DNA of 64,000 bases from Acetivibrio cellulolyticus CD2. GTDB taxonomy: Bacteria > Bacillota > Clostridia > Acetivibrionales > Acetivibrionaceae. The position numbers and the translations under genes were made by a program. The notes beneath the pieces are model-generated. The model had not been told where the DNA came from, did no database searches, and saw only the letters and a program-made list of their open reading frames with translations. Where the stretch lies: assembly GCF_000179595.2 (NCBI RefSeq), contig NZ_JH556657.1, positions 1 to 64,000 of the forward strand. The letters run 5' to 3'. Below, piece after piece: positions 1 through 64,000 of this stretch; positions within the stretch are counted from its first letter, which is position 1; the number at the start of each line of letters is the position of its first letter.

Positions 1-684
1 CAAAGTGAAGTTGCCTTTGCTTTTTGTCATCTTTTAGGATTTAATTTGATGCCTAGATTAAAGAATATTGGAAAGGCAAAACTATATCGCCCTGATGCTG
101 GTATATCAGATATGTATCCAAATTTGCAACCTATATTGACAAGAAATATCAATTGGGAACTTATAAGACAGCAATATGACCAAATGGTTAAATATGCTAC
201 TGCCTTACGTCTTGGAACTGCTGAAACCGAAGCCATTATGAAAAGATTTCAAAGAAATAATGAAATTAAACATCCTACATATCTTGCATTTATGGAACTG
301 GGTAAAGCTATAAAAACTATTTTTCTTTGTGAATATTTAAGGTCAGAGGAATTAAGAATTGAGATTCATGAAGGTCTTAATGTTATAGAAAACTGGAATT
401 CAGCTAACGGATTTATTTTTTATGGAAAAGGTGGAGAAATATCAACCAACAGGTATGAAGACCAAGAAATTGCAGTTTTGACATTACATTTATTACAAAA
501 TTGCCTTGTGTACGTTAATACTTTAATGATTCAAAAAGTTCTTACACAAAGCAAGTGGTATGATATTATGACACAAGAAGACTTCCGAGCACTCACACCA
601 CTTATCTATACACATATAAACCCATACGGAAACTTTGATTTGAATATGGAGGAAAGAATACCAATAGACATTGCCATAAATTAA
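1..684 (+). CDS. tnpA: Tn3-family transposase, C-terminal part
   Basis: The reading frame is open from base 1, so this is the 3' end of a longer gene; about 227 codons are visible of a protein that normally has about 970-1000 residues. The visible part matches the C-terminal catalytic DDE region of Tn3-type transposases: a segment like SEVAFALCHLLGF, then [15 protein letters not shown], and later an [21 protein letters not shown] stretch where the last catalytic acidic residue is expected. The TTG or ATG near 46-49 is internal and not a real start. The gene ends 15 bases before the transposon terminus. No resolvase is visible in the window. Confidence 0.85.
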
Positions 685-699
685 CATTTACTTTGCCCC
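1..699 (+). mobile_element. Right end of a Tn3-family transposon (partial)
   Basis: The transposase 3' end is followed after 15 bases by a CCCC run at 696-699. Read inward from outside this gives GGGG, the typical terminal sequence of Tn3-family inverted repeats. Beyond 699 the sequence is that of the interrupted regulator gene, so I place the element's edge at 699. Tn3 elements usually duplicate 5 bp of target, which would be TGGTG at 700-704. The other end lies outside the window, so the repeat pair and duplication cannot be verified here. Confidence 0.75.
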
Positions 700-1714
700 T
701 GGTGACACGGATGCTCCCACTACCCCTTGTTACCACAATTGTAGAGTTTTCTTCTTTGGAGAAAAATAAAATCTCATCATAGTTAAACAAATACATTTCT
801 TCATTTTCCCATGCAGCTATTTTTTCAATACGCATCTTTGGCACCATATCAGCCTGGGCTTTATCGTTATGCAACAAATCAGTACTCTGCACAGTTGTTT
901 TATTCAGTAAAGAAATATTATTCAAAAGCTTCGTTACATCAATATTATCAGCAGGCTCTGTCAAATACTTGATCATATTGCTTTGAAATACGCTAACAAG
1001 CTGATTTATCGTATAAGATGCATCATTATAAAAAGAGTCAACACTTTTAATATATACTTCAACGCTTGCAGGATCAGTATCACTTATATTATCACGAAGC
1101 GTCCTTATTGACTCAATTGCTGATTTTATAGATTTTAGAGAAACTCCAACCGCATCAGATAACTCCTCCGTTATACGGTTAACTGTTGAAACTTTCCTTA
1201 AAGACTCCAAAGCATCTGTGCTCTTTTTAATTTCTTCATCGCTTTCCATGGCCTCTCTTGCAAGCAATAAGTTCGCTTGTTTGAGCTCTTTGTTTTTATC
1301 CAGCCTTCTTTCATTTTCATGGTAGACTTTCAAAGCCTCATGAACAGCCGTATAAAGGTCCTTTCTTTCCCATGGCTTTGGTATGTACTTAAATATTCCA
1401 CCGTTATTAAGAGCATTCTTTATACCAGTCATACTAGCTTGTCCCGTAAGCAAAATCGATATCGTCTTAGGGCTTATATTCATTATTTCTTCAAGTAACT
1501 TATCCCCTTTAATACCAGGCATGATGTAATCAGAGATGACCAACGGAATTTCTTCCCCCGCCTCAAGAAATTCTTCTATCAGCGCCAGTGCTTCCTCTCC
1601 GCTTTCAGCTATTTCTATATTATAATTTCCACCGAATTCAAGCTCCAACTGTTCTCTCAAACTCCGAAGAATAATCATTTCATCGTCAACGCAAATGATG
1701 TAAGATTTGCCCAT
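602..1714 (-). pseudogene. Response regulator (REC + coiled coil + LytTR) truncated by Tn3 insertion
   Basis: The receiver domain spans residues 1-125, with acidic pocket D10/D11, phospho-acceptor D62 in SDYIMPG, switch T90 and K113 in IPKPW. A helical linker of roughly 170 residues follows. From about residue 300 comes the first half of a LytTR-like DNA-binding domain (WENEEMYLFNYDEILFF, then STIVVTRG). The frame then crosses the transposon edge at 699, and the last 32 or so residues are encoded by antisense transposase DNA. The output domain is therefore cut and DNA binding is probably lost. The start has a good RBS (AGGGAG). It lies 58 bp downstream of a paralogous regulator and may form an operon with it. 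The LytTR call rests on a half domain and is moderately certain. Confidence 0.75.
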
Positions 1715-1772
1715 AATTATCTCCCTCTAAGCATTTTTTGATTCAATATACTACAAATTTTTCAACTGCAGC

Positions 1773-2456
1773 TCATGTCCTGATATTGTTAAGAGTTTGA
1801 ATAATTTCTTCAATTTCATCAATACCTATATTATCTTCACTTACGGACAAATCGACTTTTGACTTGATCAGTGTAATCTTCTCATATAAATTACAAAGTA
1901 ATTTAAGATTTCTCTCCACTTCATCTGGATCCAAATCTTTGCCCTTTTCCTTGAGCTCTTGTCTCATATCTTCAAGCTTAAGTACTTTTTCTCTGATTTC
2001 CTTTTCTAACATTTCTTTTTTTCCCATCAAAGCACTGTTCTCCAAATCCAGATACGAAATGGCATCATAACGTTCAACAGCCTCTTGAATTAATACTTTC
2101 AACTCCTCATTATTCCACGGTTTCTCAATATATTTATAAAGGTTTGCGTTGTTTATCGCATTTGTAACTCCTTCAATGGTTGCCTGCCCTGACAGCATTA
2201 TTTTCTGCGTTCTTTCAGATATGGAATGAATCCTTTTCAGAAGCTCGTCGCCTTTCATGCCCGGCATTATATAGTCTATAATAACAACAGGAACTTCGTT
2301 CCCTGAATTAATTATTTCTTTAAATAATTCTAAGGCTTCCTCTCCGCTTTCGGCTATTTCAATACCAAACTCTGTGAATGTATTTTTTATTGAATTTCTG
2401 AGGCTCTGTAGAATGATATTTTCATCATCGACGCATAGAATTATTTTCTTTCCCAT
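1773..2456 (-). CDS. Receiver-domain response regulator with coiled-coil tail
   Basis: This 227-aa protein has an N-terminal receiver domain (residues 1-125) with D10/D11, phospho-acceptor D61 in IDYIMPGMKGD, switch S89 and K112 in EKPW. From about residue 140 the rest is charged heptad-rich helix with no DNA-binding or enzyme domain that I recognise, so output is likely by protein contact. The receiver is clearly paralogous to that of the neighbouring truncated regulator (same CVDDE, SGEEAL and IMPG blocks). It diverges from the ComQ-like gene, with about 175 bp between their starts. It is a plausible partner of the histidine kinase at 4090-6486, but that pairing is inferred from position only. 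RBS: GGGGGG, 6 bases before ATG. Confidence 0.8.
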   Translation of the reverse strand: MGKKIILCVDDENIILQSLRNSIKNTFTEFGIEIAESGEEALELFKEIINSGNEVPVVIIDYIMPGMKGDELLKRIHSISERTQKIMLSGQATIEGVTNAINNANLYKYIEKPWNNEELKVLIQEAVERYDAISYLDLENSALMGKKEMLEKEIREKVLKLEDMRQELKEKGKDLDPDEVERNLKLLCNLYEKITLIKSKVDLSVSEDNIGIDEIEEIIQTLNNIRT

Positions 2457-2631
2457 TGTTATCCCCCCAGGATGATATCTATCTCATATTATGACAATAT
2501 TATATCAGAAATTACATAACGAATAACTAATTAATTATGATTTTTCAAAATTTTGATTTAAAAAAGTTGCACTCTTCACCTTATAAATGTTAGTATAAGT
2601 GTAAATTTCGAATATAGGAACAGGTGGATTT

Positions 2632-3606
2632 ATGCACTTTTTTGAAGATTTTAAAGAAGACCTATCATATGTATTTCAACACTGCCGTAAAAGAATAAAC
2701 GAATATCCTCCAATCTTTCAAAGTGAAGGTATAAATTTTCTTGACAAGTATGATGTACTAAAGAAAGAGAGCAATAAAAACTACATCTGTTACCTCCTTC
2801 CGTTCTGGCTCAAGGATTCACTGGGCATTGAAAATGAAATTGCTAAAAAAATATCAATTGCCAATACCTTTCTAATGCTCTACTTTTTGATACAAGATGA
2901 TATTATAGATCAACCGGCCTGCAAAAATAAAGGAACTCTGCTTCCCCTTGGGAACCTTTTTATGCTCGATTTTATGCACTGCTACCATGAATTATTTCCG
3001 GCTGGTTCGCCATTCTGGACCTACCTGCAAGAGTATACATATATTTGGTCAAAAAGCATGCTGTGGGAAAATACGGACGTTGATAGTACGCAAACTGCTT
3101 TCACTTCTGAAGATCTCAATATAATGGCATATAAAGCAGCCCCCTTAAAGGTAGCTGCAGTTGCAGCATGTTTATTGGGTGATAAAAAAGAACTCATTAA
3201 ACCGATTTCTGATACTGTCGATTTGATCCTTACAAGTCTTCAGGTCGTGGATGACTGGATTGATTGGCAGGAAGACCTTATATCCGGAAATCGCAACTAC
3301 ATTTTAAGCGGAGTTTTATCAAAAAAAGGTATTCATTCTTACTCTATGCTAAACGAAGCTGATGTCAAAAGAACTTTGTTTTTTTCCGACGTTTTGGTTG
3401 ATCTGTTCTCTATTATCGATAGCAATCACCTAAAAATTTCAGACCTCGGAAAAGATGCTTTTCCTTACTTGATTTCTTTTCATAAGAGCTTTTTAGATTA
3501 CAGTTCAAAGCTCAATATTGAATTGAATGAAGATAGGAACGTTTTAGTAAATGGTGGGCTCAACTATTACATGTATAATTATCATAAGAAAAAAGAACAT
3601 ACCTGA
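2632..3606 (+). CDS. ComQ-like class I isoprenoid synthase-fold protein
   Basis: This 324-aa all-helical protein carries both aspartate-rich motifs of trans-prenyl diphosphate synthases: DDIID at residues 89-93 and DDWID at 207-211, the latter followed by a WQED segment. A lysine-containing helix (YKAAPLK, about 167-173) precedes the second motif as in that family. Both motifs bind the Mg-diphosphate of a prenyl donor. The overall sequence is divergent from housekeeping farnesyl or geranylgeranyl synthases. The next gene, 101 bp downstream, encodes a small leader-type peptide ending in Trp, the same gene order as comQ-comX, where ComQ prenylates a Trp of the ComX pheromone. Peptide prenylation is therefore the favoured inference; a stand-alone terpenoid enzyme is the alternative. 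RBS AGGTGG precedes ATG. Confidence 0.8.
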   Translation: MHFFEDFKEDLSYVFQHCRKRINEYPPIFQSEGINFLDKYDVLKKESNKNYICYLLPFWLKDSLGIENEIAKKISIANTFLMLYFLIQDDIIDQPACKNKGTLLPLGNLFMLDFMHCYHELFPAGSPFWTYLQEYTYIWSKSMLWENTDVDSTQTAFTSEDLNIMAYKAAPLKVAAVAACLLGDKKELIKPISDTVDLILTSLQVVDDWIDWQEDLISGNRNYILSGVLSKKGIHSYSMLNEADVKRTLFFSDVLVDLFSIIDSNHLKISDLGKDAFPYLISFHKSFLDYSSKLNIELNEDRNVLVNGGLNYYMYNYHKKKEHT

Positions 3607-3629
3607 TATACATTAATTTCAAATATTTA

Positions 3630-3657
3630 TTGCCTTTTTCTTTTTTGATAATATAAT
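3630..3657 (+). promoter_or_regulatory. Sigma-A-type promoter of the NHLP precursor gene
   Basis: TTGCCT at 3630-3635 and a perfect TATAAT at 3652-3657 are separated by 16 bases, about 50 bases before the precursor's ATG. It sits between the ComQ-like gene and the precursor, so the peptide can be made independently of and more strongly than the enzyme. Confidence 0.6.
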
Positions 3658-3707
3658 TATTGTATAGCTTTTCTAATAAAAATATAATACCAAAGGGGAG
3701 AATGTTT

Positions 3708-3962
3708 ATGACAAATTACAAAGATTTTGAGGCAACAATAGTAAAAAAGGCATTAGAAGACCCTGAATTTAAAAAGAAATTAATTTCCGATCCTAAAGAT
3801 ACAGTAGAAGCATTAGCCAAAGAATTGTATGGCGATCAGGCATTTGCACTACCATCGGATTTAAAGATCAAAGTCATTGAAGAAACTCCTGATACATATT
3901 ATATAAGAATCCCTGCCATTAATCCAACCGATCCTAGAGAGCCTATTGTTGGATGCTGGTAA
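3708..3962 (+). CDS. NHLP-leader-type RiPP/pheromone precursor ending in GCW
   Basis: This 84-aa peptide was started at ATG 3708 because AGGGGAG lies 7 bases upstream. Residues 1-69 match the nitrile-hydratase-like leader peptide (NHLP) pattern: helical KKALEDPEFKKKLISDPK, then LPSDLKIKVIEETPDTYYIRIP. The short tail after the leader (about 70-84, AINPTDPREPIVGCW) is the likely core, with one Cys and a C-terminal Trp. No cyclase, lanthionine synthetase or ABC exporter is encoded nearby; the only candidate modifier is the ComQ-like enzyme just upstream. The inferred role is a secreted, prenylated signal peptide. The leader-family call is fairly sure, the product and modification are inference. 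Confidence 0.75.
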   Translation: MTNYKDFEATIVKKALEDPEFKKKLISDPKDTVEALAKELYGDQAFALPSDLKIKVIEETPDTYYIRIPAINPTDPREPIVGCW

Positions 3963-4027
3963 TAAAATTTCTGTGTGTATTTAACCCAATTAAATATTAG
4001 GATATTTGCTTTGCAAACATCTCAAAT

Positions 4028-4064
4028 AAAAATAGACAAATCCAAGAATGGTTTGTCTATTTTT
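4028..4064. terminator. Bidirectional terminator between precursor gene and kinase
   Basis: A perfect 13-bp stem (4028-4040 with 4052-4064) encloses an 11-base loop and has A and T runs at the outer ends. It can terminate the plus-strand precursor transcript and the convergent kinase transcript. Confidence 0.85.
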
Positions 4065-4089
4065 CATTTTCTGCTTATTACATTACAGG

Positions 4090-6486
4090 TCATTTTGGTA
4101 TTGAAACAGTAAAGGTAGTCTTCCCCGGCATACTCTCAACCGTTATTTCGCCATTATGTTTTTCAACTATACGTTTAACAATATCCAACCCCATACCACT
4201 TCCTTCTCCCTGAGGCTTTGTTGTAAAGAACGGTTCAAATATCCTGTCTTTAATTTCATCCGGTATACCTTTGCCGCTGTCGGTAATGCTAACAATAACA
4301 TTCTCACCTTTACCGTTAATATCAATTGTAAGTGTCCCCTTGAAATCCATAGCCTGCAGCGCATTGTGAATCAAATTAGCCCAAATCTGGTTCAGTTCAT
4401 CCGGATATCCAAGAATAGGCGAAACCTCTTCATAGTTTCTTATTACCTCTACATTGTGTTTGATTCTATTATGGTACAATGTAAGAGTCATTTCAATGTT
4501 GTCAGTTATATCAACCTCAATCATTTGCGTGTGTTCACTTTGATGTGCATATGATTTTAACGCAAAAACAACTTTGGACGTTTTATCTGTTGCTATTGAT
4601 ATTGTGTGAGAATTCTTTTGAATACTTGAAAACAAATATGCAACTTTTATTATAAAAGCATAATTTTCACAACGGAATACCCCTTTAAAAGCTTGAATAT
4701 CAAAAACTCCCATTGTCACAAGATTTTCAGCAATTCCCTCTGAATCTTCAACCCTGTATTCTTCCAGCTGCTTTATAATACTGCGTCGGTATTCACGCTC
4801 TTCCCTTGAAGAAATATAAACTTGATTTTGAGTTGCCATATTAAGAATTTCAAAAAAATACGGGCTATTTTCCTCATTTAAAAACCTGTTAATCTCCGGT
4901 AAACTTTTATAAACTTGATCCAATGATTCCGAAATATTTGTTATAGAAGCCTGTATTGCACCGAGAGGAGTATTGATTTCGTGCGCAACACCTGACACAA
5001 GTTGACCCAAAGCTGCCATTTTTTCTGATTTTATTAGATAATCTTGTGTTTCTCTAAGTGTTTCAAGTGTACTTCCAAGTTCATTATTTGATGCAATCAA
5101 TTCTTCATTTAAGAGAGAAAGTTCCTCATTAGCCTCCTGAAGCTGTTCCGTTCTCTCAGATACTCGTTTTTCCAGAGTAATATTAAGATCTGCCAGCTTA
5201 TCCCTTGATTCTTTAATCTCTTTCCACATGCTGTCCAACTCAATATTTTTCAATTCAAGCTCCTTTGAATAGGTTATTACTTTAGTAAAGTTTATTGCTG
5301 ACCTCCGTCCTAAAATAAGCCCTAATGAAAGAATAAAAAGCAAAATCCCCCATTTCCATAAAAAGAATTCGTAGTCTTTGATAATTATAAACAGAATTAA
5401 CTCTATCCCGCACGTCAGTGCAAAAAGAGAAAACCCTGCTGTAAATATTTTTGCATCTGCATTTCCCTTAAATGCATAGAGTATTGAAGTTCCGATGAGC
5501 ATTGCAAACTGAATCACCATAATTATGCCCAAAAGATTTATCGATATAAAATATTCAAATTCCACAATTTTATATCCCGATAAAATATCAATAATATACA
5601 CTGCAATACAAAAAACTGAATATGTAGCTTGGAAGTAAAAAGACTTTTTTAATATATTTTTTCGTCCCGGACCAAAAATCTGAAGGAAAAAATACATCAA
5701 AAAAACGACAAGCAGTAAAAGACATATACTGAATGTCAGTGTAAGGTACTGATCGAAATTGCTAAAAAGAATAATAAGCGTAGGATAAATTGCAGCCATT
5801 AGACCTAATATAAGTACTATTAGCCCTAATATAAGAAACTCCTTTTTTCTGTCTTTTAATAAGAACAGTGCAAAAACAAATAGAATCAGCCCCATCAATA
5901 CAAAACTCAATCCTAACGGAATATTGAAAAAGTCTTCAAAGAAAAACTCAGGGTACAAAGTATTGTAACTCCCTATTGAAATCTTCCCGGCAGGACCAAA
6001 CTTTCCATAAATAGACTGAGTTCTAATATATATTGTCTTTCCGCCACTATCAGCCTCCAAAGGTATTATAAACCTGTTTATATCAAATAAATATCTGCGG
6101 CTTTTTTCATAGACTATTTTCCCATCAATATAAACTTCAATTGATTGGCCATAAACAAGTTCAAAATATATACATTTGCCTTGCAAATTCCCTTCCGGGA
6201 TACTATTTTTAAACCAAACAGCCTTAGTCTTTTGATCCAGACCCGACAAACCCTCTTTGGCATCGACTTTTCTCCACGGCACTTTATCCTGCTCTTCCTT
6301 TGTCCACCTTGGTAAATCAATACACTCAGATGGCAAATCCTCAGGGTAATACTCCCATTGTTTTTCAATTCCAACAAGACCCAAATCAGGGCTTGCAAAG
6401 CTTTGCATCTGGAATATACAAACAGGCAGAATTACAAAAAACATAATCAAAAAACGCATTTTCGAAATTGCTGACTCTTTTTTCAT
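4090..6486 (-). CDS. 7TMR-DISM sensor histidine kinase
   Basis: This is a 798-aa membrane kinase. I prefer ATG at 6486 (AGGGTGAG upstream) over the in-frame TTG at 6507. Order: signal-like hydrophobic N-terminus; extracellular beta-rich domain to about residue 180 (resembling 7TMR-DISM extracellular type 2); seven membrane helices between about 190 and 400; a coiled coil; HisKA with phospho-acceptor His in VSGVAHEINTP; and a HATPase domain with the N box (NLIHNALQAM), DSGKGIP, FEPFFTTK and GSGMGL. All catalytic boxes are intact. It sits directly downstream of the second NHLP-type gene and convergent with the precursor gene, so it is the candidate receptor for a locally encoded signal. It is not an orthologue of ComP, whose dimerisation domain is of the HisKA_3 type. 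Confidence 0.9.
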   Translation of the reverse strand: MKKESAISKMRFLIMFFVILPVCIFQMQSFASPDLGLVGIEKQWEYYPEDLPSECIDLPRWTKEEQDKVPWRKVDAKEGLSGLDQKTKAVWFKNSIPEGNLQGKCIYFELVYGQSIEVYIDGKIVYEKSRRYLFDINRFIIPLEADSGGKTIYIRTQSIYGKFGPAGKISIGSYNTLYPEFFFEDFFNIPLGLSFVLMGLILFVFALFLLKDRKKEFLILGLIVLILGLMAAIYPTLIILFSNFDQYLTLTFSICLLLLVVFLMYFFLQIFGPGRKNILKKSFYFQATYSVFCIAVYIIDILSGYKIVEFEYFISINLLGIIMVIQFAMLIGTSILYAFKGNADAKIFTAGFSLFALTCGIELILFIIIKDYEFFLWKWGILLFILSLGLILGRRSAINFTKVITYSKELELKNIELDSMWKEIKESRDKLADLNITLEKRVSERTEQLQEANEELSLLNEELIASNNELGSTLETLRETQDYLIKSEKMAALGQLVSGVAHEINTPLGAIQASITNISESLDQVYKSLPEINRFLNEENSPYFFEILNMATQNQVYISSREEREYRRSIIKQLEEYRVEDSEGIAENLVTMGVFDIQAFKGVFRCENYAFIIKVAYLFSSIQKNSHTISIATDKTSKVVFALKSYAHQSEHTQMIEVDITDNIEMTLTLYHNRIKHNVEVIRNYEEVSPILGYPDELNQIWANLIHNALQAMDFKGTLTIDINGKGENVIVSITDSGKGIPDEIKDRIFEPFFTTKPQGEGSGMGLDIVKRIVEKHNGEITVESMPGKTTFTVSIPK

Positions 6487-6551
6487 AGCTCTCACCCTTT
6501 TTAACAAAAGACACTAATACTTCTTATATTTCAAACTTATGGATTAAAAAC

Positions 6552-6881
6552 CTACTCCGACGGCATAACAAAAAAACGCACACTTGCAGTTTCTTCAAGC
6601 TGCTCAATTTTGACATCCTGAGGAATTGTAACATTTCCTTTATCAATATAAGGCGCTATTTGATAATATGTATCAGGCTTTGCCTCTATCGCTTTGATTA
6701 CAAAGTCTTCAGGCAAAGGTAAGTCCTTTCTTGTAAGCCCCCAGTTTTCCATAAGAACTTTTTCAACTGCTGCTGTAGCATCTTCCAGCATCTCTTTTCT
6801 AAATTCCTTATCTGTACAAGCCTTTTGATAAACTGCATACCACAATTGCTGTTCAAGAATCATTATATCTATCTCTGTCAT
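6552..6881 (-). CDS. Second NHLP-related small protein, co-directional with the kinase
   Basis: This 109-aa protein has the NHLP leader pattern at residues 14-75: helical WYAVYQKACTDKEFRKEML, then LPLPEDFVIKAIEAKPDTYYQ. It continues with about 35 further residues (KGNVTIPQDVKIEQLEE) that lack Cys and do not look like a typical core. It precedes the kinase by 65 bp on the same strand and probably shares its transcript. It could be a second precursor, a carrier or chaperone derived from an NHLP leader, or an accessory sensor subunit. RBS GGAGAGGG lies 8 bases before ATG. Family membership is read from the motif; the function is unknown. Confidence 0.65.
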   Translation of the reverse strand: MTEIDIMILEQQLWYAVYQKACTDKEFRKEMLEDATAAVEKVLMENWGLTRKDLPLPEDFVIKAIEAKPDTYYQIAPYIDKGNVTIPQDVKIEQLEETASVRFFVMPSE

Positions 6882-6941
6882 AACCTTAACCCTCTCCTTA
6901 AATTAGTCTTTAATAGTAATGCTCCACCTGCCAGTAAAACC

Positions 6942-6970
6942 ATTTTACTATTTCTATTTTGATAGTACAA
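6942..6970 (-). promoter_or_regulatory. Promoter of the NHLP2-kinase operon
   Basis: On the minus strand TTGTAC (6970-6965) and TAAAAT (6947-6942) are separated by exactly 17 bases, about 60 bases upstream of the NHLP2 start. It fits the sigma-A consensus reasonably well. Confidence 0.5.
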
Positions 6971-7090
6971 TTGTTTTCAAATAAATTAGCAAAATTAAAA
7001 AGAACCAGCACATTTTTCCTATATCAACTTTAGAACATTAGCTTCACAAAATTGCAATAAAACTCCGGGGCATCGAGCGCCTACGTTTTT

Positions 7091-7152
7091 GCCTCTTTCA
7101 CTTCGTTCGAAAGAGGCGGAATTAAGGTGCCGAACATATGTTGTCCGGCACC
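7091..7152. repeat. Two adjacent hairpins downstream of the TasA-like gene
   Basis: A 9-bp perfect stem (7091-7099 with 7109-7117) is followed by an 8-bp GC-rich stem (7125-7132 with 7145-7152). The second lies just after the stop of the TasA-like gene and may end its transcript, although no long U-run follows. The first is unusually GC-rich for the region. Confidence 0.5.
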
Positions 7153-7161
7153 TATTAATAC

Positions 7162-8043
7162 TTACTGCATAGTCAAAGTTAAATCTCTTAACCAGTACTT
7201 TGAACGCATTTTGCTTGTTGCTTCAATCTTTATTACATTAGTTCCTTTTACCAAATAATCTTTTATACTAAAGTCCTCTGCTACATATCCAGCCGACCCT
7301 TTAGGCTGGTATTCGGTTAAAACATATTTGCCATTAACAATTAAATTTATAGGTGAATATCCACCACCTGGTATCATTGAAGATAGCTGATTGAGAGTAA
7401 GTACTGCTGTTGATGGTGTGCTGGTTAAATCAAACTCTGCCTGAAAGTTATCTCCGTTGACAAAAGTATGTACACCGTAACCGGAATCATAATATGCTGT
7501 GCATGAAGTCTTCAAGCCACTTGCTGCTATTGGACTTTTTGTAAGATCAGCTGTCAAAACTGTCTTTTGAACGTTATTTCTAACCTGTTCAGCATACACT
7601 ACTATATTTGCAGAACCTTTTGCACCCTGATATGAATTATCTGCTTCAAGCGAAAAGTTATATACAACCTTGAATGTCGCTGTCTTACCAGGTTCAATTA
7701 TCTGCCAGTTATTATCCTGAACAGTTAATGTCAAAGGATATTTACCTTCAAAAATAGTTCCGCTTTTTTGAATTTCTTTAATATTTACTCTAGCTGCAAG
7801 TGTTCCCATGTTTTGCACAGTAACATCAAAAATCTCACTGTCACCAGGTGCTAAATTACTAAAGAACTTTGTTGTTGATACTGCTGGTTGAGCAGATATA
7901 TCCTTAATAATTACCGTTCCTGCTGTAAACGGATTATTTGCATTGACTGCGTTGCTTGTAAACAGTGCCATAGTACCTGCACCAACTAACATTGATATAA
8001 TTACTGTAGATATTATTGCTGTGATAAATATACTTTTTTTCAT
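7162..8043 (-). CDS. TasA/camelysin-like secreted matrix protein with C-terminal jelly-roll-like domain
   Basis: This 293-aa secreted protein has a signal peptide of the TasA/CalY type (hydrophobic MKKSIFITAIIS segment, GAGTMALF, then NPFTAGT). Residues 40-175 form a beta-rich TasA/CalY-like domain with the NLAPGDSEIFDVTVQNMGT block. The last 120 residues or so look like an additional beta-sandwich, perhaps a glycan-binding module. TasA-like proteins assemble extracellular fibres in biofilms. SipW-type signal peptidase is encoded immediately upstream, as in tapA-sipW-tasA. The domain extension makes it longer than canonical TasA (about 260 aa); the identity of that extension is uncertain. RBS AAGGGGA precedes ATG. 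Confidence 0.75.
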   Translation of the reverse strand: MKKSIFITAIISTVIISMLVGAGTMALFTSNAVNANNPFTAGTVIIKDISAQPAVSTTKFFSNLAPGDSEIFDVTVQNMGTLAARVNIKEIQKSGTIFEGKYPLTLTVQDNNWQIIEPGKTATFKVVYNFSLEADNSYQGAKGSANIVVYAEQVRNNVQKTVLTADLTKSPIAASGLKTSCTAYYDSGYGVHTFVNGDNFQAEFDLTSTPSTAVLTLNQLSSMIPGGGYSPINLIVNGKYVLTEYQPKGSAGYVAEDFSIKDYLVKGTNVIKIEATSKMRSKYWLRDLTLTMQ

Positions 8044-8181
8044 AGTTATATTCCCCTTTTAAATTTATTTGCTCATTTAATTTGAGCTGTTTATATAACC
8101 CTTTAAAAGCTCATTATCATTGGGCCCATACTTTGATAATTACTTTTAAAGATATTACGTTCATGTTTTTAAAAACTACTT

Positions 8182-8733
8182 TTACATTTTTGAATCTACA
8201 CTGCACTTATAGGCAATTTTTAGAGATTTTATCAAATTGGGAACTGCCAAAACGATGAAGGATATCAGAAGTAAGAATATAATCCCGCTTTTTGTTTTCA
8301 GAAAGCTAAATATATAACCTGCAAAAGGTATACGAACCCCAATATATTTTCCTACTATATCTTCCGGAGTAATATAATTTAAGTCCTCCGCATTGTTATT
8401 ATCGCCTTTGGTTACGTACTGACAGGTATCATTTACAATCTTTTCACTTACAATTCTATGTGTTACCAGCATATTGTAATCTTTTGATCTGAAAGTCACA
8501 ACTTCTCCAGCCTCATAGGTATCCATAGGACTTTTCTCCTTGATTACTATAATGGAACCGGTTTTTATGGAAGGCTCCATTGAACCTGAAAGAACTGTGA
8601 GAATTTCATACCCGAATACGTTTGGAGAACTGCCAGTCATTTTAGCTGCTATTACAAAACACAAACTAAAAATAGTTGTTAAAATAATTGTACCTAAAAT
8701 AACCTTTCCTAAAACCATTTTCACTTTTAACAT
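8182..8733 (-). CDS. sipW: Signal peptidase I, SipW (ER-type) family
   Basis: This 183-aa membrane protease has an N-terminal membrane helix, the SGSMEPSIKTGS box with nucleophile Ser, a LVTHRIV box where His replaces the Lys of bacterial-type enzymes, a TKGDNN box, and a C-terminal membrane helix. Ser-His catalysis and this layout are characteristic of SipW-type peptidases, which mature TasA and TapA. Its start overlaps the stop of the preceding small gene (TAATG), implying translational coupling. The presumed substrate is the TasA-like protein encoded 139 bp downstream. Confidence 0.88.
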   Translation of the reverse strand: MLKVKMVLGKVILGTIILTTIFSLCFVIAAKMTGSSPNVFGYEILTVLSGSMEPSIKTGSIIVIKEKSPMDTYEAGEVVTFRSKDYNMLVTHRIVSEKIVNDTCQYVTKGDNNNAEDLNYITPEDIVGKYIGVRIPFAGYIFSFLKTKSGIIFLLLISFIVLAVPNLIKSLKIAYKCSVDSKM

Positions 8734-9020
8734 TACTCGTCCTCCCTCAGAAATTCTAATGGATCATTTACTTTCTTCTCACCTTCCACATTTCCGGCCG
8801 CCCCATATACTGCTCCCATTACAGTTTCGGGCTCATTTTTTACATCTGTCTCTACTTTGAAAGCTCCTGTCTCAATGGATATGCTATTGTTTACCAGTGC
8901 ATAAGAAGGCTTTATGTTCTGAATTAATGCAATTATGGCTAAAAACCAAACCAGATACAAAGCTATCCAAACTACTGCCTGATAAAATCTTTTAATTTTA
9001 TATAACAATTTACAATCCAT
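8733..9020 (-). CDS. Small membrane/secreted protein of the sipW operon
   Basis: This 95-aa protein has one hydrophobic helix (about residues 14-37) followed by SYALVNNSISIETGAFKV, which resembles the post-signal segment of camelysin/TasA proteins. The remaining tail is acidic and polar. It is translationally coupled to sipW and is first in the three-gene operon, the position occupied by tapA in Bacillus, though no sequence similarity to TapA is evident. It may be a SipW substrate or an anchor for the fibre protein. RBS GGGGAG is 7 bases before ATG. Confidence 0.6.
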   Translation of the reverse strand: MDCKLLYKIKRFYQAVVWIALYLVWFLAIIALIQNIKPSYALVNNSISIETGAFKVETDVKNEPETVMGAVYGAAGNVEGEKKVNDPLEFLREDE

Positions 9021-9122
9021 CTGAGTACTCCCCTATCTCCCCTTGCATATTATCTCAACTCAACTTACAACTTGATTATAATTTGAATTTCACTAACTGT
9101 AATATATTCTTTGTGAAAAGTA

Positions 9123-9150
9123 AAAAAACGACTGCTAACAGTCGTTTTTT
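9123..9150. terminator. Bidirectional terminator
   Basis: A perfect 12-bp stem (9123-9134 with 9139-9150) has a 4-base loop and A/T runs at the ends. It lies after the cardiolipin synthase stop on the minus strand. Confidence 0.85.
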
Positions 9151-9188
9151 TCATGTAAACGGTAAAATTTAATCTATGAAATGATATT

Positions 9189-10724
9189 TTACATAAGCGG
9201 TGCCAAAAGCCTGAGCACAGAACCCAGTAAAGCATTATACCACCTAAAGTCTTTAAAATCCTCCATCTTAACCTCTCTACAGACCTCCAAAGTATTTAAA
9301 AAGTCATCTCTGATATCTTTTAGGGCACTACTTTTGTACATCCAAACACCACATTCATAATGCATAAAAAAGCTACGGAAATCCATATTTATGGTGCCAA
9401 CTACCCCAAATTCATCATCTGTGACAAGGGTTTTTGCATGTATAAATCCAGGGGTGTATTCATAGATTTTCACGCCACTTTCAACCAATATTTTATAATT
9501 CGATTTTGTGACTGTGTGCACATACCACTTATCAGCACAATGAGGCGTAATAATACGAACATCAACTCCCCCTTTAGCAGCTGAAGTTAAAGCTTTTATC
9601 ATGTCGTGATCAATAACCAAATATGGAGTAGTTATAAAAACATACCTCTTTGCTTTATTTATTAAATTCAGATAAACTATTTCCCCAACATGTTCATCAT
9701 CTAACGGACTATCCGAAAAAGGTTGATAATATCCTTTTATACTTACTTCCCTATCCAATCGACTTTTGACCTTGTACCTGTTAAAATCCTCATCAACATT
9801 TCTTAGGCACTCCCACAACGATAAAAACATAACCGTCATGCTCCACACAGCATCTCCTTTAAGCATAATTGCAGTGTCCTTCCAATGCCCATGTTTCTCA
9901 ATTTCATTGATGTATTCATCCGCCAGATTTATTCCACCGGTAAATCCCGTGTGCCCGTCTATAATTGTGATTTTCCGGTGATCCCTATTATTCAACCTGA
10001 TGTACAATATAGGAATCATTGGATTGAATACACAGCATTTAATCCCAAGCTTTTCAAGCTTTTTAGAATAATTATATGGTAAAGTAAGAAGACAGCCGGC
10101 ATCATCATATATAATACGAACATCTACACCTTCTTTAACTTTTTCCACTAGTATATCTAATATATTGTTCCACATAACTCCTTCCTGAATAATAAAGTAC
10201 TCCATAAAAATGAAATGCTTTGCTTTCTTCAGTTCTTCCTTAAGCCTCTCAAATTTCTTTTCTCCAATTGGCAGATATTCGCCAGTCGTGTTGTTATACG
10301 GAGGATAATGCGCATTATTGTGAATATATCTTGACTGAATTGATGCGTCCTCACTTTGCTCTATAATCTCATTCAAAATGGCTTTTTGAGGTTTTAAAAC
10401 CTTAAAAACTTTCTCATCCATTAATTTCATTTTACGTTTTTCCCTCTTGCTTACCCTTTTTCCACCAAAGAAAATATAAAACAGGCCTCCAAAAATGGGG
10501 AATAGAAGTATCGGTATAATCCATGCTATCTTATATGACGGATTACTCCTGTCATTAATAATCCATAAGACCGCAAGTATACTTATAAATATACTTATCC
10601 AATAGAAATGAACAAAGTAGTTATTGAATTTTAGAATAACACCAATAATTGCTGCTAATTGTAGGGCTATAGCAACAGATATCAGAACAACCCTTCTATA
10701 AAGAAACCTTATAATAGCCTTCAT
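9189..10724 (-). CDS. cls: Cardiolipin synthase
   Basis: This membrane phospholipase-D-family enzyme (about 511 aa) joins phosphatidylglycerol molecules to make cardiolipin. Two N-terminal membrane helices are followed by two HKD motifs: NRDHRKITIIDGHTGFTGG in the first half and GFIHAKTLVTDDEFGVVG in the second. I chose ATG 10724 because ATGAGG lies 6 bases upstream and the family length fits; in-frame starts at 10736 and 10763 are less well placed. Single gene, flanked by terminators. Confidence 0.92.
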   Translation of the reverse strand: MKAIIRFLYRRVVLISVAIALQLAAIIGVILKFNNYFVHFYWISIFISILAVLWIINDRSNPSYKIAWIIPILLFPIFGGLFYIFFGGKRVSKREKRKMKLMDEKVFKVLKPQKAILNEIIEQSEDASIQSRYIHNNAHYPPYNNTTGEYLPIGEKKFERLKEELKKAKHFIFMEYFIIQEGVMWNNILDILVEKVKEGVDVRIIYDDAGCLLTLPYNYSKKLEKLGIKCCVFNPMIPILYIRLNNRDHRKITIIDGHTGFTGGINLADEYINEIEKHGHWKDTAIMLKGDAVWSMTVMFLSLWECLRNVDEDFNRYKVKSRLDREVSIKGYYQPFSDSPLDDEHVGEIVYLNLINKAKRYVFITTPYLVIDHDMIKALTSAAKGGVDVRIITPHCADKWYVHTVTKSNYKILVESGVKIYEYTPGFIHAKTLVTDDEFGVVGTINMDFRSFFMHYECGVWMYKSSALKDIRDDFLNTLEVCREVKMEDFKDFRWYNALLGSVLRLLAPLM

Positions 10725-10857
10725 ACTAAGCCTCATCTCCTCAAAAATGGTCCAACCAATCATCTCTATTCTATCATATTTAGGCAGAAGTTAACTGGTA
10801 AATTATTAGTTTATAATCTAGCTGAATAAATCTGTTCTACATTTAACTTGAAAAGTG

Positions 10858-10892
10858 CAAAAAAACACCCCTTTTTCCTTAAGAAAAAGAGG
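10858..10892 (-). terminator. Terminator of the GH5 gene
   Basis: On the minus strand a 10-bp stem (10892-10883 with 10877-10868) is followed by a run of T (10865-10859). It lies 18 bases after the GH5 stop. Confidence 0.8.
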
Positions 10893-10909
10893 CACCAAAT
10901 TTACCGCAA

Positions 10910-11938
10910 TTAGTATTTCCGCATCAATTCCAGCATCTTCCTGTCTAGTGCATGTCCATGCCAGTCTTCATAAGTCACATCTCTGCGTTTAGAATCCATA
11001 ATTCCAAATTCACCCGAGAATTCCCAAAGCAAAAATCCAATATTGTTTGACTTCAATATATCTAAAACATCTTCCATCCATTTTAGCATCACTTCATGGG
11101 GAGTATGTATATATGCACCGCCTTCTCCGCAAATTACAGGAATTCCTTTTCTGGTGAGCTTTACCCACTTTTCATAGTGATCTTCCAGCATTTTTCGATC
11201 CCATGGCCTTTCATCCTGCTTTGCACCCGGCCAGACAGGTGTCTCCCACTTCTGGTCACTAACCCATTCTGCCATATAATGGCTAAGCCCAAAAGGAATA
11301 TATGCCCTGCAGCTCTGTATAGCACCAGTATCAACTAATTCGAATACAGGTTCATTTCCACCACACAGCCCCTCTACTACTATCTTCCTATTATTATCTA
11401 CTTCCCTGATAGTATTAATAGCTTCTCTCATAATCCTGACATAATCAGCCTCTGTCATTTTGCCTTGCTCAGGGCACGGGGGCTCATTTAGCAGGTCAAA
11501 GCTAAGTTTATCACCGGAAATACCCTTGTAACGTTTGGAGAATGTCTCCCAATAGAAGCAGAAAAGCTGTTGTGCCTCCCTGTCCTTCCAGAGGTCAAAC
11601 GGCTCCTGAATTTCGGTGTTTATACAATACCCAGGTGCTCTGTGTATATTGAGCGATACGTGCAGCCCATTTCTGCTTCCCATCTCAATTACCCTATCAA
11701 TCTTTTCAAGGACAACTTCGTCCATTTTATAAAAATCCTTTTCATCACCAACCCAATTCCTATAACACATCGGAATACGAATACAATTAAAACCCCAATC
11801 CGCAATCCATTTTATATATTCTTCCGAAAAATCGCCTAAATGCCTTTCATACTTTCCATTCATGTCAGCTTCCTTTTTCGAAATAAATAAGTTTAAAAGA
11901 TTAAATCCCTTCCACCTTGACGTAGTCCTGTCCGTCAT
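10910..11938 (-). CDS. Glycoside hydrolase family 5 enzyme, cytoplasmic
   Basis: This 342-aa (beta/alpha)8 retaining glycosidase has the acid/base Glu at 152 in LLNEPP and the nucleophile Glu at 272 in VICGEGGAY, with supporting conserved RIPM, HVSLNIHRAPG and WEFSGEFG blocks. There is no signal peptide, linker, carbohydrate-binding module or dockerin, so it acts in the cytoplasm, probably on imported oligosaccharides. The substrate (beta-glucan, mannan or other) cannot be told from sequence reading alone. RBS AGGAGA precedes ATG. Confidence 0.85.
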   Translation of the reverse strand: MTDRTTSRWKGFNLLNLFISKKEADMNGKYERHLGDFSEEYIKWIADWGFNCIRIPMCYRNWVGDEKDFYKMDEVVLEKIDRVIEMGSRNGLHVSLNIHRAPGYCINTEIQEPFDLWKDREAQQLFCFYWETFSKRYKGISGDKLSFDLLNEPPCPEQGKMTEADYVRIMREAINTIREVDNNRKIVVEGLCGGNEPVFELVDTGAIQSCRAYIPFGLSHYMAEWVSDQKWETPVWPGAKQDERPWDRKMLEDHYEKWVKLTRKGIPVICGEGGAYIHTPHEVMLKWMEDVLDILKSNNIGFLLWEFSGEFGIMDSKRRDVTYEDWHGHALDRKMLELMRKY

Positions 11939-12028
11939 AATAATATTTCTCCTATTATCACATAATATAAAACCCAGCCAAATATGTACTCATGCCCAAA
12001 ACATCAATAACAGAAACATTATAAGTCT

Positions 12029-13219
12029 CTACGAATGATTGTCTTTTAAAATTACTGCCCTTTTAATTTTATCAGACCCAAATCTCTCCCTAATTAAATC
12101 AAAGGTTTTTTCCAGTTTTTCTTCTTTTTCGTTACAACCTTCACTGTTATCCATATTGAATATTGATATCTGTTCTGCTTCATCTTCAGAAATATTATTT
12201 AATGAAATCCCAAGTAATCTTACAGGTCGGCGGTTATCCCAGTTATCTTCCAACAAGTCTGCCCCTGCAGCATATATTTCTTTGGTTAAATATGTAGCCC
12301 TAATGGATTTTTGCCGGGTTATAGTTTTGAAATCTTCATATCTGATAGCTATTGATATTGTTTTGCCCTTGTAGTTTTGCTTTCTTGCTTCCATCCCAAC
12401 ATCCTCAGCAAGCCTCAACAAAACTGCTTTGGCATACTCCAAATCTGTTATATTTTGGGGCAGTGTAGTAGTTCTGCCTACAGATTTACTTTTGCTTATT
12501 GGATTTTCTGAAACTTGAGATTCATCAATACCATTTGCCAAACGGTAAATTTCGCCACCGTATTTTCCAAACTTTTTTATAAGAAATTGCGGGTCACTTT
12601 TTGCTATATCCCCGATTTTATATATTCCAATATCTATAAGGTTCTTCTCCGTCTGTTTGCCAATCCCATACATTTCTCTTACCGGAAGCGGCCATAACTT
12701 TTCACTTATATCATTCCTCCACAGTTCTGTTATTCCAAGAGGTTTTTTGAATTCCGAGGCCATTTTTGCCAGAAATTTATTTTCAGAAATGCCTATCGAG
12801 CACCAAAGATCCAATTCGTTCATTATATCCTTCATAATTCTTTTTGCAGACTCCACAGGCTTCCCGAATAATGCCTCGCACCCTGTCATATCAAGCCATG
12901 CTTCATCAATACTGTTTTGCTGTACTACAGGCGAATATCTTGAAAGAATACTCATTACTTCTCTTGACTTCTTTTCATAAAGTCCATGGCTAGGAGGTAT
13001 CAGAATAATATCAGGGCAAAGTTTCTTCGCCTCATGTATAAGCATTGTCGTCTTTACTCCATACTTCCTTGCCTCATAATTTGCAGCAAGAATAATCCCT
13101 GTTCTCTTTTTGGGATCTCCTGCAACCGCTGCTGTCCTGCCTTTTAGTTCTGGATTTTTGGCCATCTCGCAGCTTATAAAAAAAGCATTCATATCTACAA
13201 GGAAAATAACTCTTTCCAT
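12029..13219 (-). CDS. dinB: DNA polymerase IV (Y family)
   Basis: This 396-aa translesion polymerase has the catalytic Asp of FLVDMNAFFISCE near the N-terminus, the SIDEAWLD box with the paired acidic residues, the IGISENKFLAKMAS block and a helix-hairpin-helix (MYGIGKQTEKNL). The little-finger domain fills the C-terminus. It bypasses damaged template bases at the cost of accuracy. It is likely monocistronic. RBS AGAGGA precedes ATG. No LexA/SOS box was evident by eye. Confidence 0.92.
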   Translation of the reverse strand: MERVIFLVDMNAFFISCEMAKNPELKGRTAAVAGDPKKRTGIILAANYEARKYGVKTTMLIHEAKKLCPDIILIPPSHGLYEKKSREVMSILSRYSPVVQQNSIDEAWLDMTGCEALFGKPVESAKRIMKDIMNELDLWCSIGISENKFLAKMASEFKKPLGITELWRNDISEKLWPLPVREMYGIGKQTEKNLIDIGIYKIGDIAKSDPQFLIKKFGKYGGEIYRLANGIDESQVSENPISKSKSVGRTTTLPQNITDLEYAKAVLLRLAEDVGMEARKQNYKGKTISIAIRYEDFKTITRQKSIRATYLTKEIYAAGADLLEDNWDNRRPVRLLGISLNNISEDEAEQISIFNMDNSEGCNEKEEKLEKTFDLIRERFGSDKIKRAVILKDNHS

Positions 13220-13278
13220 AACATTCCTCTTTAATAAAAATCTTCTGTTCAGTTTAAATCTTTAAAGCTCTATAATAT

Positions 13279-13860
<582 letters not shown>

Positions 13861-14006
13861 TTATTTTAATCTTAATCTCTTCATTACAAACTTTTCTAGT
13901 AATATTATAACAGATTTTTTTAAAACAAGTACACCACTTAAGAAATAGCCATACTTATATTTTCAGCATTCCTAAATCCCTAATTTTTAAACAATCAATC
14001 AAAAAA

Positions 14007-14041
14007 AATAGCCATACAGACCTTAAGTCCATATGGCTATT
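14007..14041 (-). terminator. Terminator of the GH9 gene
   Basis: A perfect 10-bp stem (14007-14016 with 14032-14041) is followed on the minus strand by a long T run (14008-14001). It lies 28 bases downstream of the GH9 stop. Confidence 0.85.
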
Positions 14042-14068
14042 CATACTAAATAGTAATTTTAATCTCTC

Positions 14069-16213
14069 TTAATTAAAGAATTCTTCTCCAAGAAGCCCCT
14101 TTCTCATATGTCCGAAGTCAATTGAGTTTGCCGATCCATTACTGTCAACATCGGCAGCTGTAAACTGTCTTTCAGTAAAAGTTTGTTTACCAAGCAAGTA
14201 CAGTCTCATATAACCGAAATCTATTGAGTTAAAGCTTCCATTACCGTCAATGTCACCTTTTACAACTGAACCTGAAGTAGGAGTAGCTGTAGCAGTCTTT
14301 GTAGGTGTAACTGTAGGAGTTTTAGGTGGATTAGAAGTCTTTGAAGGAGTAGTTCCATCAGGCTCTGTTCCGAATATTAATGTATCTCCATCATATACAG
14401 TTATTGTTGTTGACTTAGCAGGTGTAGTTCCTGTACCAAGTCCCTTGTATGACGGGTCGTTTGTTGGATCCCATTTTGATCCTGCAGGTGCTGTTATACG
14501 AAGTTGGAGCTCAGCAGCATATTCAGACTGTCCACCTGGATAAATGTTAGTTCCGTCTGCATATTTAACTTCAATATAATAAATATCACCTTTATAAGGC
14601 TTAAGCTGTGAAACGGTTGCTTCCATATTTGTTTCCATATAATTTGTTCCAACCACTACACTGCTTGGATCTACTCCCTCAGAAAGATCTACATAGTAAC
14701 GATATGAAAGGTCTTTGATCAATCTTGCAGGCCAAGCTGAACGGTTGTTCAAGAATAACTTGAATGCCATATCATTTCCTGAGCTTCCAGTTACTGCACC
14801 TTCAACATAGAACTCATCTTCTTTTACTTCAGGTGCTGGGAAGTTTGCAACAGGAGTTCCACCGTATTTAGCATACATACCGCAGAGTATTCCTACAAAA
14901 CCAGCATTGTAGTCTGTAGCAACTTCGTTACAAACATAATCTTTAATATCATCAGTATAAGAACCTGAAGAACTAGGACCACCTACTAAAGCTCCGTAAA
15001 GGATGTGTCTGTGATTTTCAGGGTATGTCAATTGGTCAGTCCATGAACTATGTGCTGTTCTGTGGTGAGGATGCTCCGGTGGTTTTGTACCAAATCCACA
15101 AACGTAGCTCCTGCCACTGCTTCCAAGTGCATAATCTATCTGTTTCTTAGCAAAACCATAATATCTATCCTTCAATGTAGTATCTGATAGAGAATCAGCA
15201 TATACATTGGCAAGAAATGCCTCTGTTGTTGCATATCTTAATGAACCCCATTGATCAAGCCATGCAAGATCTCCAACGTATTTTATCTGTTTTCCATTAT
15301 ATCCAACAGACCACCAGTCAAGGTGCTTCTTAACGAAATCGTGATATTCTGACTTGCCTGTTTCTTTTGCAAGCATTAACATAGCTCCGTAGTGAACATC
15401 ATCCCAACAGTGAGCCCATGTATATTTCATATCTGGAACTTGATCTTCTGTCTTTTGAAGTGCAACAAGTGATTCTGCCTTTTCAAGGTAAGTATCGTCA
15501 TTTGTTGCTATATGGAGCCAAATTGCTGACCACATAAGTTCGTCCTGCCAACCACTCCATGAGTTATAGAAGTTTTTTGCTGCTTCATAACCATTATCGC
15601 TTCTTGTTGAATCCGAAAGTGCAAAAAGACTTTTTGCATGGGTAAGGTATGTACTATCTTTAAGAACTATTGAACCGATTGCAAGAGCTGCAGCCATCTG
15701 AGCTGTTACACAAGTAGGTTTACCTGTATATGATGGTCTTGTCATCTCTTTTTCAAGACATTCAACAGGTCCCCACCAAGCATGGTCTCTAGTTCCGTCA
15801 CCTACCTGATACACAATGCTTGTCCCCTTGTCACAAGCAACAAGGTAATCCAATATAAACTTGAGGTTATTTTCGAGGTGAACTTTTTGTCCTGATGACT
15901 CAATATCATCACCATATTCATACAAAGCCCAACCAAGCATTGATGCAGTATATGACATAGGAAGATTAAACTTAACATGGTCTCCTGCATCATACAATCC
16001 ACCTAATACATCATCCTTCATTGTTGAATCTCCACGCCACTCAACACGGTTCCAATCTGGAAGTGGACCTGCCTGCTGAGCCTCATAGAAAAAAATTGAT
16101 TTCTGAAGGGCTTCAGCATAGTTATAGCTTCCTGCTGCCGATACCATGTTTGTTGGTAACGCCATAACCACAAGCATAGCTAATAAGAGTAAAAAGCATA
16201 CTGTCTTTTTCAA
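14069..16213 (-). CDS. Cellulosomal endoglucanase GH9-CBM3c-dockerin I
   Basis: This 714-aa secreted cellulase hydrolyses beta-1,4-glucan as part of the cellulosome. Order: signal peptide (residues 1-27, ending VSAA); GH9 catalytic domain to about 455 with catalytic Asp in YDAGDHVKFN (D75/D78), the HPHHR active-site His segment and the catalytic Glu in CNEVATDYNAGFVG; a CBM3c module (about 465-620) that feeds the chain to the catalytic site; a Thr/Pro linker; and a type I dockerin with two Ca-binding repeats (GDIDGNGSFNSIDFG and DVDSNGSANSIDFG). It starts at TTG with AAGGAGG 8 bases upstream. The layout equals Cel9G/CelQ-type processive endoglucanases. Confidence 0.95.
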   Translation of the reverse strand: MKKTVCFLLLLAMLVVMALPTNMVSAAGSYNYAEALQKSIFFYEAQQAGPLPDWNRVEWRGDSTMKDDVLGGLYDAGDHVKFNLPMSYTASMLGWALYEYGDDIESSGQKVHLENNLKFILDYLVACDKGTSIVYQVGDGTRDHAWWGPVECLEKEMTRPSYTGKPTCVTAQMAAALAIGSIVLKDSTYLTHAKSLFALSDSTRSDNGYEAAKNFYNSWSGWQDELMWSAIWLHIATNDDTYLEKAESLVALQKTEDQVPDMKYTWAHCWDDVHYGAMLMLAKETGKSEYHDFVKKHLDWWSVGYNGKQIKYVGDLAWLDQWGSLRYATTEAFLANVYADSLSDTTLKDRYYGFAKKQIDYALGSSGRSYVCGFGTKPPEHPHHRTAHSSWTDQLTYPENHRHILYGALVGGPSSSGSYTDDIKDYVCNEVATDYNAGFVGILCGMYAKYGGTPVANFPAPEVKEDEFYVEGAVTGSSGNDMAFKLFLNNRSAWPARLIKDLSYRYYVDLSEGVDPSSVVVGTNYMETNMEATVSQLKPYKGDIYYIEVKYADGTNIYPGGQSEYAAELQLRITAPAGSKWDPTNDPSYKGLGTGTTPAKSTTITVYDGDTLIFGTEPDGTTPSKTSNPPKTPTVTPTKTATATPTSGSVVKGDIDGNGSFNSIDFGYMRLYLLGKQTFTERQFTAADVDSNGSANSIDFGHMRKGLLGEEFFN

Positions 16214-16567
16214 TTAACATTCCTCCTTAATAAATTTAAATAAACAACTATTAATAAGTTTAAAAGAAATAAGTTAAATATTTATTATGTCCTACTTCAC
16301 CCCCCTGTTGAAAATTATAAGTTATATTAATAAAATAACATTACTAGCCATGTCGATTTAGGTCAAATAAGCTAGACCAAGAAATTATAGCCAAAGTTAC
16401 ATTTCCAGCATTCCTAATTAATTCCCTTCAGTTTAAACTTTATATTGTGCGGATAGCATGTCTAATAATTATACTAAAATAAGTTCGTATGAAAGTAATT
16501 TTTTGAGTACCTAAATGATAACTTTTATCATATTTCGTATATGTATTACAAAAAAACTTATGATCAT
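16214..16567 (-). promoter_or_regulatory. 354-bp upstream region of the GH9 gene
   Basis: No gene is seen here. On the minus strand a perfect RBS lies just before the TTG start. Two TATAAT-like -10 boxes are visible (16391-16386 and 16478-16473), neither with a convincing -35. Between them and the gene lies an imperfect palindrome GGTC-N10-GACC (16361-16378) that could be an operator. The transcription start cannot be fixed by eye. Confidence 0.35.
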
Positions 16568-17437
16568 TTAGCTTGTTTTTTCTAAAATAAGTACTGTCTT
16601 TGTTTTCTCTGCATTACTCAACGCATTCATATATCCGTCAAAATCTCTGTCTGATTTATAATGTTTAATCGCATCACTAAACATGCCAAGTGCGCTCTCA
16701 TAATAATATATATCGTTATCCATTTCTGCTATATCATAAAATATATTACCAATATCAACCTTTACATGTCCATGTTGTCCTTGCAATTCTTTAAGCTTTA
16801 AAATCTCCTCAAACTCTTTTGCTGCCATAAGTAAATTTTGCTTTTTATCTTCATGCTTGGACAGTTCAATATAACACACCCCTTTTGCCTGCTTGACCCA
16901 CCCATATATATGAGGCCGTTCGCAACAGTCAAGCTTTCTTTGAACCTTATCAAACTCAGTTAAAGCTTCATTAAACCTCATATTATCAATTAGCTGCCCA
17001 GCTTTATCCATTACTTTTAAAACTCTTCTAACGGGATACTCATACATGTAACTGTAAACCTCATGCAATACTGCAATCAATCCTACTGACACCAACAACT
17101 GAATAATTATATTAATATACAACTCGTTAATAATAATATTATTTGTAAAATACACATCTATCAGATAGTACGCAATGACTATAAGCCCCTCGAGAAACAC
17201 TAAAAAGGCTATAACCCAAACTTCTCTAGGTTTATAGTAAATATACGACTTAAAAAAAGTCTTCTTTGCAAAAATATTTGCAAAACCCATAAGTGCACTT
17301 ACTGCAAGTAATCCAACTCCAAACCACAGATTCTTTAAATTAACCATATTTCCAATAGGATTTTTGGCTAATAAGTAATTTGCAGAAAGCACAATAAAAA
17401 CAGCGGCAAACAAAAATATGCCAGGCTTTCTTTTCAC
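16568..17437 (-). CDS. Membrane protein with TPR-like cytoplasmic domain, function unknown
   Basis: This 289-aa protein is not recognised as a named family. Four hydrophobic helices occupy residues 1-130 (MKRKPGIFLFAAVFIVL to VGLIAVLHEVYSYMY). The remaining 150 residues are helical, with repeated patterns reminiscent of tetratricopeptide repeats (FNEALTEFDKVQRKL, LLMAAKEFEEILKLK, YYESALGMFSDAIKHY), suggesting a protein-interaction role inside the cell. It starts at GTG with GGAGGAG upstream. It is transcribed alone and its neighbours do not suggest a function. Confidence 0.6.
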   Translation of the reverse strand: MKRKPGIFLFAAVFIVLSANYLLAKNPIGNMVNLKNLWFGVGLLAVSALMGFANIFAKKTFFKSYIYYKPREVWVIAFLVFLEGLIVIAYYLIDVYFTNNIIINELYINIIIQLLVSVGLIAVLHEVYSYMYEYPVRRVLKVMDKAGQLIDNMRFNEALTEFDKVQRKLDCCERPHIYGWVKQAKGVCYIELSKHEDKKQNLLMAAKEFEEILKLKELQGQHGHVKVDIGNIFYDIAEMDNDIYYYESALGMFSDAIKHYKSDRDFDGYMNALSNAEKTKTVLILEKTS

Positions 17438-17688
17438 TAATACTCCTCCTAAAAATACATTTCAACAATGCAAAATTAATTTAGGAATTATGGATTTGAG
17501 AGAATGATTTAAGAAATGGAAAACCACGAATATATTACAAACATTTTTGAAACGGATATATCAAAACTTTTCCCCAAAGTGCAACGAAAGCAATCAATTA
17601 AATTATAAAACCAAAATTCCCCTTAATATATATTCTTTATATAGCCTAATTATAACACTCATTTATATAAAAATAAAGATTAACAATA

Positions 17689-17705
17689 TATTAAGTTGTT
17701 TTTAT
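17689..17705 (+). repeat. Left 17-bp direct repeat flanking the IS30-family element
   Basis: The 17 bases TATTAAGTTGTTTTTAT occur here and again, identically, at 19088-19104, bracketing the insertion sequence. This is the expected pattern of a target-site duplication, though it is much longer than the 2-3 bp usual for IS30 elements. Confidence 0.7.
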
Positions 17706-17860
17706 AAATTGCAAGTTAAAGTGACGGTAAAATTTTGGTAAACTTGTATAATGCAAACTATTGGCACTATTGTTCGGGATGTCAAGGGCGAGCATAGCTC
17801 GTTCATCGTAGGCAAAGCCGGAGACCCTTTACATCCATTGCACTATCATCCTTTTGTTCC

Positions 17861-17923
17861 CGGTCTGTTATGACAGACCGGCTGCCTTCTGGCGAGGACA
17901 GGGCTTGGGACAGAGTCCCAAGG
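17861..17923 (-). terminator. Hairpins at the 3' end of the IS30 transposase
   Basis: Two strong hairpins lie inside the element after the transposase stop: CGGTCTGT-TA-TGACAGACCG-type stem at about 17861-17880 and CTTGGGAC-AGA-GTCCCAAG at about 17905-17923. They could end the transposase transcript or block read-through transcription entering the element. Confidence 0.5.
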
Positions 17924-17925
17924 TT

Positions 17926-18981
17926 TTAACTTGCAGCCATATCAATTGCAGACTTATATGCTAATATTCGTCTTGGATAGTTATTTATCCATGTTTCTAT
18001 CCATTTTATCGTCTTTTTACTTATTCTCCCTATATCTGTTCCTTTTGGTATAAATCGGCGTATTAGCTTGTTTGTATTTTCGTTTGTGCCTCTTTCCCAG
18101 GAGCTATATGGATGTGCATAATATAGTTTCACCCTTTTATCTTTTCCAGCCCTCACAGACCGTTCTATGCCTTCATAATCAAGAAATTCACTACCATTAT
18201 CCACTGTTATTGTTTTGAATTTATCCTTAAATGATTTACCATATTTCTTCTCCAAACAATCTAGTGCTGCTACTACTGATTCTTGTGTCTTTGATGGCAT
18301 TTTGATTATTATTTCCTCGCGTATACTTCTCTCACTTAAAACCAGTAATACTGCACCTTTCCCTTCACGTTTTCCAACAACACAGTCCATTTCCCAATGT
18401 CCATATTCCTCGCGCTTATCAATCTCTGTAGGCCTTTCTTCAATGCTTGTTCCTTTAAGATTTTTATGCGGTATCTTTATTTTCTTATAGTCTCTCTTTT
18501 TGCCAGCTTTTTTCACTGGAAGATCTATATTTGTAAGGTTTAAGAACACATCTCCTCGATCTATATAGTTATATACTGTCTTTGTACATATTTGGGTCTC
18601 AAACTCTAAGCCTTTCGCTTCTATCTCTCCTATCACTGCATCTGGGGAATACTTTTCTTTTACAATCTTTTTTTCTATGTGTTTGACTAATTTGTGGTCT
18701 TTACCTATCTTTAATCCAGGTCCTTTGTTCCTTGCATTCTCATAATATATTCGTTGCCCTACATCTGCACAATATTCTTCTCTGTAAGTCAAATCAGAGT
18801 TCACAAGCTTTATCTTTCCCCTCGATATTTCTCTTTCTATTGTTCTGATACCTCTTTGCATGCGCTGTGCTATTTCATAAGGTTTTAATCCCTCTTTTAA
18901 CAATATTTCAATACTATATCTTTCTCTTGCTTTTAGGTGTTTATATTTTTTTGTTTTTGCGGTATTATTAATCTGGCTCAT
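17926..18981 (-). CDS. IS30-family transposase
   Basis: This is a 351-aa DDE transposase. The N-terminal helix-turn-helix (ARERYSIEILLKEGLKPYEI, then RTIEREISRG) binds the inverted repeats. The catalytic core shows the first Asp in WEMDCVVG, the second in TVDNGSEF and the Glu in the WERGTNENTN segment. I chose ATG 18981 because AAAGGAG lies 6 bases upstream; an ATG at 19020 is also in frame without an RBS. The reading frame is intact, so the element may be active. Confidence 0.93.
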   Translation of the reverse strand: MSQINNTAKTKKYKHLKARERYSIEILLKEGLKPYEIAQRMQRGIRTIEREISRGKIKLVNSDLTYREEYCADVGQRIYYENARNKGPGLKIGKDHKLVKHIEKKIVKEKYSPDAVIGEIEAKGLEFETQICTKTVYNYIDRGDVFLNLTNIDLPVKKAGKKRDYKKIKIPHKNLKGTSIEERPTEIDKREEYGHWEMDCVVGKREGKGAVLLVLSERSIREEIIIKMPSKTQESVVAALDCLEKKYGKSFKDKFKTITVDNGSEFLDYEGIERSVRAGKDKRVKLYYAHPYSSWERGTNENTNKLIRRFIPKGTDIGRISKKTIKWIETWINNYPRRILAYKSAIDMAAS

Positions 18982-19087
18982 GGTTTTCTCCTTTGTTTGT
19001 TTTTCGTGGTTGCTAAACATTATACAATGGATTTTACCATGAGTCTCAATTTTTTGCTTCTTCCGTCACTTTATTTTACAACTTACC

Positions 19088-19104
19088 TATTAAGTTGTTT
19101 TTAT
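19088..19104 (+). repeat. Right 17-bp direct repeat flanking the IS30-family element
   Basis: This is an identical copy of 17689-17705. It ends one base before the stop codon region of pgsA, so the insertion fell just downstream of pgsA and left its reading frame intact. Confidence 0.7.
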
Positions 19105-19105
19105 T

Positions 19106-19651
19106 TTAGTTTATCTTATCATTTGTAATCTTTCTGAACTCCATTGAATACATAAAGAAGGAAAACAATGTAGAGAAAACTGCAATCAAAACAAATATAT
19201 CAATTAGAATATTAGTATATGTATTTATCAGATTTCCAGACTTAAGAACTATAGTCATAACTATAGCAAGCGAAAAAATTACAGTAGTCATCTTGCCATA
19301 CCAATTTGCCTGTACAACAAAATTCACTTTCTTATATAAGAGAATACTTCCTAATATCATAAAGATTTCTTTCGCCAAAACTATTATTAAAACAGGCAAC
19401 GGTATTATTTCTTGTATACTAAGTATAGTCAATGCGGTCAGCTGCATAAGTTTGTCAGCTAAAGGATCTGCCAACTTTCCAAATGAAGTGATCAAATTAT
19501 ATTTTCTTGCGATCATCCCATCCAGCATATCGGTAATGCATGCAACTACAAATAATACAACAGCAGCAATGAACTGTTCATTGTATAAACAATATCCAAA
19601 AGCAGGAACAAGAAAAAATCTGATTACGGTTAGAATATTAGGAATATTCAC
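19106..19651 (-). CDS. pgsA: CDP-diacylglycerol-glycerol-3-phosphate 3-phosphatidyltransferase
   Basis: This 181-aa integral membrane enzyme makes phosphatidylglycerol phosphate from CDP-diacylglycerol and glycerol 3-phosphate. The CDP-alcohol phosphotransferase motif is complete: CITDMLDGMIARKYNL, then GKLADPLADK. About five membrane helices are present. It starts at GTG with AGGTGG upstream. It is the first step toward the substrate of the cardiolipin synthase found 9 kb away. The IS30 element lies immediately behind its stop. Confidence 0.93.
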   Translation of the reverse strand: MNIPNILTVIRFFLVPAFGYCLYNEQFIAAVVLFVVACITDMLDGMIARKYNLITSFGKLADPLADKLMQLTALTILSIQEIIPLPVLIIVLAKEIFMILGSILLYKKVNFVVQANWYGKMTTVIFSLAIVMTIVLKSGNLINTYTNILIDIFVLIAVFSTLFSFFMYSMEFRKITNDKIN

Positions 19652-19785
19652 TTATTCACCACCTGAAAGCATTTTAGTCAAATATTAGTTTTACCGATTT
19701 TTATTAAATTCATTTTACCATAGATACCCATTTTATTACAACGGTCTGTAACAAAATCATGCTCCATGTTTCTTTAATATTCTTT

Positions 19786-20199
19786 TTACATTAATTTTGC
19801 CATTAAGTCATAAATGTCCGGAGCATGCTTTTTCATGTTTAAAGGCCTAAGCTCCTTGTTCGTCCAAGCATGCATGGTTTCACCATAGTTTATTAATATA
19901 TTACTATTCTTATTATATACTTCATAATAAAATGTAATTCTTGTAAAAGAAATTTGTTTGATTTTTGTTGTAACTATTAATTCATCTTCATACTTTGCAG
20001 CACCTTTGTAACAACTCTTTAATTCCAGCAGCGGAAGCATAAATCCACTTTTTTCAATATCAGAGTATGACATACCAATGCTTTTTATAAAATCCGTTCT
20101 AGCCGCTTCATACCAAATGGGATAATTTGAATGATGCACTATCCCCATTTGGTCTGTTTCAGCATACCTTACAACAATTTCTGTTTTCGAAGTATACAT
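19786..20199 (-). CDS. Acyl-CoA thioesterase, YbgC/FcbC hot-dog family
   Basis: This protein (about 137 aa) has the single hot-dog domain with the RYAETDQMGIVHHSNYPIWYE signature (catalytic Asp in the TDQMG block). It probably hydrolyses short acyl-CoA or acyl-ACP thioesters. I chose ATG 20199 because AAAGGTGG lies 6 bases upstream; an ATG 24 bases earlier lacks one. It follows pfkA on the same strand by 75 bp and may be co-transcribed. The substrate is unknown. Confidence 0.8.
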   Translation of the reverse strand: MYTSKTEIVVRYAETDQMGIVHHSNYPIWYEAARTDFIKSIGMSYSDIEKSGFMLPLLELKSCYKGAAKYEDELIVTTKIKQISFTRITFYYEVYNKNSNILINYGETMHAWTNKELRPLNMKKHAPDIYDLMAKLM

Positions 20200-20274
20200 A
20201 ATCTCCACCTTTAATTTGCCCAATCTAAAACAAAATAAGCGTATTTATATATATTTACTATAAGTTAATCTTTC

Positions 20275-21249
20275 TTACAAAGACATTATTTTGCTTAATC
20301 CTATCAATTCTTCCGGTAATGACTTCTTCATTTCAAGGGCTTCATCCAAATCAAGGTCTACAACAACACTATTTTTATAGGATATTATCCTGTTTCGTGC
20401 CCCGGCTTTTAATACTTCAACAGCCTTTAGCCCCATCATGCTTGCCATAACTCTGTCTTGAACAGTTGGACTTCCCCCACGCTGGATATGTCCAAGTATT
20501 GTTGCCCTGGCTTCGATGCCAGTTTTCTCAGTAATTTCCTTTGCTATTTCTATCGCTTTTCCCTCAACACCTTCAGCGACAATAACTGTATAGTTCTTTT
20601 TACCCCTATTGCGGCCTTCAATTATTGGCTTTAATACATCCTTATCAAGATCAAAAGGCTTCTCAGGCAGAATAACAGCCTCAGCTCCACCCGAAATACT
20701 TACATTCACTGCAATATAACCTGCATGCCTTCCCATAACTTCAAGGACGCTGCATCTCTCATGGGAATATGCTGTATCCCTTATTTTATCAATTGCATCC
20801 TGAACAGTGTTTAATGCAGTATCATACCCAATTGTATAATCAGTGCAACCTATATCATTATCAATTGTACCAGGTATGCCTATAACGTTCATTCCAAGTT
20901 TACAAATGTCTCTAGCCCCTCTGTAAGACCCGTCACCGCCAATAACAACCAAAGCATCTATACCAAAAACTTTAGCCATTGCCATAGCCTTGTTAAGCCC
21001 TTCTTCAGTTTTAAACTGTGGTGATCTTGCAGTCTGTAATATCGTTCCACCTCTTTGTATTATATCACCTACAGACCTTGCGGTCATTTCCTCCATATCA
21101 CCATGAATCAATCCGTCATATCCTTTTCTTATACCCATAACCTTCATTCCGTAATAAAGGCCTGCTCTCACTACCGCTCTAATAGCAGCATTCATACCCG
21201 GTGCATCTCCACCGCTCGTTAATACACCTATTGTCTTTATCTCACTCAC
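20275..21249 (-). CDS. pfkA: ATP-dependent 6-phosphofructokinase
   Basis: This 324-aa glycolytic enzyme phosphorylates fructose 6-phosphate. Visible features are the N-terminal nucleotide-binding GVLTSGGDAPGMNAAIRAVV, GGDGSYRGA, the catalytic GTIDNDI Asp, the substrate-binding MGRHAGYIA and the ILGHIQRGGSPT segment. The GGDGS motif fits ATP rather than pyrophosphate use. It starts at GTG with AAGGAGG 7 bases upstream. It follows dnaE, mtrB and a small gene on the same strand, an arrangement suggesting one transcription unit. Confidence 0.95.
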   Translation of the reverse strand: MSEIKTIGVLTSGGDAPGMNAAIRAVVRAGLYYGMKVMGIRKGYDGLIHGDMEEMTARSVGDIIQRGGTILQTARSPQFKTEEGLNKAMAMAKVFGIDALVVIGGDGSYRGARDICKLGMNVIGIPGTIDNDIGCTDYTIGYDTALNTVQDAIDKIRDTAYSHERCSVLEVMGRHAGYIAVNVSISGGAEAVILPEKPFDLDKDVLKPIIEGRNRGKKNYTVIVAEGVEGKAIEIAKEITEKTGIEARATILGHIQRGGSPTVQDRVMASMMGLKAVEVLKAGARNRIISYKNSVVVDLDLDEALEMKKSLPEELIGLSKIMSL

Positions 21250-21338
21250 CGTAATTCCTCCTTAATAGCATTAAACCCGTGTCAAACTAGCAACACGGGA
21301 TAATCCAATCATTAACCTATTCACATAAATCAAAATAC

Positions 21339-21536
21339 TTAATATCCCTTTTCAATAATCACACTGTGTGCTTCTTCAACTTCCGCCTCTGGAACGAGCA
21401 CCTCATAGTAATTATCATTATTTTCATGGTTCTTGCTGATTGGTCTTAACTTAACCAAAATACCTTCATTTGTCAACAAATCCTGCATAGAAGTGGCGAT
21501 CTCCCTACTTTGAGCCATATATACCACTGTCCACAT
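21339..21536 (-). CDS. Small conserved protein (DUF2007-like), function unknown
   Basis: This 65-aa protein has a ferredoxin-like alpha-beta pattern (MWTVVYMAQSREIATSMQDL, then YYEVLVPEAEVEEAHSVI), similar to small DUF2007-type proteins that are often encoded near glycolytic genes in clostridia. No catalytic residues are apparent. It lies between mtrB (21 bp upstream) and pfkA (89 bp downstream) on the same strand. RBS AAGGGG precedes ATG. Confidence 0.6.
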   Translation of the reverse strand: MWTVVYMAQSREIATSMQDLLTNEGILVKLRPISKNHENNDNYYEVLVPEAEVEEAHSVIIEKGY

Positions 21537-21557
21537 ATAAACACGCCCCTTTTTGTT

Positions 21558-21791
21558 TTATTCACCTGAAAGAATTTCTCCATGACGACATAACACTTTA
21601 GCTTTGCCTCTAATTTTTATCGCAGAAGTATTCTCGGTAAACTGGGCTATAAGCAACTCACCCTTATCCAGTTTCTCAGTATGATGGAATTTTGTATCCC
21701 TACCTCTAGTCATACCGATTATATTGACACCATTTTCTTCAGCCTTAATTAAAATATAATCTCCTGATACTTTTTCATTTTCCCAATCCAA
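21558..21791 (-). CDS. mtrB: Trp RNA-binding attenuation protein TRAP
   Basis: This 77-aa protein matches Bacillus TRAP almost throughout: [53 protein letters not shown] forms an 11-subunit ring that binds tryptophan between subunits and (G/U)AG repeats in RNA. The RNA-contacting residues Lys (EKLDKGE), Lys and Arg (AIKIRG) are conserved, as are the Trp-pocket Thr and Gln residues. It starts at TTG with GAGGTGG upstream. No trp genes, folate genes or anti-TRAP are nearby, so its target RNAs lie elsewhere. Confidence 0.9.
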
Positions 21792-21923
21792 TTAAAACCA
21801 CCTCGTCATAACTATATATTAATTCAAAACAAAAATCAATACGAATTTTAGATGGATAATACATCTCAGCTACTATTAAATATCGTATTATTTTTAATTT
21901 TATTAACATCAATTTGATAAATT

Positions 21924-24900
21924 TTATACTACTTTTACATTTTCTTCTCCAAGTCTTTGTTTTAGTTCCGCTATTATACTTTCATTTAAAGCTATCCAAC
22001 ATTCTTTTTCTAATACTCTGCCTTTCTTTTCCACATCATCACACAAACAAACGGGAGTATCCCCGTTGAAGTATTTTAATAACGCCATTAATGAGTCCCT
22101 TTTATCATCCTCAATATTATGACTCACTCTCAAATAAACCTTCTGAACCTGCATTTTCTTTAGAGGGTTTATCTCCTCACATATTATTTTAGGTTGCTCC
22201 TCTTCCTTAATACTTATTCTTCCCTTGATAAGAACAATATTTTCTTCAACTATTAACTTCGAATACTTCTCCAGTACGGTCGGGAATACAATAACTTCCA
22301 TCATGCCATACAGATCTTCCAAAGTCAAAAAAGCCATTAAATTATTGTTTCTTGTAGTTTTGGTTTTCTTTGATGTAATTATTCCTCCTACGATAACATT
22401 CATTCCATCACTTATATTTTTTGCATCATCCAATGAATACGCTTCTTCACTCTGATTAGCATCTACATTCAACTCGGAGCTAAATAAACTCACCATTTTA
22501 TTTAATTCTTCTTCAAATTCACTTAATGGATGACCGGAAATGTAAAGCCCAAGCATCTCTTTTTCCATTGATAAAAGCACTTTATTAGGATATTCATTTA
22601 TATCAGGATATATATCTTCATCTTCATAGAAACTTGTTTCACTACTATTTACCTTGTCATCGGTACCCATTGAAAGCTCAAACAGAGATAATTGTCCCTC
22701 CATGTTTCGCTTCTTAATCTGAGCTATTCCATCGAGCATTTTTTCAAAAACCGCAATCAGCCTTGACCTATAAACTCCCATAGAATCAAAAGCTCCACTC
22801 TTTATAAGACTCTCAATACATCTTTTATTTACATCTTTACCGTCAATTCTATCGCAGAAGTCCCTGAAAGACCTATAGTTTCCATCAGTTCTACGCTCGT
22901 CTATAACTGATTTTACGGCACCTTCTCCGACATTTTTAACTGCAGCCAGTCCAAAACGTATTTTCCCGTTTACTACAGTAAATTTCATTTGACTTTCATT
23001 AATATCCGGAGGCAATACCTCAATGTTCAAAACCTTACATTCATGTACATACTGCGATATTTTATCACTGCTACCCAAAAAACTATTGAGCAGCGCAGCC
23101 ATAAATTCAACTGGATAATAACACTTTAGCCACGCTGTCTGATATGCTACTACAGCATATGCAGCCGCATGGGATTTGTTGAAGGCATAGCTCGCAAAAT
23201 CCATCATCTCATCAAAAATCTTGTTTGCTATTTTCTCATCTACACCATTTCTTACGCATCCCATAACTACAATGTTTCCGTTTTCATCATCTATACCATG
23301 AATGAAATTTTTTCTTTCCTGCTCCATTACACTTATTTTCTTTTTTGACATAGCACGTCTTACCAAGTCAGACCTTCCCATTGAATAGCCGCCAAGGTCT
23401 CGAACGATCTGCATAACCTGTTCCTGATATACCATACATCCGTAAGTTACATTCAAAATATTCTCAAGAAGCGGATGATCATATTTTACCCCTGCAGGAA
23501 CATTCTTATTTTTTATATATCTTGGAATCTGGTCCATTGGACCCGGACGGTATAGGGAAATTCCAGCTATAATATCTTCAAGGGATGTTGGCTGGAGTTC
23601 TTTCATAAACTGGGTCATTCCAGCACTTTCAAGCTGAAAAACTCCCGACGTCTTACCTTCTCCGATGATTTTAAATACGTTTGGGTCGTTCATTTCAAGC
23701 CTGTCAATATCCAGCTTAGTATTGTAGTTTTCATACACCAAATCAACCGCATCTCTAATAACCGTTAGTGTCCTAAGACCTAAAAAGTCCATCTTCAGAA
23801 GTCCCAATTCTTCCAACTGCCCCATTGGAAACTGGGTGGTTACACTCTCATCGTTTTTCTGGAGTGGTACATATTCCGTTATAGGGTCTTTAGATATAAC
23901 TACACCAGCAGCATGCGTGGAAGCATGCCTTGGCATCCCCTCTAAAAGCCTTGCAGTATCTATCATATCTTTTATTAAATTATCCTGCTCATACTTTGCT
24001 TTTAGTTCCGGGTTCATTTCCAAAGCTTTACCAATGTTCATTCCGATCTGCATCGGTATCATTTTTGCAACAATATCAACTTCGCTGTATGCTATATCTA
24101 AAGCTCTTCCCACGTCTCTAATTGCAGCTCTTGCAGCCATAGTTCCAAAAGTGATTATCTGTGATACCTTATCTTCTCCATACTTTCTGACAACATAATC
24201 AATTACTTCCTGTCTTCTTTCGAAGCAAAAATCTATGTCTATATCAGGCATAGTGACTCTTTCAGGGTTTAAGAAACGCTCAAAGAGCAGGTTGTATTTC
24301 AATGGATCTATATTGGTTATTCCAAGGCAATATGCTACAAGACTGCCCGCAGCCGAGCCTCTCCCCGGACCTACAGGTATACCGTTATCCTTTGCATATT
24401 TGATAAAGTCTCCAACAATGAGAAAATAATCTACATATCCCATCTGTTTAATAACTGATAACTCATATTCTAATCTTTCAAGCTTGTCCTCAATACATTC
24501 ACCAAATAAACGGTTTAATCCCTCATAGCACAATTCTTTCAGATATTTAAAAGCATCCTTGTTATCCGGTATGCTAAACTTCGGCAAGTGGAGTTTACCG
24601 AATTCCAACTCTACATTGCACATTTCACCAATCTTAACAGTATTCTGTATTGCTTCCGGTACATTTACAAAAACATCTGCCATCTCTTCAGGCGATTTCA
24701 CATAGAAGTCTTCCGTTGAAAATCTCATTCTGTCTTCATCGTTCATATTCTTTCCGGTCTGTATGCAAAGCAATACCTCATGGGCCCTTGCATCTTCTTT
24801 TCTTAGATAATGAGCATCATTAGTTGCAACAAGTGGAATTCCTGTTTCTTTTGAAAGCTTCACAAGCTGGCTGTTTACAAGTTTTTGTTCCTCTATGCCG

Positions 24901-25433
24901 TTACTTTGCAATTCAAGATAGAAATTTCCCTTACCGAAAATGTCATTATACCTTTGTGACACTTTCTTTGCACGCTCAAAATCATTATTCATTAGTGCCT
25001 TAGGCACATCACCAGACAGGCATGCACTTAGTGCAATCAATCCCTCACTGTACCGTTCAAGAACCTCAAAATCAATCCTTGGCTTATAGTAAAAGCCCTC
25101 TGTAAAACCTATAGATACAATCTTCATTAGGTTCTTGTATCCCCTGTTGTCCTTCGCGAGGAGCACCAAATGCCCGGGATCGGAATCCAAAACTCCCTGT
25201 TTGTCGTGTCTGGTTCTCTTTGCAGTATAAACTTCACATCCAAGGATTGGTTTTATCCCATTGTTGACTGCTTCCTTATAAAAATCAACCACTCCATACA
25301 TTACTCCATGGTCTGTAATAGCTATGCTATCCATACCTAATTCTTTTGTTCTCTTTATAAGATCTTTTATTCTATTTGCCCCATCAAGCAAGCTATATTC
25401 CGTATGAACATGCAAGTGAACAAATTCTCCCAA
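21924..25433 (-). CDS. dnaE: DNA polymerase III subunit alpha
   Basis: This 1169-aa family-C replicative polymerase has an N-terminal PHP domain (HLHVHTEYSLLDGANRI), the polymerase palm with catalytic Asp residues in TMPDIDIDF, a GPGRGSAAGSLVAYCLG block, helix-hairpin-helix motifs (SFRDFCDRIDGKDVNKRCI) and a C-terminal OB-fold (about 1000-1080, VIVGGIITSKK). It starts at TTG, 10 bases after GAGG; no in-frame ATG precedes it. Low-GC Firmicutes normally also carry PolC, so this is probably the second, lagging-strand/primer-extending polymerase. Confidence 0.95.
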   Translation of the reverse strand: MGEFVHLHVHTEYSLLDGANRIKDLIKRTKELGMDSIAITDHGVMYGVVDFYKEAVNNGIKPILGCEVYTAKRTRHDKQGVLDSDPGHLVLLAKDNRGYKNLMKIVSIGFTEGFYYKPRIDFEVLERYSEGLIALSACLSGDVPKALMNNDFERAKKVSQRYNDIFGKGNFYLELQSNGIEEQKLVNSQLVKLSKETGIPLVATNDAHYLRKEDARAHEVLLCIQTGKNMNDEDRMRFSTEDFYVKSPEEMADVFVNVPEAIQNTVKIGEMCNVELEFGKLHLPKFSIPDNKDAFKYLKELCYEGLNRLFGECIEDKLERLEYELSVIKQMGYVDYFLIVGDFIKYAKDNGIPVGPGRGSAAGSLVAYCLGITNIDPLKYNLLFERFLNPERVTMPDIDIDFCFERRQEVIDYVVRKYGEDKVSQIITFGTMAARAAIRDVGRALDIAYSEVDIVAKMIPMQIGMNIGKALEMNPELKAKYEQDNLIKDMIDTARLLEGMPRHASTHAAGVVISKDPITEYVPLQKNDESVTTQFPMGQLEELGLLKMDFLGLRTLTVIRDAVDLVYENYNTKLDIDRLEMNDPNVFKIIGEGKTSGVFQLESAGMTQFMKELQPTSLEDIIAGISLYRPGPMDQIPRYIKNKNVPAGVKYDHPLLENILNVTYGCMVYQEQVMQIVRDLGGYSMGRSDLVRRAMSKKKISVMEQERKNFIHGIDDENGNIVVMGCVRNGVDEKIANKIFDEMMDFASYAFNKSHAAAYAVVAYQTAWLKCYYPVEFMAALLNSFLGSSDKISQYVHECKVLNIEVLPPDINESQMKFTVVNGKIRFGLAAVKNVGEGAVKSVIDERRTDGNYRSFRDFCDRIDGKDVNKRCIESLIKSGAFDSMGVYRSRLIAVFEKMLDGIAQIKKRNMEGQLSLFELSMGTDDKVNSSETSFYEDEDIYPDINEYPNKVLLSMEKEMLGLYISGHPLSEFEEELNKMVSLFSSELNVDANQSEEAYSLDDAKNISDGMNVIVGGIITSKKTKTTRNNNLMAFLTLEDLYGMMEVIVFPTVLEKYSKLIVEENIVLIKGRISIKEEEQPKIICEEINPLKKMQVQKVYLRVSHNIEDDKRDSLMALLKYFNGDTPVCLCDDVEKKGRVLEKECWIALNESIIAELKQRLGEENVKVV

Positions 25434-25627
25434 ATCTCATCATCCTCTATGCTAAGGGGTGTTCTTTTTTAGTCCCCTAATAATCAAATTTTTTAATATT
25501 ATAACATATCACAGCGGTAGCTGCAAACAAACTAGTAATGCCCGCTGCGATAAACTGAGAAACATTATCTTCTAAAAGTTTGTTAAAAAAACATACTTTA
25601 TCAGAAGTTGTATATATAAAACGAATA

Positions 25628-25665
25628 AGCCATAAACACGAGAGATATCCCTCTTGTTTATGGCT
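25628..25665 (-). terminator. Hairpin downstream of phosphoglucomutase
   Basis: An 11-bp perfect outer stem (25628-25638 with 25655-25665) is extended by three more inner pairs. It lies 28 bases after the pgm stop. Only a weak T-rich stretch follows on the minus strand. Confidence 0.65.
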
Positions 25666-25693
25666 GTGTACTCAAATCTTTTAAAACTCAATT

Positions 25694-27433
25694 TTAATCA
25701 AATAAGAGTTTTTCAACTACTGCCAACACGTTTGTCTGTATTTGTTCCAGCTTGCCTTTTGCAGCATCCATTCCCTTATCAGTTACACCATAGTAAATCT
25801 TAATTTTTGGCTCAGTCCCTGATGGTCTGATACAAAACCATGACTTACCATCCTGCATTTCATAATACAAAACATCTGATTCAGGTAAATCAATAGCTTC
25901 CCTTTTGCCTGAACTTATTTCATATCTTTCACCCTTTTGGTAGTCTCTTACAGCAGCCGCCTCAATATTACCAAACTTGGTTATTTCATCTTCTCTCATC
26001 TTATTCATGGCAAACTTTATTTTGTCTACACCATCTTTGCCCTTAAGAGTATAAGATTTAATTCCTTCAATGGTATACCCGTATTTATTCAATAATTCCA
26101 TTAAACCATCATAAAGTGACATATCCCTTGATTTATAATATGCAGCCATTTCAGCAATTAACATAGACGCTACAACAGCATCCTTGTCTCTTACAGAAGT
26201 TCCGGCTAAATAGCCATAGCTTTCTTCAAAACCGAAGAGATACTTTTTGTCTCCATTCTCATCAAGCAGTTTTATCTGCTCCCCGATAAATTTGAACCCT
26301 GTCAAAACTTCTATAAGTTCAACTCCATATTCCTTAGCAATTTCCCTTGAAAGCTCAGTAGTTACAATAGTCTTAACAACAAATCCGTTAGCCGGCAGAG
26401 TACCTTTCGCCTTCTTCTGGGACAAAATATATTCAAGCAGTAAACACCCTGTCTGATTCCCCGTAAGTGTAATATATTCACCTTCCTTATTTCTTGCAAC
26501 TACACCCACTCTATCACTGTCTGGATCTGTTCCTATAATAAGGTCTACGTTCTCACTCTTTGCCAACTCTATTGCAAGCGTGAAAGCTTCTTTTTCTTCA
26601 GGATTTGGTGATTTTACAGTTGAAAAATTCTTATCCGGGAGCTCCTGTTCTTTAACAACCAATACATTCTTAAATCCAATCTCGTCAAGAACTCTTCTAA
26701 CAGGCTTGTTTCCGGAGCCATGCAAAGGTGTGTATACAATTTTAAAATTCTCACCAATGCTCTTTGCCAGATCAGGATTTACAGAAAGACCTTTAAGCAT
26801 AGCTATGTAAGCATCATCTACTTCTTTGCCAATAATATTTAAAAGTCCCTTTTCGATAGCTTCATTCTTCTCAATAAATGTAACACTTGTTATGTCCTCA
26901 ATTTTGTTCATAAATTCGAGAACCTGGTTTGATTCCTCTAACGGAAGCTGTCCACCATCTTCACCATATACCTTATATCCGTTGTATTCCTTTGGATTAT
27001 GGCTTGCAGTTACAACTATACCTGCTGCAGCTTTAAGATATCTTACAGCAAATGACAATTCAGGTGTAGGTCTTAATTCATCAAACAAATATGCTTTTAT
27101 TCCGTTACCTGCAAATATTTTTGCAGATTCAAGAGCAAATTCCGGTGACATGTTTCTGGAATCATATGCAATAACAATTCCTTTGTTTGCTGCACCTATA
27201 CTATTTACAAAGTCCGCCAGTCCTTGTGATGCTCTTCTTACTGTATAAATATTCATTCGGTTTGTACCAGTTCCTATAATTCCTCTTAAGCCGCCAGTAC
27301 CAAAGTCAAGATACTTATAAAATCTATCTTCGATTTCCTTTGGGTCATCTTTAATCCCTTGCAATTCTTCCCTTGTTTGCTCTTCAAAGTATTCATTTTC
27401 CAGCCAAAACTTATATACAGCATTGCTCGACAT
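25694..27433 (-). CDS. Phosphoglucomutase/phosphomannomutase
   Basis: This 579-aa alpha-D-phosphohexomutase interconverts glucose 1- and 6-phosphate (and possibly the mannose equivalents). Active-site loops are present: phospho-Ser in VTASHNPKEYNGYKVY, metal loop GTDPDSDRVG, sugar-binding GFEESYGYL and the phosphate-binding RPSGTEPKIKIYYG. Length fits the PgcA/long bacterial type. RBS GGAGAG is 6 bases before ATG. It feeds glycogen synthesis (glgA lies 26 kb away) and cell-envelope sugar pathways. Confidence 0.93.
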   Translation of the reverse strand: MSSNAVYKFWLENEYFEEQTREELQGIKDDPKEIEDRFYKYLDFGTGGLRGIIGTGTNRMNIYTVRRASQGLADFVNSIGAANKGIVIAYDSRNMSPEFALESAKIFAGNGIKAYLFDELRPTPELSFAVRYLKAAAGIVVTASHNPKEYNGYKVYGEDGGQLPLEESNQVLEFMNKIEDITSVTFIEKNEAIEKGLLNIIGKEVDDAYIAMLKGLSVNPDLAKSIGENFKIVYTPLHGSGNKPVRRVLDEIGFKNVLVVKEQELPDKNFSTVKSPNPEEKEAFTLAIELAKSENVDLIIGTDPDSDRVGVVARNKEGEYITLTGNQTGCLLLEYILSQKKAKGTLPANGFVVKTIVTTELSREIAKEYGVELIEVLTGFKFIGEQIKLLDENGDKKYLFGFEESYGYLAGTSVRDKDAVVASMLIAEMAAYYKSRDMSLYDGLMELLNKYGYTIEGIKSYTLKGKDGVDKIKFAMNKMREDEITKFGNIEAAAVRDYQKGERYEISSGKREAIDLPESDVLYYEMQDGKSWFCIRPSGTEPKIKIYYGVTDKGMDAAKGKLEQIQTNVLAVVEKLLFD

Positions 27434-27755
27434 ATACTACTCTCCTCTTTTATTTTTTTGTTACACTAATTATCCATAGTTTTACTAATACTATATGAAC
27501 ATTTATATTTTTCAGTAATTAGTATACCATATTTAACCGATATTACAACCGAAATGATAAAAAACCCAAAAAACCTCAAGCACTAATCTATAAGCCTATT
27601 TCAAACTCTTCGCAAAAACTCCCGAAAGCATTAATCCTTGAGATTTCAGGAAATTATCTTCGCTAATTCCGCAAATATGAGCTCACAGGAAATTTATTTC
27701 CCATGAGCTCATATTTGTAAATAATTTATCAGATTAATTTAACCCTGTTACCACA
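27434..27755. other. 322-bp intergenic region between pgm and the chemotaxis receptor
   Basis: No gene is seen. It contains a perfect 14-bp inverted repeat (27672-27685 with 27704-27717) behind the receptor gene, probably its terminator although the T run is short. A looser inverted repeat (CTCAAG near 27575, CTTGAG near 27640) lies upstream of pgm with about 55 bases between arms. The pgm promoter must be here, but no clear -35/-10 pair was found. Confidence 0.4.
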
Positions 27756-30116
27756 TCAAACTTTAAACATATTTATTGTACCCTCAAGATTTGCTGACAA
27801 TTCATTAAGGTTATCCGACAGTTCCATAAGATGTCTTACCAGTTCAACCTGATCATCCATTGCCCCATAGATTGCCTTAACATTATCTTTTGTCTTTTCG
27901 GTACTGTCAGTTAGGTTATTCATAAACCCAACAATATTTATTCTTGCCTGCTCAATACTATGTAAAGAACTTTCAATATCCGTCATCTGGTTAAAAATAT
28001 TATCCATAAATTTCATAATATCATCAAACTTACCGATAGTATCATTTACAGCAAAATCATGACTTCCCATTACCGAATCGGAAGACTTGATAAATTCTCC
28101 TGTTAGCAATACCGTATCACTTATATTTTTCAGCTTGTTTTCAATATAGTTAACCGAATTATTAGATTGTTCAGCCAATACCCTTATTTCCGTGGCCACA
28201 ATGCTAAAGCTTCTGCCTGCTTCACCGGCTCTGGCAGCTTCAATCGCTGCATTTAATGCGAGCATGTTTGTCTGATTTGCAATCCCTCTAATAAACCCTA
28301 TAATCTTTGAAATTTCTGAAGACTCAGACTTCAAAGTTTCAATCAGTTTTCCAAACTCAGATACAGTGTTTTTAACCTCATTTGCATTTACCAGCAGTTT
28401 ATTAACCGATCTTTTCCCATCCTCACTTAATTCTTTAGCGCCTGATACAATCTTGCTCACGCTGTCAAAATCATCATTTATTAATTGTATTTGATTTGAC
28501 AACTCATTAACAACCTGTCCGTTAACTTCTATACTGTTTGCTTGAACGTCTATAACATTTTTCACTTCAGAAAGCATAGCAGAAAATTGCTCAATTGAAG
28601 CATAACTTTCCTGACTACTACAGGATACAATTTTTGATGAATCTACCGCAACATTTGATGCCATTTTTACGCCCGCAATCATTGCCTTCAAATTACTTAC
28701 CATATCTCCAAAACTTAATGCCAAATTGCCTATTTCATCTTTTCTGTCAATACAACAGGCAACTTCCAAATCCCCTCTTTTAATCCTATCCATTAACTCT
28801 GTGAGACATTTAATACCACTTGAAATATCCTTGGTAATAAAAATGGATAAACCGATCCCAACTAATAAGCAAGCTAAACCGATGAGTATGATTTGTAGGG
28901 ATGCTACGTTTATATTTTCAGTTATTTTATCAACAGGTGTCATAGATATGATTTTCCAATTTATTGGAGTTCCTTCAATACTCCTTATATAGTAATACGC
29001 AACAAGCATCTGTCTACCGTTAACTTTGAAGTCTTTTCCAACAACCTCTCCATAGGTTGTATTTTTCTCACTAACTTTGCCTGACTCCAATAAATTCTTT
29101 ATTCTGTTGTTTATTGTTTCATAAATTTGCCCGGTAATATATCCATCTCTTTCAGTAAGGCTATTTTTAAATTCCTGACTTACTTCTTTTATTTCACCTA
29201 ATTTATATAGCGGCTTATCCAGTATTTTATCCTTATAGGTTAAATTTGTCTTACCCATAAATTCAGCCAAGGTCTTACCATTTTCGTCAACCTTGTTCAC
29301 CTCATTTAGCAATAGTCCATTTTCTTCGATATTATCCGGATTGAGCACAATATTACCCGATTCACCTAAAACAACAAACTTCCCTTCATAAGGTAGTTCT
29401 GTCTTTTTAACAATGTCCTTCAAAGCAGATTCCCTCACACATATCTCAAGGACACCAGCACTATTTTTTAAACTCGTAGGGGAATATACGGATTTAAATA
29501 AGGAAATGGTCCTTTTTTCATTTGATTTCCGATTAAAAACAAGGTCGGTAATATGTGTGTCAATCCACATTGAACTCTTTTTACTATCTACAAACTCTTT
29601 ATATCCTATAGTTTTAGTATAATCTTTGTCAAGGTCTAGAAAACTCGATGCAGTTGCTACTGCACCATCCCCTTTGTTATCGGTTACAATCATATTCATT
29701 ACGCTATCTATTCGGCTTCCGTACAAAGTGTCTACAATTGGTTGTATTTTACTTATTGCTCTTGCCCTTGAAGTCTCTTCATTTATAACATTAAGTTGTT
29801 CAATATTAGATGATATTGTAGCTTCTCTAGATGAATGCATTGCAAATCTATCAATTTCTTTTAAAGAAACTTTCAAGCTTTCTCCAGTCTCTTCCAGAAG
29901 TTCATACGTGCTTTTTTCTGCCTGTTCTATCATATTATTTGAAATCATATTTAAAGACAAAATAATAATTAGAAATATCGAACATGCAAGTATTAATGCT
30001 ATCGAAACGCTTAGTTTTATGCCTATTCCTATTTTATCAAACCTCAAAAGCTTAATCGCTTTTTTGCCCAAATTCTTGTTTTTCTCCTTCAATTGAATGG
30101 TCTTTTTTTCTGCCAC
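27756..30116 (-). CDS. Methyl-accepting chemotaxis protein
   Basis: This receptor (about 786 aa) has a cytoplasmic N-terminus, a membrane helix at about 30-57, a large extracellular dCache-type sensor, a second membrane helix near 410-432 ([19 protein letters not shown]), a HAMP domain and a long coiled-coil signalling domain. The CheW/CheA-contacting tip is [19 protein letters not shown]-like ([16 protein letters not shown]). The ligand is unknown. I chose GTG 30116 because GGAGG lies 9 bases upstream; the in-frame TTG at 30125 touches the RBS. No flagellar or che genes are adjacent. Confidence 0.92.
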
Positions 30117-30244
30117 ACTTATCAACCTCCAATTTTTACAACATTATGTATAATAGTTTATCGTAATTTTTTTGTAATAACTAAAGTGTTTTATTATTAA
30201 TTAAAATAGATTATAATAAGAAAAAAACATATGGAAGTGATAAA

Positions 30245-30469
30245 ATGGAGCAAAGTAAAATAAATAGAATTAATGAATTATCTAAAAAATCTAAATCAGT
30301 AGGTCTTACTCCAGCAGAAAAGGAAGAGCAGCAAATACTCAGAAACGAATATATTAAGAATTTTCGAAACAACTTAAAATCTACTCTTGATACAATTGTA
30401 GTAGTTGATGAACAGGGCAAAAAAAAGCCTTTAAAAGAGAAGCAGATCATCCCAACTGATAAAAATTAA
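30245..30469 (+). CDS. DUF896 family protein (YnzC-like)
   Basis: This 74-aa helical protein matches the DUF896 family: INRINELSKKSKSVGLTPAE, EEQQILRNEYIKNFRNN. In Bacillus the homologue YnzC is an SOS-operon small protein of unclear function. It diverges from the chemotaxis receptor. RBS GGAAGTG precedes ATG, and a TATAAT lies about 30 bases upstream of the start. Confidence 0.85.
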   Translation: MEQSKINRINELSKKSKSVGLTPAEKEEQQILRNEYIKNFRNNLKSTLDTIVVVDEQGKKKPLKEKQIIPTDKN

Positions 30470-30679
30470 GCCTGACCTTTAAAGTTAAAAAGCTTTAATA
30501 TTTTAAAATGACGTAAAATATTACGCTTTTAGGTGAAATTATTCATGCGGCTTGAATAATTTACTGCAACATCCTTAAGAACTATTTGTACTGGATAATT
30601 CATGTAATTCTATGTTTTAAACCCTGTACAATCTATGCTATAATAAAAATGTAATACATTCTACCTCCCTTAAACCTAA

Positions 30680-30868
30680 GGTATAAGGAGATAAATAGGC
30701 TTATGAAACAGGGCAAAATCATTGAAAAATGATGACGCAAAGCTATGGGTCTAAGTTAAGGATTATATATCCTTGATATGATCGCCAAGTTGCCATTAAA
30801 AGTTCTGTTTATACTCTTTAAATAAATTTGGGAAATAGGTCTTATTAATTTCCTTATACCGCTTTTTT
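30680..30868 (+). promoter_or_regulatory. Cyclic di-GMP-I (GEMM-I) riboswitch with expression platform
   Basis: The aptamer core spans about 30706-30796. It has ACAGGGCAAA, a stem capped by a GAAA tetraloop (ATCATT-GAAA-AATGAT, 30718-30733), GACGCAAAGC (the tetraloop receptor side and ligand site), GGGTCTAAG, a second stem (TTAAGG/CCTTGA) and GATCGCCAAGTTGCC. This matches the c-di-GMP-I consensus. Bases 30680-30689 and 30851-30860 form a perfect 10-bp helix that encloses the whole aptamer and is followed by GC and seven T, a terminator-like arrangement. No protein gene follows on this strand; see findings. Confidence 0.9.
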
Positions 30869-30893
30869 TATGAAAATTATGAATATTCTTAAT

Positions 30894-30938
30894 AAAAAAA
30901 CGAGTCGTGTATTTATGATACAACTCGTTTTTTTTGAG
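30894..30938. terminator. Strong bidirectional terminator between riboswitch and tadC
   Basis: AAAAAAACGAGT (30894-30905) pairs with ACTCGTTTTTTTT (30923-30935), with further pairing inside (TGTAT/ATACA). Long A and T runs flank both sides. It should stop plus-strand read-through from the riboswitch and also lies downstream of the minus-strand tad operon. Confidence 0.8.
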
Positions 30939-31018
30939 TAATTTGCGAAGCAAATGTCCAAAAATCGAGTAGGGCTAAATTCGTCCGAGACTTTGATTAC
31001 GCCTATTTTTCATCATTT

Positions 31019-31939
31019 CTATTTGGTGAACGTGTAAATAACCTTTATAATTACAGGCCCTATAAGAACTGAAAAAATTGTTGGGAAAATAAACAAAACC
31101 ATTGGTATAAGCATTTTTACCGGAGCTTTCATAGCTTTTTCCTTAGCTCTCTGTCTCCTTTTTTCACGCATCTGTTCGGACTGGATTCTAAGCACATTAC
31201 CAATGCTGACTCCAAGCTGGTCTGCCTGTATTATCGAACCAACAAATGTTGTAAGGTCATGGAGACCAACCCTTTCTGCCATATCCTTAAGAGCATCTCT
31301 TTTTTGCTTTCCTACTTTCATTTCCTGAAGAACGTTTTCAAACTCAATTGCAATAGGTCCAGGCATCTTGTCAATAACTTTTGCCAACGCTCCATCAAAT
31401 CCAAGACCTGCTTCAACACTTACCGTCAACAAATCCAATACATCCGGAAGAGAGTTAAGTATCTTCTTTTGCCTTTGTGCTATCTGTTTATTCAAAACCA
31501 AATTAGGAAACAACAATCCAAAACAGATCTCAATTATTCCGACAAACACTATACTCCTTACGTCCAATCCTAAATAATAGCATACACCTGATGTTATAAA
31601 TGGTAAAATCACTACAATAATAACCTGCATGTTTATCCAGTCTTTCATGGACAGGTTAAACGGATTGCCCGCATTAACTACCTTCTTTTCAAATGCAGAT
31701 TTAAACTCTTTAGGAGTTATCCTTAATATGACTTTACTTATATCATCAAGTATAGGACGTATTACTCTCACAAATAAAGGCTGGTTCAATTCGTTTTCTA
31801 AAGTCTTTACATCTTCCTTGGTAATTCTGTCAAGCCTTATACTTACCACTTTCCTGTTTCTATAGAAAACTCCAACAAAAGCATAGAATATGAAATATGA
31901 TGAAATAAAAATTGAAGCCAAAAGTAAATATATAATCAT
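31019..31939 (-). CDS. tadC: Type II secretion system F domain protein TadC
   Basis: This 306-aa inner-membrane platform protein of the Tad pilus has a T2SSF domain (about 165-290, LPDVLDLLTVSVEAGLGFDGAL and AERVGLHDLTTFVGSIIQAD) with N-terminal and C-terminal membrane helices. It pairs with TadB to form the assembly platform driven by TadA. It is the last gene of the operon, 11 bp behind tadB. RBS GAGGTG precedes ATG. Confidence 0.9.
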   Translation of the reverse strand: MIIYLLLASIFISSYFIFYAFVGVFYRNRKVVSIRLDRITKEDVKTLENELNQPLFVRVIRPILDDISKVILRITPKEFKSAFEKKVVNAGNPFNLSMKDWINMQVIIVVILPFITSGVCYYLGLDVRSIVFVGIIEICFGLLFPNLVLNKQIAQRQKKILNSLPDVLDLLTVSVEAGLGFDGALAKVIDKMPGPIAIEFENVLQEMKVGKQKRDALKDMAERVGLHDLTTFVGSIIQADQLGVSIGNVLRIQSEQMREKRRQRAKEKAMKAPVKMLIPMVLFIFPTIFSVLIGPVIIKVIYTFTK

Positions 31940-31950
31940 ATCTTAGCACC

Positions 31951-32934
31951 TCACACTTCAATACTTACGATTCTGCTAATAAAGTATATCCCTATAATTT
32001 CCATAAACACTGAAAATCCAAGTATTATAAGACCAATCGGATCAGTAAAAAGAACCATTACGTGGCTTTTATTTATAAGAAACAGTATAAACCCTAATGC
32101 CGGCGGTAATGCGGCAATTATCATTCCTGACATTCTTCCCTGTGCAGTTACAGTTTTAACCTCTCCTTTTATTCTTATCCTTTCCCGTATAGTTGTAGAA
32201 ATATTGTCTAGAACCTCAGAAAGGTTTCCACCAACCTGCCTTTGAATCAAAACGGCAGTTACCACCAATTCAAGGTCATCACTTGTAACCCTTGTAACCA
32301 GATTCTCAAGAGCCTTTTCCGTTGTTGTTCCAAAATTTACTTCCTTTTGAAGTTGTGCAAACTCTTCTGCCATAGGACCTGTCATTTCCTTGCTTACTAT
32401 GTCTACTGCCTGAAAAAAACTATATCCGGCCTTAAGTGAGTTGGATATAAGAACAATTGCATCATTAAGCTGATCATTCAGAATCCTTAAACGCTTCTTA
32501 ATCTTTATTTTAATATATAGAGACGGAAGTACCCATCCAATAACACCACCTACAATTGCAACTAAAATGGCTAAAGAAGATGAACTAGCCAGCACAAACA
32601 TAAAGGTTCCAAAAGCAAAAAACAGTATAATACTAACAGTTATATACTCCTCAGGCTTTAGTAAAATGTGCGCTCTCTGAAGCTCAAGCTGGATCTTTTT
32701 CTTATAGCCGTCCAGAGATTTTGCTTCCTTGACACCTCTTGAAATAAAACCAAGGCCTACCTTATATTCCTTCTGTTTGCTCCTTCTCTTTTCCTCTCCT
32801 CCTACCATCTCCATTAAATTTGTATATCTGGTTAAACGCATGATAGGAGTCTGCTTGCCTATTAAAAACTTCAATATCTGGTAAGAGAAAAGTAAAGCAC
32901 TTACAAATGCTGATACAAGAATAAAGTTCATCAT
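31951..32934 (-). CDS. tadB: Type II secretion system F domain protein TadB
   Basis: This Tad pilus platform protein (about 327 aa) has an N-terminal membrane helix, central hydrophobic pair, and T2SSF domain (LNDAIVLISNSLKAGYSFFQAV, then RVTSDDLELVVTAVLIQRQVGG) with C-terminal membrane helices. I chose ATG 32934 (AGGAAGG 9 bases upstream) over the in-frame TTG at 32955. It lies 43 bp after tadA and 11 bp before tadC. Confidence 0.9.
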   Translation of the reverse strand: MMNFILVSAFVSALLFSYQILKFLIGKQTPIMRLTRYTNLMEMVGGEEKRRSKQKEYKVGLGFISRGVKEAKSLDGYKKKIQLELQRAHILLKPEEYITVSIILFFAFGTFMFVLASSSSLAILVAIVGGVIGWVLPSLYIKIKIKKRLRILNDQLNDAIVLISNSLKAGYSFFQAVDIVSKEMTGPMAEEFAQLQKEVNFGTTTEKALENLVTRVTSDDLELVVTAVLIQRQVGGNLSEVLDNISTTIRERIRIKGEVKTVTAQGRMSGMIIAALPPALGFILFLINKSHVMVLFTDPIGLIILGFSVFMEIIGIYFISRIVSIEV

Positions 32935-32976
32935 TTTAAAAGTCCTTCCTCTCAATTATGATAAAAAGCACCAGAC

Positions 32977-34335
32977 TTAAGCAGTAAACAAGTCCGACGG
33001 AAGCATTACACCGGCTTTTTCAAACTTCTCCATAAATTTGGGCTTTATTCCGGTAGGTACTATGTCACCGATTATTCGTCCTCGCTCATCTTTTCCAGAC
33101 TGCTTATAAATAAATATGTCCTGCATGGTTATTATGTCACCTTCCATACCTGTAACTTCAGAAATATGTGTTATCCTTCTGCTTCCGTCTTTTAACCTCG
33201 ACTGCTGCACTATAATGTCAACAGCCGATGCTATCTGCTCTCTTATAGCCTTTACAGGAAGTTCCATACCTGCCATTAATACCATTGTTTCAAGCCTTGC
33301 CAGCATATCTCTAGGAGTGTTCGCGTGCCCTGTTGTAAGTGAACCGTCATGACCTGTATTCATGGCTTGAAGCATGTCCAATGCTTCTCCACTTCTAACC
33401 TCTCCTACAACTATCCTGTCAGGCCTCATTCTCAGTGAGTTTCTTACAAGGTCTCTTATTGTAATAGCTCCCTTTCCTTCAATATTCGGAGGTCTTGTTT
33501 CAAGCCTCAAAACATGGTCCTGTCCGAGCTGTATTTCGGCGGCATCTTCTATTGTCACTATTCTCTCATCCTCTGGTATAAAGGATGAAATAACGTTTAG
33601 TGTTGTTGTTTTACCACTGCCGGTTCCTCCTGAAACTACGATATTTAACCTAGCTTCAACACAGGCCTTCAGGAACATTGCAACATTTGGAGTCATCGTC
33701 CCAAAGTTAATTAAGTCCTTTACAGTATATGGCTTCTCAGAAAACTTTCTTATAGTAATGCTTGGGCCATCTAGAGCAAGAGGAGGAATTATTACGTTAA
33801 CACGAGATCCGTTCGGAAGTCTTGCATCTACCATTGGAGAGCTTTCATCAATTCTCCTACCCAATGGCGCAACGATCTTTTCAATTACATGCATAACATG
33901 TTGGTCATCTTTAAATTTGACTTCTGACAATACCAGCTTTCCTTTTTTTTCAACATATACCTGGTTAGGCCCGTTTACCATTATTTCTGATACTGTCGGG
34001 TCATGAATAAGTGGGTTGATAGGGCCAAACCCAATTGTTTCATCTATTACTTCGGACAAGATTTTTTGACGCTCATTTTTCGTAATATATGTACTTTCTT
34101 CATTTAGTATATTCTCTACAATTGCTGATATTTGTTCTTCCAATACTTCGTCATCGTTAGGTCCGAGATCTTTAAGGGAATCAGTCTTAATTTCTTCAAT
34201 AATTTTACTGTGTATCTTCGCTTTGATAGTTGCATAAGGGTCTTCCTGAGCAACCTGAGTCTTCTTAACTTTTTGCACCTTACTATCAACAACTTCAACA
34301 CTTTTTTCCTTTTGAATCCTCTCAAGCAGTGACAT
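32977..34335 (-). CDS. tadA: Tad pilus assembly ATPase (CpaF/TadA)
   Basis: This 452-aa secretion ATPase powers Flp pilus assembly and retraction. It has an N-terminal helical domain, then the RecA-like core with Walker A SGGTGSGKTTTLN, the Asp box, Walker B RMRPDRIVVGEVRSGEA and the His box GHDGSLTTGHANTPRD. The family normally forms hexamers at the inner membrane with TadB and TadC. RBS GGGGGA precedes ATG. Confidence 0.95.
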   Translation of the reverse strand: MSLLERIQKEKSVEVVDSKVQKVKKTQVAQEDPYATIKAKIHSKIIEEIKTDSLKDLGPNDDEVLEEQISAIVENILNEESTYITKNERQKILSEVIDETIGFGPINPLIHDPTVSEIMVNGPNQVYVEKKGKLVLSEVKFKDDQHVMHVIEKIVAPLGRRIDESSPMVDARLPNGSRVNVIIPPLALDGPSITIRKFSEKPYTVKDLINFGTMTPNVAMFLKACVEARLNIVVSGGTGSGKTTTLNVISSFIPEDERIVTIEDAAEIQLGQDHVLRLETRPPNIEGKGAITIRDLVRNSLRMRPDRIVVGEVRSGEALDMLQAMNTGHDGSLTTGHANTPRDMLARLETMVLMAGMELPVKAIREQIASAVDIIVQQSRLKDGSRRITHISEVTGMEGDIITMQDIFIYKQSGKDERGRIIGDIVPTGIKPKFMEKFEKAGVMLPSDLFTA

Positions 34336-34361
34336 CTCAATTCCCCCACTCTATTTGCTGA

Positions 34362-35561
34362 CTATAGTCCAAACAATTTCTTTACAGTGCCTTTTTCCTT
34401 TTCAGGAGTTTGCTTATCTGTAACAAGCTCATTAGTAATATTAAAAACTGCTTTTGCCACTTTAGTTTCAGTCCTTGTCATAACAAACGGAAATCCTTTA
34501 TTGGCAGAAGTAATTACGGTTTGACTATCTTCGGGTATATATGCCCATATCTGATGCTTTAATGTGTTCTCAAAATCCTTATATTTAATGCCAAATTGCT
34601 CTGACGCCTTGTTTAATATTATATTAATTTTCTCTTTCGGATAATGTAGAGTTTCCATAACATCAAGACCAGCTTTAACATTCTTTATCGTAGGCAAGTC
34701 CAAGGTAGACAGCATAAGTATTCTATCTGACATATCAAGGGCCTGGAGGACTGTTTCGTGGAAACTTGCAGATGTATCAACTATTATGTAATGATAATGA
34801 TCTTTAAGTGTATTGAGTATCTTCTCTACATGGGAAGCAGTTATATATTCCGCATATTCAGGCTTTAATGGAGCAGGAAGCAGCCTTACACCTGAAAAAT
34901 GTGTCACAAGATAATCTTCCACCACATCACCATCAAGCTGATTAATCTCTTTTATAATGTCGCTGATTGTATTTTTTACTGATGCATTGAGCATTATTGC
35001 AATATCACCAAATTGTAAATCGAGGTCGACAAGTGCAACCCTCTTTTTCGTAGTTCTTGCCATACTTACAGCAAGGTTTGACGCAAGTGTTGTTTTACCT
35101 ACGCCGCCTTTTGTACTAAATACAGTAATTATTTTTGATTTAACTTCTTCCTTAACTTTTGTTACATTTGACCGCTGTCTCCTCTGTGATTCAATATCAT
35201 AGGTTTTAAGTATGGTTGTTATCAAGTCATCACTTGAAAAAGGCTTATTCAGAAAATCTTTAGCTCCTGCTGTCATAGCCTTCCTTAAGTACTCAGACTC
35301 TCCTTGAACAGACATAATTATAACTGCTGTCTCGGGAACATTTAATGAAATTTCTTCGGTAGCCTTTATTCCATCCATAACCGGCATATTTATATCCATT
35401 AAAACTATATCAGGTCTTGATTCCTTAACAATAAAAATTGCTTCTTCACCATTTTCAGCTTCACCGATAACTTCTATGCGCTTCTCAAAAGAAATTAGCG
35501 TTTTTACATTATTTCTGGTCTCTTCGGTGTCGTCAACAATAACAACTTTTATCTTCTCCAT
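34362..35561 (-). CDS. Receiver-ATPase fusion, TadZ/CpaE type
   Basis: This 399-aa protein has a receiver domain (1-120; IVDDTEE, DIVLMDINMPVMDG with intact phospho-acceptor Asp, LNKPF) fused to a MinD/ParA-like ATPase (about 140-380) with a deviant Walker A FSTKGGVGKTTLASNLAV. In Tad systems TadZ/CpaE localises the pilus machine to its cellular site. Unlike many CpaE proteins, its receiver keeps the phosphorylation residues, so control by a kinase is possible. It lies between rcpC and tadA. RBS GGAGGG precedes ATG. Confidence 0.9.
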   Translation of the reverse strand: MEKIKVVIVDDTEETRNNVKTLISFEKRIEVIGEAENGEEAIFIVKESRPDIVLMDINMPVMDGIKATEEISLNVPETAVIIMSVQGESEYLRKAMTAGAKDFLNKPFSSDDLITTILKTYDIESQRRQRSNVTKVKEEVKSKIITVFSTKGGVGKTTLASNLAVSMARTTKKRVALVDLDLQFGDIAIMLNASVKNTISDIIKEINQLDGDVVEDYLVTHFSGVRLLPAPLKPEYAEYITASHVEKILNTLKDHYHYIIVDTSASFHETVLQALDMSDRILMLSTLDLPTIKNVKAGLDVMETLHYPKEKINIILNKASEQFGIKYKDFENTLKHQIWAYIPEDSQTVITSANKGFPFVMTRTETKVAKAVFNITNELVTDKQTPEKEKGTVKKLFGL

Positions 35562-35575
35562 ATTATTCCCTCCAT

Positions 35576-36328
35576 CTACTGTTTTGGTACAATTATTACA
35601 CCTTTATCGCCCATTACATCATCTTTTATAGTACCATCACCAGATATAATCTTATCATCACCAATGCTCCTCAAAGTCATCCTCATAGTGCCAAATTCAG
35701 TCACAAAAGTCAGCTTTTCAGCATCCTTTGGACTAACCGCAAGTGTTACAGTCTTTGGAAGCTCTAACTTCTTATCTTCTTCTATTGCCAAGTCCTGTCC
35801 TAAAGCAAGAACCTGAACATTCTGTATTACCGTTTGAGATATTCCCAAATTAATTATTGTATTTTGCCCTATATCCTGCTTCTCAAGTGGAAAACTGGCT
35901 ATTATATCTACAAAATCTCCGGGCCTTATCAGGTTTGCAACCTCCGTCTGCTCATTAACGTTTACACTTATTGCCCTCATCCCCTCAGGTACGTTATATG
36001 CCAAAGTAAAATTGTCTTCCTGAACCAGCCTGCTCCTAAGTATTTGTTCACCTTCTATAACGCTTTCCTTTAGACGTTTACCTATGATATCAGCTTGAAC
36101 TAAAACAGCATCCGTATTTAAGTATTCTTTTGTAACCCTGGTTTTCTTAATATCAGCCTCGGTAATCTCATATTTGGCAGCCATCGTTTTAGCTGCAACA
36201 TAAACATCTATATACTCTACTACATCAGGCTTAACTGTTGCATCTTTGATATACAAAAATACCAATGCTGTTGTGAATAGTGCCAGGATTATTGAAATTA
36301 CTATTACTCTTTTATTTACTGATTCCAT
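35576..36328 (-). CDS. cpaB: Flp pilus assembly protein CpaB/RcpC (SAF domain)
   Basis: This 250-aa protein has one N-terminal membrane helix and an exported SAF domain (about 40-105, YVAAKTMAAKYEITEADIK, then GEQILRSRLV) followed by the RcpC-type beta region (EGMRAISVNVNEQTEVANLI, RPGDFVDI). In Gram-negatives it belongs to the secretin complex; in monoderms it is thought to act in the cell-wall-spanning part of the pilus. RBS AAGGAGG precedes ATG. Confidence 0.88.
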   Translation of the reverse strand: MESVNKRVIVISIILALFTTALVFLYIKDATVKPDVVEYIDVYVAAKTMAAKYEITEADIKKTRVTKEYLNTDAVLVQADIIGKRLKESVIEGEQILRSRLVQEDNFTLAYNVPEGMRAISVNVNEQTEVANLIRPGDFVDIIASFPLEKQDIGQNTIINLGISQTVIQNVQVLALGQDLAIEEDKKLELPKTVTLAVSPKDAEKLTFVTEFGTMRMTLRSIGDDKIISGDGTIKDDVMGDKGVIIVPKQ

Positions 36329-36377
36329 AGTGTCCCTCCTTAGTATATACGGGTTTTTATTCTATAGAACTTTCGTC

Positions 36378-37334
36378 CTACCAGTGTTTAAGTTTAACAC
36401 CAAGAAGTCCAAAATCCGGAATACCATCACTGGTACTAGAGTTAACAGTGTATTTAATAAATCTACCTTTAAGTTCAATACTCTCCTTGTTTTTTTCCTT
36501 ATCTACACTTACATTTTCAATAAAAAATGCTGTAAAACCTAGAATTACCATTGCTTTTTTACCCGACGCTTCAGCCTTATCTACCACAGGTAAAACAATT
36601 ATCCTGGAACAGTCAACTTCATAATTCTCATAAGTGCATGAAGGTTCCCTATCGCACTTTTTAATTAACCTGTCAATGCTCTCGTTTCCTCGAGAGAAAT
36701 CACTCTGATCTAACGCATATATACTCTTTCCTGTATTAACTGTCTTATTTAATCCATACAATATGGCGGTTTCAAAGTTTCCATCACCAATATTTAGCGT
36801 TATCAATCTTATAAAGCCCCCGTTATCGTTGTTTTCTAAAAACTTCGACTCCTTTGTTGACAAATAATACTGCTTTCCATAGTTAATCTCTGTTTTTGGT
36901 ATAGCAAATGGTCTTATTCCTTTAAACGACGTAACATTTGACACTTTTGCCGTAACCCTTGAATTTATATTTTTATCCTTGAAACCTATATATTTTAAAA
37001 AGATATAGTCGAGTTTTCTTTCTATGTTTATTGACATTTCCCTGTTATTGTCAGACACGTTTATTTCCAGCTTTGTTATATTATCAATTCTTTTAACCGC
37101 ATTCTCTTTAATAACCTTTGTACATTCGTTCTTATCCACTATTAAAGCAGTTGCTCCTATTTTCGCAATCTGATCTAAAACTCGATCCATTTTATACCGT
37201 TCAATAGCAATATACCCTATATCTGTAGCTATTGCAGACAATAGGATAATAATCACAGCAGAGCATAAAAAAATAACTGATGTACTTCCGCTCCTGTTTT
37301 TTAATAGGTTTATAAGCATTTCTCCCTTCCTCAT
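36378..37334 (-). CDS. TadG-like pilus protein
   Basis: This protein (about 318 aa) has an N-terminal positively charged segment and a membrane helix (NRSGSTSVIFLCSAVIIILLS), which is the TadE/TadG N-terminal pattern, then a large extracytoplasmic region with four clustered Cys (KKCDREPSCTYENYEVDC) that may form disulphides. It may be a minor pseudopilin or tip protein. ATG 37334 has GAGGG 6 bases upstream; ATG 37340 is an alternative. No von Willebrand A domain is visible, unlike many TadG proteins. Confidence 0.7.
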   Translation of the reverse strand: MRKGEMLINLLKNRSGSTSVIFLCSAVIIILLSAIATDIGYIAIERYKMDRVLDQIAKIGATALIVDKNECTKVIKENAVKRIDNITKLEINVSDNNREMSINIERKLDYIFLKYIGFKDKNINSRVTAKVSNVTSFKGIRPFAIPKTEINYGKQYYLSTKESKFLENNDNGGFIRLITLNIGDGNFETAILYGLNKTVNTGKSIYALDQSDFSRGNESIDRLIKKCDREPSCTYENYEVDCSRIIVLPVVDKAEASGKKAMVILGFTAFFIENVSVDKEKNKESIELKGRFIKYTVNSSTSDGIPDFGLLGVKLKHW

Positions 37335-37453
37335 CTTCATCCCTCACAAGGGTGCTTCAAAAAATACATTTAATACTTTTTGCCACATCCCTAATTTAAT
37401 AAGTCTTTTGAAACACTAATGTGTAAAGCTTAAATTTGCTCCTACCCAGCACT

Positions 37454-37861
37454 CTATTCCATCCTCATTGTCGTTTTCGCCTGAAGATGCAGTGGATTTG
37501 GTATTATTGATGATATTATCGGTGTTAGCAGTGCATTATCATATTCAATTGTTACAACAACTTCGTCTCCTTTTTTCCGTAAAGCCTGACCCGGATAAAT
37601 TGTTGTAGAAAGTTTTGAACTATTCAAACTTGTTGTCATATTAGCTACCATAACTGCTATTTCAGCATCCGTTGCACCAACAGCCGCATTCCTTGCTGCT
37701 TCTCTGGAAGCGTTTGTTATAACCAGATAGTTGTTAAACATTAAGCCAAAATCGATTATACCCGTCAATATAAGGATTATTATAGGAAGTATAAGTGCTG
37801 TTTCTACAATAGATTGGCCCTTTTGCCCAGCCATCCTCTCTTTCCTTAGCATAAAGTACAC
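37454..37861 (-). CDS. tadE: TadE-family pseudopilin
   Basis: This 135-aa protein has the TadE signature at its N-terminus: RMAGQKGQSIVETALILPIIILILTG, a prepilin-like site (Gly before Q-S-I-V-E) followed by a hydrophobic helix. It is a minor component of Flp pili processed by a prepilin peptidase, which is not encoded in this window. GTG 37861 has AAGGTG 7 bases upstream; ATG 37852 is an alternative. Confidence 0.87.
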   Translation of the reverse strand: MYFMLRKERMAGQKGQSIVETALILPIIILILTGIIDFGLMFNNYLVITNASREAARNAAVGATDAEIAVMVANMTTSLNSSKLSTTIYPGQALRKKGDEVVVTIEYDNALLTPIISSIIPNPLHLQAKTTMRME

Positions 37862-38014
37862 AACCTTTCACCTTATAAGAACAACCCGACAACTAAAACT
37901 TAGATATAACTTCAGCTATTCCTTAATAAACTTTTATCCCCATCAAATTTCTATATATATTCCAAAAAGCTGCCCTACCTGAAACCAGATAGGGCAGCAA
38001 AGTCTCAGCAAATA

Positions 38015-38197
38015 TTATGGAGCTGTTATACTATTAGCTACACCATTGAATAAAGTCGCAATTTTAGGTCCCAGAACTACCAACGCTGCTATACATGCTA
38101 CTGCTATCAGTGAAATTATCAATCCGTATTCAACCATACCCTGTCCTTTTTTGTTTCCTACTAACGCCTTTAAGTAATCAAAATACATTTTCATCAT
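38015..38197 (-). CDS. flp: Flp-type pilin, copy 2
   Basis: This 60-aa major pilin has the Flp cleavage site after Gly in NKKGQG|MVEYGLIISLIA, the conserved Glu-Tyr pair and one hydrophobic helix. The protein is identical to that of the next gene (38254-38436); the coding DNA differs at only five positions, all silent, and the 5' leaders match too, so this is a recent tandem duplication. AAAGGTGG lies 8 bases before ATG. Confidence 0.93.
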   Translation of the reverse strand: MMKMYFDYLKALVGNKKGQGMVEYGLIISLIAVACIAALVVLGPKIATLFNGVANSITAP

Positions 38198-38253
38198 TTA
38201 AAATTCCACCTTTCGTTTTATAAGACTTTTTTATCAATACTTTTTACACAAAT

Positions 38254-38436
38254 TTACGGAGCTGTTATACTGTTAGCTACGCCATTGAATAAAGTCGCAA
38301 TTTTAGGTCCCAAAACTACCAACGCTGCTATACATGCTACTGCTATCAGTGAAATTATCAATCCGTATTCAACCATACCCTGTCCTTTTTTGTTTCCTAC
38401 TAACGCCTTCAAATAATCAAAATACATTTTCATCAT
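38254..38436 (-). CDS. flp: Flp-type pilin, copy 1
   Basis: This 60-aa pilin is identical in protein sequence to copy 2, including the KKGQGMVEYGLI processing site and single hydrophobic segment. AAAGGTGG precedes its ATG. It stands between the shorter third pilin and copy 2. Duplicated pilin genes raise the supply of the major subunit; selection for identity or recent duplication are both possible. Confidence 0.93.
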   Translation of the reverse strand: MMKMYFDYLKALVGNKKGQGMVEYGLIISLIAVACIAALVVLGPKIATLFNGVANSITAP

Positions 38437-38506
38437 TTAAAATTCCACCTTTCATTTTATTGGTTTTTCGTTAAAGATTTCCTTGAATATTTTTTATCTG
38501 TAATTT

Positions 38507-38674
38507 TTAAAATAGACTCAGAAAATAATTGTAAAAGCCCACCAAAGATGTTCCTAATAAACCTAGAGATGCAAATGCAGCCATCGCAATGAAGATTATT
38601 ATGAATGCGTATTCGACTAGTCCTTGTCCTTTCTGCTTCCTTACTAACTTTATGAATTCCTTTATAGCGTTCAT
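38507..38674 (-). CDS. flp: Third, divergent Flp-type pilin
   Basis: This 55-codon gene is read from ATG 38674 to TAA 38507-38509: MNAIKEFIKLVRKQKGQG, then LVEYAFIIIFIAMAAFASLG and a short tail. The RKQKGQG|LVEYAFII segment is a clear Flp prepilin cleavage site with the Glu-Tyr pair. It differs from the twin copies downstream in its helix and C-terminus, so it may be a minor pilin or an initiation subunit. A purine-rich AAGGGGG lies 12 bases upstream of the ATG. It is shorter than common gene-calling cut-offs. Confidence 0.85.
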   Translation of the reverse strand: MNAIKEFIKLVRKQKGQGLVEYAFIIIFIAMAAFASLGLLGTSLVGFYNYFLSLF

Positions 38675-38833
38675 GGTTCTTTAAAACCCCCTTGCTACAA
38701 GGTTTTCTGTAACCTTATATTTTTATTATAAAATCTTTAGCGATAATATTCTATCCACCACATGCCCCCATTTAGGTAGACCAATATACCTACAAGTAAC
38801 ATAGGAATCATGTTCAAAATTGGCATAATAAAA

Positions 38834-38867
38834 AGACCTACCAGTTACCTTAAGTAACGGAAGGTCT
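38834..38867 (-). terminator. Terminator between degU-like gene and flp genes
   Basis: On the minus strand AGACCT and inner GTTAC/GTAAC segments form a 13-pair stem with one mismatch and one bulge, followed by a T run (38833-38826). It lies 38 bases after the regulator stop, so the pilin genes need their own promoter in 38675-38830. Confidence 0.75.
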
Positions 38868-38904
38868 CTATTTATAACACAATGAGTATTATACCAGCAT
38901 CCTA

Positions 38905-39555
38905 TCAATTTGTCATATTATGTTTGAAAGCATATATGGCAGCTTGTGTTCTATCGGATACATTTAACTTCCTGAATATGTTGGATACATGGTTTTTAAC
39001 TGTCTTTTCACTTATATACAAGCGCTTTGCAATCTCCTTATTTATCATACCTTCTGCTATTAACTCCAACACTTCAACCTCTCTGGCCGTCAAGTTACTC
39101 TCCTCAGATTTACTTTTATCATGAAGAGTAATTTTATTAAATTCTCTTACAAGCTCCCTAGTCATATTAGCCTGAATATATGACTGTCCCCTGTTCACAC
39201 TTCTGATTGCTTCAACTAAAACAACCGGATCTGCATCTTTCAATACATATCCTTCTGCCCCCATCTGAAGTGTCTTAAAAAGATATTCCCTGTCCTCATG
39301 GATAGTCAATACAATTATCCTTGATGGGATATTATCTGCCTTCATTTCCTTTATAGCTTGCAAACCATTCATGCCAGGCATATTAATATCCATCAGTATG
39401 ACATCAGGGCTGCACTCTTTAGCAAGCCTTATAGCTTCCTCACCATTTGGTGCCTGAGCAATTACAGCCATATCCTTTTCAAGCTCAAGTATTTGTTTTA
39501 GCCCCTGTCTCACCATAGTGTGATCATCGGCAATTAGAACACGAATCTTATCCAT
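38905..39555 (-). CDS. degU: NarL/DegU-type response regulator
   Basis: This 216-aa regulator has a receiver domain (ADDHTMVRQGL; phospho-acceptor Asp in ILMDINMPGMNG; LKDAD Lys) and a C-terminal LuxR-type helix-turn-helix (LTAREVEVLELIAEGMINKE, then SEKTVKNHVSNIFRKL). It overlaps the kinase gene upstream by 8 bases, showing it as its partner. Directly ahead of the pilin genes on the same strand, it is the natural candidate to control them. The symbol reflects family resemblance to DegU, not proven orthology. Confidence 0.9.
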   Translation of the reverse strand: MDKIRVLIADDHTMVRQGLKQILELEKDMAVIAQAPNGEEAIRLAKECSPDVILMDINMPGMNGLQAIKEMKADNIPSRIIVLTIHEDREYLFKTLQMGAEGYVLKDADPVVLVEAIRSVNRGQSYIQANMTRELVREFNKITLHDKSKSEESNLTAREVEVLELIAEGMINKEIAKRLYISEKTVKNHVSNIFRKLNVSDRTQAAIYAFKHNMTN

Positions 39556-40723
39556 TTGAGACCTCCTCGTCCGGAATTAAAGGTACGGTTATGTTTAGAC
39601 TAGTGCCTTTTCCTACTGTAGAATTAATCTCAAATTTGCCATTTAGAAGTTCAACTCTTTCTCTCATGCTATAGAGACCAAATCCACTGTTTATATCCTC
39701 TTTTCTAACTTTTAAATTATCTGTATTAAATCCCTTGCCATCGTCAAGTATATGTAGCTTTAGTTCCTTATCCACAAACTCAAGGTTAATTGCAACATTT
39801 TTAGCTTTAGCATGTTTCTTAATATTACTGATAGCTTCCTGTACAAGTCTGAAAACCGTTAATGATATTATAGGTTTTATCTCTTCACAAACCCCTCGTG
39901 TTTTAAAAGAAACTGCTGTTCTTGTTTCTTCCTGGTAAGTAATAATGTATCTTTGAAGTGTCGGAACCAAACCCAAATCGTCTAAAGACATTGGCCTTAG
40001 GTCATATATAATTTTCCTTACGTCCTGAAGTGTATCACGAACTACTGATTTCAGATTTTTAAGTTCTTCTTTTGCCTTAACAGGCTCAGCATCTACCAAA
40101 CGTTCACATATCTCGGCTTTTAAAACAATATTTGACATGGACTGTGCAGGACCGTCATGTATTTCTCTTGCAACTCTCTGTCGTTCTTCTTCCTGGGCCT
40201 TGATAATTCTTAAACCCATCATCTGTTTCTGCTGTAAGTCTTCAAGCTGAAGAGTTACTTGCTGAAGGTCACCTGTCAGACATCCTAAAGATATTCCAAT
40301 ATTTGAAATAAGTCTATCTGCTTTTTCAGCAGTCTTTATAGAATCTTTTAATCTAATTTCCAAATCATTTCTTCGCTTTATGAAAAATTGTTCCTGTTCA
40401 CGTTTAACTGCCAGCTCAACACGAAGGTTATCTGCATTTTCATATGCTTTTCGTGTTTCTTCTTCGGAATATTTATCGTAATTTTTGCTTACTAACATTA
40501 GATGTTTCTTACTGGATTTTAATTCTTTTTCTAAAACATCAACGCTATCAATAAGAAGTATAGTCTGTTCTTTAAGGTCATTTAGTTCTTGTTCAAGTCT
40601 CCCGCATTCCTTTCTTGCACTCTCTGCTATGTCAAACAACTCAACCTTACTATTGTTTATGGCTTCAATAGTTTTCTTTACGATTTTATCCAAATTAGCC
40701 ACATCTACTTTATAGTTAGTCAC
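39548..40723 (-). CDS. degS: DegS-type sensor histidine kinase
   Basis: This cytoplasmic kinase (about 391 aa) has an N-terminal DegS-like sensor with long coiled coils (residues 1-190), then HisKA_3 with phospho-acceptor His in RQRVAREIHDGPAQSMSN, and a HATPase_c domain (NIKKHAKAKNVAI, LDDGKGFN, GFGLYSMRERV). It has no membrane helices. I chose GTG 40723 because GGAGAGG lies 7 bases upstream; a longer frame from 40789 has no RBS. It is co-transcribed with the regulator, whose start overlaps its end. Confidence 0.9.
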   Translation of the reverse strand: MTNYKVDVANLDKIVKKTIEAINNSKVELFDIAESARKECGRLEQELNDLKEQTILLIDSVDVLEKELKSSKKHLMLVSKNYDKYSEEETRKAYENADNLRVELAVKREQEQFFIKRRNDLEIRLKDSIKTAEKADRLISNIGISLGCLTGDLQQVTLQLEDLQQKQMMGLRIIKAQEEERQRVAREIHDGPAQSMSNIVLKAEICERLVDAEPVKAKEELKNLKSVVRDTLQDVRKIIYDLRPMSLDDLGLVPTLQRYIITYQEETRTAVSFKTRGVCEEIKPIISLTVFRLVQEAISNIKKHAKAKNVAINLEFVDKELKLHILDDGKGFNTDNLKVRKEDINSGFGLYSMRERVELLNGKFEINSTVGKGTSLNITVPLIPDEEVSNG

Positions 40724-40899
40724 TTTGATACCTCTCCGCTTGTTTGACATATTATTTATTCTACATAAAAATAATAAATCCTTTTTCATTATTCTATATC
40801 GAACATTTTCAACTTTTTTTTATACCTTTTTGCGTAATAGTTATAAGTATATTTCTAATTTAATAAAATTAAATGGAATCTAAATTTTAAAGGTGAAAT

Positions 40900-42171
40900 A
40901 TGAGTCTTTATACTTTGGTAATACTAATCATTATTTTTGTAGTTATTTTCTACAATTTTAAATCAAGCAGGGTTATCCGCTTAAGACCTCTTTTGCTTCC
41001 ATTCAGTTGTATTACATTTATCCTTTTGCTGATAATTTTTTCGCATACAGCAGTTGCATCAGCATCAAAGGGAATTAATTTGTGGCTAAATGTTGTATTT
41101 CCATCTCTGTTTCCATTCTTTGTAGCATCGGAAATTCTTAACCGAACAGGATTTATAAAATCAGTTGGAATTTTGCTTGAACCCATTATGCGTCCACTTT
41201 TTAATGTTCCAGGCTGTGGTTCTTTTGCTCTTGCTATGGGTGTAACAAGTGGTTACCCTGTTGGTGCCAAACTAACGGCAAGCATGCGAGAAGAAAAGCT
41301 TCTAACTAAAACAGAGGCAGAAAGACTTCTTTCATTTACCAACAACTCAGGACCGCTTTTCATCATTGGCGCAGTAGCTGTAGGTATGTTTAACAATCCA
41401 GGCATAGGGTTTGTTTTATTATTTTGTCACATTCTAGCATGTCTGACTGTAGGAATACTGTTCAGATTCTACGGTAAGCGTAGAGATCAGATAAAAAGTG
41501 TTGAAGGAGATAAGATTTTCAGGAAATTCAAGAAAGAGCTGGCAAATACCAAACCAGTAAATGTCGGCGAAGTATTGGGTGAATCAATCCGGAACTCAAT
41601 AAACACTATGCTCGCAATAGGTGGGTTTATTATCTTATTCTCGGTAATTATAAACCTTTTACTGGAAACAGGTGTAATAGCCTCTTTATCAAACTTCCTG
41701 TCAGGCTTTCTTGCAATAATCGGAATCCCTAAAGATATACTCACTCCTATCTTGAGTGGTTTTTTCGAAATTACGACGGGTATAAATATGATAAGCAAAA
41801 CAGAAGGAATATCTTTTGTGCAGCAACTGGCAGCAGTAAGTTTAATTCTAGGATGGGCTGGGCTGTCAGTTCACTTTCAGGTTTACAGCATAATCTCCAA
41901 AACTGACATAAGTATAAAACCTTATTTATTTGGCAAACTAATACAAGGTATTTTCGCGGCAATATATATATCAATTTTTATGAATCTTTCTTTTTTAATA
42001 GGTGTAAAAAGTCAGAGCGTCTTCGGTTACTTCACATATAACACGAATTGGACCTGGTACAACTATATGTTAAACTCCATCAAGAACATGTCAGCTTCAC
42101 TTATTCTTCTATTTTTGATGGGTTTAATATCATTTGTTGTTAAAAGACGCCAAAGGTATGCCATAAAATAA
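40900..42171 (+). CDS. ylbJ: Sporulation integral membrane protein YlbJ
   Basis: This 423-aa polytopic membrane protein has about eight to ten helices and two Gate-type (nucleoside-recognition) regions (SLFPFFVASEILNRTGFIK and GFFEITTGINMIS). YlbJ is needed for spore resistance and is a mother-cell sporulation protein in Bacillus. Neighbours coaD, rsmD, recG and rpmB follow the usual clostridial order, which supports orthology. RBS AAAGGTG precedes ATG. Confidence 0.92.
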   Translation: MSLYTLVILIIIFVVIFYNFKSSRVIRLRPLLLPFSCITFILLLIIFSHTAVASASKGINLWLNVVFPSLFPFFVASEILNRTGFIKSVGILLEPIMRPLFNVPGCGSFALAMGVTSGYPVGAKLTASMREEKLLTKTEAERLLSFTNNSGPLFIIGAVAVGMFNNPGIGFVLLFCHILACLTVGILFRFYGKRRDQIKSVEGDKIFRKFKKELANTKPVNVGEVLGESIRNSINTMLAIGGFIILFSVIINLLLETGVIASLSNFLSGFLAIIGIPKDILTPILSGFFEITTGINMISKTEGISFVQQLAAVSLILGWAGLSVHFQVYSIISKTDISIKPYLFGKLIQGIFAAIYISIFMNLSFLIGVKSQSVFGYFTYNTNWTWYNYMLNSIKNMSASLILLFLMGLISFVVKRRQRYAIK

Positions 42172-42321
42172 ACATACTATAAAAATTTCACTTTATCTAT
42201 TATCCTCAAAAAGGTCGTTTGAAAAACATACTTTTTAGAATATATAGCTTCCTCGCGAAAAATAGTATGCAATATTTTATGCTGCATAAATCACTATAAA
42301 ATGACCCTTTAAAGGACCAAA

Positions 42322-42759
42322 CTATTTAACTTCTTCCCTGTTTACCTTTATTACTTCAAGTGTTTCTTCAAGTATTTCTTCAACTTTCTTAAGTACATTA
42401 TCTGCATATTCTTTAGTGCCAAGTCTTATTTCCCTGGCATTCTTCTGCGCGTTTGAAACTATCTCGTTTGATTGATCATAGGCTTTTTTAGTAATCTCGT
42501 GTTCATCAACAAGAGAAGCAATTTTGTTTTCAGCGTCTTTGATAATATTATTGGCTTCTTTCTGCGCCTCTAAAAGAATCTTCTGCCTCTCTTCCTTCAC
42601 CCATTTTGCCTGTTTAATATCATCAGGAAGCTTAAGCCTCATTTCCTTGATAATTTCAAGTATTTCTTCCCTGTCAACCATACACTTGCCAGAAAACGGT
42701 ACGCTTACGCTTTTTTCTACAACATCTTCCAAAGTCTCAAGTATTGAAAGTATCTCCAT
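42322..42759 (-). CDS. Coiled-coil protein conserved next to coaD
   Basis: This 145-aa soluble, mostly helical protein carries a short N-terminal domain (residues 1-45, LEDVVEKSVSVPFSGKCMVD) and a long charged coiled coil (KWVKEERQKILLEAQKEANN). Such proteins are often labelled 'ATPase' or V-type subunit H-like because of the F0-b-like coil, without any nucleotide-binding motif. The N-terminal part recalls DivIVA-related proteins. It follows coaD by 34 bp. Function unknown. RBS GGGAGGGG precedes ATG. Confidence 0.6.
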   Translation of the reverse strand: MEILSILETLEDVVEKSVSVPFSGKCMVDREEILEIIKEMRLKLPDDIKQAKWVKEERQKILLEAQKEANNIIKDAENKIASLVDEHEITKKAYDQSNEIVSNAQKNAREIRLGTKEYADNVLKKVEEILEETLEVIKVNREEVK

Positions 42760-42793
42760 TAAAACCCCTCCCAGGATTTTGAACTCATCTTGC

Positions 42794-43273
42794 CTATATA
42801 CTAAATTTTTTAATTACTTCATCTTTAATACAATCCGGCACCAAGCCATCTATGTTTCCTTTATTTCTCGCCAGCTCTTTTACAGAACTGGAGCTTAAAA
42901 ATGAATAATTTATATTGGTCATCATAAATAAAGTTTCTATATCAGGATTCAAATTCTTATTTAACAATGCCATTTGGAGTTCATACTCAAAGTCTGAAAC
43001 AGCCCTTAAACCTTTTATTATTACCGCAGCTTTCTTCTTTGTCATAAAGTCTATCAACAGACCTGAAAAACTCTCAATTTGAACATTGGGTACATCACTT
43101 ATTGCACACTTTAATAAATTTACTCTCTCATCCAACGTAAAAGACGGATTTTTGCTGCTATTGACCAAAACTGCCACAATGAGCTTATCACACAAGCTAG
43201 CTGCTCTTTTTATAATATCAACATGCCCGTTGGTAACGGGATCAAAACTACCTGGATAAACATACACTCTCAA
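42794..43273 (-). CDS. coaD: Phosphopantetheine adenylyltransferase
   Basis: This 159-aa enzyme makes dephospho-CoA from ATP and 4'-phosphopantetheine. The nucleotidyltransferase motif [16 protein letters not shown], the [12 protein letters not shown] block and the SSSSVKELA motif are all present. I chose TTG 43273, which has AGGAAGG 9 bases upstream and gives the usual family length; a GTG at 43294 has no RBS. Confidence 0.94.
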
Positions 43274-43331
43274 CTGCAAATACCTTCCTGTCACTTAATT
43301 CTTGATTTATAGCTTATAAATCAATTAAATA

Positions 43332-43889
43332 CTAACCTTCACACCTGTAAAAAGACACCATAGTATCCCCATATTTTTGCTGTCTGAAGTTCTTAAGCGT
43401 TCCAACACTTTCAGGAACAACATCTTCTATATCATGTTCTGCTATTATTATAGTATCCGGCTTTATAACATCAACACCGACAATACATTTAAGTGTTTCG
43501 TCTACAAGTCCTTTACTATATGGTGGGTCTAAAAATATTATATCAAATTTGTTACCCCTTTGTGAAAGCTTGTTTAAACCGCTACAAACGTCAGCTACCA
43601 GCACCTCCGCCTTCTCCACAAGTTTTGTATGGGTAAGGTTCTCTTTGATTATTTGAGAACATTCATGGCTTTTATCGATAAACACCGCCGACCGTGAACC
43701 TCTGCTTAATGCCTCTATGCCTAGATTTCCAGTTCCAGCAAACAAATCCAGGACATCCTTATCAAAAATAATAGCAGCTATAATATTAAAAATTGACCCT
43801 TTAACCTTATCCGAAGTCGGCCTTGTCAAATTGCTTTTTAAAGTTTTAAGTTTATGCCCCCTGGCCTCTCCTGATATAACCCTAAGAAT
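43332..43889 (-). CDS. rsmD: 16S rRNA (guanine966-N2)-methyltransferase with apparent ATT start
   Basis: This protein (about 185 aa) methylates G966 of 16S rRNA. It has the N-terminal (L)RVISGEARGHKLKT block, TRPTSDKVKGSIFNI, the SAM-binding VLDLFAGTGNLGIEALSRG and the catalytic DPPY. No ATG, GTG or TTG exists in frame between an upstream stop (43917-43919) and TTG 43829, which would delete the conserved RVISG segment. A perfect GGAGG lies 7 bases before ATT 43889, exactly where family members start. I therefore annotate ATT as the start codon, like that of infC in other bacteria. A sequencing error is the alternative. Confidence 0.8.
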   Translation of the reverse strand: MLRVISGEARGHKLKTLKSNLTRPTSDKVKGSIFNIIAAIIFDKDVLDLFAGTGNLGIEALSRGSRSAVFIDKSHECSQIIKENLTHTKLVEKAEVLVADVCSGLNKLSQRGNKFDIIFLDPPYSKGLVDETLKCIVGVDVIKPDTIIIAEHDIEDVVPESVGTLKNFRQQKYGDTMVSFYRCEG

Positions 43890-43998
43890 AACAATTCCTC
43901 CAATTTTATTGCATCTTCAATAATAATTATCTAATTTAAAATAATAATCTAATGATATTTTATCTTATCATATATAATTGTCAACCACAATAAGGCTT

Positions 43999-46074
43999 TT
44001 AATTCATTGTTATATTATAAAGTTTTTCACTTAATATCTCCAGCATTTTTGTTTTTAACTTGAAGTTTTCTTCACGCTCAAGATCCTTATCATCATTGAT
44101 CAGTGTTATTGCTGCCTCCTGAGCCTTTTTAAGTATATCAATGTCTTCATACAGATTGGCAATTTTCAATTCCGGAATACCATGCTGTCTTGTACCGAAA
44201 AATTCACCCGGTCCCCTTAAGTCCAGGTCCTTTTCAGATATTATAAATCCATCATTGGTCTTCTGCATTATTTTCATTCTCTCCCTGCAAACTTCTGTCT
44301 TTCCTTCGCTATAAAGAATACAGTGCGACTGATATTCGCCCCTTCCGACCCTTCCTCTCAATTGATGTAGCTGCGCGAGCCCGAATCTTTCAGCATTTTC
44401 AATAACCATTATCGAAGCATTCGGAACATTAACTCCAACCTCAATAACAGTTGTTGAGACAAGAATATCAATTTCTCCGCCAACAAAACTTCTCATAACT
44501 TCTTCTTTATCTTTAGCCTTCATTTTCCCATAAATAAGCCCAACTCTCAAATCTTTAAAATCATCTTTAGCGATTTTCTCTGCATGCTGTACCGCTGATT
44601 TTGCATTGATCTCCTCCGACTCTTCTACTAAAGGGCATACAATATAAACCTGTCTTCCTTGCCTTACTTCTTTTATTATAAAATTATTTATTCTTTCCCT
44701 CATACCGTCATCTACAGGATAGGTTTTGACAGGTTTTCTGCCCGGGGGCAATTCGTCTATTATAGATATATCAAGATCTCCATATAAAATCAATGCCAAT
44801 GTTCTAGGTATAGGTGTAGCTGTCATAACAATAGCATCCGGGTCTTCACCCTTTTTAGAAAGCAAGGATCTCTGCCGTACACCAAAGCGGTGCTGTTCGT
44901 CAGTAATTACAAGCCCCAAGTTTTTAAACTCTATATTGTCTTCAATCAGTGCATGAGTACCAATTACTATCTGAACTTCTCCTGACTTTATTTCTTCAAG
45001 TATTTTGGTCTTCTGCTTCTTAGTCTGGCTGCCTGTCAACAAAGCTGTATTAATATCATACCTTCCCATAAGCTCGCTAATAGACTTATAATGCTGTTCT
45101 GCCAAAATCTCGGTCGGTACCATCAATGCACCCTGATACCCGTTTCGTATGGCTTTAAACAGCGCAAGCACAGCCACAATTGTTTTACCCGAACCAACAT
45201 CCCCCTGAACCAACCTGTTCATAACATTATTACTTTCCATATCCTTTTCAATCTCTTCAAAAACCTTCTTTTGGGCATTGGTAAGCTTAAAAGGAAGCAT
45301 TTTTATAAAGTCATCCATTTCTGGGACATTCTTAAACTCAATACCCTTTTTATCTTTCTCAAAGGATTTTTTTACACTTAAAAGACAGAGCTGAAGCAGA
45401 AATAGTTCTTCAAATACTAATCTATACCTTGCATTTTTAAAATCCTCATCACTTTTTGGAAAATGTATCTGCTGTATGGAATAGTTTATTTCACTCAATT
45501 GGTGCTCGCTTAATATGCTTTTAGGAAGGAAATCTTCAAGCTTTCCGCCTACCATTTCAAGAGCACTGCTTATTGTGGCTCTTATAGTATTCTGAGTTAA
45601 ATCCGCTGTTGAAGGATACACGGGGACTATCTTTAAAACATTTCTAGCTTCCCCAATATCATGTTTTTCATAAACAGGACTCTGAACTTCAAGGTTCTTA
45701 TATCTTCCTGATATTCTCCCAAAGAAAATAAACCTTTCTCCAATCCTTAAGACCTTCCCTATATAATGCTGATTAAACCAAGACGCCGTTATAGCCCCTG
45801 TTTCATCCTTTATTAGTACCTTATACAACGTGAGTCCTTTTCTAAATCTATGTTGAGAAACCTTTGATGCTATTATACCTTCAAAAGCGCAGGATTCTCC
45901 ATCTATAAGCTCATTAATTTTCTTAAGCCTGCTTCTGTCTTCGTAATCTCTAGGAAAATAAGTAATAATATCTTCAACATCATATATTCCAAGTTTATGA
46001 AGCAATTTTGCCCTAGCCTCACCAACGCCCTTAATATATTGAACATTCTTTTTCAAAAGTTCTTTAATATCCAT
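43999..46074 (-). CDS. recG: ATP-dependent DNA helicase RecG
   Basis: This 691-aa helicase remodels stalled replication forks and Holliday junctions. It has an N-terminal wedge/OB-fold domain (about 60-155), Walker A VQGDVGSGKTIVA, DEQHRFG (DExH box), the MTATPIPRTL motif, and helicase C-terminal motifs (DILVSTTVIEVGVNVPNAS, QLRGRVGRG). Length fits the family (about 680-690 aa). RBS AGGATAGG precedes ATG. It heads the recG-rsmD-coaD series on the minus strand. Confidence 0.95.
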   Translation of the reverse strand: MDIKELLKKNVQYIKGVGEARAKLLHKLGIYDVEDIITYFPRDYEDRSRLKKINELIDGESCAFEGIIASKVSQHRFRKGLTLYKVLIKDETGAITASWFNQHYIGKVLRIGERFIFFGRISGRYKNLEVQSPVYEKHDIGEARNVLKIVPVYPSTADLTQNTIRATISSALEMVGGKLEDFLPKSILSEHQLSEINYSIQQIHFPKSDEDFKNARYRLVFEELFLLQLCLLSVKKSFEKDKKGIEFKNVPEMDDFIKMLPFKLTNAQKKVFEEIEKDMESNNVMNRLVQGDVGSGKTIVAVLALFKAIRNGYQGALMVPTEILAEQHYKSISELMGRYDINTALLTGSQTKKQKTKILEEIKSGEVQIVIGTHALIEDNIEFKNLGLVITDEQHRFGVRQRSLLSKKGEDPDAIVMTATPIPRTLALILYGDLDISIIDELPPGRKPVKTYPVDDGMRERINNFIIKEVRQGRQVYIVCPLVEESEEINAKSAVQHAEKIAKDDFKDLRVGLIYGKMKAKDKEEVMRSFVGGEIDILVSTTVIEVGVNVPNASIMVIENAERFGLAQLHQLRGRVGRGEYQSHCILYSEGKTEVCRERMKIMQKTNDGFIISEKDLDLRGPGEFFGTRQHGIPELKIANLYEDIDILKKAQEAAITLINDDKDLEREENFKLKTKMLEILSEKLYNITMN

Positions 46075-46438
46075 AGATCCTATCCTTCTATTTAAGATAT
46101 AAATGAAACATCACTTTTAATTTTTTGCACAACCTACTTTAAACCAATAAGCTTCAGTAAAAAACAGAAGTTATTATTTTATTATCCGAACTTTATTTGT
46201 TATTATTTTATCATAGAGACTAAAAAATAATAACCCTTTATATAAAAATCTGTTTAGCCTTAGAGATTATAGAAAATTTGTCCCATAGATTTCTTAAAAA
46301 CTCAATCATATAAAAAATTTGTAAAATAACTTGCAGAATTTCTATAGTTTATGTTAAAATAGTTATTGCTTTGGTTAATAAGTTAAAATTTCTTTAAAAG
46401 AATTGGATTTCTCCAACTTAAAGGAGGTGTAGTCATAA
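46075..46438 (+). promoter_or_regulatory. Divergent recG-rpmB intergenic region with rpmB promoter
   Basis: No gene is seen in these 364 bases. For rpmB, TTGCAG (46331-46336) and TAAAAT (46355-46360) are 18 bases apart, giving a leader of about 70 bases. The leader contains a small hairpin (TTGGATTTCTCCAA, 46404-46417) and a very strong RBS AAAGGAGGTG. The recG promoter is not obvious. Confidence 0.5.
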
Positions 46439-46627
46439 ATGGCAAAGTGTGATGTATGTAGCAAAGATTATCTTTTTGGTTTAAGAGTTAGTCACTCTAA
46501 CAGAAAAACGAACAGATCTTGGAAGCCAAATGTTAGAAAGGTAAGAATTGTTGATAATGGAACTCCAAAATCAATAAATATTTGTACAAGATGCTTACGT
46601 TCGAATAAAGTAACAAGAGCAGTTTAA
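46439..46627 (+). CDS. rpmB: 50S ribosomal protein L28
   Basis: This 62-aa ribosomal protein is standard length. The N-terminal MAKCDVCSKDYLFGLRVSHS and later INICTRCLRSNKV carry two CxxC pairs, so this is the zinc-binding (C+) form. Core RTNRSWKPNVRKVRI is conserved. It is monocistronic with a strong RBS and a terminator following. Confidence 0.97.
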   Translation: MAKCDVCSKDYLFGLRVSHSNRKTNRSWKPNVRKVRIVDNGTPKSINICTRCLRSNKVTRAV

Positions 46628-46642
46628 TATTAAAACCGACTA

Positions 46643-46758
46643 TGGATTGGGGTGGCTTTAGCTACCTCAATTTTGTTTTACCCTCTTTATTTAATTTTTA
46701 TCAATTCGGTCAATAAAGTACTAAAATTGAGATGGCAATTACTGCCACCTCAATTTTT
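46643..46758 (+). terminator. Two similar hairpins behind rpmB
   Basis: The first hairpin (GGGGTGGC-TTTA-GCTACCTC, about 46650-46670) is followed by TTTTGTTTT. The second (AAATTGAGATGGCA with TGCCACCTCAATTTTT, about 46727-46758) is stronger. Their right arms share ACCTCAATTTT, so one looks like a copy of the other. The first is the likely rpmB terminator. Confidence 0.7.
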
Positions 46759-46769
46759 GAGTTTCGATA

Positions 46770-46792
46770 AAAAAGGTATCATAAACCTTTTT
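46770..46792. terminator. Terminator behind spoVM
   Basis: AAAAAGGT (46770-46777) pairs perfectly with ACCTTTTT (46785-46792) around a 7-base loop, with T runs at both ends. On the minus strand it lies 28 bases after the spoVM stop. Confidence 0.65.
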
Positions 46793-46819
46793 ATGTGTGA
46801 AGGCGATAGGAAATTACGT

Positions 46820-46891
46820 CTACCCCATTCTTAGTACCTTTCTTATTAAGCTCCCGAAGAATTTAGGCATTTTTACCACTACTATTTTCAT
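46820..46891 (-). CDS. spoVM: Stage V sporulation protein M (SpoVM)
   Basis: This 23-codon gene encodes an amphipathic peptide, MKIVVVKMPKFFGSLIRKVL followed by RMG. It keeps the SpoVM pattern: Lys2, a hydrophobic stretch, then PKF (residues 9-11), Gly, a hydrophobic pair, Arg and Leu. SpoVM recognises the curved forespore membrane and anchors SpoIVA for coat and cortex assembly. GGGGAGGAG lies 8 bases before ATG. Its place beside rpmB is conserved in Bacillus, strongly supporting the call. A plus-strand 70-codon frame overlaps its RBS but has no support. Confidence 0.85.
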   Translation of the reverse strand: MKIVVVKMPKFFGSLIRKVLRMG

Positions 46892-47038
46892 ATGAAACAC
46901 TCCTCCCCGGTAAAAAGCTCCCACTACTTAATATATTATTCAAACTCAATCTTTTTGGTGAATATTTTTACCATTTTCACAATAGTTCCCCTGGGTTTTA
47001 TGATATTTGCCTTCCAAATTCCTCAAATGCAAAAAGTT

Positions 47039-47302
47039 CTAACTGCTTTTTTGAGCAATAGAACTGAAAAAACTCAAAATAAGGATTGTAACTACTCCCC
47101 CTAATATTGCTGGAACAATAGCTATATCAAAAAACTTGGGACCAAATGTATTGAAAAAAGGCATATATGCACCAATCCATGCACCAACAAGTCCAGCTAT
47201 TGCAGCTTCACCAGCTCCCCCTTTAATCTTTCCTATAAGTATCGAATTCATTATACCTCCCAATACCAAAGCTATTATTACAGTTACAATAAAACCTACC
47301 AT
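47039..47302 (-). CDS. GlsB/YeaQ/YmgE-family stress membrane protein
   Basis: This 87-aa hydrophobic protein has three membrane helices with the Gly-rich pattern of the transglycosylase-associated protein family: GGIMNSILIGKIKGGAGEAA, then GLVGAWIGAYMP. Members are stress-induced small membrane proteins of unclear mechanism. RBS GAGGAGGAG precedes ATG. It is transcribed alone, divergent from the next gene. Confidence 0.85.
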   Translation of the reverse strand: MVGFIVTVIIALVLGGIMNSILIGKIKGGAGEAAIAGLVGAWIGAYMPFFNTFGPKFFDIAIVPAILGGVVTILILSFFSSIAQKSS

Positions 47303-47456
47303 ATGCTCCTCCTCTAATTATACAATTGAATTTTCATTTATTAGTTTGTATTATTATTTCCCATTATAAGTTTTATTTACTTTTTTCATGAATAAAATAA
47401 ATTATATAAAGAAAGTTTCTTTGCAAAAAGTAGACTATCATTTTGGAGGATTTAAA

Positions 47457-48149
47457 ATGTATATAATTTATGTGAAAAACTACAAGAAAAAAATAATGTA
47501 TCTCTCGCTAATTATTCTTTTATGGATTGCAATGTTCATGGCAGCCAGCATGCTTATAGGTCAAACCTTTGCGTACAACCTGACTATAAACGATTATTTA
47601 ACCTTTTCGTGCCCAACGAAGTACACTATTGAAGATATCTTTATCAATCAAAACATTCAGGCAAATACAATTGAAGCAAATTACAACATAAGTCAGAACA
47701 TCGCACAAAAATTCTCAACATATAAATCTATGGAAGGTCAATTCAGCTTTGACTATCCTACAGCTTTCGAATTAAAAGAACAGGATTTCAACAGTGCGGA
47801 AATTTTATACCATATAGGTTTTAGAGATAAGAACAGACCTATTCATGGATTTGTACAGGTCTGGAATATGCCTTACTCCTTGGATGAATTTCTGGCAAAG
47901 TCAAAGTCAACTTCAACCCAAAATTATTTAAACTTTAATTCGCAATCAGTAACTGTAGACAATAGCCCGGCTATCTTCTGGAACTACAGTATATTAACAA
48001 ATGACAATATAAATTACAGAGGTTTGGAAGTGTTCTGGAAAAAGGACAATAAAATGTATAGGATAAGTTATTTCGTACCCGGAAATCTCTGGAGCGACAA
48101 GGAATATGAAACCTTCTGGAGCATTGTAAAATCATTCAAGACCTTTTAA
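47457..48149 (+). CDS. Membrane-anchored extracytoplasmic protein, PsbP-like domain
   Basis: This 230-aa protein has a short basic N-terminus, one membrane helix (about 14-38, MYLSLIILLWIAMFMAAS) and an exported domain. The last 135 residues (FSFDYPTAFELKEQDF, then YRISYFVPGNLWSDKEYETF) resemble the PsbP/Mog1-like fold of small clostridial secreted proteins. I chose ATG 47457 because GGAGG lies 7 bases upstream; a longer frame from 47388 has none. Function unknown. Confidence 0.65.
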   Translation: MYIIYVKNYKKKIMYLSLIILLWIAMFMAASMLIGQTFAYNLTINDYLTFSCPTKYTIEDIFINQNIQANTIEANYNISQNIAQKFSTYKSMEGQFSFDYPTAFELKEQDFNSAEILYHIGFRDKNRPIHGFVQVWNMPYSLDEFLAKSKSTSTQNYLNFNSQSVTVDNSPAIFWNYSILTNDNINYRGLEVFWKKDNKMYRISYFVPGNLWSDKEYETFWSIVKSFKTF

Positions 48150-48170
48150 AGGTAAAAAAGTCGCATAAAA

Positions 48171-48204
48171 AAACTTCCACTGCTTTTACCGTTAGTGGAA
48201 GTTT
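48171..48204. terminator. Bidirectional terminator
   Basis: A perfect 11-bp stem (48171-48181 with 48194-48204) with flanking A and T runs sits between two convergent genes. Confidence 0.85.
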
Positions 48205-48212
48205 CATTTTTA

Positions 48213-49910
48213 TTATTCCTTTGTAATAACACAACTTGCAACTTTGACACAGTTTCTTCCGCTTTCCTTGGCATCATATAAGGCATTGTCAGCCATCTTC
48301 AAAAGATCCGATTCCGTTGTTGACACCTCAGGATAAGTTGACAGTCCAAAGCTGACAGTAACAGATGCTGTCACGAGCTCATCCCTGATAGTAGTTTTTG
48401 CAATTTTCTCTCTCAGTATCTCAACCTTATCATATGCCTCTTTAAGTCCCGTTCTAGGAAATAGAAGTACAAACTCCTCTCCTCCATATCTTGCAATGAT
48501 ATCTCCGCTTCTTAATGAATTCTTAAGCAGATCACTAATATGCCTTAAGACCTTATCTCCAAAAAGATGGCCAAATGTATCGTTAAAACGTTTAAAATGG
48601 TCTATATCAAATATGGCCAAAGACAAATCATATTTATTCTTTTGCGCATTTTCAAATTCCTGCTGCAAACGTTCCTGGAAATATAACCTGTTATATACCC
48701 CAGTCAAGCTATCAACAGTCGCAAGCTCATGCATTCTCTCATACAGTTCGGCATTTTCAAGAGCAATACTAACTTGCTGTCCAATAATGTTAAGAAGTCT
48801 TAAATTATCCTCGTCAAAAGCATTAAAATATTTATGTTCTATCAATACAAGCCCGAATTTCCTTGTCTTCGTAACAAGCGGAACGCAAATTAATGAACTC
48901 ACTTCTCTCTCCTGCGTGAAGGAGTATTCTTTAGAATCAACAAAATTCTCCATAAGAGGCTCTCCACTTTTAAGGACATCCTTTAGAAGTTCACAATTAA
49001 TATTGTCAAAAAGTGAAATGAGCTCCTCTCTACTGCTTACATTGGTAGTATTCACTCTCAACCGATCCTTCTTTTCATCATATAGAATTACCGTTGAGTT
49101 ATTTACCCCCATAACTCCAATTATTATATCATTAACATGCTTTAAGAGTTCCTTGACATCAAAAATGGAACTTATAGCTTGCGTAATCTGCTGTACTGTG
49201 TAAAACTCAGCTATACTGTCTCTAAGTTTTTTGTTTGCATCCTCAATTTTAAAGTTAGTTTCCTTAAGCTTTTCATTATGAGTCTTTATTTCTTCCTGAG
49301 CAACTGCCAGTTGATCATATTTCTCTTCTAATTCGATATACAGCTTTGAATTGTTTTGTTCGTTCTCAGCACTATCCTCATATATTCTTCCACACATTAA
49401 TGAAAACATTAAAAATACAAGATAAATTAGCAAAGTTTTATATAACCTGGTAGGCTCAAATATTGAATCTTCTCCCACATATTTATATATCGAATCATGC
49501 AAAGCTTGAAATACAAAATTAACCACCATTGAAAATAACACCAAATAAAGTGCACCTTTTTTGCCTTTTCTAAAAGCAGTTAAAAGTGTTACAAAAAATA
49601 GCAGTGACAAAATCAATTCCCTGGATCCCAAAAATACTACTGCATAACCTAGTAATAACGGCTCTATAATCCTAAAAAGCATATAATACCGATTATGGGC
49701 AAACAAACCTTTTTTAACTGCTATTTGCTTAAGAAAATTAAATAGACCTGCTATAAAAATAAAACAGAACTTGTGAACAGTAACTTCTGATAATATATTA
49801 CCCGCTCCAATATAAACATAATCACTAAATATTACTAAGGTAATGGATAATACAATGAATATCCAGACCAAATTAACATAGATTTGTTCATATCTCTCAA
49901 ATTTTTTCAC
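48213..49910 (-). CDS. Membrane GAF-GGDEF diguanylate cyclase
   Basis: This protein (about 565 aa) makes cyclic di-GMP. About five or six membrane helices occupy residues 8-180, a coiled coil follows, then a GAF domain (about 245-385) and a GGDEF domain (about 405-560). The active site reads RYGGEEF, and an RSGD product-inhibition (I) site lies the standard distance before it, so the enzyme should be active and feedback-controlled. I chose GTG 49910 because AAGGAAG lies 7 bases upstream; ATG 49943 lacks one. Confidence 0.92.
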   Translation of the reverse strand: MKKFERYEQIYVNLVWIFIVLSITLVIFSDYVYIGAGNILSEVTVHKFCFIFIAGLFNFLKQIAVKKGLFAHNRYYMLFRIIEPLLLGYAVVFLGSRELILSLLFFVTLLTAFRKGKKGALYLVLFSMVVNFVFQALHDSIYKYVGEDSIFEPTRLYKTLLIYLVFLMFSLMCGRIYEDSAENEQNNSKLYIELEEKYDQLAVAQEEIKTHNEKLKETNFKIEDANKKLRDSIAEFYTVQQITQAISSIFDVKELLKHVNDIIIGVMGVNNSTVILYDEKKDRLRVNTTNVSSREELISLFDNINCELLKDVLKSGEPLMENFVDSKEYSFTQEREVSSLICVPLVTKTRKFGLVLIEHKYFNAFDEDNLRLLNIIGQQVSIALENAELYERMHELATVDSLTGVYNRLYFQERLQQEFENAQKNKYDLSLAIFDIDHFKRFNDTFGHLFGDKVLRHISDLLKNSLRSGDIIARYGGEEFVLLFPRTGLKEAYDKVEILREKIAKTTIRDELVTASVTVSFGLSTYPEVSTTESDLLKMADNALYDAKESGRNCVKVASCVITKE

Positions 49911-49996
49911 AAATTCACTTCCTTTATATTTGATAACAGACATCTACTACATTAATAACAGACATTTAGGATTACTATAGTAAGTTTATTACCTTT

Positions 49997-52222
49997 TCAG
50001 GCTAGTTTATCCCAGTAAATATCAATTACATCTCCCGGCTTTATCACATCAGTAAACCCGGCATTCTTACCGTTTAACTTGAGAACTATATTCCCTTTTG
50101 GGTTTGACAAATCGAAATCAAGGTAATTAAAAATATCTACAAATATAAATTGCGAGTTTTCGCTTCTAATGGACTTACTTTCACCGTTTACAATAATGTT
50201 CAAACATTTTCCACTCACCAGAACATCTTTTACAGTCTCCTCTTTATCCAGGATATCATTGCTAATACTAAACAAATCACTGTTGCCGATTTCTGATGTC
50301 TCGTTTCCACCTTCAGCATAATAGTCACCATTATCTCTTAAATCCTCATTAACAACTGATTCTTGAAGATTTTTAGGGGTATATCCTATTACATCCGAGT
50401 CCTGTAACACATAATCTTCCGGCACAGCAACTTCATTAACCGTTACATCAAACCCTGAAGTATTAATTTCACAAACTTTAAGTAAATTCTCTATTGTAAC
50501 GACTTCCTCAATATTCACTATATCGCCGTCATGTATAGCTTCTGTAATATCTACAGGTTTGCCGTTTATAAAAACCTTAGGTTCTAATGTAATACTTGTA
50601 CCATTTAAGCTAACCCTTCTGGTATCAGGATTTCTTACAAGATCAAAAACTTTTAGACTTGCATTGCTGCCATCTTCAGCAGGTAATACTCTTATGTTGT
50701 CCCCAATGCTAAGAACCGTTTCAAGGTTTGCAAGTTTGTCATTAACATATATCTCCGCGCTTTTTCCGATTCCGCCCCTTGCAGCCTTTTTTACACCGTT
50801 TAATTCATAGTTGATACTCTTACCGGTTCTTCCAATTAACTGACTGGGATTAAATCCTATTAGTATAAGTGCATCTGCTACTATAAGCTTCTTTGAATTA
50901 AACAGGCGAATCTTCTGTCCATTTATTGTAACCTTCATAAAGTCCTTTCCACACTGCATTTGTGCTGTAACAGCAATACCAAAAGGTGTAATAGCTTCAG
51001 GACCAGAAAGCTTCTTGCTATTAAACTTAATATTAGAAATAACATCTCTCCCTCTTACTACTACCCTATCGTTTGCAAGTCCTAAGCTTGACGATATAAA
51101 GCCAGTAAGTCCAGGAATCTGACTTCCGCCGCCAATGAGAAATACCGCATTTGGAGCTTTATGATTAAATTCAAGAATCTTCTCTGAAATTGTCTGTGCA
51201 AGAAACTCTGCAGATGGCTTGATAACCTCCATTATTTCACTTACAGCTATATTTCTCTTAATACCCAATATATCCGTAAATGCTATTTTGTCAGTTTTCT
51301 CGCTTATAGATAACTTGATTTTTTCAGCTGTATTAAAATCCACAAGATAGTGTTGTGCAATTTTCTCGGTTATCTCATCTCCGGCAATAGGAGCCATTCC
51401 ATAAGCAACTACACTTCCATTTCTTGTAATAGCTATGTCCGAAGTACCTGCACCTATATCCACCAGAGCCAGATTTAAAAGCCTTAAGTCCTTAGGTATA
51501 GTTACATTAATAGCAGCTATAGGCTCAAGAGTAAGGTTTACTATCTCAAGACCCACTCTGCTCATAACTGTATACATACTATCAACTACTATATGGGGTA
51601 AAAATGTTGCCAGTATATCAGCTCCAACCTTTTTGCCTTTATGCCCGGCCAGGGATGAAATAACATATCCATTCAAATAATAATTTATTACGCTGTATCC
51701 GACACAGTAGAAAGGAGTCCTCTCCTCTTTCGATATTTCTTCGTCAAGAGCAAACTGTGCCTTTTGAATACCTTCTACTTCCAAACTGCTTATAAATTCC
51801 TGGTCAATTTCCTTTGCCATATCGCATTCGCGCTCAACCCGTACCTCGCAAGTTTTTAAAACCCTTCCTGCCGCTGCAACTGCAACCTTCGACAAATTAA
51901 ATCCAAGCTTCTTTTCCAATCTCTCTTTTATTTCCTGTGCAACAAAAGCAACCTCTGCTATGTCATGAATCTGCCCATCCATCATTGCCCTGTTCTTATG
52001 CTCAATTATTTCTGCTGCAAGTACTTTGAATTTGTCATTTTCCTGTATACCAACTATTCCAACTACCGTCCGCGTACCAATATCCATTGCAAATATTACT
52101 TCTTCGGGATTAACTTTATTTACTGAATTTTCTTTCAAAGGACTTTTTGTTGCCTTTTTTTTGTCTCGCTCAATGACTTTACTTCTTAAATCTTTTTTGC
52201 TTTGACCCAAGTTAGCAGTCAT
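49997..52222 (-). CDS. FtsA-like actin-family ATPase with long C-terminal extension
   Basis: This 741-aa protein begins with a basic segment of about 40 residues, then an FtsA/PilM-type actin fold (about 42-415): IFAMDIGTRTVVGIVG (phosphate 1), the SHS2 insertion, ALVDIGAGTSDIAITRNG (phosphate 2) and FLIGGGSQIPGL (adenosine). The last 300 residues contain small beta modules, including a ubiquitin-like stretch near 530-600 and another at the C-terminus (KPGDVIDIYWDKLA). It lacks the C-terminal membrane helix of true FtsA and no ftsZ is nearby, so it is a clostridial FtsA paralogue of unknown job. RBS AGGG precedes ATG. Confidence 0.8.
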   Translation of the reverse strand: MTANLGQSKKDLRSKVIERDKKKATKSPLKENSVNKVNPEEVIFAMDIGTRTVVGIVGIQENDKFKVLAAEIIEHKNRAMMDGQIHDIAEVAFVAQEIKERLEKKLGFNLSKVAVAAAGRVLKTCEVRVERECDMAKEIDQEFISSLEVEGIQKAQFALDEEISKEERTPFYCVGYSVINYYLNGYVISSLAGHKGKKVGADILATFLPHIVVDSMYTVMSRVGLEIVNLTLEPIAAINVTIPKDLRLLNLALVDIGAGTSDIAITRNGSVVAYGMAPIAGDEITEKIAQHYLVDFNTAEKIKLSISEKTDKIAFTDILGIKRNIAVSEIMEVIKPSAEFLAQTISEKILEFNHKAPNAVFLIGGGSQIPGLTGFISSSLGLANDRVVVRGRDVISNIKFNSKKLSGPEAITPFGIAVTAQMQCGKDFMKVTINGQKIRLFNSKKLIVADALILIGFNPSQLIGRTGKSINYELNGVKKAARGGIGKSAEIYVNDKLANLETVLSIGDNIRVLPAEDGSNASLKVFDLVRNPDTRRVSLNGTSITLEPKVFINGKPVDITEAIHDGDIVNIEEVVTIENLLKVCEINTSGFDVTVNEVAVPEDYVLQDSDVIGYTPKNLQESVVNEDLRDNGDYYAEGGNETSEIGNSDLFSISNDILDKEETVKDVLVSGKCLNIIVNGESKSIRSENSQFIFVDIFNYLDFDLSNPKGNIVLKLNGKNAGFTDVIKPGDVIDIYWDKLA

Positions 52223-52288
52223 TAGAATCCCTCGCTTTATGTTTTTTTGGAATGATAAAAATCGGAATTAAGGAATGAGTAAAACATT

Positions 52289-52933
52289 TCAGCTATTCCT
52301 TATTTGATTAACTCCATAATCACAGTAATCTAGAATTCCACATTTTGCACATTCAGGTTTTCTAGCCTGACATACAGCTCTGCCATGATAAACCAGTTGA
52401 TGACAAAATTTACTCCAGTTCTCTTTAGGGACTATTTCCATCAAATCAAATTCAATTTTCGTTGGATCTTCATTTTTACTTAGACCAATACGGTTGCTAA
52501 GTCTTTTCGCATGAGTATCAATAACAATTCCAGGTATGCCATAGATGTCACTCAAAACAAGATTTGCAGTTTTTCTACCCACCCCAGGCAGGGTAAGTAA
52601 ATCATTTAAATTATCGGGAACTTTTCCTTTGAACTTATCAATTAACATTTTGCAAGTTTCCTTGATATTACGAGCCTTGTTGTGATAAAAACCTGTAGGC
52701 TTTATATCCTGCTCCAGTTCATTCAAGTCTGCATTTGCAAAATCGAAAACACTTTTATATTTTTTATATAGTGATTGGGTTACTATATTAACTCTTGCAT
52801 CAGTACATTGTGCAGCAAGTTGTGTTGATATCAGAAGCTGCAAGGGATCTTTATAATCCAGTGTGCAATCCGCATCACTGTATAATACATCAAATATCTT
52901 TATAATCTCAATAACACGAGCTCTTTTGTCCAT
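52289..52933 (-). CDS. nth: Endonuclease III
   Basis: This base-excision-repair glycosylase/AP lyase (about 214 aa) has the helix-hairpin-helix LPGVGRKTANLVLSD with catalytic Lys, the catalytic Asp in VIDTHAKRLSNRIGL, and a [4Fe-4S] cluster motif (CQARKPECAKCGILDYC). I chose ATG 52933 (GGAGAG 7 bases upstream) over ATG 52948. Confidence 0.95.
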   Translation of the reverse strand: MDKRARVIEIIKIFDVLYSDADCTLDYKDPLQLLISTQLAAQCTDARVNIVTQSLYKKYKSVFDFANADLNELEQDIKPTGFYHNKARNIKETCKMLIDKFKGKVPDNLNDLLTLPGVGRKTANLVLSDIYGIPGIVIDTHAKRLSNRIGLSKNEDPTKIEFDLMEIVPKENWSKFCHQLVYHGRAVCQARKPECAKCGILDYCDYGVNQIRNS

Positions 52934-53078
52934 ATTAAAACTCTCCATCCTTATTATATCAAAATAATATATAAAATGTACAATAAAATTTGTTTACAAT
53001 ATTAAATCTTATTTGTATTATGCGTACTGAATTAATTTATAAAACATTAATTATAACACTTATTGATAGCAAAATGTA

Positions 53079-53110
53079 CGAAAAAAGCCCTAGTTTCCCG
53101 GACTTTTTCG
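53079..53110 (-). terminator. Terminator of glgA
   Basis: CGAAAAAAGCCC and GGACTTTTTCG (53079-53110) form a stem of about 11 pairs just after the glgA stop. Confidence 0.65.
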
Positions 53111-53131
53111 CACTTATCTATAGTCACATTT

Positions 53132-54598
53132 TTATCTTTTCTTTTTTATAAGCTTGTTATATAATTCCAAATACTTTATTGCTGACTTATCCCATGAATT
53201 ATCGATATTCATAGCCCTTTTAACAAGCTCTTTCCATTCTGAAGGCTTGGTTTGATAGAATTTCAATGCCCGATTTATGGTCTTAAGCATATCTTTTGAT
53301 GAAAACTCAGTGTAAGTAAAACCGTTTCCGTTCTTACTGTCATTCTCAACATCAAAAACAGTATCTGCCAATCCACCTGTTGATCTTACAATCGGAATGG
53401 TACCATAACGTAAACTGAAGAGCTGGCCCAAACCACAAGGTTCAAAACGTGACGGCATCAAGAACAAATCACTTGCTGCATATATACGCTGCGCTAAAGG
53501 AGCATTAAAACCTGTGTACACGCCCATTTTCTTCGGGTATTTCTCCCTGAACTTTTTGAATCCTGTTTCATAGTACTCATCACCGGCACCTAGTAATACG
53601 AATTGTATATCATTTTTCATAATTTCATCGATTTCATCCATTAAGAGGTTTAGCCCTTTTTGGCTCGACAACCGGGATATTAATCCAATCATAGGCATAT
53701 CTTTCACAGGAAGCCCCATTTCCTTCTGAAGGGCAAATTTATTTTCCTTTTTAAGTTCAATAGAATTCACATCATAATTCTTTACAATCCTTGGGTCTTC
53801 CTTAGGATTAAACACATCGTAATCAATCCCATTTACTATTCCATAAAGGTCTTTAGATCTTTTTTTCAGCAAACCTTCCAGCTTTTCACCATACTGTGGA
53901 GTCTGTATTTCCTTCACATAGGTTTCACTCACAGTATTTATAATATCTGAGTAAACCAAACCAGCCTTCATAAAGCTAAACGTACCATAGAATTCAACCT
54001 TTTCCGGTATAAAAACATCTTCACCCACATTAAACAGCCCTATAACATCTTTCGAGAAATTGCCCTGATATTCAAGATTGTGAATAGTAAATATAGTTTT
54101 CATATTTTTATAGAACGGATATTCCTTATACTTCTCGTTTAAAAGCATACAAAGCGGGCCGGTATGCCAATCATTGCAATGGATTATATCAGGTTGAAAA
54201 CCAATTTTAGGAAGCATCTCAAGAGCTGCCTTACACAGAAATGCAAATCTGTCAGCATCATCTAAATAACAATAAATATTTTCTCTATCATATAAATGGT
54301 AGTTATCTAAGAAATATACAGGTACACTTTTATCCTCATTATCGTGCTTAAAACCAATTTCACCTTCCCGAACTATACAAGTTTCTTTCCTATTATTTAT
54401 AATCACCGGAAAATCGGTAATATATTTCATATCCGTATTTATTTGCTGAAACCTGGGCATTGCAATCCTTACATCGTGTCCCATTGAAACTAATGACTTT
54501 GGCAGCGAACCTGCTACATCTGCCAAACCACCTGTTTTAGCGAATGGAGCTACTTCAACTGAAACAAATAATACTTTCAAGTTATCATTCTCCCTCAT
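53132..54598 (-). CDS. glgA: Glycogen synthase (ADP-glucose type)
   Basis: This 488-aa GT5 enzyme elongates glycogen from ADP-glucose. The ADP-glucose-binding KTGGLADVAGSLPKSL is near the N-terminus; the GT-B C-terminal half has ISRLSSQKGLNLLMDEI and the PSRFEPCGLGQLFSLRYGTIP motif with catalytic Glu. No glgC, glgB or glgP is adjacent. RBS GGTGGAGG is 6 bases before ATG. Confidence 0.95.
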   Translation of the reverse strand: MRENDNLKVLFVSVEVAPFAKTGGLADVAGSLPKSLVSMGHDVRIAMPRFQQINTDMKYITDFPVIINNRKETCIVREGEIGFKHDNEDKSVPVYFLDNYHLYDRENIYCYLDDADRFAFLCKAALEMLPKIGFQPDIIHCNDWHTGPLCMLLNEKYKEYPFYKNMKTIFTIHNLEYQGNFSKDVIGLFNVGEDVFIPEKVEFYGTFSFMKAGLVYSDIINTVSETYVKEIQTPQYGEKLEGLLKKRSKDLYGIVNGIDYDVFNPKEDPRIVKNYDVNSIELKKENKFALQKEMGLPVKDMPMIGLISRLSSQKGLNLLMDEIDEIMKNDIQFVLLGAGDEYYETGFKKFREKYPKKMGVYTGFNAPLAQRIYAASDLFLMPSRFEPCGLGQLFSLRYGTIPIVRSTGGLADTVFDVENDSKNGNGFTYTEFSSKDMLKTINRALKFYQTKPSEWKELVKRAMNIDNSWDKSAIKYLELYNKLIKKKR

Positions 54599-54832
54599 TT
54601 TATGCCTCCACCTGATCTATAAATAAGCCGGACTAAAATAAATTAGCACAATAAAAATTAATTTACAACAGTTTCTACTATGGGTATTTTTATCCCAATA
54701 TCTATATATACCCATATTATGCATAATCAATTGCTTTAGTTAAAAGCAACCTCAAAAGTTATTGTACACCAAACAACCGCACAAAAAAAGTGTAAGAAAT
54801 ATTTCGCGCCTCTCAAAGGCACAAAAATCCCC

Positions 54833-56272
54833 CTACATAACTTCATTGCCGCCATCTTTTCCATCTGCCATCAATACTAAAACATCAACAATTTCAGGGT
54901 CAAATTGACTTCCCTTGCACCTTTTCAGTTCTTCAATTGCAGCTTCCATTGCCATTCCTTTTCTATATGGACGGTCGCTGGTCATAGCATCAAAAGCATC
55001 TGCAACACAGAGAATTCTTCCAAAAGTACAAATTTCGCTACCTTTAAGCCCATTTGGATATCCTCTTCCGTCATATCTTTCGTGATGCTGCAGAATTCCG
55101 CTCAAACCATTATTCAAAAATTCAATATCCTTTAATATATTATATGCAATTGTAGGATGCTTCTTTATTTCATCAAACTCTTCATCTGTAAGCTTTCCCT
55201 GCTTGTTGAGTATAGCTGCCGAAATCCCAATCTTTCCTATATCGTGAAGTATTGCTGCATATCTCAAGTCACTTATTTCATTCTCACTTAATCCCAATGT
55301 TCTTGCCAATTCGCAGGAAATCTCCATAACTCTTTGGCAGTGTCCTCTGGTATACGGATCCTTCGCCTCAATTGAGTTTGCAAGCGACATAACCGTTTGC
55401 AAATAACCGTATTGGATCTCACTATAATATCTTGTGAGTTCATTGTTCTTTTTGGCTAGCTCTACCTTTGTTTCGTCGAGCTCCCTGATATAAGCATTAA
55501 GCTCTTCATTACTTGCTGCTGCCTGTTCATACAAAGCTTCTATTTCCTGCTTCTGAGTATAAATACTATTATACATTTCAGCATTTTTTACGCTTATAGC
55601 AGTAAAATTTGCCAAACTCTCCAAAAAGCCAAAATTAACCTTCGAAAAGCTTCCAACACTTGTACTTCCTGCATAAATTGCTCCTACAAATTCGTTGGAT
55701 ACTGATAGAGGTATAATTATAGTATCTCCCTTTATTTTGTCAGAAATAATTTGAATACTGTCAATAACACCGTCACGTGCCTCCTTAAGATATTCCTCAA
55801 TTTCATTCTTATCTATCTCGGAAGTACATGCTTCACCGTATTCATATTTATAGTTTAGCTTTCCAGTGCTTTCATTTACAATACATAAATAGTACCATTC
55901 ACATTCAGCATATTTGCTTAACAATTTGCAAGTATATACCATTATGGTGTTTAGATCAAAGGTTGAAGTTATTATTTTTAGAGCATCGTGAAGTGAAAGG
56001 AGTTCATCTTCCATTTCTTCAATCTTCTCTTTTTGCTCAATTATTGTCCTGTTTAACTCTTCATACCTGTCTGAATTTTGATCTAAATCTGCAGGCTTTT
56101 TACTCTTATAATATGTAAAGATATAGTTAACTACAATATAAGCAACTGAGGAAATTAAGAAAAAAAGAAACGAGAAAGATCCTGTTCTAATAAACAGATA
56201 TAGTGAGATAATGAGTATGGAAAAAGCAAATATATAATTTATGCGTTCAACTGCCAGGGATTTATTTGACAT
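54833..56272 (-). CDS. GAF-HD-GYP cyclic di-GMP phosphodiesterase
   Basis: This protein (about 479 aa) has two N-terminal membrane helices (about 10-50), a coiled coil, a GAF domain (about 100-245), a second coil and a C-terminal HD-GYP domain. Metal-binding residues are visible: HCQRVMEIS, the HD pair in ILHDIGKIG, the HH pair in LQHHERYDGRGYPNG (GYP intact). It should hydrolyse cyclic di-GMP. I chose ATG 56272 (GGAGG 6 bases upstream) over an earlier one. It may oppose the cyclase at 48213-49910. Confidence 0.92.
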   Translation of the reverse strand: MSNKSLAVERINYIFAFSILIISLYLFIRTGSFSFLFFLISSVAYIVVNYIFTYYKSKKPADLDQNSDRYEELNRTIIEQKEKIEEMEDELLSLHDALKIITSTFDLNTIMVYTCKLLSKYAECEWYYLCIVNESTGKLNYKYEYGEACTSEIDKNEIEEYLKEARDGVIDSIQIISDKIKGDTIIIPLSVSNEFVGAIYAGSTSVGSFSKVNFGFLESLANFTAISVKNAEMYNSIYTQKQEIEALYEQAAASNEELNAYIRELDETKVELAKKNNELTRYYSEIQYGYLQTVMSLANSIEAKDPYTRGHCQRVMEISCELARTLGLSENEISDLRYAAILHDIGKIGISAAILNKQGKLTDEEFDEIKKHPTIAYNILKDIEFLNNGLSGILQHHERYDGRGYPNGLKGSEICTFGRILCVADAFDAMTSDRPYRKGMAMEAAIEELKRCKGSQFDPEIVDVLVLMADGKDGGNEVM

Positions 56273-56474
56273 ACAATACCTCCAGATCAATTAACAAATA
56301 TCATGAGGTCATCAAGCCCGTCTAAACTTAAGGCCTATTATTTTGCTCCCCGCAATCAGTTTTATCTAGAAATTCTTTAAGAACTCTCTAATTTTATTAT
56401 TCTACAAAATATTCTAAAATCCTTCACACCTCTTATTATTTTAGCAAATAACTTGTATAAAAACTCATAACAAA

Positions 56475-56510
56475 AACCGGCAGAGCAGATTATAAGTTGC
56501 TTTGCCGGTT
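56475..56510 (-). terminator. Terminator of the HtrA gene
   Basis: AACCGGCA-G-AGCA pairs with TGCT-T-TGCCGGTT (56475-56510), a 12-pair GC-rich stem followed by a T run on the minus strand. Confidence 0.8.
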
Positions 56511-56585
56511 CACTTTATCTTAATATTTTTTAGCAAAAATTCCAATATGGTAATAAATACAACCTAGCTTTTTTACTGTTAATAA

Positions 56586-58055
56586 TTAATTACTACCTTT
56601 GTCTTCCCCTAATAAAACTTCAACTGTAAGGGTTTTACCATCTCTATAAACCTCAAGCTTTATTTTTTCGCCTACTTTATGCTTGTTCTTTATATCATTT
56701 AACTCGGAATAAGTTTTTATAACTTTACCATCAACCTTTGTTATGATGTCTCCTCTTTTAAGACCTGCATTATAGGCCCCGCTCAACGGTGAAACTTCTT
56801 CTATCAGAACTCCTGCAGGTACATTATAACGTGCTGCAATGTCTTCATTAAAGGATTGGTTAATTGATATACCTATTGAAGGTCTGCCTTTTACGTATTT
56901 ATATTCAATAAGGTTATCTGTAATTTCCTTGGCATTATTAACAGGAATAGCAAATCCAAGTCCTTCAAATCCATCACCGCTAATCTTAGCTGTATTTATG
57001 CCTATCAATTTCCCCTCAGAATTTACAAGAGCTCCACCACTATTACCAGGATTAATTGCTGCGTCAGTCTGTATCAGCTTTAGTCCATTATTCTCATCTA
57101 TTGAAATCGTTCTATTAAGACCGCTTATTACCCCTACTGTTACAGATCCCATATACTCAAGTCCACCGGGGTTACCAATTGCAACAGCCATTTCTCCAAC
57201 CTTAACTTCATCAGAATTACCCATTTCTATGGCCGGCAAATTAGTTGCTTCAATCTTTAGAACTGCAAGATCAGTTTTTTCATCTCTTCCAACTACAGTT
57301 GCAGAATACGGCTTATCTACTTCATTTGGCAGAATAACCTCAATTTTTGCCCCATTTAATGTCTTATTGCTATAATCTTGCAAAGCTTCAGATATAACAT
57401 GGTTGTTGGTCATTATATAACCATTGCTTTTGATTATAATTCCCGAACCGGATGCCGAACCCTCCTGAGCACCAAAAAAGAAATTCTGTGATTGGAATTT
57501 GACACTTATACCTACAACGGAAGGTCCAACTTTTTCTGCAACAGCTACTACAGCAGAATCCTTACTCTCAATTACTACCTTTTTGTAGTTATCTGAAGAC
57601 ACACTTCCATTGCTTAACGTGTTCTCTGTACTGCCTGAACTTATACCAACTTCATTCAAAAATGATTTTATTGAGGGCTGAACTGCCGGAACGCCAAACT
57701 GAAGAAAAACTCCTACAGTACATCCTCCTAAAATGGAACTGATTACTGATACTAATACCAATTGCCCCAATATTCCTTTTTTCTTCTTCTCAGGCTTAAC
57801 ATAATTTTCAGTATAAAATGATGCCTCCTTTAAGTTAGACTCACTTTTGCTTTCGGTATTATATGATATAATATTCTGATTATTTCTTTCATTGTTGCTG
57901 CCAGTATTGTAATTGTTATAATCGGATTCATATACCCTATTTTCTTTGAATTCATCAGCATTATTCACGGCTTCCCTGTTTTCATTAACATTATTAGTTT
58001 CATTAAATCCGTTGTCGTTATTCATTCCATAATCTCTGTTTTCATTGTTGTCCAT
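56586..58055 (-). CDS. HtrA/DegP-like serine protease with PDZ domain
   Basis: This membrane-anchored quality-control protease (about 489 aa) has an Asn-rich cytoplasmic N-terminus (about 1-95), one membrane helix, then a trypsin-like domain with His in MTNNHVIS, Asp in DEKTDLAVLKI and Ser in NPGNSGGALV, and a C-terminal PDZ domain (about 395-480). I chose ATG 58055 (AAAGGAG 9 bases upstream) over earlier in-frame ATGs. It follows the kinase/regulator genes by 95 bp and may be co-regulated. Confidence 0.93.
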   Translation of the reverse strand: MDNNENRDYGMNNDNGFNETNNVNENREAVNNADEFKENRVYESDYNNYNTGSNNERNNQNIISYNTESKSESNLKEASFYTENYVKPEKKKKGILGQLVLVSVISSILGGCTVGVFLQFGVPAVQPSIKSFLNEVGISSGSTENTLSNGSVSSDNYKKVVIESKDSAVVAVAEKVGPSVVGISVKFQSQNFFFGAQEGSASGSGIIIKSNGYIMTNNHVISEALQDYSNKTLNGAKIEVILPNEVDKPYSATVVGRDEKTDLAVLKIEATNLPAIEMGNSDEVKVGEMAVAIGNPGGLEYMGSVTVGVISGLNRTISIDENNGLKLIQTDAAINPGNSGGALVNSEGKLIGINTAKISGDGFEGLGFAIPVNNAKEITDNLIEYKYVKGRPSIGISINQSFNEDIAARYNVPAGVLIEEVSPLSGAYNAGLKRGDIITKVDGKVIKTYSELNDIKNKHKVGEKIKLEVYRDGKTLTVEVLLGEDKGSN

Positions 58056-58149
58056 AATCATATACTCCTTTCGAAAATCTTTCATTTGTTTTATTATGTT
58101 TTTATTATATAAAGCGAATTTGAAAAAGTTATGAATAATTTGTTAATAA

Positions 58150-59661
58150 TCACATATTATTTTCATTATCCTCTTTTGCAGGGTTTAGTGTAAAGTAAAA
58201 TACAGTACCTTTACCTATTTCGCTTTCAACCCGTATTTCCTGACCGTGCTCATTTATTATATTTTTGACAATCGCAAGTCCAAGACCCGTCCCACTTTTG
58301 TCCTTGCCCCTGGACTTATCTGACTTATAAAATCTATCCCATATCAATCCGATTTCTTCACTGTCTATACCTGCCCCATTATCCTTAACAGAAACCATTA
58401 CCTTGCCTTTTGACATTTCTGTTTCAATAATTATCTGCCCTCCATCCTGTACAAACTTTACTGCATTGTGAAGCAGATTTAAAACAACCCGTTCAATAGA
58501 GTCTTTATCAGCATAAACGTGCGCTGCTTCTTCATGGAAGTTTGCCTCTATTTGAATATTCTTTGTTACAATCTGGTTTTCCAGCTTAATTATACATCTT
58601 CGGATCAGCTCATTAATGTCAAAAGTAACGAATGTTAGTTTCATCTCTCCCGACTCCATCCTTGCCAAATCTAAAAGGTCATTGGTCAATCTGCTCAACC
58701 TCTTTGTCTCATCGCTCACAATAGAAAGGTATTCTCGCTCTCTTTCAGGTGGAATCGTGCCATCTAAAATTCCTTCAATAAATCCATGAATTGATGTCAT
58801 AGGTGTTCGAAGTTCATGGGACACGTTTGCAATAAATCCCCGCCTCATCTCCTCAAGATTTTCAAGAGCTACGGCCATGTGGTTAAAACTCTCTGCCAAT
58901 TGCCCTATCTCGTCCTCTGAAGAAATATCAAGTCTTTTACTAAACTCACCATTTGCGATTTCCCTTGCTGCATTGTTAATGAGCTTTAATGGTTTTGTAA
59001 TTTTTAACGAGAAGATGTAAACAAGCAGCGCAGATACAAGAATAGCTATGCTTATAGAAATTATATAGAATTTGAAAACATTCGTACGTGCATTATTAAT
59101 TTCCGGTACACGGATACTAAGATATATGGCTCCTTGAATCTCTTCATTATAAGAATAAGGTTTTTCTATAGTAAGCCAACTAACATTCGTATCTTTAAAC
59201 AGCCCATAGAAATCTCCCGTTTCCTTTACATACTGCCCTTCCTTCATAACCTTTTCATACTGTCTTTTATCCGGTAATCTCAAATTCCCTGTTACGTCTC
59301 TAAGTTTTGCCATTACTGAATTATCAAGATATTTTTCATTTACCAAAATAACTATATCACCATTTTTTGAAACTACCCATATAGTAGCTTCAACATTATC
59401 GCCAATAAGCTCCAGATTGCCCAAAAAATAACTCAAAAGATAGTTTTGCAGTGTTTGCGTCATTACCGGATCATTAATCTTCTCAGTATAATTCTTTAGC
59501 ATTATATTAATTGAATCGCCTGCACTATTTAATGACCTTTCCTTCTCTTGCGTAACAAAATTCCCAAGAAAAAAGTACAGCATACCACCTGTGATAGTTG
59601 TAATTATTATTAAAATTATAATAAAGAATGTAGCAATCTTACTGTACAGTGTCTTACGCAT
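58150..59661 (-). CDS. Sensor histidine kinase (HAMP-HisKA)
   Basis: This kinase (about 503 aa) has two membrane helices (about 7-30 and 170-192) flanking an extracellular sensor, then HAMP (KITKPLKLINNAAREIANGE), HisKA with phospho-acceptor His in NVSHELRTPMTSIHGF and HATPase (NLLHNAVKFVQDGG, DNGAGID, GTGLGLAI). Its ATG overlaps the regulator's stop (AAATAATG), so they form a coupled pair. Similar to envelope-stress kinases; HtrA downstream is a plausible target. Confidence 0.93.
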   Translation of the reverse strand: MRKTLYSKIATFFIIILIIITTITGGMLYFFLGNFVTQEKERSLNSAGDSINIMLKNYTEKINDPVMTQTLQNYLLSYFLGNLELIGDNVEATIWVVSKNGDIVILVNEKYLDNSVMAKLRDVTGNLRLPDKRQYEKVMKEGQYVKETGDFYGLFKDTNVSWLTIEKPYSYNEEIQGAIYLSIRVPEINNARTNVFKFYIISISIAILVSALLVYIFSLKITKPLKLINNAAREIANGEFSKRLDISSEDEIGQLAESFNHMAVALENLEEMRRGFIANVSHELRTPMTSIHGFIEGILDGTIPPEREREYLSIVSDETKRLSRLTNDLLDLARMESGEMKLTFVTFDINELIRRCIIKLENQIVTKNIQIEANFHEEAAHVYADKDSIERVVLNLLHNAVKFVQDGGQIIIETEMSKGKVMVSVKDNGAGIDSEEIGLIWDRFYKSDKSRGKDKSGTGLGLAIVKNIINEHGQEIRVESEIGKGTVFYFTLNPAKEDNENNM

Positions 59662-60347
59662 TATTTCACCTCGAATTTGTAGCCAACGCCCCAAACTGTC
59701 TTAACCTGCCAGTTTTGATCTTCACTTTCTATCTTTTCTCTAAGTCTTTTAATATGAACATCTACAGTTCTCGAATCCCCATAAAAATCAAAGCCCCATA
59801 CCTGTTCTAAGAGTTGGTCTCTTGTAAACACTTTATTGGGATTTGATGCGAGAAAGTAAAGGAGTTCTAATTCCTTAGGAGGGACTTCCATATCCGTTCC
59901 ATTTACTTTTAATGTATAATTGGATTTATTTATGACAAGATTGGGATAAACTACTTCCTTAACATCAATTTCCTTGTGTTCATATCTTCTAAGCACCGCT
60001 TTCACCCTTGCAACCAGTTCCTTTGATTCAAAAGGCTTAACAATATAATCATCGGCCCCCAATTCGAGCCCTAATACCTTGTCAAAAGTTTCTCCTTTTG
60101 CCGACAACATTATTATCGGTATATTGCTGACTTGTCTTATCTCCCGGCAAACCTGCCATCCATCAGCACCAGGCAGCATTATATCCAAAACAACAATATT
60201 TGGTGCAAAAGTCTTAAAAGCTTCAATAGCTTTTATCCCATTGTATATCGTTAAAACCTCAAATCCCTCTTTCTCCATATAAAGCCTGATGAGTTCACAT
60301 ATATTTACATCGTCATCTATAACCAGAACCTTTGTCTTATTGTTCAT
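59661..60347 (-). CDS. OmpR-family response regulator
   Basis: This regulator (about 228 aa) has a receiver domain (VIDDDVNICEL; Asp in IVVLDIMLPGADGW; VKPFE Lys) and a winged-helix output domain (LELLYFLASNPNKVFTRDQL, DVHIKRLREKIE). I chose ATG 60347 because AAGGAG lies 10 bases upstream. It is translationally coupled to the kinase gene that follows. Confidence 0.94.
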   Translation of the reverse strand: MNNKTKVLVIDDDVNICELIRLYMEKEGFEVLTIYNGIKAIEAFKTFAPNIVVLDIMLPGADGWQVCREIRQVSNIPIIMLSAKGETFDKVLGLELGADDYIVKPFESKELVARVKAVLRRYEHKEIDVKEVVYPNLVINKSNYTLKVNGTDMEVPPKELELLYFLASNPNKVFTRDQLLEQVWGFDFYGDSRTVDVHIKRLREKIESEDQNWQVKTVWGVGYKFEVK

Positions 60348-60471
60348 AATATCCATTCTCCTTAAGCTTTATTTAAATAACATAAATTTATTTTATCAAA
60401 TTTATTTATTAGGGTAAACATATATTACCCAAGTGTTTTTACATTTTATCACTGATTTATATTCCCCAACC

Positions 60472-60509
60472 AAAAATAGGCTATGTCAACCGACATAGCC
60501 TTTATTTTA
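60472..60509. terminator. Terminator downstream of the small coiled-coil gene
   Basis: A perfect stem GGCTATGTC (60479-60487) with GACATAGCC (60492-60500) around a 4-base loop has A/T-rich flanks on both sides. Confidence 0.8.
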
Positions 60510-60534
60510 CTTACAAGAGAGTTTAATCCTTATT

Positions 60535-60723
60535 TCAGTTTATTATTTCCGTACGAATAGGTAAACTATTTAAAACAATATTCTGAATTTTTATTTCTTC
60601 CTGCAGTTTCTTCTGTTCTTCTTTTAATTCATTAAGACTCTCCAATATTTTCTTGCTGTCATCAAGCAACAACTTAATCATACCTTTTATTTCATCAAAT
60701 GATTCGGTATTCTCTTTTTTCAT
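60535..60723 (-). CDS. Small coiled-coil protein, function unknown
   Basis: This 62-aa protein begins MKKENTESFDEIKGMIKLLL, and most of it is one charged helix (NELKEEQKKLQEEIKIQN). I chose ATG 60723 because GGGGGAG lies just upstream; the frame could extend to 60780 without an RBS. It precedes nothing on its strand before the terminator. Confidence 0.55.
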   Translation of the reverse strand: MKKENTESFDEIKGMIKLLLDDSKKILESLNELKEEQKKLQEEIKIQNIVLNSLPIRTEIIN

Positions 60724-60920
60724 TACTATCTCCCCCAACCAACAATATTTATATAAAATATAATTTTTAAAATTCAACACATAAAATGATTATAACAAAT
60801 TTTTTCATTTTGTGAATATTTTCTTAACATTTTTTCAACCATATTTATTGTTGACTTACATTTGCTACTGTGATAACTTTACAATATAGGACTAATTATT
60901 GTATGATGGAGGCACTTTAA

Positions 60921-61262
60921 ATGGGTGGAATTGCTTTTAGTCAAATTGTGATTGGAATACTCGTCTGCGTTGCTTTAGTTCTTTTTTATTTTATCTTGTT
61001 TAGCAAAGATAAAACAAAATTCAAAGAATCAAAACGCGAAAATGAACCTGTTGTAATTGAAACTCCAAATAAGGAATCTCAAATGACCGCTGGAGATTTA
61101 TCCGACGATTCCCTTATTGCTATATTGACTGCTGCTGTTATGGCAAGTATGCAAAGCAGCCCGGATGTCAAAATAAGGGTAACTTCTTTCAGGCGTATCC
61201 CCCAATCTTCCCCTGTATGGAACACCATAGGAAGAAGAGAACGTATGGAGAACAAGCTTTGA
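60921..61262 (+). CDS. OadG-like small membrane protein
   Basis: This 113-aa protein has one N-terminal membrane helix (VIGILVCVALVLFYFILFSK) and a soluble tail containing DSLIAILTAAVMASMQSS and RVTSFRRIPQSSPVWNTIGRRE, the pattern of gamma (OadG-type) subunits of sodium-pumping decarboxylases. No decarboxylase or biotin subunit is nearby, so its partner lies elsewhere. GGAGG is 8 bases before ATG. Confidence 0.75.
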   Translation: MGGIAFSQIVIGILVCVALVLFYFILFSKDKTKFKESKRENEPVVIETPNKESQMTAGDLSDDSLIAILTAAVMASMQSSPDVKIRVTSFRRIPQSSPVWNTIGRRERMENKL

Positions 61263-61290
61263 CATTAAGGAATGCTGAAATATCTTTAGA

Positions 61291-62157
61291 TCAAATTGAG
61301 CTTTTGATTTTGAATATTTTTATTGCATTCTCACCTAAAATCATGCTCTTTTGGCGATCTTCAATTCTCATTTCCATAAATCTGTTTAGATCGTGTCCAG
61401 GGCTTCCCCATGGGTAATCAGAACCAAATATAACCCTGTCTGCTCCGACCTTGCTAATAACATACTCCACCACTTCATTATCAGGCCAGCTTGGTTCATT
61501 TACTTTCAAAAGAGGGGGATAACCTGTTATAACTATTGACGTATCAAAATAAACGTTCTCAAACATATCAGCAAGTTTAAAAACATCACCTATGTTTCCA
61601 TCTGCCATATGGGTTAAAACAAACGGTATATTAGGATACTTTTTTATGACGGGCACAATCATGTCAATATCTGCATAGTTGTTAAGTCTTGCATTTGACA
61701 CGCGTCCACAATGGAAAACTATTGGAAACGCCGCCTCCGCAGACATTTTATATACGCTCTCAAGTCTGTTATCATCGGGATCAAACCCCTGTGCCATAGG
61801 ATGAAATTTGATGCCCTTTGCACCATTTCTCATATATTCTTCCATCAGTATATCCATTGGTTCTTCCATATCTGGATGAAAGCTTACTAAAGGAACAAGT
61901 TTTTCGTATTTTTTGCCAACCTCAATGGACCAGCTGTTGTTTTTATGTATAATTTTGGCTGGAGCGAAATTAGCCATTATTGTAAAATCAATTCCAACAC
62001 TATCCATATTTTGCAATACATCAGTAATAGTGCCTGTGCCAGGATTTGCAAATTCAATATTATATAGTTTGTTAAATGAAGTTAGTATCTTGCCCGATAC
62101 TTCCTCTGATGCAAAAGTATGAACATGCCCATCAACTACTGTAAATTTGCCTACCAT
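61291..62157 (-). CDS. Amidohydrolase-family metal-dependent hydrolase
   Basis: This 288-aa TIM-barrel hydrolase has metal-binding HxH in VDGHVHTFAS, further His in KFHPMAQGF, VFHCGR and VLTHMADGN, and the terminal Asp in IFGSDYPWGSPGHDL. This is the amidohydrolase-2 (decarboxylase/TIM-barrel) pattern. The substrate is not recognisable. RBS GGGAAG precedes ATG. It follows the YCF48-type gene on the same strand by 78 bp. Confidence 0.82.
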   Translation of the reverse strand: MVGKFTVVDGHVHTFASEEVSGKILTSFNKLYNIEFANPGTGTITDVLQNMDSVGIDFTIMANFAPAKIIHKNNSWSIEVGKKYEKLVPLVSFHPDMEEPMDILMEEYMRNGAKGIKFHPMAQGFDPDDNRLESVYKMSAEAAFPIVFHCGRVSNARLNNYADIDMIVPVIKKYPNIPFVLTHMADGNIGDVFKLADMFENVYFDTSIVITGYPPLLKVNEPSWPDNEVVEYVISKVGADRVIFGSDYPWGSPGHDLNRFMEMRIEDRQKSMILGENAIKIFKIKSSI

Positions 62158-62235
62158 CTATATTACTTCCCAACTTAATAAATTTTTGCTTTATGGAATA
62201 TTATAATTAAATGAAAGCCCATATGCAACCAAAAT

Positions 62236-63306
62236 TTATCCTCTCGGCCAAATCTTTTCCCAACTCTCACCACCATCTTTAGTGTGTATAAGCTGATAAT
62301 TTCCCAATATTGCGAATCCTTCTTCCTTATTAATAAAGTCAGGTACAGGATATACATCGGAACCCTCAGGGCAGTTAATTGTCTTAAATGATTTTGAGCC
62401 ATCAATAGTTTTTATAATATTACCTCTTGAAAAGCCAATGTAGCCTGTTCCATCTTCAAAAAACTTAATTCCATTTGGATACCCACCAATTGGAAGCACT
62501 CCATTATCTTCTCGTAATCCTGATTCTGCAATTTTAGTCCATGTTTTGCCCGTATCCGTTGTTTTATAAATTCTTTTTGGCTGTGAACCCGTCCACGGCT
62601 GATCCGTATCAATTAAATAGCCTTCTTCTAAAGAAACCCAACTCATACCTTCTCCATAGAACCCCTCTGGTACCGATACGGCTTTCCAAGTTTTTGCCCC
62701 ATCAGTTGTAAGTAAAACAAATTCCTCATATTTCAATCCACCACTTACCCCATTTGAGCTACGACTTGCTGCAACAAAAATTGTCTTATCGCTTATGCAA
62801 TCAATTTCTATAGGTATGCTTCCCACAAAGTCAACTTTTTTCCAATCGACACCACCATTAACTGTTCGTAAGAGTTCAGGTTTTTGGTCAATTTCCTCAC
62901 CTGGATAATCAACTGCATACCCAATTTGTTCTGTTGCAAAGCTCAATGCGCGCAGAGCTTTACCACTATAGACTTGTTGCCAGGTCTGTCCTCCATCCAT
63001 AGTCCTCGCAAGTATATTTTTTAATGAGGTATTTTCAAACGAAATATATCCTATTTGTGGCGAAATAAAGCATGTTGAGTAAAGCACCTCTCTTTGGTTT
63101 ACATACTCATTTTCTTTTGCCCCGATCGAATTCTGTATCTGACTAGTCCTTAATTCATTTGGCTTTGCCATTGTTGAGTTCACTCCATTTACGCTCGGCT
63201 TTGCGCCTGTAGAGTTGACTTCATTTACATTTATAGATCGTGACACACTGCATCCGCTTACTGTCAATAATGCAATTATTAATATAATACTTAGTCTTTT
63301 TCTCAT
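62236..63306 (-). CDS. Lipoprotein with YCF48/BNR-type beta-propeller repeats
   Basis: This 356-aa lipoprotein has the lipobox LLTVSGC (lipidated Cys19) and then at least six repeats of the form (T/R)TxDGGxTWxxV (ARTMDGGQTWQQV, LRTVNGGVDWKKV, LTTDGAKTWKAV, YKTTDTGKTWTKI, IKTIDGSKSFKTI, IHTKDGGESWEKI). The repeats form a sortilin/YCF48-like propeller on the outer face of the membrane. Function unknown. GGAGG is 7 bases before ATG. Confidence 0.82.
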   Translation of the reverse strand: MRKRLSIILIIALLTVSGCSVSRSINVNEVNSTGAKPSVNGVNSTMAKPNELRTSQIQNSIGAKENEYVNQREVLYSTCFISPQIGYISFENTSLKNILARTMDGGQTWQQVYSGKALRALSFATEQIGYAVDYPGEEIDQKPELLRTVNGGVDWKKVDFVGSIPIEIDCISDKTIFVAASRSSNGVSGGLKYEEFVLLTTDGAKTWKAVSVPEGFYGEGMSWVSLEEGYLIDTDQPWTGSQPKRIYKTTDTGKTWTKIAESGLREDNGVLPIGGYPNGIKFFEDGTGYIGFSRGNIIKTIDGSKSFKTINCPEGSDVYPVPDFINKEEGFAILGNYQLIHTKDGGESWEKIWPRG

Positions 63307-63483
63307 AAAATTGCCTCCGCTTTGGAACTCTTCAAATTTACTGAACTTTTTAAACCAATTTACTATTCCTTACTACAAATTAAATTGTACAATAATGCAA
63401 ATTATACTACAAATTTGTCTATTAATTGTAACATTTTTTAAGGTCAAACTTCATAAATTCAACTATTCACATTGTCCAAAGTC

Positions 63484-63492
63484 TGCTATAAT
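63484..63492 (+). promoter_or_regulatory. Extended -10 promoter of the apgM-type gene
   Basis: TGC followed by a perfect TATAAT (63487-63492) forms an extended -10 element about 40 bases upstream of the ATG. No strong -35 is apparent. Confidence 0.5.
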
Positions 63493-63531
63493 GTAATGGT
63501 CAAAAATACTAAAAAGAAGGAAATGATATAT

Positions 63532-64000
63532 ATGAAATATGTATTAATTCTTGGTGACGGTATGGCTGATTATCCTGTACCGCAACTTGACAATAAAACT
63601 CCTTTGCAATATGCAAAGAAACCAAATATTGACTTTCTAGCCCAAAATGCAGAAGTTGGAATGGTTAAAACTGTTCCTGAGGGGATACCTCCTGGAAGTG
63701 ATGCTGCAAATCTTTCTGTTATGGGCTTTGACCCCAGAAAATATTATACTGGCCGCTCACCTCTTGAAGCTGTGAGTATGGGACTGGAATTATCGGACAC
63801 TGATGTAGCCCTAAGATGCAACTTAGTTACACTATCCGATGAGGAAGACTATTCCCAAAAAACAATGGTTGACTACAGTTCAGATGAAATAAGCTCAAGT
63901 GAAGCTAAAGAGCTCATTCTGGCAGTTAACGCACAGTTTAAAAATGACAAGATCTGCTTCTATCCAGGAATAAGCTACAGGCATTGTATGGTATGGAGCA
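63532..64000 (+). CDS. apgM: Cofactor-independent phosphoglycerate mutase, archaeal type (partial)
   Basis: The first 156 codons are visible before the window ends. The start MKYVLILGDGMADYPVPQLD, the phospho-Ser region GIPPGSDAANLSVMGFDP and YYTGRSPLEA match the ApgM family (alkaline-phosphatase superfamily), which interconverts 3- and 2-phosphoglycerate. I chose ATG 63532; AAGGA lies about 12 bases upstream and an ATG at 63523 is too close to it. Confidence 0.9.
   Translation, partial: MKYVLILGDGMADYPVPQLDNKTPLQYAKKPNIDFLAQNAEVGMVKTVPEGIPPGSDAANLSVMGFDPRKYYTGRSPLEAVSMGLELSDTDVALRCNLVTLSDEEDYSQKTMVDYSSDEISSSEAKELILAVNAQFKNDKICFYPGISYRHCMVWS

Follow-up and report, generated by a model that had tools for sequence, protein, structure and literature searches.

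A clostridial prenyl-peptide signalling cassette of the PalQ/PalX/PalP type is probably encoded near the start of the window, the whole 64,000-nucleotide stretch of Acetivibrio cellulolyticus CD2 DNA that was analysed; judged from the sequence, this reading has a probability of about 0.68. The locus consists of an enzyme, an NHLP-leader peptide, a convergently encoded seven-transmembrane (7TM) kinase, a second NHLP-like protein and two divergently encoded response regulators. The enzyme probably attaches a prenyl lipid to the last Trp of the peptide, and the lipidated peptide is probably detected by the membrane sensor. The assignment is based on homology, invariant catalytic and Trp-contact residues, an invariant Trp, a conserved gene set, an intact kinase and the LytTR output found in relatives. 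The genes and coordinates of the original prediction were confirmed, with corrections to the receiver gene, the promoter and the Cys of the peptide tail.

The enzyme

The putative PalQ-like peptide tryptophan prenyltransferase is a protein of 324 aa (2632..3606, + strand, stop codon included). Its AlphaFold2 model (pLDDT 92.6) has the trans-isoprenyl-diphosphate-synthase fold, and its best match among solved structures is a polyprenyl synthase, with a Z of 25.0 and 281 residues aligned at an rmsd of 2.6; a PDB search with the sequence gave no match. Both isoprenoid-synthase Asp motifs that had been claimed are present, DDIID at D89-D93 and DDWID at D207-D211. D89, D93, D207 and D211 are invariant across the homologs, and Q204 is found in 67 of 69. 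About 20 Paenibacillus homologs carry D89, D93, Q197, D200 and D204 at the exact PalQ numbering, the CD2 equivalents being D89, D93, Q204, D207 and D211. These homologs, identical in residue numbering, served as stand-ins for Paenibacillus alvei PalQ (UniProt K4ZRG6). A genome scan with the single enzyme protein as query found no homologs, and an alignment query was needed; none were found in viral contigs.

Grouping with the housekeeping farnesyl or geranylgeranyl synthases had been named as a test of the idea. The enzyme does not group with them: its score against PF00348 is below the cut-off, and the tree places it in one clade with the Paenibacillus enzymes, paired with those of Herbivorax (support 97/85). 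The CD2 genome also encodes a separate, true isoprenyl synthase. On these grounds a housekeeping prenyl synthase was rejected as an identity for the enzyme.

The precursor peptide and its tail

The PalX-like precursor (3708..3962, + strand) has 84 aa and ends in ...PREPIVGCW, with the Trp as the last residue. It is the small NHLP-leader peptide it was taken for, scoring 51.5 bits against TIGR03793 (cut-off 50.9). Its start is the ATG at 3708, which a AAAGGGGAG ribosome-binding site precedes; starting from the TTG at 3660 merely gives a longer reading. The promoter that had been called strong, a possible sigma-70 promoter of the form TTGCCT-16-TATAAT (3630..3657, + strand), is a good match to the consensus, but such matches barely exceed chance in this region (28 against 19.3 +/- 4.9 expected). 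A terminator-like hairpin (4028..4064) was recognized in the sequence that separates the peptide gene from the convergent kinase gene.

Of the last 20 residues, the Trp alone is invariant across 34 unlike tail clusters, all other positions having more than 2.3 bits of entropy. It does not vary freely, as it might have done: the Trp lies within the last four residues in 91 of 92 peptides, the exception being the second NHLP-like protein of CD2. Control NHLPs from genomes without the enzyme have other terminal residues. The Cys of the Gly-Cys-Trp tail is peculiar to CD2 among the tail clusters and only the Trp is conserved, so that Gly-Cys-Trp was rejected as a signal motif. About one third of the tails have 1-3 residues beyond the Trp. 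Because PalQ does not accept residues after the Trp in vitro (PMC10853753), specificity must vary within the family.

The kinase and the second NHLP-like protein

The PalP-like sensor histidine kinase of 7TMR-DISM type (4090..6486, - strand; 798 aa) has the layout expected of a seven-helix sensor: a signal helix, a beta ectodomain at about 44-173, seven helices from 188 to about 400, a coiled coil, HisKA and HATPase (2.4e-27). Seven hydrophobic segments at 191-392 and the AlphaFold2 model bear out the order of beta-rich extracellular domain, transmembrane helices and cytoplasmic output; the structure search covered the cytoplasmic part. The PF07695 score, 28.6 bits, falls 0.4 bits short of the cut-off of 29, and the homolog at L121 exceeds it with 34.2. 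At every enzyme distance, divergence is faster in the ectodomain and transmembrane part than in the kinase part; a receptor that follows a variable ligand would be expected to behave so, but the pattern is common in kinases.

Directly upstream of the kinase is a protein of 109 aa (6552..6881, - strand) that has no tail Trp. Its presence agrees with the original prediction, but as an NHLP-type protein it is below the TIGR03793 cut-off (34.8 bits), and no counterpart was found beside the cassette in relatives.

The response regulators and a Tn3 insertion

Two receiver proteins diverge from the enzyme gene (602-2456, - strand), as predicted, but the outer gene is not whole. The inner one, RR2 (1773..2456, - strand), consists of a receiver domain and a helical tail, with no DNA-binding domain, and is conserved in the Herbivorax loci and in L122. 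The outer one, RR1 (727..1714, - strand), is the N-terminal part of a LytTR response regulator into which a Tn3-family transposon has inserted at 726/727. The transposon end occupies 1..726 (+ strand), with the transposase DDE domain at 46-684 (PF01526, 2e-67) and the terminal inverted repeat at about 680-726. The LytTR half that is missing here lies on a different contig (C1:1122-1356), where it adjoins a matching inverted repeat and AACAA; the latter, with ttgtt at 727-731, makes up the 5-bp target duplication. The reconstructed empty site, across which alone the receiver and LytTR architecture of RR1 can be read, encodes a 405-aa protein colinear with the RR1 of L122 (41% identity). The RR1 homologs contain the LytTR domain PF04397 (3.4e-24 in L012 and 3.7e-26 in L122). 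Since the regulator is broken in the sequenced strain, the LytTR branch of the output has probably been lost in CD2. A simple test found no LytTR-type direct repeats in the intergenic region between RR2 and the enzyme. On C1 the split gene is flanked by a cellulase-like gene.

Conservation and distribution

The combination of enzyme, NHLP peptide and convergent kinase is found in 75 of 80 distinct loci from Paenibacillus, Cohnella, Herbivorax and others, so the gene pair is conserved in relatives. In the proposed search for co-occurrence, 6 of 391 Clostridia genomes had an NHLP peptide and 4 had the enzyme, each of these 4 being one of the 6 (p about 1.6e-8). In a large genus of the Paenibacillaceae the enzyme is present in 79 of 100 genomes. 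The P. alvei PalX core pattern is absent from 396 Paenibacillaceae genomes. In the clostridial relatives enzyme, NHLP peptide, kinase, RR2 and RR1 occur together, with a rearranged gene order in L122; response regulators are consistently beside the cassette in Clostridia only. Nearly all peptide genes come with a kinase, and duplicated peptide-kinase pairs are found at L035, L053, L059 and L068. A sister clade has Tyr-tailed NHLPs and LanM-type dehydratases; at its loci L121 and L124 the enzyme is paired with DUF4135 dehydratases, and at L124 also with subtilases.

No exporter or protease conserved beside the cassette was seen across the loci (about 6 kb searched, in which not every unlabelled gene cluster was identified). 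SipW/TasA-like genes adjoin the CD2 cassette; they are absent from the loci of relatives and were hence not counted as part of it.

Proposed working of the cassette

The NHLP leader of the precursor would dock onto the PalQ-like enzyme, which would use a prenyl diphosphate to place a prenyl group, possibly C5-C15, on the C-terminal Trp. Attachment is probably at indole C3, the ring closing to give a pyrroloindole. A protease would then cut off the leader, presumably somewhere past the conserved ...Y(I/V)IP region, and the product, a short lipidated tail, would leave the cell. The 7TMR-DISM kinase may detect it through the ectodomain or the seven-helix part and phosphorylate both divergently encoded regulators, the stand-alone receiver and the LytTR DNA-binding regulator. 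The latter would set the output, possibly for quorum sensing.

Alternative explanations

The prenylated peptide might itself be the effector, a membrane-active, antimicrobial-like RiPP, with the kinase and regulators controlling its production or protecting the cell as in autoregulated bacteriocin clusters. NHLP leaders are typical of RiPP natural-product clusters, PalQ-type Trp geranylation has been reported to increase antimicrobial peptide activity, and the dehydratases and subtilases of L121 and L124 look more like a product-making cluster. In the Trp-tailed loci, however, neither an exporter nor an immunity gene nor a second modifying enzyme is conserved; the short tails are hypervariable except at a single residue, a pattern seen in pheromones, and the near-constant company of the kinase, duplicated along with the peptide, argues in the same direction. 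We consider an effector role unlikely.

Somewhat less likely still is that enzyme and peptide form a prenyl-peptide pair while the kinase senses another input and merely controls production. 7TMR-DISM receptors elsewhere have been proposed to sense carbohydrates or the envelope state. The kinase gene is on the opposite strand, its beta ectodomain could bind sugars and a cellulase-like gene stands beside the split regulator gene; yet the N-terminal half of the kinase is linked to the enzyme at nearly every locus, across distant families, and kinase duplications accompany those of the NHLP gene. It is very improbable that the enzyme is simply an isoprenyl diphosphate or terpene synthase of the usual sort, beside an unrelated peptide: the polyprenyl synthase fold and both Asp motifs would suit it, against which stand the PF00348 score, the true synthase elsewhere in the genome, the separate clade, the Trp tail, the gene linkage and the PalQ precedent.

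The prenyl-peptide signalling reading extends beyond CD2. On balance we lean towards a widespread second form of cell-cell communication by prenyl peptides, separate from ComQXPA: NHLP-leader peptides carrying a prenyl group on a terminal Trp would be read by 7TMR-DISM kinases, and these would pass the signal to LytTR regulators. In the sister branch the modification may instead fall on Tyr or on dehydrated Thr/Ser tails. If the kinase reads the prenylated tail, such signalling would not be confined to the ComQXPA family: a second system, assembled separately, would be present in Clostridia and in roughly four fifths of a large genus of the Paenibacillaceae. Few ligands of 7TMR-DISM receptors are known, and these receptors would then acquire a defined class of synthesizable peptide ligands. 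In the clostridial loci the response regulator missing beside the Paenibacillus cassettes can be named, and the full path therefore becomes testable. For biotechnology, acceptor Trp residues at the end of the tail, one position before it or slightly further in are natural variants of the PalQ lipidation tool.

Comparison with known systems

With the NHLP-leader RiPP clusters (TIGR03793) the cassette shares the leader family of the precursor, but its modification would be prenylation, and no cyclase, dehydratase or peptidase-exporter was found in the CD2 cassette. Systems of the AgrCA type are LytTR two-component peptide systems, with a membrane kinase, a LytTR response regulator and a modified (thiolactone) peptide. 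The CD2 locus would likewise read a modified peptide through a membrane kinase and a LytTR regulator; it differs in the HisKA and HATPase domains and 7TM DISM-type sensor of its kinase and in its NHLP/prenyl peptide, and no AgrB was seen.

The ComQXPA-like reading holds as an analogy, not as literal kinship. Like ComQXPA of Bacillus subtilis and its relatives, the locus has an isoprenoid-synthase-type enzyme, a small precursor with a Trp in its C-terminal region, a multi-helix kinase and a response regulator, but the other parts belong to different subfamilies and the enzymes are only remotely related. ComX is PF05952, which the CD2 peptide does not match and an Anoxybacillus ComX control does. 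ComP and ComA have HisKA_3 and GerE/LuxR domains (HisKA_3 and GerE in the Anoxybacillus control), in contrast to HisKA/HATPase and LytTR. The four genes of ComQXPA follow one another on the same strand, unlike the convergent kinase and divergent regulators of CD2. ComQ passes PF00348 without a normal second Asp motif, whereas the CD2 enzyme has both motifs and falls below the cut-off. Database ComQ proteins (L125-L128, retrieved with an approximate ComQ query) are separated from the CD2-type enzymes by a branch with support 100/100 and a length of 5.84, to be read with the caveat of long branches; hhalign gives E 0.047 with both motifs in register. Membership in ComQXPA was rejected on the pheromone family, the kinase/regulator class, the gene layout and the enzyme grouping.

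The closest known system is PalQ/PalX/PalP of P. alvei, so that the earlier statement that this combination had not been described does not stand. Miyata, Ito and Fujinami (2023, PMC10853753) showed C-terminal Trp prenylation in vitro, with the enzyme activity, the C-terminal Trp specificity and a helping role of the NHLP leader, which is a precedent for the predicted prenylation of an NHLP peptide by such an enzyme. Their paper assigns no signalling role, and no experiment in which any PalP-type kinase senses a prenyl peptide was found in the literature. Both systems have an isoprenoid-synthase-fold Trp prenyltransferase (putative in CD2) with the FARM residues D89/D93, a conserved Gln and the SARM Asp pair, an NHLP precursor with a C-terminal Trp and an adjacent histidine kinase. 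The clostridial enzymes are 20-38% identical to the Paenibacillus-type ones, the tail ends in VGCW in CD2 against RRFFW in P. alvei PalX, and CD2 has in addition another NHLP-like protein, encoded ahead of the kinase, and a pair of divergent response regulators, one of them LytTR. The type of enzyme and peptide is thus already known from Paenibacillus, and the clostridial version shows that the system is much more widespread. What is new is that, in the clostridial branch, a receiver protein and a LytTR DNA-binding regulator are linked to the cassette, which would make the signalling path complete on paper.

Enzyme of the cassette

The window carries a new clostridial form of the PalQ/PalX/PalP cassette, named after the enzyme, NHLP peptide and kinase of Paenibacillus alvei. 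All the genes of the original prediction were found in their places: the enzyme (2632-3606, plus strand), the NHLP peptide (3708-3962, plus), the kinase (4090-6486, minus), a second NHLP-like protein (6552-6881, minus), the receiver protein RR2 (1773-2456, minus) and the response regulator RR1 (727-1714, minus).

The 324-residue enzyme scores 19.5 bits with the Pfam polyprenyl_synt model (cut-off 27), and the single true polyprenyl synthase, encoded elsewhere in the genome, scores 206.7 bits. A sequence search of solved structures with the window enzyme gave no match. Its AlphaFold2 model (pLDDT 92.6) has the fold of trans-isoprenyl diphosphate synthases, the best structural match being 4jyx (Z 25.0, rmsd 2.6 Å over 281 residues, 15% identity). 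Residues D89, D93, D207 and D211 are invariant across 69 homologs and Q204 is kept in 67, the glutamine being missing only from a cyanobacterial and an Anaerolineae homolog. About 20 Paenibacillus homologs carry D89, D93, Q197, D200 and D204 at exactly the numbers published for PalQ, in which D89 and D93 belong to the first Asp motif, FARM, and D200 and D204 to the second, SARM, and in which Q197 was modelled in contact with the indole NH (PMC10853753). In the enzyme tree, the window enzyme pairs with that of Herbivorax (97/85) within the PalQ-like clade; ComQ lies far away, a placement to be read with long-branch caution. Aligned with ComQ as profiles, the family gives only a weak score (E 0.047), but both motifs fall in register, glutamine included.

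Peptide tails

PalQ prenylates the C-terminal Trp at C3 in vitro; the PalX leader helps the reaction but is not essential, and an Ala added after the Trp abolishes activity (PMC10853753). By homology to this tested system, the window peptide is predicted to be prenylated, with a probability of about 0.85. The peptide scores above the cut-off of the NHLP leader model TIGR03793, which the second NHLP-like protein resembles with a score below it. The five peptides of the neighbouring genus end in DYEW, DYEW, DYNW, GYSW and DYDW, and the preceding ten residues vary. In all, 91 peptides were collected through leader and enzyme homology, with Trp playing no part in selection. Of these, 60 have their last Trp as the final residue and 27 as the penultimate one; in three it stands third or fourth from the end, and it is missing from one, the window's own second NHLP protein. 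Trp is the sole common feature of 34 unlike tails (clustered at 50% identity), and NHLP peptides from enzyme-less Clostridia genomes end otherwise, e.g. in GGKGQV or LFK. The penultimate Trp in about one third of the loci, set against the strict C-terminal rule of PalQ, points to varied specificity within the enzyme family or to trimming of the tails.

Paenibacillus cellulosilyticus (L008/L086) has one enzyme followed by five tandem peptide genes with the tails KYTWV, KFVWI, KYNWL, KYVWF and PFIWT, all with Trp in the penultimate position that PalQ itself rejects. At four other loci (L035, L053, L059 and L068), a second NHLP-kinase pair without a second enzyme immediately follows the first, which suggests duplicated peptide-receptor pairs served by one enzyme.

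In a sister clade of the enzyme, L124 (contig C151 of genome G354, 8841-14669) and L121 (contig C9 of G027, 8180-13830), a stand-alone LanM-type dehydratase follows (DUF4135, E 1e-99 and 2e-113, respectively). The tails of their NHLP peptides have Tyr/Thr in place of Trp (ATYVP, SVTY, QSMYP, QTAIY). L121 encodes a DISM-type kinase; L124 has a partial kinase at the contig edge and, additionally, two subtilases. These loci may represent a variant in which Tyr is modified or the peptide carries two modifications.

Conservation of the gene set

When whole genomes of the family were searched, each of the five examined from the neighbouring genus proved to encode the enzyme (33-36% identity); Acetivibrio alkalicellulosi and Herbivorax sp. 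ANBcel31 are among them. The four loci with full flanks, the fifth being cut by a contig edge, share the window layout: RR1-RR2 divergent from enzyme-NHLP, and the kinase convergent. An enzyme-alignment scan of species genomes gave 80 loci, mainly in Paenibacillus and Cohnella with one in Anaerolineae. In the analysed set of 80 distinct loci, from which duplicates and three outliers were left out, 75 combine the enzyme with a same-strand NHLP gene and a convergent kinase. In L122, from a more distant Clostridia genome, all five genes (NHLP tail ...DPVTVW) stay together despite a changed order, which speaks for one functional unit. Among 391 Clostridia genomes, the four with the enzyme all fall within the six with NHLP (p about 1.6e-8, an optimistic value since some genomes are related).

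Enzyme homologs also adjoin an NHLP protein in L009 (plasmid of Tolypothrix sp. PCC 7910, Cyanobacteriota) and L092 (Anaerolineae, Chloroflexota), both without the Gln ahead of the second Asp motif; the L092 tail, GLTFW, keeps the terminal Trp and the Tolypothrix peptide does not. A very divergent, long-branched homolog of 301 residues lies in L123 (contig C58 of G030, 7597-8502), where neither NHLP nor kinase was detected in the surroundings.

Sensor kinase and response regulators

In the kinase, a signal helix and a beta-rich ectodomain precede seven transmembrane helices, which are followed by a coiled coil and HisKA/HATPase domains. Divergence is faster in the ectodomain and membrane part than in the kinase part. 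This protein is a fairly likely candidate for the sensor of the adjacent peptide. RR2 consists of a receiver and a helical tail, and the RR1 homologs of Herbivorax and L122 of a receiver and LytTR. Adjoining the second NHLP gene are a SipW-like signal peptidase and a TasA-like SipW-dependent protein (7162-9020, minus); no such genes turned up beside the relatives' cassettes.

The window RR1 ends early, its LytTR response regulator gene being split by a Tn3-family transposon (window 1-731 and contig C1:1075-1356). Bases 1-726 belong to the transposon (transposase PF01526, 2e-67), identical ends of which occur elsewhere in the genome. The missing LytTR half lies at C1:1122-1356, directly against the same inverted repeat, and AACAA on both sides is a 5-bp target duplication, typical of Tn3. 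The empty site reads as a full 405-residue RR1, colinear with that of L122 (41% identity, E 3e-109). The ancestral locus thus encoded an unbroken route from the peptide to a DNA-binding regulator, whose DNA-binding half has been lost in this strain. Since the transposon ends are on different contigs, C1 and C7 are probably adjacent in the genome. Convergent with the severed half is a gene (L106, C1, 1461-3695, minus) that, as read from its sequence, encodes a cellulase-like protein with a dockerin-like end.

Relation to known systems

PalQ/PalX/PalP is a three-gene cluster kept across Paenibacillus (PMC10853753), and a 2026 review classes PalQ as a trans-IDS-like prenyltransferase (PMC13290415). 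The census of ComQXPA, the Bacillus counterpart, sought loci by ComQ, ComX, ComP and ComA models and listed Clostridiales and one Paenibacillus com-like locus (PMC4008528). A literature search, with subscription papers and preprints outside its reach, found no description of the clostridial cassette, of a DISM kinase as receptor or of LytTR output. Quorum sensing is a plausible biological use. The window cassette is of the same kind as PalQ/PalX/PalP, of which it forms the clostridial branch; its mode of action is probably like that of ComQXPA, yet it is no member of that system.
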